Below, in pieces: positions 1 to 40,721 of a stretch of DNA of 40,721 nucleotides. Every line of letters starts with the position of its first letter. Position 1 is the first letter of the stretch. The stretch spans positions 1-40,721 of the forward strand of contig SLFU01000007.1 of NCBI GenBank assembly GCA_007124095.1, written 5' to 3'. The DNA is from Gemmatimonadota bacterium. GTDB lineage: Bacteria > Gemmatimonadota > Gemmatimonadetes > Longimicrobiales > Gaopeijiaceae. The notes beneath the pieces were generated by a model. That model saw nothing but the letters and a program-made list of their open reading frames with translations. It did no database searches and was not told the DNA's origin. A program made the position numbers and the translations under genes.

Positions 1-501
1 CATGTTGGTGAAGCCTGGACCTTCCGTACCGTTGCATGCGGTGACCTCACCCGTGCACCGGGCATAGGCGTCTGCGGCGTGGGCCGTTGATCGCTCGTCT
101 CGGCCTCCCCAGCAGGGGATGCCTTCTTCGGCGATCGCGTGCATCACGGTGTAGTTGCCGGGGCAGGTGAAGAGGCCCGCCACATTCTCTTCCTTGCAAA
201 GCTTTCCAAAGACCTGGGCTCCGGTCAGGGGCCAGTCCACATCGGGAAGCGGGTTGCGGCGCAGGTCGCTGAAGGCTGCGGGAACTGTGGGGCCGCTCTC
301 GAGGAGATCTCCCGGCTTGGAGCCAGGGACCTCCAACGGTTGGGCTGCGACATCCTTGCCCAGAACCGTGGCGGCGGTGAGGCCGGCTGCGCTCAACCCT
401 CCCTTCTTGAGGAAGTCCCGCCTGGAGACGTCCCCGTTGCGCGTGTGCTTTCCTTGGCCGACCTCTGCCTCGTGGTTCTGCTCACAACGTTCTTTGCTCA
501 T
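1..501 (-). CDS. Tat-exported thiamine pyrophosphate-dependent enzyme (acetolactate synthase/decarboxylase-like), truncated by window edge
   Basis: Hand translation of the minus strand from ATG at 501: MSKERCEQNHEAEVGQGKHTRNGDVSRRDFLKKGGLSAAGLTAATVLGKDVAAQ...GAQVFGKLCKEENVAGLFTCPGNYTVMHAIAEEGIPCWGGRDERSTAHAADAYARCTGEVTACNGTEGPGFTNM. Twin-Arg SRRDFL signal, then a TPP-enzyme N-terminal pattern (RDE..AAHAADAYAR..G..GPGFTN). Open to the edge, so absent from the ORF track. Confidence 0.85.
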   Translation of the reverse strand, partial: MSKERCEQNHEAEVGQGKHTRNGDVSRRDFLKKGGLSAAGLTAATVLGKDVAAQPLEVPGSKPGDLLESGPTVPAAFSDLRRNPLPDVDWPLTGAQVFGKLCKEENVAGLFTCPGNYTVMHAIAEEGIPCWGGRDERSTAHAADAYARCTGEVTACNGTEGPGFTNM

Positions 502-892
502 GGCCCGCTCGCTCCGTTCCGTGGGTACTGTTCCGTGCGGATATCTATTCGGACTCGCATTGTGGCCAAGGGCCTTCCCCATAGGGTACAAGACGACATA
601 ATAGGTTTTGCCCTGGGAGTGCGCAACGAGATCGGGGGGGTGGGGAATGGAGCTGTCGAGGGTAGGCTTTGGGGCGATCTGGCTCCTCAGGAACCCTTGA
701 TTGTCCGTGGGACTGAAAGTACTGTGCCAGACACCATACGTGCCGGGCGTTGAGCCACGGTCAGAAGGCCTCTCTTATAAGTGAGTCGAAGCGGGCATTG
801 CCGGGATCCGACCAATGGGTATTGGTACGGAAAGTATTCGTACGGTAAGAGGGGGTACTTCAGGGCGCGTACTAACGGAGAGGAGCACCGGT

Positions 893-2611
893 ATGACTAG
901 AGCAGGGGCGGGGCGTTGGGTCGTTGGCTGCATCCTCGTCTCGTTATCGGGGTGGCCCGGGGCCGACGGGCATGCCCAGGTGCGAGACTTTGCGCCGGTG
1001 ACGGACGAAATGCTCGCGGCTCCCGATCCGGGCGACTGGCTGAACTGGCGGCGGACGTTGGATGGGTGGGGATACAGTCCGTTGGATCAGATCGAGCGGA
1101 CCAATGTCGGCGGACTCCAACTGCAGTGGTCATGGGGCCTGGAGCCGGGCGTGTCACAGACGACCCCGCTCGTCTACGACGGGGTGATGTACATCGTGAA
1201 CCCGGGAGCGGTGGTGCATGCGTTGGATGCGCGAACCGGGGAATTGATCTGGGAGTATCGACGGGAGATGGAGGATCGTCTCCGCCCCAATGCCCAGATG
1301 CGGAGCCTGGCAATTTATCAGGACAAGGTCCTCCTGAACACGAGCGATGCCCGGGTCGTAGCTCTGGATGCCCGGACCGGCGAGGTCCGGTGGGACACAC
1401 CCGCTGGACCGGAGGGGGTTGGGTTTCGCCTGACCAATGGTCCGCTCGTGGCGGATGGGGTGGTGGTCGTCGGATTGACGGGATGCAGCCAGTTCAGGGA
1501 AGAGGCCTGCTACATCGTAGGAATCGATGGAGACTCGGGCCGGGAGCTCTGGAGGACGTCGACCGTGGCTCGCCCCGGCGAACCGGGGGGAGATACCTGG
1601 GGCGATCTCGAGTGGATCTTTCGGGCCGGCGGGGATGCCTGGATGACCGGGAGTTACGATCCGGAGGCCCGGCTCATCTATTGGGGAACCGCTCAGGCCA
1701 AGCCTTGGTCCCGGGCCGCCCGGGGGACGGGCGGGGCAGTGGAACTCTACACGAATTCTACACTTGCGCTCGATCCCCGGACTGGGGAAATCCAGTGGTA
1801 CTATCAACATATTCCCGCTGAATCCCATGACATGGATGAAGCGTTTGAGCGAATCCTTGTCGACTATGACGGCCGACGCTCCGTGTTCACGATGGGGAAG
1901 CTGGGGATCCTCTGGGAGGTGGATCGGGACAGCGGGGAGTTTGTCCGGGCGGTGGACCTGGGATATCAGAACCTGATCGATGTGAATCCTGGTGATGGGG
2001 AGGTGAGCTACCGTCCCGGGATGCTCCCTGAAGTGGATGAGCGTATTCACTTCTGTCCCAGCACAGGGGGATTCAAGAGCCTTCGCGCAATGGCCTATCA
2101 TCCGGATACCGAGGCGTTCTACATTCCGCTCAACCTGAATTGCCAGAGCTCGGCGTTTCTAGGGGTTCGGTTCATCGAGGGGGCGGGTGGATCTGGAGGC
2201 GTCCGAGATCGCACTCTCCACTTTCATCCGGACAGTCCCGACCAGTTGGGCGAGTTCGTGGCCATGAACATGCGTACGGGCGAGAAGATGTGGAGTCACC
2301 GGCGTCGCGCACCTTATAATACGGCAGCGCTCACGACGGGGGGGGGGCTCGTCTTCGTCGGTGATTGGGATCGCCATGTGTTCGCCTACGACACGAGCGA
2401 TGGAACGGAGCTGTGGCGAACCCGGCTTCCAACCATGTCGAACGGATTCCCGATCACCTACGCTGTCGATGGCGTCCAATACATTGCGTTCATTGCTGGC
2501 CCGAGTCCTTCCGGATTGAGTTGGGCGGGGGCCGTGCCCAGAGCCTTGATTCCCGAGCTGAAGACTCCGCAGGGAGGAAGTGGAGTTTTCGTTTTTGCGC
2601 TTCCGCAGTGA
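893..2611 (+). CDS. PQQ-dependent dehydrogenase / quinoprotein beta-propeller with Sec signal peptide, no heme domain
   Basis: DWLNWRRTLDGWGYSPLDQIERTNVGGLQLQWSW...GVMYIVNPGAVVHALDARTGELIWEY...GGGLVFVGDWDRHVFAYDTSDGTELWRTRLP repeats typical of PQQ propellers. MTRAGAGRWVVGCILVSLSGWPGADGHAQ start chosen inside the longer ORF. No CxxCH. Confidence 0.85.
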   Translation: MTRAGAGRWVVGCILVSLSGWPGADGHAQVRDFAPVTDEMLAAPDPGDWLNWRRTLDGWGYSPLDQIERTNVGGLQLQWSWGLEPGVSQTTPLVYDGVMYIVNPGAVVHALDARTGELIWEYRREMEDRLRPNAQMRSLAIYQDKVLLNTSDARVVALDARTGEVRWDTPAGPEGVGFRLTNGPLVADGVVVVGLTGCSQFREEACYIVGIDGDSGRELWRTSTVARPGEPGGDTWGDLEWIFRAGGDAWMTGSYDPEARLIYWGTAQAKPWSRAARGTGGAVELYTNSTLALDPRTGEIQWYYQHIPAESHDMDEAFERILVDYDGRRSVFTMGKLGILWEVDRDSGEFVRAVDLGYQNLIDVNPGDGEVSYRPGMLPEVDERIHFCPSTGGFKSLRAMAYHPDTEAFYIPLNLNCQSSAFLGVRFIEGAGGSGGVRDRTLHFHPDSPDQLGEFVAMNMRTGEKMWSHRRRAPYNTAALTTGGGLVFVGDWDRHVFAYDTSDGTELWRTRLPTMSNGFPITYAVDGVQYIAFIAGPSPSGLSWAGAVPRALIPELKTPQGGSGVFVFALPQ

Positions 2612-2854
2612 GTGGGCCTCTTGGTGCGCCGTGAACTTTCTTGCGTCCGGGCTTCCCGCGGGCTAGTATGCGGGTCGTTTCCCCATGCGGTAGCTAGCAC
2701 ACAAACATAAAGGTCGATTCGCGGGCAATTTCCGTCCGCGTCCGGACGCTCTCCCGAGTGATGTATGCTCGTTCTTCTGAAGATGGTCTCTCAGCTCGTA
2801 TTCCGGCTGCAATCCAGTTTCATCCCCTCAAGACGCATAAGGAAAGGTATCCTG

Positions 2855-3985
2855 ATGAAGCGTATGATCCCTGTGATTCCAATGGCGGTGGGAATGGCGG
2901 TTTTCTTGCCGTTCTCCCAATCCATTGGCGAGCTCACGGCGCAGGAGCGTGAGTACAATATTGTCCATCCCCGTGCGACCTTCGATGGAGAACCCTTCGA
3001 TCCCATCGAGACGACGGTGGAGTACGAGGCGCACCCGTCGACGCAGGATCCGTCCGTCCGCGTCACCTTGGAGGACCTCCGCCGCTGGGAAACCGAGTTG
3101 TCCAATTGGGGGCGTTGGGGCACCAACGACCAGCGAGGTACGCTGAACTACATCACGCCCAGGAAGGCGCAGGAGGCTGCTGCGCTCGTCGAGGACGGCG
3201 TCGCCGTATCCGTCCAGCACTTCGTGCAGTGGGAGCCTTCGCTGGAAAGCTGGCGGTTTGCCCCTGCCGAGCGTTGGCACAGTCACATGGTCCTGGACGT
3301 CATGAGCTTTTCGACCCACGACGGGACGCTCTCCCACATGGATGCGATTTGCCACTATCCGGGCGCGCGCGACTCCCCGTCCAGGCGGGGGGAGCCGGGG
3401 GAAGAGCAGGTCATCTTCAACGGGTATCCCTACGTGGTCGATCATTTCGGCGGCTGTGAGAACCTTTCCATCAAACAGATGGGCTCGGCCTATGTGACGC
3501 GCGGGGTTCTATATGACATCGCCCACCTGAGAGGAGAAGACTGGTTGGAGCCATCGACTCCGATCTATGTGGAGGACCTGGAAGAGTGGGAGGAATATGC
3601 GGGGGTTCAAGTAGGGCCTGGCGATGTCCTCATGGTTCGGACCGGCCGTTGGGCCAAAACGGAAGCGGAAGGGGCTTGGGCCTACAACCGGGGTGGTGCC
3701 GGATTGCATGCGTCGGTCCTCCCTTGGCTCCATGAGAGGGGAGTAGCCGCACTCGTCGGGGATGCGGCAAACGATGTTCAGCCGTCCGGGGTCGACGGAA
3801 TCAACCGACCGGTCCACCAGGTCGGTATGATGGTGTTGGGCCTCGCCTTCGTGGACAATGGATACCTGGAGAATGTCGCTCGGGAGGCACGCGAGCGTGA
3901 CCGGTGGGAGTTCATGCTTTCCTGGCAGCTTTGGCCGATTCCGGGAGGAACCGCCAGTCCGTTTAATGCTCTCGCAACCTTCTGA
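2855..3985 (+). CDS. Exported cyclase-family (PF04199-like, kynurenine formamidase/isatin hydrolase superfamily) metal hydrolase, paralog A
   Basis: STHDGTLSHMDAICHY metal-site-like motif; PGDVLMVRTGRW; N-terminal hydrophobic signal MKRMIPVIPMAVGMAVFLPFS. Paralogous to 33155-34270. Confidence 0.85.
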   Translation: MKRMIPVIPMAVGMAVFLPFSQSIGELTAQEREYNIVHPRATFDGEPFDPIETTVEYEAHPSTQDPSVRVTLEDLRRWETELSNWGRWGTNDQRGTLNYITPRKAQEAAALVEDGVAVSVQHFVQWEPSLESWRFAPAERWHSHMVLDVMSFSTHDGTLSHMDAICHYPGARDSPSRRGEPGEEQVIFNGYPYVVDHFGGCENLSIKQMGSAYVTRGVLYDIAHLRGEDWLEPSTPIYVEDLEEWEEYAGVQVGPGDVLMVRTGRWAKTEAEGAWAYNRGGAGLHASVLPWLHERGVAALVGDAANDVQPSGVDGINRPVHQVGMMVLGLAFVDNGYLENVAREARERDRWEFMLSWQLWPIPGGTASPFNALATF

Positions 3986-4045
3986 GAACTGAAGCTGCTA
4001 GTCACGAAAAAGCGTCTTCAGGCCAACGTTGAAAAGGTGAATTAG

Positions 4046-5209
4046 ATGAATCGCAACCTCCTCTTCCTTCCGATTCTGGCGGCAATGCTGGGAATCGGAC
4101 CAATCATTTCGAGTTCTGCCACCCTTGCAGCCCAGATCGAATTCCCCGAACAGCGCACCCGAGCGGGGTCACTTTGGGACGCGAATCTCCCCAGGGAACA
4201 AAGCCTCTTGGGCCTCAAGGTCTATAACATCCATCCCGAGACTCAGACGCAGTCACGCCTGGTGACCCCCGAAGACATCCGTAGATGGGAGGACGAGCTG
4301 TCGAACTGGGGACGTTGGGGGGACGAGGACACCAAGGGGCTACTGAATCTCATCACTCCGGAGAAGACGTACGAAGCCGTTCAGCTGGTGGAGTACGGCA
4401 TTTCCGTGAATCTCCAGCACTTTGCATCCTTTACTCCCGAGGTCGATAGCTGGCGGTTCTGGCCCAGCGAAAAGTGGCTGACCTCAGTGGATCTCGAGAC
4501 CGGCGCCCCGAGCACGGGAGGTGCCCTGGATGCGATTCGCTTCAATGTCCATGACGGCACGATGTCTCACCTGGACGGCATCTGCCACTACGCTCGCATG
4601 GAGCCCATGGCGGACCTGGATCCGAATGTCAGGGTAACCTACAACGGACATTCGCACCCGACGACCGAGGTGTCGTGTCAGGGAGAGACCGGGATCACCG
4701 GAATGGGTGAAGGCTACATCACCCGTGGAATCCTGGTCGACATGCCGTTGCTCAAAGGTGTCGACTGGCTCGATCCGACAACACCGATCTTCGTAGAAGA
4801 CCTCGAGGCGTGGGAAGAGTTCGCCGGCGTCGAGTTTGGCCCCGGCGACGCCCTCCTGCTCCGGACGGGTCGGTGGGCCAAGCGCGAAGCGAAGGGTCCA
4901 TGGAAATACGACCAGGGTGCGGCAGGACTGCATGCTTCTGTATTGCCGTGGCTTCACGAACGGGACATCTCCCTCCTTGTGAGCGATGCCGTGAGTGACG
5001 TCCAGCCTTCCGGCGTGCAGAACTCGTTTCGCCCGGTTCACACCGTCAGTATGGTGGTCATGGGGCTGCCGCTGGTCGACAACGGGTACCTCATTGAGCT
5101 GGCTGCAGAGGCTCAGCGACTTCAGAAGTGGGAATTCATGCTCTCGTGGTTGATCAATCAGAGCGAAGGCGGGACCGGGGTTCCATTCAACGGGGTTGCC
5201 ACCTTCTGA
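4046..5209 (+). CDS. Exported cyclase-family metal hydrolase, paralog B
   Basis: NVHDGTMSHLDGICHY motif, signal peptide MNRNLLFLPILAAMLGIGPIISSSATLAAQ, C-terminus WEFMLSWLINQSEGGTGVPFNGVATF nearly identical to that of 31918-33081. Confidence 0.85.
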   Translation: MNRNLLFLPILAAMLGIGPIISSSATLAAQIEFPEQRTRAGSLWDANLPREQSLLGLKVYNIHPETQTQSRLVTPEDIRRWEDELSNWGRWGDEDTKGLLNLITPEKTYEAVQLVEYGISVNLQHFASFTPEVDSWRFWPSEKWLTSVDLETGAPSTGGALDAIRFNVHDGTMSHLDGICHYARMEPMADLDPNVRVTYNGHSHPTTEVSCQGETGITGMGEGYITRGILVDMPLLKGVDWLDPTTPIFVEDLEAWEEFAGVEFGPGDALLLRTGRWAKREAKGPWKYDQGAAGLHASVLPWLHERDISLLVSDAVSDVQPSGVQNSFRPVHTVSMVVMGLPLVDNGYLIELAAEAQRLQKWEFMLSWLINQSEGGTGVPFNGVATF

Positions 5210-5273
5210 GGGATGCGTGCTAGCCAGTTGTGATACGAGCGCCCTCGCTACTTACTTGACGGAGGTACCAGAG

Positions 5274-6860
5274 ATGTCCGACGACGCGAATCAGAACCAG
5301 GACCAAGAGCAGCAAGGAAAGGTGTCACGAAGGCGCTTTCTCGGAGTGGCGGGCGCTGGTGCTGCTGCGGCCACGGTGGGGGGCTTCTCAAATGCTCGGG
5401 CCGAGTCCGTGCCGGTCCAGAACATCCCCGAACGCAGGACCGATGTGGTCGTGGCCGGGGCTGGAATGGGTGGCCTTACGGCCGCTGTGAGGGCACAGAG
5501 TCAGGGCGCCGATGTGATTCTCCTCGAGAAGGCCGCCGACCCCGGGGGCACGATGCGGGAATCCGCAGGTGGAATCCACGGTGGCGCGAGCAGCTATGAG
5601 GAGATGCGGGAACGCTGCCCTTGGGGCGATGCCGATCTCCAGAGGGCGCTGGCCACCAATTTGCCGCGCTCTTATTCCTTCTACGAGAGCATTGATGCTC
5701 CGGTGGGCCCCCCCGGGGACAATCCGCTCAGCCGCAGCATCGGGCGGCCGCCGGTGGCCTTCTCGAACTTCATGGTCAATACCTTCGAGAGCCAGGGCGG
5801 GACGCTTCTCACAGAGACGCCACTCCTTCGACTCGTGCGGAATTCCCGCGATGAAGTCATCGGGGTGGTCGCCGAAGGGCCGGATGGTCCGATCCGGATC
5901 CTGGCCAACGCCGTCATTTTGGCCACAGGAGGCTGGGCAGGAAATGCGGAGATGGTGCACCGTTATATCACCCGCGAGTTCCAGAGCATCCATCAGCGTA
6001 ATTGCGGCTTTGCCGGACTGCAGCCGGCGCTGACCGGGGATGGCTTCTTGGCCGCTACGAGTATAGGCGCTGCTCCGTCGGACGGTGGCTTCGACTCCTT
6101 TTACGGGCACCTCCTGCCAGCTCGCCCGGCCCAGTTTTCCCACCCCCTGATCGACTACTCCCTGTATCACGGGGAGTGGGTTGTTGCGTTGAATGTGAGG
6201 GGTGAGCGCTTCACGGATGAATCGAGAGGGAAGCTGTCGGGTTGGGGGGTCGAGCATACTCCGAGCGAGCAGGCCTTGAATGTCGAAGTGGCCTACCAGC
6301 CGGATGCGGCCGCAGCCTACATCTGGGATCATCATATCAATGAGACTCAAGCCCTGGCTGAGCAGAATCTCGGAACGATCGACAAATACGAAGCGTTTCG
6401 GCAGGCAGGGGCGCCGGTGGCCCGAGCCGATACCCTGGAGGACCTGGCCGATCAGATGGAACGGTGGGGCCGCGGGATGCCGGCCGAAAAGGTGCTCCGC
6501 GAGCTGACGCAGTACAACGAGGCGGCCCGCAATGGCCGGGCAGCGGCGCTGCCCATCCCGAAGGAGGATCCGGAGTACGCGGTTCCTGTCAGCGAACCCC
6601 CCTTCTATGCGGTGTTGGGCCAGACCGGTCTCACCGGGTCGTACGGAGCCCTGAAGGCGAATGCCGAGGGCCAGGTGCTGTCCCGGACCACCCGTCCGAT
6701 TCCGGGCTTGTACGCGGCCGGGATCGACATCGGCAATATTGCCGCCAACTCCCAGTATCTCGGGTTCCTGGGATACGGAGCGGCGTTCGGCTACATCTCG
6801 GGTACGAATGCAGCGAATCACCCGGGACCGCAGGGAGGATGGGAGATTGCATCTTCGTGA
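5274..6860 (+). CDS. Tat-exported FAD-dependent oxidoreductase (fumarate reductase/KstD-like flavoprotein), copy 1
   Basis: SRRRFLGVAGAGAAAATVGGFSNARAE Tat signal; Rossmann FAD motif DVVVAGAGMGGLTAAVRAQSQGADVILLEKAADPGGT; C-terminal RPIPGLYAAGIDIGNIAANSQYLGFLGYGAAFGYISG. Confidence 0.9.
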   Translation: MSDDANQNQDQEQQGKVSRRRFLGVAGAGAAAATVGGFSNARAESVPVQNIPERRTDVVVAGAGMGGLTAAVRAQSQGADVILLEKAADPGGTMRESAGGIHGGASSYEEMRERCPWGDADLQRALATNLPRSYSFYESIDAPVGPPGDNPLSRSIGRPPVAFSNFMVNTFESQGGTLLTETPLLRLVRNSRDEVIGVVAEGPDGPIRILANAVILATGGWAGNAEMVHRYITREFQSIHQRNCGFAGLQPALTGDGFLAATSIGAAPSDGGFDSFYGHLLPARPAQFSHPLIDYSLYHGEWVVALNVRGERFTDESRGKLSGWGVEHTPSEQALNVEVAYQPDAAAAYIWDHHINETQALAEQNLGTIDKYEAFRQAGAPVARADTLEDLADQMERWGRGMPAEKVLRELTQYNEAARNGRAAALPIPKEDPEYAVPVSEPPFYAVLGQTGLTGSYGALKANAEGQVLSRTTRPIPGLYAAGIDIGNIAANSQYLGFLGYGAAFGYISGTNAANHPGPQGGWEIASS

Positions 6861-6948
6861 ATCAGTTGGGGTACTGTAGCTGACTCGAGGGTATCAGGAC
6901 TTTAAGGTATCTGGACTCGACTTACACAAGACGAAGGCGTGAAAGACC

Positions 6949-8532
6949 ATGGCGAACAATGACAAGGACCGATCAGCGACGGACTCGAGGGTGTCTCGCA
7001 GACGTTTTCTCGGCGTAGCGGGCGCTGGAGCGGCCGCCGCCACTGTCGGCGGCTTCTCGAATGTGCGAGCCGAATCCGTACCGGTACGGAATATTCCTGA
7101 GCACAGGACAGATGTGGTCGTGGCTGGAGCCGGAATGGGGGGGCTCACCGCTGCCGTGCGTGCCCAGAGTCAGGGTGCCGATGTGTTCCTCCTGGAGAAG
7201 GCGGAAGATCCTGGGGGCACGATGCGGGAGTCCGCGGGCACGATCCACGGAGGGGTGAATAGCTACGAGGAAATGCGGGAGGTCTGCCCCTGGGGAGATG
7301 CCGGGCTCCAGAGGGCTCTCGCCGAGGGGTTGCCTCAGGCATACTCGTTCTACGACAGCATTGATGCTCCGATTGGTCCGCCGACCGACAGTCCGCTGGT
7401 TCGGAACATCGGGCGTCCGCCCGTGGCCTTTTCCAATTTTCTCGTGAATCGCTTCGAGAGCCAGGGGGGTACGCTTCTCACCGAAACTCCCCTCCTGCGA
7501 CTGGTGAAGAACGCGCAGGACGAGGTGATCGGGGTGGTGGCAGAAGGGCCGGATGGTCCGGTTCGAATCCTGGCCAATGCCGTCATCCTGGCGACCGGGG
7601 GCTGGGCAGGGAATGCGGAAATGGTGCACCGCTACATTACGCGGGAGTTTCAGAGCTTGCACCAGCGCAATTGCGGATATGCCGGCCTGCAGCCGCCATT
7701 GACCGGGGATGGGCTCTGGGCAGCGACGAACATCGGTGCCGCTCTCTCCGACGGCGGCTTCGATAGCTTCTACGGGCATCTCCTTCCAGCTCGCCCGGCC
7801 CAGTTCACCCATCCGCTGATCGATTACTCTTTGTATCATGGGCAGTGGTGTGTCGCACTGAACGTGCGGGGGGAGCGCTTCACGGACGAGTCGCGAGGGA
7901 AATTGTCCGGCTGGGGTGTCGAGACTTCTCCCAGTGAGCAGGCGGTCAACGTAGAGGCAGCGTACCAACCCGATGCGGCCGCCGCGTACATTTGGGATCA
8001 CGAGATCAACGAGTCCCAGGCTCGGGTAGGCGTGCAGGTTCTGGGGGACATCGACAAATACGATGCGTTCAGGCAGGCAGGGGCGCCGGTGGCTCGGGCT
8101 GACACCCTCGAGGATCTGGCGGATCAGATGGAGCGCTGGGGTCGGGGGATGCCGGCCGAAAAGGTGCTCCGTGAGCTGACAGAGTACAACGAGGCGGCCC
8201 GTAATGGACGGGCAGCGGCACTGCCCATTCCGAAGGAGGATCCGCAGTACGCGCTTCCCCTTGGAGAGCCCCCATACTATGCGGTGTTGGGCCAGACCGG
8301 GATCACGGGCTCTTACGGTGCCTTGAAGGCGAACCCCCAGGGTCAGGTTTTGTCTCGGACCACACGCCCGATTCCAGGCCTCTATGCGGCCGGGATCGAC
8401 ATTGGAAACATTGCCGCTAATTCTCAGTATCTCGGGTTCCTCGGGTACGGGGCTGCGTTCGGCTATATCTCGGGTACAAATGCAGCGAACTATTCGGGAC
8501 CTCGAGGCGGTTGGGACATCGCGTCGTCGTAG
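6949..8532 (+). CDS. Tat-exported FAD-dependent oxidoreductase, copy 2 (tandem paralog)
   Basis: SRRRFLGVAGAGAAAATVGGFSNVRAE Tat signal and FAD motif; visibly very similar to the preceding gene along its length. Confidence 0.9.
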   Translation: MANNDKDRSATDSRVSRRRFLGVAGAGAAAATVGGFSNVRAESVPVRNIPEHRTDVVVAGAGMGGLTAAVRAQSQGADVFLLEKAEDPGGTMRESAGTIHGGVNSYEEMREVCPWGDAGLQRALAEGLPQAYSFYDSIDAPIGPPTDSPLVRNIGRPPVAFSNFLVNRFESQGGTLLTETPLLRLVKNAQDEVIGVVAEGPDGPVRILANAVILATGGWAGNAEMVHRYITREFQSLHQRNCGYAGLQPPLTGDGLWAATNIGAALSDGGFDSFYGHLLPARPAQFTHPLIDYSLYHGQWCVALNVRGERFTDESRGKLSGWGVETSPSEQAVNVEAAYQPDAAAAYIWDHEINESQARVGVQVLGDIDKYDAFRQAGAPVARADTLEDLADQMERWGRGMPAEKVLRELTEYNEAARNGRAAALPIPKEDPQYALPLGEPPYYAVLGQTGITGSYGALKANPQGQVLSRTTRPIPGLYAAGIDIGNIAANSQYLGFLGYGAAFGYISGTNAANYSGPRGGWDIASS

Positions 8533-8607
8533 ATCGGCCGATCCTCGTAATGAGCGATACGAAAAGTTGTTTCTCATGAACGAATAATAGACGGGAGTTC
8601 ACATAGA

Positions 8608-9360
8608 ATGAGCGCCTCGGAAAGCGGTGCCTATGCGATCAGCTTGGTGTCGTTCCTCCTTCTCACCGTTTTCTTTTTTGTGACACCTGTGCCGGGTGCG
8701 TCTCAGGAGGCGCCCTCCGGAGAGGACTTGTACATCACTCAGTTGGGATGCGGTGGTTGCCATGGATATTCCGGTGAGGGTGCCATGGGACCGGCCCTTC
8801 AGGACGGGAAGTTGCCATTGCGCGACTTTGTCCGATTGGTGCGGGCACCAAGAGAGCTGATGCCCAGGTTCTCGCCGATGATCGTGTCGGATTCCGACCT
8901 GGCGGTCATCTATGACTGGCTCAATGGAGTTGAAGAGCTCGATACTCCTTTGCCACTAGCCTTTTCAGCCGAAGGATTTGGAGCGGAAGCCACCGGGAGC
9001 TTTTCGTTGCACAAGGCGGAGCTGAATGGGTCTCCTGTCGCCGCTGACGCCGAGTCCGTGCGTCTTCGGCTCACCTTGACCAAGGCAGGTGATGAGCAAC
9101 CCGTCTCCGGTCATCGGATCGCCATTCAGTTGTCTGAAGATGGAGAGTGGCAGGATCTGGAAACCGATTGCAAGGGACAGGTCGTCTTGAATGAGAAGCA
9201 GGAGATCAAGGTGGACGATTCGCTTGCCAATGGTAAATCCGTGCTGACGAGCTTGAACATCTCGGACCTTCTTGCAGGGCGATATTCAGTGATTTTGGAG
9301 GCCTTGAGTGGACGCGAATCCGTTCTCGGAATCGGCTCTGCCGTTATCACTGTAGACTAG
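8608..9360 (+). CDS. Exported monoheme c-type cytochrome with C-terminal beta-rich domain
   Basis: Single CxxCH: GEDLYITQLGCGGCHGYSGEGAMGPALQDGKLPLRDFVRLVRAPRELMPRFSP, plausible Met axial ligand downstream; N-terminal signal peptide. Confidence 0.85.
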   Translation: MSASESGAYAISLVSFLLLTVFFFVTPVPGASQEAPSGEDLYITQLGCGGCHGYSGEGAMGPALQDGKLPLRDFVRLVRAPRELMPRFSPMIVSDSDLAVIYDWLNGVEELDTPLPLAFSAEGFGAEATGSFSLHKAELNGSPVAADAESVRLRLTLTKAGDEQPVSGHRIAIQLSEDGEWQDLETDCKGQVVLNEKQEIKVDDSLANGKSVLTSLNISDLLAGRYSVILEALSGRESVLGIGSAVITVD

Positions 9361-9446
9361 CTGTAGTGAAGCCGATGTGATCGGCCATACACACCTACTT
9401 GCCTGACCTGCGGGAAGGCATAGCTGGAAGAAGGAAGAAAGAGACG

Positions 9447-9490
9447 GCCTCCCGGAGCCTTGATTGCATCCAAGGCTCCGGGAGGCTTCT
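9447..9490 (+). terminator. Strong intrinsic terminator hairpin, 16-bp perfect stem
   Basis: GCCTCCCGGAGCCTTG (9447-9462) / ATTGCATC loop / CAAGGCTCCGGGAGGC (9471-9486) followed by TTCTTCTT; purine-rich AAGAAGGAAGAAAGA on the other side. Confidence 0.85.
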
Positions 9491-9679
9491 TCTTGTATGC
9501 GCTGTTCGTTCTGTACGTTCACAGCTCTTCGGGCGGTACCCACTGGTGGGGCTCCCGTTACAGGTCCGCCGGGCGGAAACAGAATGCTGGGGCTTCACTG
9601 TCCGGGTATCGGCGAGCGTCTTCGGGAAGCGGGCTCTGCCCTGGCAGATGTGCTGGCCGGTGTTCTGACTTCAACACGA

Positions 9680-9727
9680 AAAAAGCGGGCGCCGGTTTGA
9701 TTCAAGCAACCGGCGCCCGCTCTTTTC
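9680..9727. terminator. Bidirectional intrinsic terminator, 14-bp perfect stem
   Basis: GAAAAA-AGCGGGCGCCGGTT (9684-9697) / TGATTCAAGC / AACCGGCGCCCGCT (9708-9721)-CTTTTC; A-run left and T-run right between convergent genes. Confidence 0.85.
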
Positions 9728-9756
9728 GTTCTCCTGAACCTACGTGCTTACGGCAC

Positions 9757-10989
9757 TTACTCCATTGCGGGCTGTTGACTCCAACGAAGATCGTTCCTAT
9801 CCACGGTCGGCTCGGTTTCCCAAGGGGTGCTGGGAGCATCGTCCGGGCTCCACGGCGTCGGCGGAAGGAATGACCCCGTGCCGTCGGGACGGCTGGTCTC
9901 CTGCCTGACGGGATGCCTGAGGGCTCCGATCCCCTCGATTTCCGCGACTACGAAGTCTCCGTCCTGCATGAACCACTGATAGCCTCTGACGGCGATTCCG
10001 GATCCTACTCCGGCCGGACTACCGGCGGCGACGACATCGCCTGGATAGAGCGTTGAAACGGATGAACCGTACTCGATCAATTCGGCGACCGAATGAATCA
10101 TGTCATCGGTTCCGGAGTCCTGCATCGTCGCGCCGTTGAGAAGAAGCCGCTGACCAATATGCCGATTCGGATACTCGAAGAACTCCTTCGGGGTGATCCA
10201 GGGACCGATCGGTGCATAGGTATCTCGGCCCTTTCCGACGTACCAGTCCGATCCGCCTCCGGGCCTGCCTCCCCGATCCGAAACGTCGATCTGGATCGTA
10301 TACCCGAAGATATGATCATCCGCTTCGGTGGCGGGAACATACTTTGCAGTTCGCCCGATGACGGCGGACAGCTCAACTTCCCAGTCGGCCCGATCCCGAC
10401 CGTATGGGATGACTATGGTGTCGCCGTCACCGATGACTCCCCCTTCAACGGTCTTGTGGAACAGGTAGGGGTGTCCGCGGTCGGCCTGGCGCTCAGCAAT
10501 GGCCTGCTCGCGCTCTTCATCCGAAGCTCCCTCGGAAATGTGGTCGAAGTAGTTGACCGCTGCGTTCAGAATCTTGGTGGGATAGGGCCGCTGAATCGGC
10601 GCGAGCGTACGGATGTCCTGGACTCGATGCACATAGGCCGGGGTGCTTCCACTGAGGTGCCCGGAGTCGAGTGCATAGTTCACGATCTCGTAGATCCGGT
10701 TCTTCAGACCATAGTCGTACCGTTCGATGAGGCTGATCATGTGATCAGGCATCGGAACCGGTGCATAGCGGTAATTTCGCTCGAGGTTGTGATTGGCCTG
10801 GTGGAGATCGACGACGAACTGATCACGGAGGACGATTCCCAAGCGGTCCTGGCCGTCGATTTGGAAGGTGCCGAGCTTGAAGGGTTCGGCAACTTCGGTG
10901 GCCAGGGACGCGGTTTGGGCAGAAACCGGCCCTGGACCAATACCGGCCGCAAGGGCTAAAAAGAGGATGGACGCCAAGGTAGTTCGCAT
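9757..10989 (-). CDS. Exported fumarylacetoacetate hydrolase (FAH) family protein
   Basis: NAAVNYFDHISEGA...EGGVIGDGDTIVIPYGRDRADWEVELSAVIGRTAKYV...IFGYTIQIDVSDRGGRPGG...WYVGKGRDTYAPIGPWI; N-terminal MRTTLASILFLALAAGIGPGPVSAQ signal peptide. Confidence 0.85.
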   Translation of the reverse strand: MRTTLASILFLALAAGIGPGPVSAQTASLATEVAEPFKLGTFQIDGQDRLGIVLRDQFVVDLHQANHNLERNYRYAPVPMPDHMISLIERYDYGLKNRIYEIVNYALDSGHLSGSTPAYVHRVQDIRTLAPIQRPYPTKILNAAVNYFDHISEGASDEEREQAIAERQADRGHPYLFHKTVEGGVIGDGDTIVIPYGRDRADWEVELSAVIGRTAKYVPATEADDHIFGYTIQIDVSDRGGRPGGGSDWYVGKGRDTYAPIGPWITPKEFFEYPNRHIGQRLLLNGATMQDSGTDDMIHSVAELIEYGSSVSTLYPGDVVAAGSPAGVGSGIAVRGYQWFMQDGDFVVAEIEGIGALRHPVRQETSRPDGTGSFLPPTPWSPDDAPSTPWETEPTVDRNDLRWSQQPAME

Positions 10990-11356
10990 AGTAACTCGTT
11001 CTCCTGGGAAAATGGGCCCGGATGGCTTGATCGTAAAATGGAGACTGATTTTAGCAGATTAGGTCCGGGATCGCCCTTTGTCAAGCAAGGTTGTCGGGGT
11101 GACCACAGTTCCCGTTCGGATCCGTTTGGTTGCAGGTTGGTGTCAGGTGGCCGAGGGAACGAAGCGGGCCGAACACGGAAGACGAGCTGGGTCTCTGCTC
11201 GTGCCGAGGAACCCGGATTCGCCTTTGTGATGCGCTTGGCTCGAGGGCATGCCGTACGTGCCCTATGGTCATGCCGTATGCACCCCATGATGGTGAGGGT
11301 CGTGAGAGGTTCTTTTTTTAAGAGGAGGGGTAGGAAGAGAGGTCGCGGGTCACCTC

Positions 11357-11394
11357 AATTCCAACTGAGTGCTGAAATTCCAACTGAGTGCTGA
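11357..11394. repeat. Perfect 19-bp tandem duplication
   Basis: AATTCCAACTGAGTGCTGA at 11357-11375 repeated at 11376-11394. Confidence 0.9.
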
Positions 11395-11558
11395 GCAATG
11401 GGAGGCCCTCAGCCAGCGGGTGCTTGCGGAAGCTCAGGTGAAGGTAGCATTATAGGCGTTATCTAGTTGAATCTGGGTCGGTCCGTCAGGCTATTGTCTA
11501 GAGAGACATTTAGAAGGTGGTCCATTCACCCATCAGAAAAACGTTCCAGGGGGCTATT

Positions 11559-12017
11559 ATGATGCAGAAGACGTTGCAGTTCCTCGGACTCGGCCTATTG
11601 TGTGTGGCCCTGTCCACTACCATGCCGACCCAAGTGGTCGCGCAGGATCGGGGCACGGATCAGGCGGTCGCCGAGAATCTGGGGTATGGTCTCGAGTCCG
11701 GTGACGCGGTCATCATCATCATTCCGGAAGATCTTGATCCCGGTGACCGGGTGGTCAGGACGGGCATCGAGGTGACCGGTGGAGTGACATCACCGGTCTC
11801 AGTAGGGAATTGCCATCGGGGTGAGCTTCCCATGCAGGCTGGAATCTTCGGGATGCGGGACGGAAGTGGTTCCCCGGTTGAGATGGAACTTGCCGTTCTT
11901 TATCCCGACAATGTAGAGCTGCCCGAAGGGATCATGTTGGGGGCGTGGAGAGAGGGTGGGCCGTGTGGTCCTGGATATCAGATTCTCCGTGGTCACATCC
12001 TTGACACCGATTACTGA
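11559..12017 (+). CDS. Small secreted two-cysteine protein ('GTDQ' protein, copy 1), function unknown
   Basis: MMQKTLQFLGLGLLCVALSTTMPTQVVAQ signal, then DRGTDQAVAENLGYGLESGDAVIIII...SVGNCHRGELPMQAG...AVLYPDNVELPEGIMLG...GGPCGPGYQILRGHILDTDY; paralogous to 34758-35219. Confidence 0.75.
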   Translation: MMQKTLQFLGLGLLCVALSTTMPTQVVAQDRGTDQAVAENLGYGLESGDAVIIIIPEDLDPGDRVVRTGIEVTGGVTSPVSVGNCHRGELPMQAGIFGMRDGSGSPVEMELAVLYPDNVELPEGIMLGAWREGGPCGPGYQILRGHILDTDY

Positions 12018-12147
12018 GCGGTTGCTGGACGGTCGTGCCTGGGGCCCTACCGGTCGCCCTGGTCAACATTGTTGGATAGATGAATAGTCGGTGAACTCGT
12101 GGGGCTGACTCGTAGCCTCGAAGCATTAATTATTCTGGAGGTACATC

Positions 12148-13785
12148 ATGGCTGGCAGTTCGAAGGGTCCTCAAGGGGATTCCAAATCAGGCCCCGTTCT
12201 TTCCCGTAGGCGGTTGCTCGGTGGAGCGGCGGCCGGCGTCGCCGCCGGTGCCGTAGGGGGATTGACCAACGTCACGAAGGCATGGGGCGCTCCAGCCGTT
12301 CCGAAGCGTGCCGTCCAAGAAATGACCGCAGATGTGGTGGTTGCGGGCGCCGGGATGGGTGGACTGACGGCTGCCGTGCGAGCACAACATGCGGGGGCTC
12401 GGGTCATCCTTCTCGAGAAGGGCGAGCAGCCGGGCGGAACGTGCGCGCACTCAGAAGGTGGTATTGCGAACAGCGACTACGAGGACATGCGCCGCAACAG
12501 CCCGGATGGGGATCCTGTCGTTCAGCGTGCGGTGTACGACAACATCGAACCCTTCTATGCCTTCATGGAAGAGATCCAGGCGCCCATGACGCGGCCGGTG
12601 GCCGGGATGGCGCTCGGGGGCCAGCAGGAAGGTCAACGGCAGGGGCGTACTATTCCTCCGGTGGTATGGGTGCGGTTCATGGTCGGCGAGCTCGAAGATG
12701 GGGGAGGGACTCTCCTCACCGAGACGCCCATTACGGGCATCGAATCGAACGACCGGCGGGAGATCGTTGGTGTCTTGGCCGAGGGGCCCGATGGCCCCAT
12801 TCGGATCCGGACGAAGGCCGTCATTCTCGCGACGGGCGGATGGGCTCACAACGCCGAGATGGTCAATAAGCACATCACGCGGGAGCAGGTCTGGCAGAGA
12901 AACGTGAGCAATGGCAGGGACACGCCCCTCTTCACCGGTGACGGGTTCCATCTGGCGTCTCAGCTTGGAGCCGCACCCTCAAAGGGTGGATGGGATGCCT
13001 TTTACGGGTACTCGCTCCCGGCCCGCCCGGGCCGCCCGGTTGAGCCGATGGCCAATGTGTCGATGTATCACGGACAATATGCGGTGGCCTTGAATCTCTA
13101 CGGTCGCAGGTATGCCGACGAAAGCGGTGGGAAGTGGGGGAGTCGGGGTCCGGAATTCACCCGTAGGAGCGCTCAGATCCAGAACCAGGAAGGCGCTCGG
13201 CAGGTGGAAGCCACGACCATCCACGTCTGGGACGAGGCGATCAACCGGGATTATGCGTGTGCGGACTGTGCGCTCGGCGGTGTCGACAGGTTCCGGGCGT
13301 ATCAATCTGCAGGAGCGCCGGTGGCCACGGCGGACAACCTCGAAGAGCTGGCGAATCAGATTGAGGGTTGGGGACGGGGTACGCCGGCTGAGCGTGTGAC
13401 GGAGGAGTTGCGCCAGTACAACCAGGCGGCCGAAAATGGAAGGGCTTGGGCCCTCCCGGTGCCGAAGACCGGAGCGGACAGTGGACATGTCCTCCCGATC
13501 ACGACCGGGCCATTCTACGCCGTGTTGGGCACCGCTGGAATTACCGCGCCCTATGGCGGTCTGAGGGCGGATACCCAGGGACGTGTGCTCGATCGGTTCG
13601 ATCGGCCGATTAGTGGCCTCTATGCGGCAGGCGTCGACATCGGTGGGTTCTCCACGTACGCGTACCTTGGAAACCTGACGATCGGGGCTGCGTTCGGTTA
13701 TGCAAGCGGTACGCACTCGGCGCAGCAGCCTGATCCGAGTGGAGGTTGGGCGAGCACGTCAACAGCGAATTCGCGCTGGGGCTGA
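12148..13785 (+). CDS. Tat-exported FAD-dependent oxidoreductase, copy 3 (CxxC subtype)
   Basis: LSRRRLLGGAAAGVAAGAVGGLTN Tat signal; DVVVAGAGMGGLTAAVRAQHAGARVILLEKGEQPGGT; contains CADCALGG, lacking in copies 1/2. Confidence 0.9.
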   Translation: MAGSSKGPQGDSKSGPVLSRRRLLGGAAAGVAAGAVGGLTNVTKAWGAPAVPKRAVQEMTADVVVAGAGMGGLTAAVRAQHAGARVILLEKGEQPGGTCAHSEGGIANSDYEDMRRNSPDGDPVVQRAVYDNIEPFYAFMEEIQAPMTRPVAGMALGGQQEGQRQGRTIPPVVWVRFMVGELEDGGGTLLTETPITGIESNDRREIVGVLAEGPDGPIRIRTKAVILATGGWAHNAEMVNKHITREQVWQRNVSNGRDTPLFTGDGFHLASQLGAAPSKGGWDAFYGYSLPARPGRPVEPMANVSMYHGQYAVALNLYGRRYADESGGKWGSRGPEFTRRSAQIQNQEGARQVEATTIHVWDEAINRDYACADCALGGVDRFRAYQSAGAPVATADNLEELANQIEGWGRGTPAERVTEELRQYNQAAENGRAWALPVPKTGADSGHVLPITTGPFYAVLGTAGITAPYGGLRADTQGRVLDRFDRPISGLYAAGVDIGGFSTYAYLGNLTIGAAFGYASGTHSAQQPDPSGGWASTSTANSRWG

Positions 13786-13812
13786 TTGCCTGGTAGGTGT
13801 TCGAATCCGCGT

Positions 13813-13834
13813 CGGTGTCCAGTGATGGACACCG
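13813..13834. terminator. Small perfect hairpin downstream of flavoprotein copy 3
   Basis: CGGTGTCC (13813-13820) / AGTGAT / GGACACCG (13827-13834). No T-tract, so terminator role uncertain. Confidence 0.4.
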
Positions 13835-13847
13835 GCTCGGGCTAGAG

Positions 13848-13919
13848 AAGCCACTCCGGAGGGACGCACGAGTCGGGGTTTCGACTTCGTGAGGTGCCCT
13901 CCGGAGTGGCTTTCTTTTT
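13848..13919 (+). terminator. Long intrinsic terminator with branched inner stem
   Basis: AAGCCACTCCGGAGGG (13848-13863) pairs with CCCTCCGGAGTGGCTT (13897-13912), followed by TCTTTTTG; inner CACGAGTCG/CGACTTCGTG near-perfect stem. Confidence 0.85.
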
Positions 13920-13967
13920 GTCCTCATGGTCCTTGTGAGTTCGGGTGTCGGCCTGTAGGCTTTCCAG

Positions 13968-15203
13968 ATGCTGACCTTCCAGGATATTCGCTTAGCTCGT
14001 GAGCTGATTCGAGATCAGATCATCGTGACGCCCTGCAGTCGTTCGACGGCCTTGGGCGACCTGTTCCCGGGCCGACTCCACTTCAAATTTGAAAACCTCC
14101 ATCGGACGGGCTCCTTCAAAGAGCGGGGTGCTCTCAACCGGCTCCTGCATTTGTCTGAAGAAGAGCGTGCCCGCGGAGTGATTACGGCGAGCGCCGGAAA
14201 TCATGCGCAAGCTGTGGCCTTTCATGCGTCCCGGCTGGGAATCCCCTCCACCATTCTCATGCCGGTCACGACTCCACTGATCAAGGTCAAGAAGACTCGC
14301 GAGTACGGCGCTGAAGTGATCCTTCACGGCCAGCGGTTTTCCGAGGCGGTGGAAGAATCGTGGCGTTTGGAGGCGGAGCGGGGCCTCGTGATGATTCACG
14401 CCTTTGATGACGACCTTGTGATCGCGGGTCAGGGTACCTTGGGAATGGAGTTGAATGAGCAGCTTCCCGATGTCGATGTGGTGGTGATTCCGATCGGTGG
14501 GGGAGGTGTGATCGCCGGGACTGCGCTCGCTCTAAAGACGCTTAAGCCGGACGTTCGTGTCGTGGGCGTGGAAGTGGAAGCTGCACCCTCGGCACGCTTG
14601 TCTCGGGATGCGGGTCAGATCGTGGGGGTGGAGCCGGCAGAAACATTGGCCGATGGTATTGCGGTCAAGCAGATCGGAGAACTTACTTTTCCACTGATTG
14701 AAGAGTATGTGGACGACATCGTATTGGTGGCGGATGAGGAAATCGCTCGAGCGATCCTCTTGCTCCTCGAACAAGAAAAGACAGTGGTGGAGGGAGCGGG
14801 GGCCGCGCCGCTGGCCGCCCTGATTTCCGGCCGTGTCTCCGTTGGAAGTGAGGACAACGTGATTGCGGTGCTGTGTGGAGGGAACATCGACGTAAACATG
14901 ATCTCCAGGATCATTGACCGGGGACTGGTCGACGATGGGCGGCTTGCTCGTCTTATTGTGACGGTTCGCGATCGCCCGGGGAGCTTGGCCTATGTCGCCA
15001 AGCTCGTTGGGGATGCCGGCGCAAATGTCTTGGAGATTTCCCATCAGCGGGCGTTTGCGGATATCTCGGTAGGAGATGTAGAAGTTCTCTTGCAGATTGA
15101 AACCCGTGGCCGGGAACACGTGGAGGAGGTCCTCACTACACTGCGAACCATGGGGATCGAAGTAGGGGAGGCGGTCCGGCCTTCTCGATCTAGTGGGACC
15201 TGA
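13968..15203 (+). CDS. ilvA: Threonine ammonia-lyase (threonine dehydratase), PLP-dependent, with C-terminal ACT domain
   Basis: FKFENLHRTGSFKERGALNRLLHL PLP-Lys region, SAGNHAQAVAFHASRLGI, GGGGVIAGTALALK; C-terminal RLIVTVRDRPGSLAYVAKLVGDAGANVLEISHQR ACT-like domain. ilvA versus tdcB not resolved. Confidence 0.85.
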   Translation: MLTFQDIRLARELIRDQIIVTPCSRSTALGDLFPGRLHFKFENLHRTGSFKERGALNRLLHLSEEERARGVITASAGNHAQAVAFHASRLGIPSTILMPVTTPLIKVKKTREYGAEVILHGQRFSEAVEESWRLEAERGLVMIHAFDDDLVIAGQGTLGMELNEQLPDVDVVVIPIGGGGVIAGTALALKTLKPDVRVVGVEVEAAPSARLSRDAGQIVGVEPAETLADGIAVKQIGELTFPLIEEYVDDIVLVADEEIARAILLLLEQEKTVVEGAGAAPLAALISGRVSVGSEDNVIAVLCGGNIDVNMISRIIDRGLVDDGRLARLIVTVRDRPGSLAYVAKLVGDAGANVLEISHQRAFADISVGDVEVLLQIETRGREHVEEVLTTLRTMGIEVGEAVRPSRSSGT

Positions 15204-15346
15204 TCTCAGCGATGCCCTGACACGGCCACCGGAATCGAACCTCACCCTTTGAGCTATGGGCCGAGCCAGCCGCCCGCCGGTAGGCCTTTCGCGAGCCACA
15301 TCCAGGGCTCAGCGCAAGGGGTGAGGTTCATGCCACCCGATAGAGT

Positions 15347-15391
15347 GATCGCTTCCTGCCCTTCGCTTTAGCGATCGCCTTCTGCCCTTCG
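15347..15391. repeat. Imperfect short direct repeat (19 bp, period 26)
   Basis: GATCGCTTCCTGCCCTTCG (15347-15365) vs GATCGCCTTCTGCCCTTCG (15373-15391). Confidence 0.7.
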
Positions 15392-15398
15392 GCGTCGG

Positions 15399-17042
15399 TT
15401 AGCGATCATCGTCACTTTCCGCGAGGAGGGGACGGACGCGGTCCCACTGGTCGGGACGGAGGGTGGGATATTCGATCCCGAGCTGTTCGAGATACGTATC
15501 GAAACGGGACGGATCGTAGTAGAAGGGTTCGAGCTGGGGTCGGAACTCGGCCAGGATCTCCCGGTTGAGGTGGATGGCGGGGGGATCGTCGGGCCCGATG
15601 AAGCTGATGTACTCCTCTTCGGCCAGCTGCACGTCGTGGAAGTAGTCCCAGGCGTCGGCGACGATCTCGGGGCGCAGGTACATCTCCATGGTGGTGCGAG
15701 CGAGGGCCCGGGCCCCGGCGACGACGCCCTTGTGGGCGATGGGGGTGGCCATCGCGATGGAGTTGGACCAATGGTGGCCCTGGAGCCCCGGCATGTTCGA
15801 GGGGTATCGAAGGGTAACGGTAGGCACGTTCCAGGAGATGTCGCCGATGTCGTCGGAGCCGCCGCTCGTGGGCTCGTCAGGTGGCCCTACGACGCCGGAC
15901 AGCTCGGTGGCCAGGCCCTCAGGTTCACTGCCGACCTCGAGCTGGACCGCCATGGCGAGGGCGAGGTCGTCTTCGGTCCACTCGGGCAAACCGACGGCTT
16001 CGAGATGGGGACCGAAGGCTTCGGCGACGGGGCGGTTGAAGTGGCGGGGAGCGGCCTGGCCGAGGATGCGGTACTCCATCTCGGTGTCGGTCATGAGTGC
16101 GGCGCCCCGTGCGATTTGTCGAATGTGGTCGAAGTTCTCCTGGATGTGCTGGAAGTCGACTTCGCGGACGTAGTACCACACGGAGGCGCGCGGAGGCACG
16201 ACGTTGGGTTGATCCCCTCCGTCGACAATGACGTAGTGGGAGCGCTGGAGGGGCCGCATGTGCTCCCTCCAGAAGTTCCAGCCCGTGTTCATGAGCTCGA
16301 CGGCGTCGAGGGCGCTGCGTCCTCCCCAGGCCCTCGCGGCGTGGGCTGCATCCCCGTGGAAGGTGAACTCGACGGAGACAAGGCCGGAGCCCGTGTTTCC
16401 GCCCCAGGTTACGCCGAGGTTGTTGGAGACGTGGGTAAAGATCGTCACGTCGACGTCGTCGAAGTAACCGTCGCGCACGAGCCACGCCTTGCTGGCGAGC
16501 TGCTCCTCGGCGACCCCTGGCCAGAGAGCGATGGTGCCCTCGATCCCCTCGCGCTCCATGATCTCCTTGAGGGCGAGGGCGGCCGTGATGGTGACCGCCT
16601 TCCCGGAGTTGTGGCCCTCACCGTGCCCGGGCCCGTCCTCGACGAGCGGCTCATGGTACGCGACCCCCGGCCGCTGACTGGCTTTGGGGATTCCGTCGAT
16701 GTCGCTTCCGAGCGCGATCACGGGCCGACCCGAGCCCCAGGTCGCCCACCAGGAGGTGGGCATGCCGGCAGCGCCCTCCTCGACCTCGAAGCCATTGTCG
16801 CGAAGCAGGGCGACGAGATAGGCGGAGCTCTCGAACTCCTGCATTCCCAGTTCACCGAGCGAGAAGAGGTGGTCGACGATCTCCTGGGCGAGCTTGGCGT
16901 GATCCTGTGTGCCCTGATCGGCCTCGAGGATGAGCTCTTCGATCCGCGACTCATCCCAGTCCTGGCTCACCCCGACTTTCGGGATCGCCAGCAACACGGC
17001 GGTGAGGGCCAAAAGCAGCCACTGTTCGGGACGGGTCTTCAT
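15399..17042 (-). CDS. Exported M20-family amidohydrolase, AbgB-like (aminobenzoyl-glutamate utilization protein B family)
   Basis: MKTRPEQWLLLALTAVLLAIPKVGVSQ signal; VIALGSDIDGIPKASQRPGVAYHEPLVEDGPGHGEGHNSG; FTFHGDAAHAARAWGGRSALDAVELMNTGWNFWREH. Confidence 0.85.
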   Translation of the reverse strand: MKTRPEQWLLLALTAVLLAIPKVGVSQDWDESRIEELILEADQGTQDHAKLAQEIVDHLFSLGELGMQEFESSAYLVALLRDNGFEVEEGAAGMPTSWWATWGSGRPVIALGSDIDGIPKASQRPGVAYHEPLVEDGPGHGEGHNSGKAVTITAALALKEIMEREGIEGTIALWPGVAEEQLASKAWLVRDGYFDDVDVTIFTHVSNNLGVTWGGNTGSGLVSVEFTFHGDAAHAARAWGGRSALDAVELMNTGWNFWREHMRPLQRSHYVIVDGGDQPNVVPPRASVWYYVREVDFQHIQENFDHIRQIARGAALMTDTEMEYRILGQAAPRHFNRPVAEAFGPHLEAVGLPEWTEDDLALAMAVQLEVGSEPEGLATELSGVVGPPDEPTSGGSDDIGDISWNVPTVTLRYPSNMPGLQGHHWSNSIAMATPIAHKGVVAGARALARTTMEMYLRPEIVADAWDYFHDVQLAEEEYISFIGPDDPPAIHLNREILAEFRPQLEPFYYDPSRFDTYLEQLGIEYPTLRPDQWDRVRPLLAESDDDR

Positions 17043-17295
17043 GACGTTCTCCTTGCGGTCAGGGGTGCAGTTTGTCCCCAGGGCGAATCGAAATCGATCC
17101 GGTCTTCGAAGCAAAGTTCCAACATACGTGTGGGGAGATGGCGACGACAAGAAGAGAGGAACGGACGTCCCCCTTGTTCCTCATCACCTGGGTCGCGAAA
17201 ATCAGGGCCCCTGGTCTTGCCTGGACGTCCTACGCGATCCGGCTCAGGGAAGAGCGGCTTGGGTGGCACAAGGCAGAGTTGCATACCGATCTGAA

Positions 17296-17379
17296 GCCGG
17301 GATGGCGGAACTGGCAGACGCGGAGGTCTCAAAAACCTCTGGGCTAACGCCCTTGTGGGTTCGAGTCCCACTCCCGGCA
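17296..17379 (+). tRNA. tRNA-Leu (anticodon CAA)
   Basis: GCCGGGATGGCGGAACTGGCAGACGCGGAGGTCTCAAAAACCTCTGGGCTAACGCCCTTGTGGGTTCGAGTCCCACTCCCGGCA: 7-bp acceptor GCCGGGA/TCCCGGC, anticodon stem GAGGT/ACCTC with loop CTCAAAA, long variable arm, GGGTTCGAGTCCC T-arm. 3' CCA not encoded. Confidence 0.95.
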
Positions 17380-17437
17380 TGGATGCTCCATGCGGTCAAG
17401 GAGCTACGAACGCGATGCGTCCGTCGAAGCAAAGTAC

Positions 17438-17458
17438 TTGACTGGTCAGTCTAGTCAA
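17438..17458. promoter_or_regulatory. Palindromic operator candidate upstream of antitoxin gene
   Basis: TTGACTGGTCAGTCTAGTCAA: outer TTGACT/AGTCAA plus inner GACTG-GT-CAGTC, 15 bp before the antitoxin ATG. Confidence 0.5.
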
Positions 17459-17472
17459 ATTACGCTTGCGGC

Positions 17473-17748
17473 ATGCCTCAAGACAGCTATTCGACCTATG
17501 ACGCCAAGGCCCGTTTTTCGGAGCTCTTGCGGAAGGTTCGGGGAGGTCTCTCCGTTACGATCACCTATCGGGGTGAGCCGGTCGCAGAGCTTCGGCCGAT
17601 CGATCCTCCGGGAAGCACGGACGCCCGAATCGAACGGCTTGCTGAGCGGGGCCTCGTAACCCCGAAACCCGCGCGACGGGAGCTCGAGCCTGTGACGAGA
17701 CGTCCGGGCGCGCTCGAGCGCTTCCTGAAGGAACGTGAGGAAGGGTGA
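17473..17748 (+). CDS. Type II antitoxin, Phd/YefM-like
   Basis: MPQDSYSTYDAKARFSELLRKVRGGLSVTITYRGEPVAELRPID N-terminal Phd/YefM pattern; GTGA overlap with the PIN gene. Confidence 0.8.
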   Translation: MPQDSYSTYDAKARFSELLRKVRGGLSVTITYRGEPVAELRPIDPPGSTDARIERLAERGLVTPKPARRELEPVTRRPGALERFLKEREEG

Positions 17749-18146
17749 GCCGCCTCTTCTTCGTCGACACTTCCGCCCTCGTCGCCCTGGCCTTCCAGGA
17801 GCCCGGACACGAGTGGCTCACAGAACAACTGGCGTCCGCTCGGGACCTCTTCGCGGCTCCACTCCTGGAGGCGGAGTTCAGGGCCGCGCTCGCCCGCGAG
17901 GAGGTGGAGCAGGGACTTGAGTTGCTCGAGTCTTTCCGGTGGGTTCTGCCGAACCGGCCGCTGAGTGCGGAGTTGGAGCGAGTGTTTTCGGTCGGATACG
18001 CGCGCGGCGCCGATGCGTGGCATCTGGCGACGGCGCTTTTCCTCACCGAGAGGCCTCGAGACCTTCCCTTCGTCACACTGGATGAGCGGCAGCAGAAAGT
18101 CGCCCGCGCAGTGGGCTTTCCGACCCCTCATCCTCCGGGGCCGTAG
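17745..18146 (+). CDS. PIN-domain toxin (VapC-like)
   Basis: MSRLFFVDTSALVALAFQEPGHEWLTEQL ... SVGYARGADAWHLATALFL ... LPFVTLDERQQKVARAVGF; PIN acidic residues; start GTG overlaps antitoxin stop. Confidence 0.85.
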   Translation: MSRLFFVDTSALVALAFQEPGHEWLTEQLASARDLFAAPLLEAEFRAALAREEVEQGLELLESFRWVLPNRPLSAELERVFSVGYARGADAWHLATALFLTERPRDLPFVTLDERQQKVARAVGFPTPHPPGP

Positions 18147-18170
18147 CGTTGCCGCCCCGACTGGCCTGAC

Positions 18171-20474
18171 TCAGAGCTGAAAAAGCCGGGTGACCTTTAT
18201 GACGAAGGCCCGGTTCGAGAGATCGGAAAACCGGTCGAAGACATCGGTGTCGCGATCCTCCGTATAGACGAAGAAGATCTCGCTGCCGGGGGAGTATTCC
18301 CATCGAAGACGCAGATTGGTCGAGAAGGTCTGGGTACTGGAGCTGTATTGCACCAGCCCGCTCACGAACATCCGCGGTGTGAAACTGTAGTTGACCCGGG
18401 TGGCGGCCAAGTGACTCGTAAAGCTTCCCTCCTCCAGATCCACCCAATTGAACGAGAGGCTCGGCTCAATCGAAAGCTGGTGTGTGATTCCCATCCGGCC
18501 CTGGCCAATGCCCACGGAGGTTCGGTTCCCAGTAAAGAATGAACCGGTGCGCACCGTCAGGTTTCCCGAGTACCTTCGGTGGGGGCCGAAGGTGTAGCCG
18601 GCCTCCACATCCTGAAATCCGTACGTCCCTGTCGGAATCGTCACCTCGTCCGCAATCTCGAAGGGGGCCGTCAGCCGCTCACGGCTCTCGGTGGCCGTCA
18701 CGGTGAATCGGTCGCTGTTCTCCATCTCGACGCGGAATCTTCCCTGCCTCTCCCGGGTTTCCACGAAGCCTTCAGCGGCGTTCTCGATGTAGTCCACGCC
18801 GGCCTCCAGGGTAAACTGGCGGATCGAGGGAATCGAGGAGGGACGGGGACTGACCCGGGCAACGCCCGAGGTCTCCCGGAATCCGTCCCGACGCACGAAC
18901 CCGATCTGGGGATCGAAGTTTTCTTCCACCAGGAGATGCTGAAGCTCGAGGCCCCACTCGTCTCCGGCGTAGCCTCCTTGTACCCGGTAGCTCTTGTCCC
19001 GTCCGTCGAGCCCGGGTGTCCGCGTCCGGGCCAGGTACCCGACAAAGTTGAGGTCACCCGGAAAGGAGAACGTCGCATCCAGTCCATAGGTCTGGTTGGA
19101 GCCGGCACCCAGTACCGACCTCGACCGATTCCCGTACAGCATCCCAACGTTGCTTCGTCGAAAGATGTCCCGGCGCAGCCGCAGAACGGTGAAGTCCGTC
19201 TCACGCGCACCGGCGGCCTCTTCCCCTTCGGTACGAATCGCCAGGGCTCCCACATCGAAATCGCCGACCTTCCCGGTGAGTCGGCTGCCTCCCAGGATCG
19301 GTATGGGCTGCCCTCGGTCAAGTCCGATCCGCCGACTGAAGAAGAGGGAGGGTGTACGACCGCCCCCGCCCCCAATCCCGGTTGTGGCAAAGTCGAAGAT
19401 CCCCCGACCTTCGAGGAAGAACTCCCGCTTCTCGGGAAGAAAGACATCGAAACGGGTCAGGTTCACCTGCTCTTCGTCCACCTCGACCTGGGCGAAGTCA
19501 GTGTTGTACGTAAAGTCCGCGGTCAGACTCTCGGTGAGCCCATACTTCAGGTCTATTCCCACATCCCCGTGGAGAGCATTGGACACTTCCGGTGTGCGGG
19601 TCCGGTCGGTCCGGAGCTCGGATATACCGTAGGGCTTAACCTCCAGGTTGCGGCTGGGCTCCGGCGCCTCGAGATCCACCAGGGTTCCCGCCGCAGAGAC
19701 TCGAAGCACGCCCCCAGGCCCGCTTCTGGCGGCCGATGCGGGGATGCGCGTCAGGTGCACCCACTCGTTCTTTCGGCGGATCGACCGACGGAACTGGACT
19801 CCCCAGACCTGCGACGTGCCGGGCCGGTATCGAAGTGACTTGAACGGAATCTCCATCTCCACGGTCCAGCCTCCGTCGAACCGGCCGGTCCGCACATCCC
19901 AGACCGGATTCCAGTCCGAGTTCGGACTCCCTTCGTTCGTCACGGCGAACTCGGCGATCGCCCCCAGGGGATTCGTATAGAAGCTCACCCCGTTTCGCCG
20001 GTCATAGAAGGTGTCGAAGAGGACTCCGAAGGTGTCGTTCTCCCGAAGCTGCGTCGCGTTTCGACGCATTTCATTTGCGACCCACTCGCTTTCGGGGGCC
20101 GAATCCCAGAGGCGGGCTCCGACGTAGATGTTCGTGTCGTCGAACGCGATCCAGACTTCGGTCTTCTCGGTAGCCGGCTCCCCGTGGTCGGGCAGGCCCT
20201 GTATCAGCCCCGTGATCGGAGGGACCGTGTCGTAGAGGGTCTCGTCGAGGACCCCATCGACGCGAATGGGCTCGTCGACGCGAATGGCCCGGACCGTAAC
20301 CCTCCCGCTCTCGTCCCGGTTCATAACGGCGGGAGGGATCGGGGGAGGAGGCCCATCGATTTGGGAGGCTGTCGTTGGGGTGCCTCGATCCTCAATCGGT
20401 TCCTGCGCGAATCCGGGCGCACACGGGGCAGAGAGGAGAAGGGCCGGAAAGACCACGAAGAGACGAGGTATCAT
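18171..20474 (-). CDS. Exported DUF5916 / carbohydrate-binding family 9-like outer-membrane protein
   Basis: IRVDGVLDETLYDTVPPITGLIQGLPDHGEPATEKTEVWIAFDDTNIYVGARLWDS...DGGWTVEMEIPFKSLRY...FLPEKREFFLEGRGIFDF..., C-terminal beta-barrel-like LRWEYSPGSEIFFVYTEDRD. Signal peptide MIPRLFVVFPALLLSAPCAPGFAQ. Confidence 0.85.
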   Translation of the reverse strand: MIPRLFVVFPALLLSAPCAPGFAQEPIEDRGTPTTASQIDGPPPPIPPAVMNRDESGRVTVRAIRVDEPIRVDGVLDETLYDTVPPITGLIQGLPDHGEPATEKTEVWIAFDDTNIYVGARLWDSAPESEWVANEMRRNATQLRENDTFGVLFDTFYDRRNGVSFYTNPLGAIAEFAVTNEGSPNSDWNPVWDVRTGRFDGGWTVEMEIPFKSLRYRPGTSQVWGVQFRRSIRRKNEWVHLTRIPASAARSGPGGVLRVSAAGTLVDLEAPEPSRNLEVKPYGISELRTDRTRTPEVSNALHGDVGIDLKYGLTESLTADFTYNTDFAQVEVDEEQVNLTRFDVFLPEKREFFLEGRGIFDFATTGIGGGGGRTPSLFFSRRIGLDRGQPIPILGGSRLTGKVGDFDVGALAIRTEGEEAAGARETDFTVLRLRRDIFRRSNVGMLYGNRSRSVLGAGSNQTYGLDATFSFPGDLNFVGYLARTRTPGLDGRDKSYRVQGGYAGDEWGLELQHLLVEENFDPQIGFVRRDGFRETSGVARVSPRPSSIPSIRQFTLEAGVDYIENAAEGFVETRERQGRFRVEMENSDRFTVTATESRERLTAPFEIADEVTIPTGTYGFQDVEAGYTFGPHRRYSGNLTVRTGSFFTGNRTSVGIGQGRMGITHQLSIEPSLSFNWVDLEEGSFTSHLAATRVNYSFTPRMFVSGLVQYSSSTQTFSTNLRLRWEYSPGSEIFFVYTEDRDTDVFDRFSDLSNRAFVIKVTRLFQL

Positions 20475-20665
20475 CGGAGGACCGTTCGAAATCTCTGAGG
20501 GACGTCCGACGTGATGAGGGGACGGGAGAGTCAAGCGCCGTCTTGGCCGGGGGCGCGCCGTGTGTTCAATCCGGGATTCTCAATCGGCGTTGATCACCCC
20601 TGGAAAAATAGACGTCATTCGCTGCCTGAGTGACGGCCTGCACGAATTGGGAACACCACGAGCTA

Positions 20666-21100
20666 CTACCGGGGGGCCAAGTAGAATGTCTTGTTCACTA
20701 TTTGCCATCGCCCTTCAATTTTGAGCATCGACATGTAGTCGGTGTAAACCCCGTTCGGATAATCCAAGGTTATCGTTGCGATTGCGGCATTCCCGGAAAC
20801 ATCGATTTCATCAATGCTTCTCGTTCGCTGATCTTCGTCTTCCGGGGGAGTGCCGTCAAACCCCGCGATATACTCTTCAAGTGTAAGTTGTGAAAAGTCA
20901 TCGTCACGTACAAAATAGAGATGGGCAACCGGGTGAAAGGCTTCCCGCAGGTACTCCCCATTTCCCGTAGCGTGAGCTTGGAAATAATAGTCAATCGCTT
21001 CACGTACTTGTTCTTTTTCCGGATCCTGCTCCACTTGAGGCGAACACAAGACAGCGAGGAAAGTGAAAGAGATCGATAACAGTTGATTCGATATGTACAT
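20666..21100 (-). CDS. Exported NTF2-like (putative lumazine-binding / DUF4440-like) protein
   Basis: EQVREAIDYYFQAHATGNGEYLREAFHPVAHLYFVRDDDFSQLTLEEYIAGFDGTPPEDEDQRTRSIDEIDVSGNAAIATITLDYPNGVYTDYMSMLKIEGRWQIVNKTFYLAPR. Confidence 0.75.
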   Translation of the reverse strand: MYISNQLLSISFTFLAVLCSPQVEQDPEKEQVREAIDYYFQAHATGNGEYLREAFHPVAHLYFVRDDDFSQLTLEEYIAGFDGTPPEDEDQRTRSIDEIDVSGNAAIATITLDYPNGVYTDYMSMLKIEGRWQIVNKTFYLAPR

Positions 21101-21230
21101 CGGTTGTTCCGGCAATGAGGGATAGGAAATTGAAACGCCCTCTTGATCCGTAGGGCAAGGTAGGAGTGACGTCCCGCTTGGACAACAACGGTGTGGGACG
21201 GGGAGAGGGAAGCGACCAAAGTCGTGGGAC

Positions 21231-23156
21231 GTGCCCGAACGCCCGCTAGGAGCTCCTTCAGAAGGCGGAAGGGGGAGAGGAAGAGATCTGATCACGCCGG
21301 AACGCTCGTCGTCGTGGGCGCGCTTGCCCCTTGCTGCGGAAGAAGAGGGGGCGGGCGGAGCCACGCTCCTGCAGTGGCGCGAACGAATCCTCGGGTTCAC
21401 GCTGACGGCGAGCGCCATCCTCGCGGGGATCGCGTACGTGCCCGGCGTCATCGCGGCACTCAGGGCCGAGTTGTGGGTCGTGGTGATCGTCGACACGGTG
21501 GCGTGGGCGACGGTCATCGTCCTCGCCCTCTGGCGCACCGGCCCGTATGTGCTGCGTGCGGGGGTGTTCGTGGCGATGGTCTATGGGCTGGCCCTCTTCC
21601 TGATGATTAGCACGGGACCCGCAGGGGGAGGAGCGGTCTGGCTCCTTGCCTTTCCGACCATTACCGTGGTCTTCCTGGGCCTTCGGGGTGTCATCGTGGC
21701 CCTTTCACTCACGGTGGCCACCGTCGTGGGTCTTGCGGGCTTGATCGCGCTGGACCGGGTTCCTGTGGCGCCCGACCTTCCGGGCGGCGGATACGACCTG
21801 GGTGCGTGGATCGGGACCGGGGGCAGCCTCGTCTTTCTCGCCTTCGTCCTCTCCCTCTCCATCGGCTACCTGGTCCGAGGTCTGGAGGGCTCGATCGCCG
21901 AGGTACAGGGCGCCCGCAGGGAGCTCTCCCAAGCCAACGCGCAGCTTCGAAACGAAATCCGGGAGCGGGAAGAGATCGAAGGGAAGCTCATTCAGTCGCA
22001 GAAGCTGGAAGCGCTGGGAACCCTCGCAGGAGGGATCGCGCACGACTTCAACAACCTTCTGGTGCCGATCCTGGCCGGGACCGGCGGGCTCCGCGATCGC
22101 CTTCCCGCGGGCGACCCCGGTCGTGACGAACTGGACGAGATTGCCCGGTCCGCATCACGGGCGCGTGACCTCGTCCGGCGAATTCTCACCTTCAGCCGCG
22201 GTACTCCGGAAGAACGGGAACCGGTTCAAGTGGAGCCGATCGTGCGGGAGGTCGGAACACTCCTCCGAAGTAGCTTGCCCGCCGAGATCGCAATCCGGTA
22301 CGAGATGAATGCCCCGGGAGCCAGGGTGCTGGCGTCAACGGCCGAGCTCCACCAGATCCTCATGAACCTGGCCACGAATGCGTACCTGGCAATGAAGCCG
22401 AGGCCGGGCACCCTCACCCTCCGGGTCGCGCGGGTGGAAGATGAGGCAATGGTGAGCTTTACGGTCGAGGATACCGGGGTCGGCATGCCGGCCGAAGTCC
22501 GCGATAGGGCTTTCGATCCGTTCTTCACGAGGCGAGCACCTGGCGAGGGTACGGGGCTTGGCCTGGCCATCGTGCACGGGCTCGTCAAGAGCTTCGGAGG
22601 GTCGATCGAACTCTACAGTGAGGAAGGGAAGGGAACCCGAGTCGAGATCAACCTCCCCGAGGTGAGGACGGATGATGAACCCCTGACTGACTCACCGGCC
22701 CCGCTACAGGCCGAGGAGAGATCTGAAGAGGAGCTGACCGCCGACGTGGCGGAGAGCCCTGGGACGCCCGGCGAGGAGGGGAAGGTGACCGTCCTCCTGG
22801 TGGATGACGAACCCATGGTGCGACGCACCCTCGGACGTGTACTCACCCGGGCCGGGTACTTGGTCAGGGAGACGGTGGGTCCGGAAGCGGCGCTTCGTAT
22901 CGTGCGGCAGTCGCCCGATGCCTTCGACCTGCTGCTCACCGACCAGAACATGCCGGGGATGTCGGGTCTCGATCTGGCGGAAGCGGTTCGGAGCGTTCGC
23001 CCCGACCTCCCGATCGTGCTTTCCTCCGGATATCTGGATGACGATACGATGGTCCGTCTCGAACGGCTGGGCATCGAAGGTTCAATCGAGAAGCCGTACA
23101 ACATCGTAGAGATCCAGGCCGTCATCGAGCGGGCCTTGACCGACCCGAGCGGTTAG
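21231..23156 (+). CDS. Membrane hybrid sensor histidine kinase with C-terminal receiver domain
   Basis: Multiple TM segments, [31 protein letters not shown] (HisKA), [15 protein letters not shown] and [13 protein letters not shown] (HATPase), [16 protein letters not shown]...[21 protein letters not shown] (REC). Start codon uncertain. Confidence 0.9.
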
Positions 23157-23215
23157 TTGGGCGGGCTCACCCCTTTGCGTTCCGGGACCGTAGGGAAGGC
23201 AGTGCGTCGGGAGCC

Positions 23216-24430
23216 TCACCTGGTGGCGAGGGGAAGCCGGACGGTGAAGGTCGAGCCCTCTCCCTCCTGACTCCGTACCTGAATGGATCCCCCGTGGCCC
23301 TCCACGATCCGTCGGACGATGACCAGACCAAGGCCCGTGCTCGCTTCTCCCGCCGTGCCCCGGCGCCCGGCCTTGGTGAAGGGTTGGAAGAGCTGCGGGA
23401 GGAGCTCCTCCGGGATTCCCTGCCCGGAATCCGCCACCTCCAGGACCGCCTGATCTCCCTCGGTGCGGAGATGGACCCGGACGGTGTCTCCGGAATCGGA
23501 GAACTTCACGGCATTTCCGAGGAGGTTGTTCAGAACCTGCTCGATCCGGTCGGCATCGAAGGGAAAGGGGGGCAGCTCGGGACTGGGCTCCTGGAAGTCC
23601 ACCGACACGGACTTCGGAGCCGCCAGGGAGGCCAGCATCCGGGTTGTGCGGCGGGTGAGTTCCGTGAGGTCGTCCTCCTCGAGGCGGAGCTCCAGTCGTC
23701 CGGCCTCGATGGCCGTCACGTCCAGGAGGTTGTCCACCATCCGGAGGAGGAAGTCGCTGTTGCGGGTGATGATCTCCAGGAACTGGTGCTCCTCCGGGGT
23801 GAGGCGCTCTCCCGCCTCATCCTCCACGAAGCGAGCGTAGCTGAGGATGACGCCCAGGGGGGTGCGGAGATCGTGGGCCGCCATGCCCAGGAAACGGTTC
23901 TTCTCCTGGTTCAGCTTCTCGAGCTGGGCGTTCTTCTGAGCCATCTCCCTCTGGAGATTCGCCAGCTCGTTGTTCACCCGAGTGAGCTCCTCGAACCGCT
24001 CTTCCTGGGTGCCCGTCGGCCGGGTGTCCGTCCCGGGGCCCCGCTGCATCTCCCTGGCCAGGGAGCGGAGCGCGTTGGTCTGCTCGTTGTTGATCCGCAT
24101 GAGCTCTTCGTTCAGGGCGGTGAGCTGGGAGCGGGACGGGGCCGCTACCACCACGAAGGCATCGCCCTGGCGTGCACCGGCGAAGTGGAGAAGAAGTCGA
24201 GAGGTGCCCCTGCGGACATGGAGCTGCCAGTCGAAGGCGGCGCCTTCCTTCCGGAGGGTCGAGAGGAAGTTCTTGACCTTTACGGCATCCACCGGGTCCA
24301 CCAGCTCCTCCAGGCTTCCTCCCGGCTCGGTGTGCTCTTCCACTCCGATCTCGTCCTTGAGACGAGCTGCGATCTTGCCTTCAGCCGTGCAGCGAAGAGC
24401 CAGGCCTCCTGCGCTCGTATCGGCAATCAC
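23216..24430 (-). CDS. Cytosolic sensor histidine kinase with N-terminal PAS-like and coiled-coil regions
   Basis: NRFLGMAAHDLRTPLGVILSYARFVEDEAG, VLNNLLGNAVKFSDSG, STGLGLVIVRRIVEGHGGSIQVRSQEGEGSTFTVRLP. GTG start overlaps upstream gene's TGA. Confidence 0.9.
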   Translation of the reverse strand: MIADTSAGGLALRCTAEGKIAARLKDEIGVEEHTEPGGSLEELVDPVDAVKVKNFLSTLRKEGAAFDWQLHVRRGTSRLLLHFAGARQGDAFVVVAAPSRSQLTALNEELMRINNEQTNALRSLAREMQRGPGTDTRPTGTQEERFEELTRVNNELANLQREMAQKNAQLEKLNQEKNRFLGMAAHDLRTPLGVILSYARFVEDEAGERLTPEEHQFLEIITRNSDFLLRMVDNLLDVTAIEAGRLELRLEEDDLTELTRRTTRMLASLAAPKSVSVDFQEPSPELPPFPFDADRIEQVLNNLLGNAVKFSDSGDTVRVHLRTEGDQAVLEVADSGQGIPEELLPQLFQPFTKAGRRGTAGEASTGLGLVIVRRIVEGHGGSIQVRSQEGEGSTFTVRLPLATR

Positions 24431-25131
24431 CGGGCTTTCCTCCCTGCTGTAAGCTCCTCGGCGAGGGACACGGCGCCGTCGGCTCCGGGAGCGTGGCCGT
24501 CCGCTCCTAACTCCCGCCAGAGTTCGGGCTCGGCATTGAAGGGGTGTCCCCCCACCAGAATGATCGGGCTCCGCTCCCCGCCTGCCGTCCGCATCGCCTC
24601 GATGACCTCCGCCACATCCGGGACGTGGGCCGATAGGGTGGCGGAGAGCGCCAGCACGTCGGCTTCCCGTCGTTCCACGAGCTCCACGATCCCCGGGGTG
24701 GGCGTGTTGGCGCCCAGGAAGAAGGTGTCCCAGCCGTCCATCTCGAAGAAATCGGCCACCATCCGGATCCCCAGTTCGTGCAGGTCACCGGAGACGGCGG
24801 CGGCCACCAGGGTGCCCCGGCCCCGCTCCCCCGCGAAGACATGGGGATAGAGGCGGGACATGACGAGCTGGGTGGCCGCCGTACAGTAGTGCTCCTCCGC
24901 CACGGTGATGCGGTTGAGCTCCCAGAGGCGGCCCACCTCCCACTGCGTGCGCTGGAAGACGTCAATGTAGATGTCCCGGACCGGGACACCATCTTCCACG
25001 CTGGCCAGGATCAGCTCGGAGGCCCGGGCCCGCTCCCCTCCCAGGAGTGCGTCCAGATAGTCCCGGGCCAGGCGACCCAGCGGGCGGTCCAGCTCCAAGA
25101 AGGACGGGGGAACCTCAATATCATCAGGCAT
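24427..25131 (-). CDS. Stand-alone cobalamin (B12)-binding domain protein with CarH/LitR-type photoreceptor motifs
   Basis: VGRLWELNRITVAEEHYCTAATQLVMSRLYP (W-x9-EH) followed by LVAAAVSGDLHELGIRMVADFFEMDGWDTFFLGANTPTPGIVELV (DxHxxG B12-binding motif). Confidence 0.85.
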   Translation of the reverse strand: MPDDIEVPPSFLELDRPLGRLARDYLDALLGGERARASELILASVEDGVPVRDIYIDVFQRTQWEVGRLWELNRITVAEEHYCTAATQLVMSRLYPHVFAGERGRGTLVAAAVSGDLHELGIRMVADFFEMDGWDTFFLGANTPTPGIVELVERREADVLALSATLSAHVPDVAEVIEAMRTAGGERSPIILVGGHPFNAEPELWRELGADGHAPGADGAVSLAEELTAGRKAR

Positions 25132-25151
25132 GGGCGAATGCTTCCAGTCTA

Positions 25152-25168
25152 AACGTGCGTTGCACGTT
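25152..25168. promoter_or_regulatory. Perfect inverted repeat in divergent promoter region
   Basis: AACGTGC-GTT-GCACGTT between the B12-binding gene (minus) and the His-rich protein gene (plus). Confidence 0.45.
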
Positions 25169-25246
25169 CGTGCGATGGCCTGGGTTTCGCAATAGGGACG
25201 ACGGTTGCCCAATGAGCCCTGTGATCAGATCTTTGGTTCCGGAATC

Positions 25247-25717
25247 ATGGACAATCTCACCGCATCCTTCACCCAGCGTCTTTGCCGAGTCGGCGGTCGC
25301 TCTCGTTTCGGGCCGGGCTACCGGGCCCTCGGGATCGGCATGCTCGCTGCGTTCCTGTTCGGGTGGGTGGTGGAAGTGGGCGCGCTTCAGGACTGTCCAC
25401 ACCATGCGCCACCAGGTCACGGCGAGACCCACGCCGAGCACCTCCATGACTCCCATGCCCACCCGGATGACCTCGAATCCCACGGTCTCTTGGGGCATGC
25501 AGGGTCGGGTCACCACGACCAGGACCACGGGCCATGTACCTGCCGGATGCACTGCACCACTTCCACGGCGGTGCAGCAGGCGGTCCCGGTGGGCGCCCAT
25601 CCCGGGATCCCTGCCCCGAGCCCGATGCGAGTCACTTCGCCAGCGGAGGTCGGGACCCCGGATCACACTCTCCTCCCCTACGTCCTTCCCTGGTCCACTG
25701 CACCTCCTGGGGTCTGA
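25247..25717 (+). CDS. Small His/Cys-rich membrane-anchored protein, putative metal-binding
   Basis: One TM segment (ALGIGMLAAFLFGWVVEVGAL) then CPHHAPPGHGETHAEHLHDSHAHPDDLESHGLLGHAGSGHHDQDHGPCTCRMHC. Confidence 0.65.
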   Translation: MDNLTASFTQRLCRVGGRSRFGPGYRALGIGMLAAFLFGWVVEVGALQDCPHHAPPGHGETHAEHLHDSHAHPDDLESHGLLGHAGSGHHDQDHGPCTCRMHCTTSTAVQQAVPVGAHPGIPAPSPMRVTSPAEVGTPDHTLLPYVLPWSTAPPGV

Positions 25718-25728
25718 GCAGGCCTTTC

Positions 25729-25744
25729 TGTTGTAATGACAACA
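25729..25744. promoter_or_regulatory. Palindrome TGTTGTAATGACAACA upstream of Met/His-rich protein
   Basis: Perfect 6-bp arms TGTTGT/ACAACA with AATG spacer, between 25717 and 25873. Confidence 0.4.
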
Positions 25745-25872
25745 TCGGCGGGACTCCCGGTCCCGTCCGGTTCCCGTGCCTCCGGTTCTCCGGATCGCGT
25801 TCCTCCGCTTGAATGGCGGACGGATCGCGCCTGCACGCCTGCACATACCTGAAACGAAATGCCGAGGACCCC

Positions 25873-26925
25873 ATGCGATACTTGCTCATCGTACTTCTCT
25901 TGGTCACACCTCTATCCCTGGCTTCCCAGGAGCGCTGGAGCTCGGCAGGCCCAGCCGGCCATGCGCCCATCGGGGTGATGGGCGACCATACGCACAGCGC
26001 GGGAGAGTGGATGTTCGCCTACGTGTATCAGCGGCAAGCCATGTCCGGACTGCGGGACGGAACGGGCCGGGTGTCCACTGACGAAGCGTGGATGCACTAC
26101 AGGATGGTCCCCCTCTCCATGGAGATGGACATGCACATGCCCCACATCATGTACGCCCCCAACGGCCGGGTCACGATCATGGCCATGGGGATGTGGATGG
26201 AGCACTCCATGGAGGTCCGCATGGAGGACGCCCTCATGGCGGGTCACGGCCATGGCCACCAGATGGACGGACATGGGGACCGCAGCTTTCACAACATGGC
26301 ACACTCCCTCTCGGGGTGGGCTGACACGGAGGTCAGCGCCCTGGTCACACTACTCGACAGGAACCGGCAGAGGATCCATCTCAACCTCGGCGTGGGCCTC
26401 CCCACCGGGAGCGTGACCGCTTCTGACGACCGCATGGTTGTCGAGCACTCCCGCATGGGATATCCGATGCAGCTTGGCTCGGGTAGCTGGGAAGCCCGAC
26501 CCGGTGCCACCTACCTACGGCAGACGGATCGCGTCTCCTGGGGGGCGCAGGGCCTGAGCACCTTCCGCCTCAATGAGAACAGTGAGGGATGGAAGCGAGG
26601 TACCGAGGGCGAATTCAACGGATGGGCCATGCTTCGAGGAAGCGACGTCGTGTCTCCCGGCCTCCGCATTCAGGCCAGGCACTGGGGTGATGTGAGCGGT
26701 GCGGATTCCGCGCTGGATCCGTCGGTCAGCCCCGAAAACGACCCCTCTCTTCAGGGCGGAACACGCATGGACGCCTTCCTCGCCCTGAACTTCCAGGTCC
26801 CTTCCGGCGCCCTCGCGGGCCATCGCGTGGCTCTGGAGTTGGGCGGACCGGTCGTCGAATCCCTGAACGGTCCCCAGTCGAGCCACGACTGGACGGTGAA
26901 TGTAGGCTGGGAGTATAGCTTCTGA
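25873..26925 (+). CDS. Exported Met/His-rich putative outer-membrane beta-barrel protein, probable metal (copper?) related
   Basis: Signal [75 protein letters not shown]-terminal ...[15 protein letters not shown] ends in aromatic Phe typical of outer-membrane barrels. Confidence 0.7.
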
Positions 26926-27074
26926 TCGGCGAAGCCAGGAGCGTGGGTCACCTGCATCGGGGAAGGGCTTCCGGGGATTGCAGGTGCCCCTCGTTCGTCC
27001 CACCTTCTCTTGGCCAGGCGGGTCGTGTCGGACTCCCTGGCGATCCAGCCTGGTTCCCCCGTGAGGAGACAACG

Positions 27075-27482
27075 ATGCTCAAGGAGTTCAGGGAGTTTGC
27101 GGTCAAGGGGAATGTGCTCGACATGGCGGTCGGAATCATCATCGGGGTGGCCTTCGGGACGGTCGTCCAATCCCTCGTGAACGATGTGATCATGCCCCCC
27201 ATTGGATTGGCGCTTGGTGGTGTGGACTTTGCCGACATCGCCATCCCGGTCGGGACAGGACCGGAGGGGGAGGCCGTGGTGATCGGGATTGGCCTATTCA
27301 TTAACGCCCTGATCAGCTTTCTGCTCGTGGCTGTCGCTGTCTTTTTCCTCGTGAAGAGCTTCAACAGGTTGAAACGCCAGGAGGAAGCCGCGCCCGAGGA
27401 ACCCGCCGCGCCACCGGAGCCCTCGGCGGAAGAGCGACTGCTCGCCGAAATCCGGGACCTCTTGAAGGCACGGAGCGCCTGA
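27075..27482 (+). CDS. mscL: Large-conductance mechanosensitive channel
   Basis: [52 protein letters not shown]...[25 protein letters not shown]...[10 protein letters not shown]. Confidence 0.97.
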
Positions 27483-27556
27483 GGCCTTTGGTGGTCAACT
27501 TCCACGCGCTTACCTCGGAGGAGGTGTGGTCTGAGGGGGTGTGAGCGACGGATCGG

Positions 27557-29092
27557 ATGACCGCTCTTCTGGCCGGCTTTCCCATCCTCGTCCTTCTTCT
27601 CCTCATGCTTGGCCGGGGATGGTCGGCCGCGTGGGCGGGAGGGGTGGGCCTCGCGGTTGCCCTGGGAGTTGCGCTGGCGGCCTTCGGCTTTCCCCGCGCC
27701 CTGGACCCGAACCTCACTCTGGACCGGGCACTCGCGGGAACAGGCGCGGAAGCGGGCTTCACGGCCCTGACTATTCTCTGGATCATCGGGCCCGCGCTCG
27801 GGATCCATCATCTCCAGATGGGCACCGGTGCAGCGGAGGTCCTGCGGGCGGCCCTGGCCGCATTTGCCCCCGATCCCCGGATTCTGGCGCTACTTGTCGC
27901 CTGGTTCTTCGTACTTTTCATGGAGGGCGCGGCCGGATTCGGCTCGTCCGTGGCGCTGGCGGCCCCCTTCCTGGTCGCCGCGGGTTTTCGACCGGTGGAG
28001 GCCGTGACGATCACCCTCACGGGCCACATCGTTGGGGTCTCCTTCGGTGCCGTCGGCACACCCGTCGTGCCGCAGGTGGCCGCGACGGGCCTGGGTCCCG
28101 TTGAGATCGCCCGTGCCACAGGGATCTACCACTCCCTGCTCGGGTGGTTGCCCCTCGGAGCCGTGATCCTCTTCGTGACCCGTTCTCGGCCTGATCAAGG
28201 GGGAGGTCTGAGAATATGGCGCTGGACCACAGCGGCCTTTCTCTGTTTTCTGGCGCCCTACACCCTCCTCTGGTACTTCGTGGGTCCCGAGCTCCCCACC
28301 ATCGGCGGGGCCCTCTTTGGAGGTGTTGCCTTCATCGGTCTACTCCAGCTTTTCGGCCGGCGGGAGGGGGACGGGGGAGGGGAGGGAAGTCCTTCGGTCT
28401 CGCCGGCGCCGGCCACCGTCCTCCGCGCAGCGGCACCCTACCTGGTCCTTGTCGCGCTCGTCATGGTCACGCGCCTCGTTCCAGGCTTCAGGAACGGCCT
28501 GCAGAATCTCGCCTTCGAGTGGGAGCTCCACGGGGTCTTCTCGGGATCGATCCAGCCCTTCTATCACCCGGGAACGATGCTTCTCGTTGGGTTCATCGTT
28601 GGTGCGCTACTCCAGGGGGCTGGGGCGAGGACGACCGTCCGGGCAGTTCGGGACGCCACGCTTCGCCTGATCCCGGTCGCGGCGGCCCTTCTGGCGATGC
28701 TCGGGCTCTCCCGCGTGATGGTGCACGCGGGAATGACGGAAGCACTTGCCCTCCAGGCCGCGGCGGCCGCCGCGGGCGCTTGGCCCCTGCCGGCGGCCTT
28801 CGTTGGCCTCCTCGGGACCTTCGTCACCGGCTCGGCCACGGCCTCGAATATCCTCTTTACCGATCTGCACCGGGACACGGCTCTCGCCACAGGCCTCCCC
28901 GTGGCGGGTGTTGTGGGGGTACAGGGGTTCGGGGCTGCCGCGGGGAACATGGTCTGTCCTCACAACGTGGTGGCGGCCGGAGCCACGGTGGGGCTGGCCG
29001 GCCGCGAGGGGGAGATCCTCCGCCAGACGCTCTGGCCGGCCCTCTTCTATGCAGGAGCGGGAGGACTCCTGGCCCTCTGGTTGGTCCGTTGA
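27557..29092 (+). CDS. L-lactate permease (LctP/LldP family)
   Basis: LTILWIIGPALGIHHLQMGTGAAEVL...FFVLFMEGAAGFGSSVALAAPFLVAAGFRPVEAVTITLTGHIVGVSFGAVGTPV...FVTGSATASNILFTDLH...VQGFGAAAGNMVCPHNVVAAGATVGL. Confidence 0.93.
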   Translation: MTALLAGFPILVLLLLMLGRGWSAAWAGGVGLAVALGVALAAFGFPRALDPNLTLDRALAGTGAEAGFTALTILWIIGPALGIHHLQMGTGAAEVLRAALAAFAPDPRILALLVAWFFVLFMEGAAGFGSSVALAAPFLVAAGFRPVEAVTITLTGHIVGVSFGAVGTPVVPQVAATGLGPVEIARATGIYHSLLGWLPLGAVILFVTRSRPDQGGGLRIWRWTTAAFLCFLAPYTLLWYFVGPELPTIGGALFGGVAFIGLLQLFGRREGDGGGEGSPSVSPAPATVLRAAAPYLVLVALVMVTRLVPGFRNGLQNLAFEWELHGVFSGSIQPFYHPGTMLLVGFIVGALLQGAGARTTVRAVRDATLRLIPVAAALLAMLGLSRVMVHAGMTEALALQAAAAAAGAWPLPAAFVGLLGTFVTGSATASNILFTDLHRDTALATGLPVAGVVGVQGFGAAAGNMVCPHNVVAAGATVGLAGREGEILRQTLWPALFYAGAGGLLALWLVR

Positions 29093-29193
29093 TCGTGCGT
29101 AAGGTCGGCCCTTCCCCTTCGCGGCAGGCTCCGATCGGGTCATGATCGTCCCCGGCAGGGGGTTCATCGGGCAAGTCACCGAGGAGCACCTTC

Positions 29194-31452
29194 CTACCTC
29201 TGGAAGAGATACTGGAATTTGGCGAAGTACTGCCGGTCGGTCTCGACGAAGGCCCGCTCGTCGAACTGTGAGGACCCGTGACTTGAGCCGAGATAGAACA
29301 TCGTGAATGGATTGAGTTGGTAGACCAAAAGGGGCTCGAGATCGAGCCGATTTTCGAAATCGTTGTACTGGAAAACCATCCGGACATTCAATTCGCGATT
29401 GTACTGAAAACCGAAGCGGGTTCGTATGACGTAGCCGCTGAAGACATCCTCGCCGCTGAACAAACTCAACTCCTGGTAGTTGATCGACGGCTCAATAGTC
29501 ATGCGTTGCGTTGGCTGGATCGTCGCCGATAGCTCGGCGTTCCACCCCTCTCCCACCTCTGGGACGGCGAGGGTTCGGGCCACCCGGTTTCCGGCGCCGA
29601 GGTTGATTTCACCCCGAAACGCCGAGCTGAAGTCGCTCATCACCATGAGCGAATGCTCTCGGATGCCGGCGAGCCGTTCTCCACGGAACACTTCCCGGCG
29701 AAAGGTCGTGCTGATCCCCACGGCGGTCTGGCGAGGGAGGGTGACGCTGACCCCGGGGGCGAAGACGTCCTGGGTGCGGACCCCCCCGAAATTCCAGTAG
29801 CTGCCGCCGAAGAGGGAGCCCGATATTCGCTCCAGGTATTGCCGGTTCGGGTAGAAGGTAACTCCGGTCCATCCCGTTGCCCGGCGAAAGTCGTTCTGCG
29901 ACTGGAAACCGGTATCGGCCCGGTAGGTAGGTGAGACCTCCAGGTAAAGGACGTTCCAACTCCAGGTTCGGGCATCCCGGGCAAAGCGGAGGAATCCCGA
30001 ATGGCCGGTGAACGACTCGCCATCGAAGGCCGCCGTGTATCCCTCGTCCCCGAAGGTGATGTCGGGAAGACCGAGGCTCAGCTCCGGATCGTTAGGCTCG
30101 CGCGTGTGGTTGAGGACCATGTGCCCATCCAGGCTGTACATTTCGCCGAATCGGAAGTGTCCGTCCACGCTCGCCGTCGTTCCCGAACCCCCTCCGTCCA
30201 GGCGGCGGTCGGTCAGGAGCGCCCCTACGTGGGATCCGCCGAGGTTGTGCTGCAGGCGTAGCACGTTCGTGAAGCTCATCCCCGCCTGGAGAATGGCAGT
30301 CTCCTCCGCGAAGGGAACTACAAAGGGAGTGTGCCTGTCCCGGGCCCCGATGTAGCCGATGCTCGTCCGACCGGTCCGCCCGGTGAGCTTGGTCGCGGCC
30401 TGAGGGGCGTTGATGGATCGGGAGTAAAAAACATCCAGCGGGGTCCTGTAGAGGTCCATCCCCTCTTGGAAGAACGGTCTCCGTTCTGGATAGAAGAGGG
30501 CGAAGGTCGTGTTCACGTCGATCTGATCCGTATCCGATTCCACCTGGCTGAAGTCGGGGTTCAGGGTGGCTTCCGTGGTCCACCCCTGTTGGAAGGTGTA
30601 TCTGAGTCCCAGGGAGGGCTGCGTCAGCAAGGATCCCGTCTCGAAGGAATCGGGATCAGACGTGTCCGCGAGCGCCCCTCCTTGGGAGACGACCAGCGAG
30701 GGCAGCACCTCGAGGTTACCACCTGTGCGAATGGCTTCGATCCCGCTGAGCGACGCGAGCTCGCAGAGCTGGCACGAGTTGTTCCGGCTCCATGCCGGCC
30801 AGGTGATGTAGTGTTTGTTGGAGCGTGGCCAGGTTCGCGCCAGCATGATCCGCCAGTCGTGCTCGGCCCGCTCCGGTACTGGCAGGCTCCGGAAGGGGAT
30901 CGCCATCTCCACGACATAGCCGTCGTCCGTGATCCGACCCGCCGTCGTGAAGACGAAGTCGATCGACCCGTCCTCGCTCGTGGTGGTGAGTTGCAGGTCG
31001 GCCTGCACCCCGACCGGGTTCGAGAGGAAGGCGTAACCGACCGACGCGTCACCGTATGGATCGAGCAGAACGCCCACCCAATCGTCGCTCCAGAGCTGGT
31101 CTCGCGGCTGAAGGGCGGCTCGGATCGTGCTCGGGTCGGGGTCCCTCGCGATGAATGCCACGTAGAGGTTCGACTCGTCGTAGGTGAGGAGCACGTCGGT
31201 TTCCGCCGGCGGAACCGCTCCTTCCCGGGGGGTCCGCTCCACGAAGTCCGTGATCCGCGTCGCGCCCGCCCATCCCGGATCCTCCAGCTCCCCGTCGATC
31301 TCGATTGGCCCGGGTGCGGGCTGAATATGGACTCCACGTGGGGAGGCCGTTGCCATCTCGGGAGTGCCCTGCTGTGCGTCGACGGGCCCTGGTGATCCCA
31401 GGAGCTGGAGGACAACGGTGCTCAGGAAGGCATTGAGGGTGAGGCAGCGCAT
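29194..31452 (-). CDS. Exported DUF5916 / carbohydrate-binding family 9-like outer-membrane protein, second copy
   Basis: IQPAPGPIEIDGELEDPGWAGATRITDFVERTPREGAVPPAETDVLLTYDESNLYVAFIARDPDPSTIRA...NTTFALFYPERRPFFQEGMDLYRTPLDVFYSRSI; barrel-like C-terminus ending YFAKFQYLFQR. Confidence 0.85.
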   Translation of the reverse strand: MRCLTLNAFLSTVVLQLLGSPGPVDAQQGTPEMATASPRGVHIQPAPGPIEIDGELEDPGWAGATRITDFVERTPREGAVPPAETDVLLTYDESNLYVAFIARDPDPSTIRAALQPRDQLWSDDWVGVLLDPYGDASVGYAFLSNPVGVQADLQLTTTSEDGSIDFVFTTAGRITDDGYVVEMAIPFRSLPVPERAEHDWRIMLARTWPRSNKHYITWPAWSRNNSCQLCELASLSGIEAIRTGGNLEVLPSLVVSQGGALADTSDPDSFETGSLLTQPSLGLRYTFQQGWTTEATLNPDFSQVESDTDQIDVNTTFALFYPERRPFFQEGMDLYRTPLDVFYSRSINAPQAATKLTGRTGRTSIGYIGARDRHTPFVVPFAEETAILQAGMSFTNVLRLQHNLGGSHVGALLTDRRLDGGGSGTTASVDGHFRFGEMYSLDGHMVLNHTREPNDPELSLGLPDITFGDEGYTAAFDGESFTGHSGFLRFARDARTWSWNVLYLEVSPTYRADTGFQSQNDFRRATGWTGVTFYPNRQYLERISGSLFGGSYWNFGGVRTQDVFAPGVSVTLPRQTAVGISTTFRREVFRGERLAGIREHSLMVMSDFSSAFRGEINLGAGNRVARTLAVPEVGEGWNAELSATIQPTQRMTIEPSINYQELSLFSGEDVFSGYVIRTRFGFQYNRELNVRMVFQYNDFENRLDLEPLLVYQLNPFTMFYLGSSHGSSQFDERAFVETDRQYFAKFQYLFQR

Positions 31453-31825
31453 GATGCACCTGTTCGAGCCGAGGGCGGGAGCACCGGATGCTGGCTTCCG
31501 TAACGCTGGGGAGGACCCGAGCCGGGAAGCCGACCATCCACTTACAAGCTTGGACGTAGAAAGGGGGAGGATGGTTTCAACCGACAGGGACCAGCGGGGA
31601 TTGGATCGCGTCGCTGCTGCCATCATGGAGCGAGCTCGGCACGCTCCGAGTCTTTCCGGGGGATGGATCGGGCAGGGGACGGCCTGGACGTCGACCGACC
31701 GGAGGGCACGGATCAATGGCGGCCGCCATGAACTCGAACGGGCCCCGGCCTTCTGGAGTTGACTCCAGGAGACCAGGGCCCGCAATCGGACCTTGAGGTC
31801 TTAGAACACTCGGCGTTGTTCGTTC

Positions 31826-31897
31826 GCCGGCCCCAGTGTTGAACCCTTGGACACAGGGGCCGGCTCCCCCTCCACGCCTCTAACCGAGGCGTGGAGG
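31826..31897. terminator. Tandem strong hairpins downstream of the minus-strand cyclase gene
   Basis: GCCGGCCCC (31826-31834)/GGGGCCGGC (31856-31864) and CCTCCACGCCTC (31869-31880)/TAACC/GAGGCGTGGAGG (31886-31897). No clear T-tract on either side. Confidence 0.6.
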
Positions 31898-31917
31898 AGG
31901 CTGGGGTAGCTCGTCAG

Positions 31918-33081
31918 CTAGAAGGTGGCAACTCCACTGAATGGGACCGCAGTGCCTCCATCACTCTGATTGATCAACCAGGAGAGCATGAACTCCCACC
32001 GCTGGAATTCCCGCGCTGTCGCAGCTACATCCTCCAGATACCCGTTGTCGACCAGTGGAAGTCCCATCGCCACCATGCTGATCGTATGGACGGGCCGCCC
32101 GAAACCTTCGACTCCGGACGGCTGAACGTCCGTTACGGCGTCCCCGACGAGGAGAGAGACGTCCCTCTCCCGCAGCCAGGGCAAGACCGAAGCGTGGAGC
32201 CCGGCGCCTCCCTGATCGTACTTCCAGGGCCCCTCTGCTTCCCGCTTGGCCCACCGGCCCGTCCGAATCAGGAGGGCATCGCCCTCACCAATCGTGACTC
32301 CGGCGAACTCTTCCCATGCTTCGAGATCCTCAATGAAGATCGGAGTGCTGGGTTCGAGCCATTCCACCCTCTTCATGAGCGGCATGTCCACCAGGACGGC
32401 TCGAGTCACATAGCCCTCGCCCATTCCCATCACACCGACGTCTCCCTGACACGAGAGCTCGGTGCGAGGGTGTCGGTGGTTGTTGTAGGTGACCCGATAG
32501 TCGGGATCGATGTCCGCGAGGGGAGGACGTCGGTCGTAGTGGCAGATCGCGTCCAGGTGTGAGAGCGTCCCGTCGTGTGTGGAAAAGCGAATGGCGTCCA
32601 ACGCCGCTCCCGTACCTACTTCGCCCGTCTCCGGGTTGACCGAGGTGAGCCACTTCTCGCCGGGCCAGAACCGCCAGCCGTCCACCGAGGGGTGGAACTC
32701 CGCCATGTGCATCAGGTTGACCGTCCTGCCTTCTTCCACGAGCGCGATCGCCTCGAGCGCCTTCTGAGGGGTAATCATGTTCAGGGCGCCCCGGGTATCA
32801 TCATCTCCCCACCGGCCCCAGTTCGAGAGCTCTTCCTCCCACCTGCGGGTATCCTCCGCCGTAACCAGCCGAGCCGGGTCCTGCGTGGCGGGATGGGCTT
32901 CGTATTGCCTCATCCCGAGAGTGCTCAGATATCGCGGGATATCGCGGTCCCAGACATGGCCAGCACGGGTTCTCTGCTCGGGGTATTCAATCTGGGCTTG
33001 GAGTTCACCGGCGTGCATCACCAAGGGTCCCAGACCCAGGAGAGCTGCCAGAACGGGAATAAGAAGAAATCTACGGTTCAT
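31918..33081 (-). CDS. Exported cyclase-family metal hydrolase, paralog C (closest to B)
   Basis: STHDGTLSHLDAICHY motif; signal MNRRFLLIPVLAALLGLGPLVMHAGELQAQ; C-terminus WEFMLSWLINQSDGGTAVPFSGVATF. Confidence 0.85.
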   Translation of the reverse strand: MNRRFLLIPVLAALLGLGPLVMHAGELQAQIEYPEQRTRAGHVWDRDIPRYLSTLGMRQYEAHPATQDPARLVTAEDTRRWEEELSNWGRWGDDDTRGALNMITPQKALEAIALVEEGRTVNLMHMAEFHPSVDGWRFWPGEKWLTSVNPETGEVGTGAALDAIRFSTHDGTLSHLDAICHYDRRPPLADIDPDYRVTYNNHRHPRTELSCQGDVGVMGMGEGYVTRAVLVDMPLMKRVEWLEPSTPIFIEDLEAWEEFAGVTIGEGDALLIRTGRWAKREAEGPWKYDQGGAGLHASVLPWLRERDVSLLVGDAVTDVQPSGVEGFGRPVHTISMVAMGLPLVDNGYLEDVAATAREFQRWEFMLSWLINQSDGGTAVPFSGVATF

Positions 33082-33154
33082 CGGAATCACCTTTTCCTCG
33101 ACGTTGTCCATAAACCATTCAGAGTGCAGTCAGAGCGCAGTGTCAGGCTTGCAC

Positions 33155-34270
33155 TCAGAAGAGTGCCAAAGCGTTGAACGGACTCGCCGTTCCACCTGGA
33201 ATCGGCCAGGTCTGCCAGACGACGGCGAACTCCCACCGCTCCCGTTCTCGCGCCTCCCGAGCCACGTGCTCCAGATAACCGTTGTCTACGAAGGCCAGAC
33301 CAATGACGAGCATTCCAACTTGGTGTACCGGCCGGTTGATCCCCTCGACTCCGGAAGGCTGTACGTCATTGGCTGCATCTCCAATGAGGACCGAGACGCC
33401 CCTCTCATGCAGCCAGGGGAGAACGGAGGCGTGCAGCCCTGCACTTCCTCGGCTGTAATCCCACGGACCCTCCGCCTCGGTCTTCGCCCACCGTCCGGTC
33501 CGCATGAGAATCACATCACCCGGTTCGGCCCTGACCCCGGCGAAGTCCTCCCAGGCTTCCAGGTCCTCGATGAAGATCGGCGTCGAAGGATCCAGCCAGT
33601 CCTCTCCCCGCATCAGGGGAATGTCGTAGAGCACTCCGCGGGTGGCGTACGTGGTCCCCATCTGCTTGATCGAAAGGTTCTGGCACCCGTCGATGTGATC
33701 GACCTCGAAGGGGTATCCGTTGAAGATCACGCGCTCCCCGTCCGGGGCACGGGTAGAGGGTGAATCCCGGTCCCCCGAGTAATGGCAGATCGCATCCATG
33801 TGCGACAGTGTACCATCGTGTGTGGAAAAGCTCATGGCGTCGAGGCCGGTGCTGGTGTGCCAGCGCTCCGCTGGTGCGAATCGCCAGCTTTCCAGTGAAG
33901 GCTCCCACTGCACGAAGTGCTGAAGTGAGACATTGATTCCGTCTTCCACGAGTGCCAGCGCCTGCCGGGTCTTGGCTGGGGTGATCATATTGAGTGTGCC
34001 GCGCTGATCGTCCGCTCCCCAACGGTGCCAATTCGACAACTCCGTTTCCCAACGGCGGAGGTCGGCCATGGTCACCCGAACGGATGGGTCCTGGGTTGCT
34101 GGATGGGGCTGGAAGTCCTCCGTTCCCTGGATGGGATCGAAAGGCTCACCGGAGAAGGTGGCTCGGGGATGGATGAGCTCCTGTCCCGAGAGTTCTCCCC
34201 CTGACGAAAAGGCGGGAGAAAAAGTGAGCACCCCCAACACGAGCGGGATGAGAAAGGTCGAGCGCTTCAT
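33155..34270 (-). CDS. Exported cyclase-family metal hydrolase, paralog D (closest to A)
   Basis: STHDGTLSHMDAICHY motif; signal MKRSTFLIPLVLGVLTFSPAFS; VHQVGMLVIGLAFVDNGYLEHVAREARERERWEF...WPIPGGTASPFNALALF matches paralog A. Confidence 0.85.
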   Translation of the reverse strand: MKRSTFLIPLVLGVLTFSPAFSSGGELSGQELIHPRATFSGEPFDPIQGTEDFQPHPATQDPSVRVTMADLRRWETELSNWHRWGADDQRGTLNMITPAKTRQALALVEDGINVSLQHFVQWEPSLESWRFAPAERWHTSTGLDAMSFSTHDGTLSHMDAICHYSGDRDSPSTRAPDGERVIFNGYPFEVDHIDGCQNLSIKQMGTTYATRGVLYDIPLMRGEDWLDPSTPIFIEDLEAWEDFAGVRAEPGDVILMRTGRWAKTEAEGPWDYSRGSAGLHASVLPWLHERGVSVLIGDAANDVQPSGVEGINRPVHQVGMLVIGLAFVDNGYLEHVAREARERERWEFAVVWQTWPIPGGTASPFNALALF

Positions 34271-34499
34271 AGGATCACCTCTGCTTTACATGGACGATGG
34301 ACGACCACTCCGGCTCGAACATTGCTTCGCAAAAACGTCGAAGGGACCATGAGCGACGGAGCGATGTTCGGGGATGCGAATGGGATCGTTTCGTAGCCTG
34401 GCGGCGAGTGAACTTTACACCGCTCAGACAGTAGTCAGGCTGATCGCGGGGCGCAACAATAGTGAGGTGAAGCCAGGTTTCCTCTACGTAGGCCGGTCA

Positions 34500-34523
34500 T
34501 GGACATGTGTCGTGGACATGTGT
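34500..34523. repeat. 11-bp direct repeat (period 13) each centred on ACATGT
   Basis: TGGACATGTGT at 34500-34510 and 34513-34523 in the divergent intergenic region. Confidence 0.8.
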
Positions 34524-34757
34524 GGAGGTCGTCGTCTTCGGATTACCTCGACTCGGTCGCCATCCTCGTCGTCCCGCTGCGGGAGATTACCTGGAAATGG
34601 ACCTCGGTCTCTGGCGAATGTGGGACTGAAACGCCCATTTCTTGCCGGACGCCCTCTACCGGAGTACTGTGGTGATAGCTGACAACTCACTTGGGCAGTC
34701 AATGGTGAACCGGTTCTACTCTATCTGCAGTATCTCCACCTGCTAGAGGCTCAAACG

Positions 34758-35219
34758 ATGAAAAGGATCTTGTTCGGATTCGGTGTCCTCTGCTTGGCCC
34801 TTTCCACCACCTCCCCCGCAGAACTGGTCGCGCAGGATCGGGGCACGGATCAACCGGTCGCCGCAAACCTCGGCTATGGCATTGAGCCTGGAAACGCGGT
34901 CATTTTCATAGTGGCTGAGGATTTCTTTACTGAGTTTGATGGCCGGGGTTGGACCCTGCCGGGACGCGTGGAAGTGACAGGTTCCGCCGGGAGCCCCGTT
35001 TCGGTGGGAAACTGCCACCGGGACGAGCTCCCGTTTCAGGCCGGAGAGCTGATCGATCCTGACGGGGAGGACTCTCCCATCCCGATTGAATTCGCGGTCT
35101 TGTATCCCGACGATGTGGAGTTGCCGATGGGCGTGACGTTGGGTAGTGGGAGACCGGGAGGTCCGTGCGGTCCGGGATACCGAATCATACGTCGCCACGT
35201 TCTCGCGACAGACTATTGA
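34758..35219 (+). CDS. Small secreted two-cysteine protein ('GTDQ' protein, copy 2), function unknown
   Basis: Signal MKRILFGFGVLCLALSTTSPAELVAQ, DRGTDQPVAANLGYGIEPGNAVIFIV...SVGNCHRDELPFQAG...AVLYPDDVELPMGVTLG...GGPCGPGYRIIRRHVLATDY. Confidence 0.75.
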   Translation: MKRILFGFGVLCLALSTTSPAELVAQDRGTDQPVAANLGYGIEPGNAVIFIVAEDFFTEFDGRGWTLPGRVEVTGSAGSPVSVGNCHRDELPFQAGELIDPDGEDSPIPIEFAVLYPDDVELPMGVTLGSGRPGGPCGPGYRIIRRHVLATDY

Positions 35220-35384
35220 GATTGAGGTGGTCCCTTTGAGAATGTGACGGTCCCTTCCTTTAGGTGAAGACGTGCCCGAGTGCTTTGACGGTACCGTGAA
35301 GAACCAAAAGGTTGGGAGCCAGTCAGATCACGGGCCTGAGGACCACAATCCTCAAGAGATCCTTTCACTCTGCGAGGTCTAGCC

Positions 35385-37025
35385 ATGGCTGATAGCTCAA
35401 AGGAATCAAACGAGCGTCGGGTCCTCTCCCGCCGGAAGTTGCTCGGGGGAGCGGCGGCGGGAGTTGCTGCGGGAGCGGTGGGAAGCTTCTCGAGCATTAC
35501 GAAGGCCTGGGGTGCTCCCGCGGTTCCGAAGGGGGCGGTCCAAGAGATGACGGCCGATGTCGTGGTGGCTGGCGCAGGGATTGGTGGCTTGACAGCCGCT
35601 GTCCGGTCCTTGCACCAGGGGGCTAGCGTCATCCTGCTTGAGAAGGCTGAGCAACCAGGGGGAACGACTGCTCACTCCGAAGGTGGGCTCGCGAACCACG
35701 AGTACGAACATATGCGCAACAATAGCCCGGACGGGGATCCGGTGGTTCAGCGTGCCATCTACGACAACATCGAGCGCTTCTTTGGCTTCATGGAAGAGAT
35801 CGACGCTCCGATAACCCGGCCGGGTGAGCCGGCTGCGATGGTCGGGGCCCAACAGATTTCGGATGGCGAGAGGCGTGGGCGGGTGATCCCCCCGGTGGTC
35901 TGGGTGCGCTACATGGTGGGGGAGCTTGAGGATAGGGGGGGGACGCTCCTCACGGAGACACCGATGACCCGGATCATGACGAATGATCGGAGGGAGGTGG
36001 TTGGCGTCTTGGCCGAGGGGCCCGATGGCCCGGTGCGCATCCGTACAAAGGCAGTCGTCGTGGCGACGGGTGGCTGGGCACACAACGCCAAGATGGTGAA
36101 CGAACACATCACCCGCGAGCAGATCTGGCAGCGGAACGTCAGTAACGGGCGAGAAACGCCGCTGTTCACGGGGGATGGCTACTTCCTCGCCTCGCAACTC
36201 GGCGCTGCTCCGTCGAAGGGAGGTTGGGATGCGTTTTACGGCTACTCGCTACCCGCCAGGCCTGGAAGGCCCGTCGAGCCGATGGCGAACGTCTCGATCT
36301 ACCACGCACACTTCGGAGTGGGCCTGAACCTATACGGTCGCCGTTACGCTGATGAGAGCGGAGGCAAGTGGGGAAGCCGGCCGCGTGATCAGTTCACTGG
36401 TCGAAGTGCGCAGATCCTGAACCAGGAAGGGTGCCGACAGGTGGAGGCATCGACGATCCATATCTGGGACGAGGTCATCAATCGCGAACGGGCGTGCGCG
36501 GAATGCGCCCTAGGGGGATCGGACCGTTGGCTTGCTTATCGGGAGGTGGGGGCACCGGTGGCTCAGGCCGACACGTTGAGTGAACTGGCGGACCAGATTG
36601 AACGCTGGGGGCGAGGCACACCAGCCCAGACGATCATGGAGGAGGTCACCCAATACAACCAGGCGGCGGAGGCTGGACGGGCGTGGGCCCTCCCGATTCC
36701 AAAGACCGGTGCTGAGAACGGCCACGCCAACCCGCTCACGACTGGTCCGTTCTATGCGGTCCTGGGAACGGCGGCGATCACTGCTACATATGGGGGGCTT
36801 CGGGCGGATTCCCAGGGACGAGTGCTCGATCGGTTCGATCGGCCCATTCGCGGCCTCTTTGCGGCGGGCGTGGACATCGGTGGATACTCTACCTATGCCT
36901 ACCTGGGTAACCTGCTTATCGGAGGCTCCTTCGGTTACTTGAGCGGCACCAACGCTCCGCGCGTTCCTGAGCCGAGCGGAGGTTGGGCCGTAGCGCCGTG
37001 GATGGGTGCCTCAGTTCCCACTTGA
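35385..37025 (+). CDS. Tat-exported FAD-dependent oxidoreductase, copy 4 (CxxC subtype)
   Basis: LSRRKLLGGAAAGVAAGAVGSFSSITKAWGAPAVPKGAVQEMTADVVVAGAGIGGLTAAVRS; CAECALGG; paralog of 12148-13785. Confidence 0.9.
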   Translation: MADSSKESNERRVLSRRKLLGGAAAGVAAGAVGSFSSITKAWGAPAVPKGAVQEMTADVVVAGAGIGGLTAAVRSLHQGASVILLEKAEQPGGTTAHSEGGLANHEYEHMRNNSPDGDPVVQRAIYDNIERFFGFMEEIDAPITRPGEPAAMVGAQQISDGERRGRVIPPVVWVRYMVGELEDRGGTLLTETPMTRIMTNDRREVVGVLAEGPDGPVRIRTKAVVVATGGWAHNAKMVNEHITREQIWQRNVSNGRETPLFTGDGYFLASQLGAAPSKGGWDAFYGYSLPARPGRPVEPMANVSIYHAHFGVGLNLYGRRYADESGGKWGSRPRDQFTGRSAQILNQEGCRQVEASTIHIWDEVINRERACAECALGGSDRWLAYREVGAPVAQADTLSELADQIERWGRGTPAQTIMEEVTQYNQAAEAGRAWALPIPKTGAENGHANPLTTGPFYAVLGTAAITATYGGLRADSQGRVLDRFDRPIRGLFAAGVDIGGYSTYAYLGNLLIGGSFGYLSGTNAPRVPEPSGGWAVAPWMGASVPT

Positions 37026-37163
37026 CGATGCGGGAGATGTTTGGGCAGACAGGCAGTCTGTCCGGCAACGCAATCAGCTGTGTGGAACCTTGATGCTACC
37101 TGACGCCGTGGGGCAGCCTTACAGGGGACCCGTATGGCCTCTCCTGAGATCGACTTCGCGCGC

Positions 37164-37179
37164 GATGTTTCGATGTTTC
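37164..37179. repeat. 8-bp tandem repeat GATGTTTC x2
   Basis: Direct reading of 37164-37179. Confidence 0.7.
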
Positions 37180-37399
37180 CAGGTAAGACGCAGTAGGGTC
37201 CCAGCGGCTCGAGTCGCTCCTGAATGTGAGGAAAGGGGGCGGACTGACCTTCGCTTCGGTGGCCGTTGTCAGCTTTCCCCGTAGCGCGGGCTAGTCCACT
37301 TCGGTTTCCCCGGGTGTTCAGGTGACGGGCTCCACGTTGCGGGCCGGCCCGACAACTCTCTCCTTGAACGTCGATCTCCAAAGCCAGCCTTGCCGCTTG

Positions 37400-37421
37400 C
37401 CACGTTAGTACCACGTTAGTA
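37400..37421. repeat. Perfect 11-bp tandem repeat CCACGTTAGTA x2
   Basis: Direct reading of 37400-37410 and 37411-37421. Confidence 0.8.
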
Positions 37422-37738
37422 ACAGGACATCACCACTTGACACGATGAGGCGTGGGTATTACTACCACCCTGGAGTGCGGCCAGGTGCGAATGGCTTCAT
37501 TCGAGTTTCGCTCAGGGCGCGTGGTACGATGTCGCGTTCCAACAGGAGGCAGTAGGAAAGAAGGGTGACCAAGTGTGATGGACTTCGCCTTGCGGCGGCC
37601 GGTTGGACCGGAACACGGCCACAATTCGAGTAGGACTGCTAACGTCCGATGGAAACGGGTGACATCGGCTGTCAGGCGCTGCCCCCAGCCGGGCTGTTTG
37701 TGACCGTGCCAACCATCTGGATTCCGTTGGAGGAACCA

Positions 37739-40721
37739 ATGAAGTCATGTCAGTTGGTGGAAAGAGTGAAATCAATTGCACGAGTGCTTCCTGCATTGCT
37801 CCTCTTCTTCGCTACGGCGGAAGCTTCCGAGGCGGTGATGCTCCAAGGCACGATCACGGGTCAGGTCGTCGGCGCTGAAAACCAGCAGCCGTTGGGCGGG
37901 GCCCAGGTCCTCGTCGAGGGGACCGGAGTGGGAGCTCTGACGAACCAGGCCGGCCAATTCACGCTCACCGAGGTCCCTGCAGGCGAGCAGACGGTAGCCG
38001 TTCAGCTGCTCGGCTTCGCTCGTGCGACCCAAACGGTGCAGGTGACCTCGGGTGAAACGGTGAACCTCAACTTTGAGATCACCCGACAGGCGCTCGCGTT
38101 GGACGAGATGGTCGTTACCGGGACGCCGGGCGGTACGCAGCGGCGAGCTTTGGGGCATGACATATCCCGGATCAGCGCCTCCGAACTCGCCGAAAGCATG
38201 CCCAGGACGGACTTCCAGGGGATTATGCGGGGCCAGGCGGCTGGTGCCTATGTCCAGCCCGCTGCGGGAACGGTCGGCGCTGGGAACCACATGCGGATGC
38301 GCGGAATTTCTTCCATTTCCCTCTCGAGCTATCCCCTCATCTATGTGGACGGGGTACGGGTGAGCAATGAGCGGGGGGGATCGCAGTCGGCGAATCGGGA
38401 TCCGTCGCCTGCGCTTCGGATGAACGATTTCAGCCCGGACGAGATCGAGAGCATCGAGATTATCAAGGGGCCCTCGGCAGCTACGCTGTACGGCACCGAG
38501 GCGTCAGCCGGGGTGATCCAGATCATCACGAGGCGCGGGGCCTCGGGAGCGCCTCAGTGGGAGGCCGGGATCGAGGCTGGCGCGAACTACATGAGAGATC
38601 CGGGGGGTCGCCTGAACTGGAACTATCAGATCGATCCCACGGGAGAGGTCACGGGGCAGCCCGGTGCTCTGACGCGTTGGCACCCGGTGCATAGCCCGCA
38701 AGAGTCACCCCATGCGTTCCAGTCGGGACTGCGGCAGAACTACAGCTTGGGGGTTCGGGGCGGAACTGACCGCGTGCGCTACGCCCTCTCGGGTAGCTTC
38801 GGTGACGAGGAGGGGTATCTGGATTGGAATACTCAGCGCCGCAACAACCTTCGGGCGAACATGGACGTGGTGCTGACCGAGAGTCTGGATGCCCAGTTCT
38901 CCTCGGGCTTCATCAACCAGGACACCTCCTTTCCAGTGGCGATGAACCCGTACGGCTACCCGGGCAGTTGGCACTGGGGCCATGCTCTTCGCACCGCGAA
39001 TGACGGCCACTACGTTCTCAGGCCCGAAGAGGAGAGGTTGATCGAACACCTTTCGGACGTCTCGCGTTCGACGTGGAGCCTGACTCTCAACCACAACCCG
39101 ACCGACTGGTTCCGCCAGCGGTTTATCGTGGGGGAGGACCAGACCGTCGAGACGACCGACCTCAGGATCCGGCGGCAGCCCGAGGGGGCCAACCATCCGG
39201 GGCTGGCGGGACGCGGTCTGGGGATGATGGATCGGGATGTAAATGAACTTTCCTACCTTTCTATGGACTACGGCGCCACCGTCAGCTTCGACCTCAACCC
39301 CAATTGGACGAGTTCAACCTCCACCGGTGTCCAGTACTACGACAACACCCGTGAGGTGAGCACCCTGCGTGGCGAAGAGTTCGTGGCCCTCGGTCTCACG
39401 GCGCCGGACGGACTGGCAAGCGTGATCGGAGGTGGCACCCGAATCGCGAACTCCTCGCTCGGCGTCTATCTGCAGCAGGAGTTCGGTTGGCAGAATCGGG
39501 CGTTTCTTACTGCGGCCGTGCGGGGCGATGATAACAGCGCCTTTGGTGCGGACTTCGATGCCGCCATCTACCCGAAGGTGAGCGGCACCTGGGTAGTGAG
39601 TGAAGAGGAGTGGTGGGACTTGTTCTGGGTCAACAGCTTTCGGGTGCGTGGTGCGTGGGGCCAGGCCGGACGTCAGCCGGACGTCTTTGCGGCGGTCAGC
39701 CTCTACGAGCCCTACCGGGGTCCCGGGGGGGCACCCGCGGTGCGGACTGGCGCCCTCGGGAACCCCGACCTCGGGCCGGAAGTGGGAGAGGAGATCGAGG
39801 TCGGATTCGATGCCGCGCTATGGAATGAGCGCTTTTCGGTGACCTTCAACTTCTACGATCAGCGGACGCGAGACGCGATGTTGAATGTCAGGTCCTCGGT
39901 AGCGACCGGATTTATGCAGGCCCGGGTCGAGAACGTGGGACTGGTCACCAACCGAGGCATCGAGCTGCAGTTGAACGGGAGTCTTTGGGAGAGCCCGCAG
40001 CACCGACTGGATATGGGCTTCAACCTTACCACGAACCGCAACCGCCTCGAGGATCTAGGGGGCGTTCCGGAGACCGGCGCTGGGGCCAATACCAGGCTCC
40101 GTGAGGGCCATCCGGTTCAGGACTATCATGCGGTCAAGGTCGTGAGTGCAGAGTGGCACGGACCGCCGGACTTCCGCGATGGCGGATACCCGACCGTTCA
40201 GTGCATGTTGGAAGACGGCACGGTGGAAGATTGCACCGACTTCGATCCCGGTCGGCATCGGGTAAGCTACGGCAAGAATGGCGATCCCACGTGGTACGGC
40301 GGTTTTACGACAACCCTGACGCTCTTCAACAACCTGCGGCTCTTCTCTCAGCTCACCTATGAGGGCGGCAATATAATGTTTGGCTGCCGCATCGGCTGCT
40401 CCTACGGCTTCTTTCGGATTTCCCCGCAGGTGACTGGTGATCCGGTGAACGGCGTGGCACCGGATCCAGCCTACTTCTGGATGGCCGAGGATCTTGGTAA
40501 CAACGACTTCGGAGGTGCCTACAAAGGAGACCAGGTCCGCATCCAGACGGTGTCGGCTTCGTATTCGCTTCCCAGTCGATGGGTGGAGCGAATGATGGGT
40601 GGTGCGGGGGATGTGCGCTTGCAAGTCTCTGCGAACAACTTGGGTTGGCTCTGGCGGGCACAGGAAGAGAGTGGGGTCGGCCCTATCACGAAAGGGAGAG
40701 GTGGACGCCTCATCGTCGATC
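37739..40721 (+). CDS. SusC/RagA-type TonB-dependent outer-membrane receptor with carboxypeptidase-regulatory-like N-terminal domain, truncated by window edge
   Basis: Hand translation: MKSCQLVERVKSIARVLPALLLFFATAEASEAVMLQGTITGQVVGAENQQPLGGAQVLVEGTGVGALTNQAGQFTL...DEMVVTGTPGGTQRR...YPLIYVDGVRV...DEIESIEIIKGPSAATLYGTEASAGVIQIITRRG...; no stop seen to the end. Open to the edge, so absent from the ORF track. Confidence 0.92.
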   Translation, partial: MKSCQLVERVKSIARVLPALLLFFATAEASEAVMLQGTITGQVVGAENQQPLGGAQVLVEGTGVGALTNQAGQFTLTEVPAGEQTVAVQLLGFARATQTVQVTSGETVNLNFEITRQALALDEMVVTGTPGGTQRRALGHDISRISASELAESMPRTDFQGIMRGQAAGAYVQPAAGTVGAGNHMRMRGISSISLSSYPLIYVDGVRVSNERGGSQSANRDPSPALRMNDFSPDEIESIEIIKGPSAATLYGTEASAGVIQIITRRGASGAPQWEAGIEAGANYMRDPGGRLNWNYQIDPTGEVTGQPGALTRWHPVHSPQESPHAFQSGLRQNYSLGVRGGTDRVRYALSGSFGDEEGYLDWNTQRRNNLRANMDVVLTESLDAQFSSGFINQDTSFPVAMNPYGYPGSWHWGHALRTANDGHYVLRPEEERLIEHLSDVSRSTWSLTLNHNPTDWFRQRFIVGEDQTVETTDLRIRRQPEGANHPGLAGRGLGMMDRDVNELSYLSMDYGATVSFDLNPNWTSSTSTGVQYYDNTREVSTLRGEEFVALGLTAPDGLASVIGGGTRIANSSLGVYLQQEFGWQNRAFLTAAVRGDDNSAFGADFDAAIYPKVSGTWVVSEEEWWDLFWVNSFRVRGAWGQAGRQPDVFAAVSLYEPYRGPGGAPAVRTGALGNPDLGPEVGEEIEVGFDAALWNERFSVTFNFYDQRTRDAMLNVRSSVATGFMQARVENVGLVTNRGIELQLNGSLWESPQHRLDMGFNLTTNRNRLEDLGGVPETGAGANTRLREGHPVQDYHAVKVVSAEWHGPPDFRDGGYPTVQCMLEDGTVEDCTDFDPGRHRVSYGKNGDPTWYGGFTTTLTLFNNLRLFSQLTYEGGNIMFGCRIGCSYGFFRISPQVTGDPVNGVAPDPAYFWMAEDLGNNDFGGAYKGDQVRIQTVSASYSLPSRWVERMMGGAGDVRLQVSANNLGWLWRAQEESGVGPITKGRGGRLIVD

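Follow-up and report, generated by a model that had tools for sequence, protein, structure and literature searches.

Small Sec-exported proteins paired with Tat-exported flavoproteins in a Gemmatimonadota genome: putative accessory subunits of ketone-desaturase-like enzymes

The window analysed here, a stretch of 40,721 nucleotides from a Gemmatimonadota bacterium, encodes a small secreted protein directly ahead of a flavoprotein that bears a Tat signal, and the locus raises the question of what the small protein does beside the enzyme. A reading made from the sequence alone had described an undescribed secreted family paired with Tat flavoproteins and had offered an electron-transfer partner, a chaperone or a substrate-binding subunit as possible roles. 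It is proposed here, with a probability of about one half, that the adjoining flavoenzyme has in this protein an accessory subunit of its own, without catalytic function.

A small Sec-exported protein in five copies

The small protein P0001 is encoded at 11559..12017 on the + strand (ATG at 11559, stop at 12015-12017; defined by ORF, translation and family alignment), with the ribosome-site-like sequence GGGGG about 8 nt 5' of the ATG. It is 152 aa long; a Sec-type signal peptide ends at about residue 28 and leaves a mature protein of about 124 aa. Cys is present at precursor positions 85 and 136. A second copy in the window, P0002 (34758..35219, +; ORF and translation), has a mature form of about 128 aa and is 61% identical to P0001 over the full length, and both lengths agree with the roughly 130 aa given by the sequence-only reading. 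The source assembly (2.83 Mb in 242 contigs, 95.8% complete) holds five copies in total, the remaining three residing on contigs C49, C178 and C163 and being 68%, 56% and 46% identical to P0001, respectively; the C49 copy is cut at its 5' end by the contig edge and its N terminus is missing. The tetranucleotide profiles of the contigs agree with r values of 0.91-0.98, which is a partial check on foreign contigs in a mixed assembly.

The four motifs on which the family had been founded (DRGTDQxVAxNLGYGxExGxAVI, SVGNCHRxELPxQAG, AVLYPDxVELPxG and GGPCGPGYxIxRxHxLxTDY) are all present in P0001 and P0002 and only partially kept in the other three copies, with C163 lacking DRGTDQ and CHR. Across the five copies 32 mature positions are invariant, including many Gly as well as Pro, acidic residues, two Cys and one His. 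Each mature protein (5/5) contains exactly two Cys, about 51-55 residues apart, and both are invariant as had been claimed; the CxxCH heme motif is absent from all copies, again as claimed, and so is CxxC. No twin Arg occurs in any copy with a known N terminus (that of C49 being cut) and the signals are of the Sec type. Lipoprotein anchoring was ruled out, as a lipobox is not consistent across the copies.

Pairwise comparison of the small proteins gives dN/dS values of 0.14-0.40, the synonymous sites being almost saturated (dS 1.1-2.8); the copies are therefore proteins under purifying selection rather than chance ORFs. The partner flavoproteins are more constrained (dN/dS 0.08-0.14). Profile searches of Pfam, NCBIfam, PHROGs and PDB gave no match to the small protein, the best hits being at chance level with E 0.4 or worse (0.4 in PHROGs), which bears out the statement that no known domain is recognisable; a clear match to a characterised family was likewise not found in these four libraries. 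Two members were modelled with AlphaFold on the basis of the five sequences; the models have pLDDT values of 74.6 and 81.7 (the latter for P0002) and are both all-beta with an identical order of six strands. Foldseek, a check that the sequence-only reading had suggested for the predicted fold, returned no match to either model in PDB or BFVD at E <= 0.001, and its best matches were chance-level beta-barrels and OB-like folds. A new fold is thus possible, with models that are only fair and rest on five sequences.

The small protein was not found in a genome of the same genus, nor in 121 genomes of the same family, 394 of the class and 395 of the phylum (overlapping samples, the source genome excepted), and the paired flavoprotein clade is equally restricted, none having been found outside the source genome. 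Weak matches in relatives were ruled out as frames within unrelated, longer proteins. Scans of GTDB genomes, IMG/VR and plasmids with degenerate patterns for the small protein were also empty, by a method that misses diverged relatives: the corresponding flavoprotein scan returned no relatives despite 56%-identical ones in genomes G021 and G042, and such scans are therefore weak for diverged sequences. With five paralogues in a single genome so far, the family is not widespread. None of the libraries searched describes it, and no carrier beyond that one genome is known so far.

Pairing with a Tat-exported flavoprotein

P0001 is followed by P0003 (12148..13785, +), a Tat flavoprotein that matches FAD_binding_2 (PF00890, E 2.5e-29) and is ketone-desaturase-like in the PDB profile search, and P0002 is followed by P0004 (35385..37025, +; E 1.3e-31); their dinucleotide motif GxGxxG is present as GAGMGG / GAGIGG near residue 67. 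The twin Arg is invariant in 9/9 aligned flavoproteins, within SRRxLLGGAAAG, as in a Tat substrate. The genome encodes eight close flavoproteins of this type, five paired with a small protein and three unpaired. The paired ones are 68-100% identical to P0003 and 67-85% identical to one another and form one clade with a support of 100/100, while the three unpaired flavoproteins (53-56% identical to P0003) and the G021 homologue fall outside. Additional residues around positions 147-168 are carried by the paired flavoproteins and missing from the unpaired ones; the length of this stretch varies and is shortest in C163.

In all five units the small gene lies directly upstream of the flavoprotein gene, on the same strand and with a gap of 113-165 bp, so that the neighbourhood check proposed by the sequence-only reading gives 5/5 within the source genome, and the description of an unrecognised secreted family paired with Tat flavoproteins stands. 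Neither the small gene nor a flavoprotein of the paired clade occurs alone in the genome. The intergenic DNA of the units is merely 36-58% identical, most similarity having been lost. The outer neighbours differ, one unit being flanked by an FAA hydrolase and a threonine dehydratase, unit b (P0002 and P0004) by two Cyclases and a TonB-dependent receptor, and the other three by an S15 peptidase, by a gamma-glutamyltransferase and a DUF5916 protein, and by a lumazine-binding-like protein and a penicillin amidase. For the threonine dehydratase, 73%-identical relatives occur in three same-family genomes but not in the same-genus genome, which also bears in part on the question of foreign contigs. 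The sole recurring outer neighbours are DUF5916 proteins, which are of the outer-membrane type and are encoded no more than about 6 kb away in four of the five units (window 18171-20534 and 29194-31785; locus L025, 3549-8505; locus L026, 4127-6391), and the one at window 18171-20534 is 66% identical to that at L025 6178-8499.

The five units do not count as independent pairings because they were probably duplicated from one ancestral unit. The evidence for pairing is instead the retention of the pair through long divergence within the source genome, which is well supported. The trees of the two partners agree in part, with a C1a-C49 grouping common to both, and the C163 copy is far more diverged in its small protein than in its flavoprotein. 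In unit a (P0001 and P0003) the two genes may share a transcript: no terminator-like site was found between them, and the flavoprotein gene is followed by a probable intrinsic terminator (13848..13920, +) consisting of a perfect 16-bp inverted repeat (13848-13863 / 13897-13912) around an internal loop region of 33 nt and of a T-rich tail. Its RNA fold has an energy of -54.6 kcal/mol (z -7.1); the simple terminator scan, limited to loops of 8, misses it.

A search of PDB profiles with the flavoprotein ranks flavocytochrome c fumarate reductases ahead of 3-ketosteroid dehydrogenase and cyclohexanone dehydrogenase. In 9/9 flavoproteins, however, Tyr506 takes the place of the catalytic Arg in the NRLGG motif of the fumarate reductases, and it aligns with Tyr570 of cyclohexanone dehydrogenase. 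This replacement argues for an enzyme that desaturates a cyclic carbonyl compound rather than one that carries out a fumarate-type reduction. Ring-shaped ketones, oxidised outside the membrane, are the probable substrates of the flavoenzyme. Tyr286, Tyr424 and Tyr457 are invariant along with Tyr506; around the catalytic-base Tyr of the cyclohexanone / ketosteroid dehydrogenases (Tyr376 / Tyr195) the alignment is too remote to place a counterpart.

A proposed accessory role and its alternatives

The occurrence of five two-gene units, in each of which the small gene precedes the gene of a flavin enzyme, makes a dedicated helper subunit the most likely role of the small protein. According to the proposed mechanism it would pass through Sec unfolded and then adopt a small all-beta fold that a single disulfide, Cys85-Cys136, secures, while the flavoprotein would be exported via Tat already folded and with FAD bound. 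Once both are in the periplasm, the small protein would bind the flavoprotein, with the extra stretch at about 147-168 as a candidate docking site, and might stabilise or cap it or position the electron acceptor. The substrate would probably be a cyclic ketone, lactone or lactam that loses two hydrogens from its alpha,beta position to the flavoenzyme; the electrons would then pass to a cytochrome c encoded elsewhere.

This proposal draws on the position of all five copies upstream of the genome's five closest flavoprotein paralogues, which form one clade, and on the persistence of the pairs despite near-saturated dS, intergenic decay and differing outer neighbours. The arrangement of terminators in unit a, the six-strand pattern that recurs in two models from different sequences and the insertion common to the paired flavoproteins argue in the same direction. 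There is also a precedent in FAD glucose dehydrogenase, the catalytic subunit of which depends for its folding and its secretion on a small subunit to which a disulfide joins it (PMC6719666). On the other side, the insertion varies in length and may have nothing to do with binding, the units probably descend from one ancestral unit, gaps of 113-165 bp allow separate promoters, and the two trees are only partly congruent. In its widest form, the small protein would represent a new fold and family that serves as the Sec-exported, disulfide-locked subunit of Tat-exported FAD_binding_2 ketone desaturases, was gained once at the base of the clade and multiplied with the enzyme to five specialised pairs in one genome; this fuller account is put forward tentatively, with the odds somewhat against it.

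Tat substrates fold and acquire FAD prior to export. This weighs against a periplasmic maturation factor or chaperone that would bind transiently after Tat export, assisting folding, protection or FAD retention, and take no part in the working enzyme. Such a factor would suit a small protein that is exported via Sec, is the product of the first of two genes, is present once for every paired flavoprotein and evolves faster than its partner (dN/dS 0.14-0.40 vs 0.08-0.14); however, the unpaired paralogues manage without it, and five specific copies are more in keeping with a stoichiometric subunit, since a single chaperone could suffice for all five flavoproteins at 67-85% identity. The chaperone role is accordingly doubtful. 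A role in substrate binding or delivery, by which the beta domain would take up the cyclic substrate and hand it on to the flavoprotein, seems improbable: diverged paralogous pairs would fit five substrate specificities and the neighbourhood contains hydrolases and a TonB-dependent receptor, but the profile and fold searches show no resemblance to any binding-protein family or fold, and Gly, Pro and Cys make up most of the invariant residues, as is typical of structural roles.

Most unpaired relatives adjoin a cytochrome c (at 8608-9360 in the window, and in G021 and G042) where the paired ones have the small protein instead, and it might on this account be an electron carrier that replaces the cytochrome. 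This role, which the sequence-only reading had also raised, is very improbable, as CxxCH and CxxC are both absent, the two Cys are of a non-CxxC type and comparison with the C-terminal domain of the cytochrome c gave a hhalign probability of 0.2%, by which homology between the two was ruled out. With one invariant His only and no invariant Met, the proteins show no type-1 copper site, and a heme or type-1 copper carrier is thus unlikely on the residues present. Cytochrome, thioredoxin-like and cupredoxin readings were ruled out on the same residues; no cupredoxin was among the fold matches listed, and the ligand set of two His and a Cys is not found. It is just as hard to credit an independent function of the small gene, for example in the cell envelope or at the surface, with joint duplication as the only link to the flavoprotein gene. 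The copies are confined to one genome and could stem from a single linkage event, but the five pairs kept adjacency, order and strand through near-saturated divergence, intergenic loss and change of neighbours, and neither gene of the pair stands alone.

The partners usually known for extracytoplasmic FAD_binding_2 enzymes transfer electrons through heme or FMN. If the accessory-subunit proposal is true, a partner without a known family or recognisable cofactor site would be another way to build such enzymes and would provide a handle on many Tat flavoproteins of uncultured bacteria. The five natural pairs permit a direct test of partner specificity.

The nearest functional precedent is the gamma "hitchhiker" subunit of the DET-type FAD dehydrogenases, such as the FAD glucose dehydrogenase of Burkholderia cepacia; this subunit is likewise small, has its gene together with that of a periplasmic FAD dehydrogenase, also involves cysteines or disulfides (a disulfide being predicted here) and was without fold relatives when described (PMC6719666). 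The gamma subunit helps the flavin subunit to fold, to be secreted and to remain stable, a role to which the one suggested here would be akin (PMC6719666). It differs in that it carries the Tat signal for the complex, whereas here each partner has its own signal, Sec on the small protein and Tat on the flavoprotein; it comprises five alpha-helices rather than a predicted six-stranded all-beta domain, and its catalytic partner belongs to the GMC oxidoreductases and contains a 3Fe-4S cluster, in place of the FAD_binding_2 protein found here (PMC6719666). Membership of the hitchhiker group therefore fails on signal type, fold and flavoprotein class.

Among the relatives of the flavoprotein, cyclohexanone dehydrogenase of Alicycliphilus denitrificans (PDB 8am6/8am3/8am8) is of the FAD_binding_2 fold family, has a carbonyl-binding Tyr and aligns in its N-terminal segment including the RR region, but is only distantly similar (profile E ~1e-24). 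The available part of its description reports that Tyr570 hydrogen-bonds the ketone oxygen and that the gene adjoins a three-subunit 3-hydroxycyclohexanone dehydrogenase, and that part mentions no counterpart of the small protein (PMC10966990). The 3-ketosteroid dehydrogenases (PDB 7p18, 4at0) are about as remote, share the fold family and have a Tyr in the final FAD-domain motif (7p18). They are not known to have a small partner. The flavocytochrome c fumarate reductases (PDB 1qo8, 1d4d) are the best-scoring solved relatives (E ~5e-30), from which the partner flavoprotein differs by Tyr506 and by having no heme domain.

Unpaired relatives and other features of the window

Two unpaired Tat flavoproteins are encoded in the window at 5196..6860 (+; 54% identical to P0003, preceded by a Cyclase gene and with no small protein upstream) and 6949..8532 (+; 53% identical, by Pfam and alignment). 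Directly 3' of them lies the gene of a secreted cytochrome c (8608..9360, +) with the motif CGGCH and a match to Cytochrome_CBB3 (E 2.3e-8), the C-terminal domain of which has no Pfam match; it is a candidate electron acceptor for the flavoprotein family. Ahead of the unpaired flavoproteins are two secreted Cyclase (PF04199) genes (2765..5209, +), and the resulting cluster at 2765-9360 reads Cyclase, Cyclase, flavoprotein, flavoprotein, cytochrome c and follows a PQQ-type dehydrogenase. A further two Cyclase genes (31918..34270, -) are divergent from unit b, which makes four Cyclase-family genes in the 40-kb window, in two tandem pairs that each lie near a flavoprotein. A related order of Cyclase (PF04199), Tat flavoprotein, cytochrome c and Cyclase is seen in two other genera, at L028 4326-8740 (G021) and L029 2334-6727 (G042). 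The unpaired flavoprotein of contig C167 has no adjacent cytochrome c; at L015 1492-4151 the gene 5' of it on the same strand encodes another secreted protein, which contains a long stretch of Gly and matches nothing in Pfam. Hydrolases of the Cyclase family (PF04199) are able to open cyclic amides, and an extracytoplasmic route of ring desaturation and ring opening is plausible.

At the edge of the window, 1-591 (-) encodes a truncated thiamine-pyrophosphate-dependent enzyme (PF02776) with a Tat-like N terminus, SRRDFLKKGG, in a family that is normally cytoplasmic. At 17473-18146 a short Phd/YefM-type antitoxin-like gene overlaps a 133-aa ORF on the same strand, and the two, judged by eye, possibly form a toxin-antitoxin pair.
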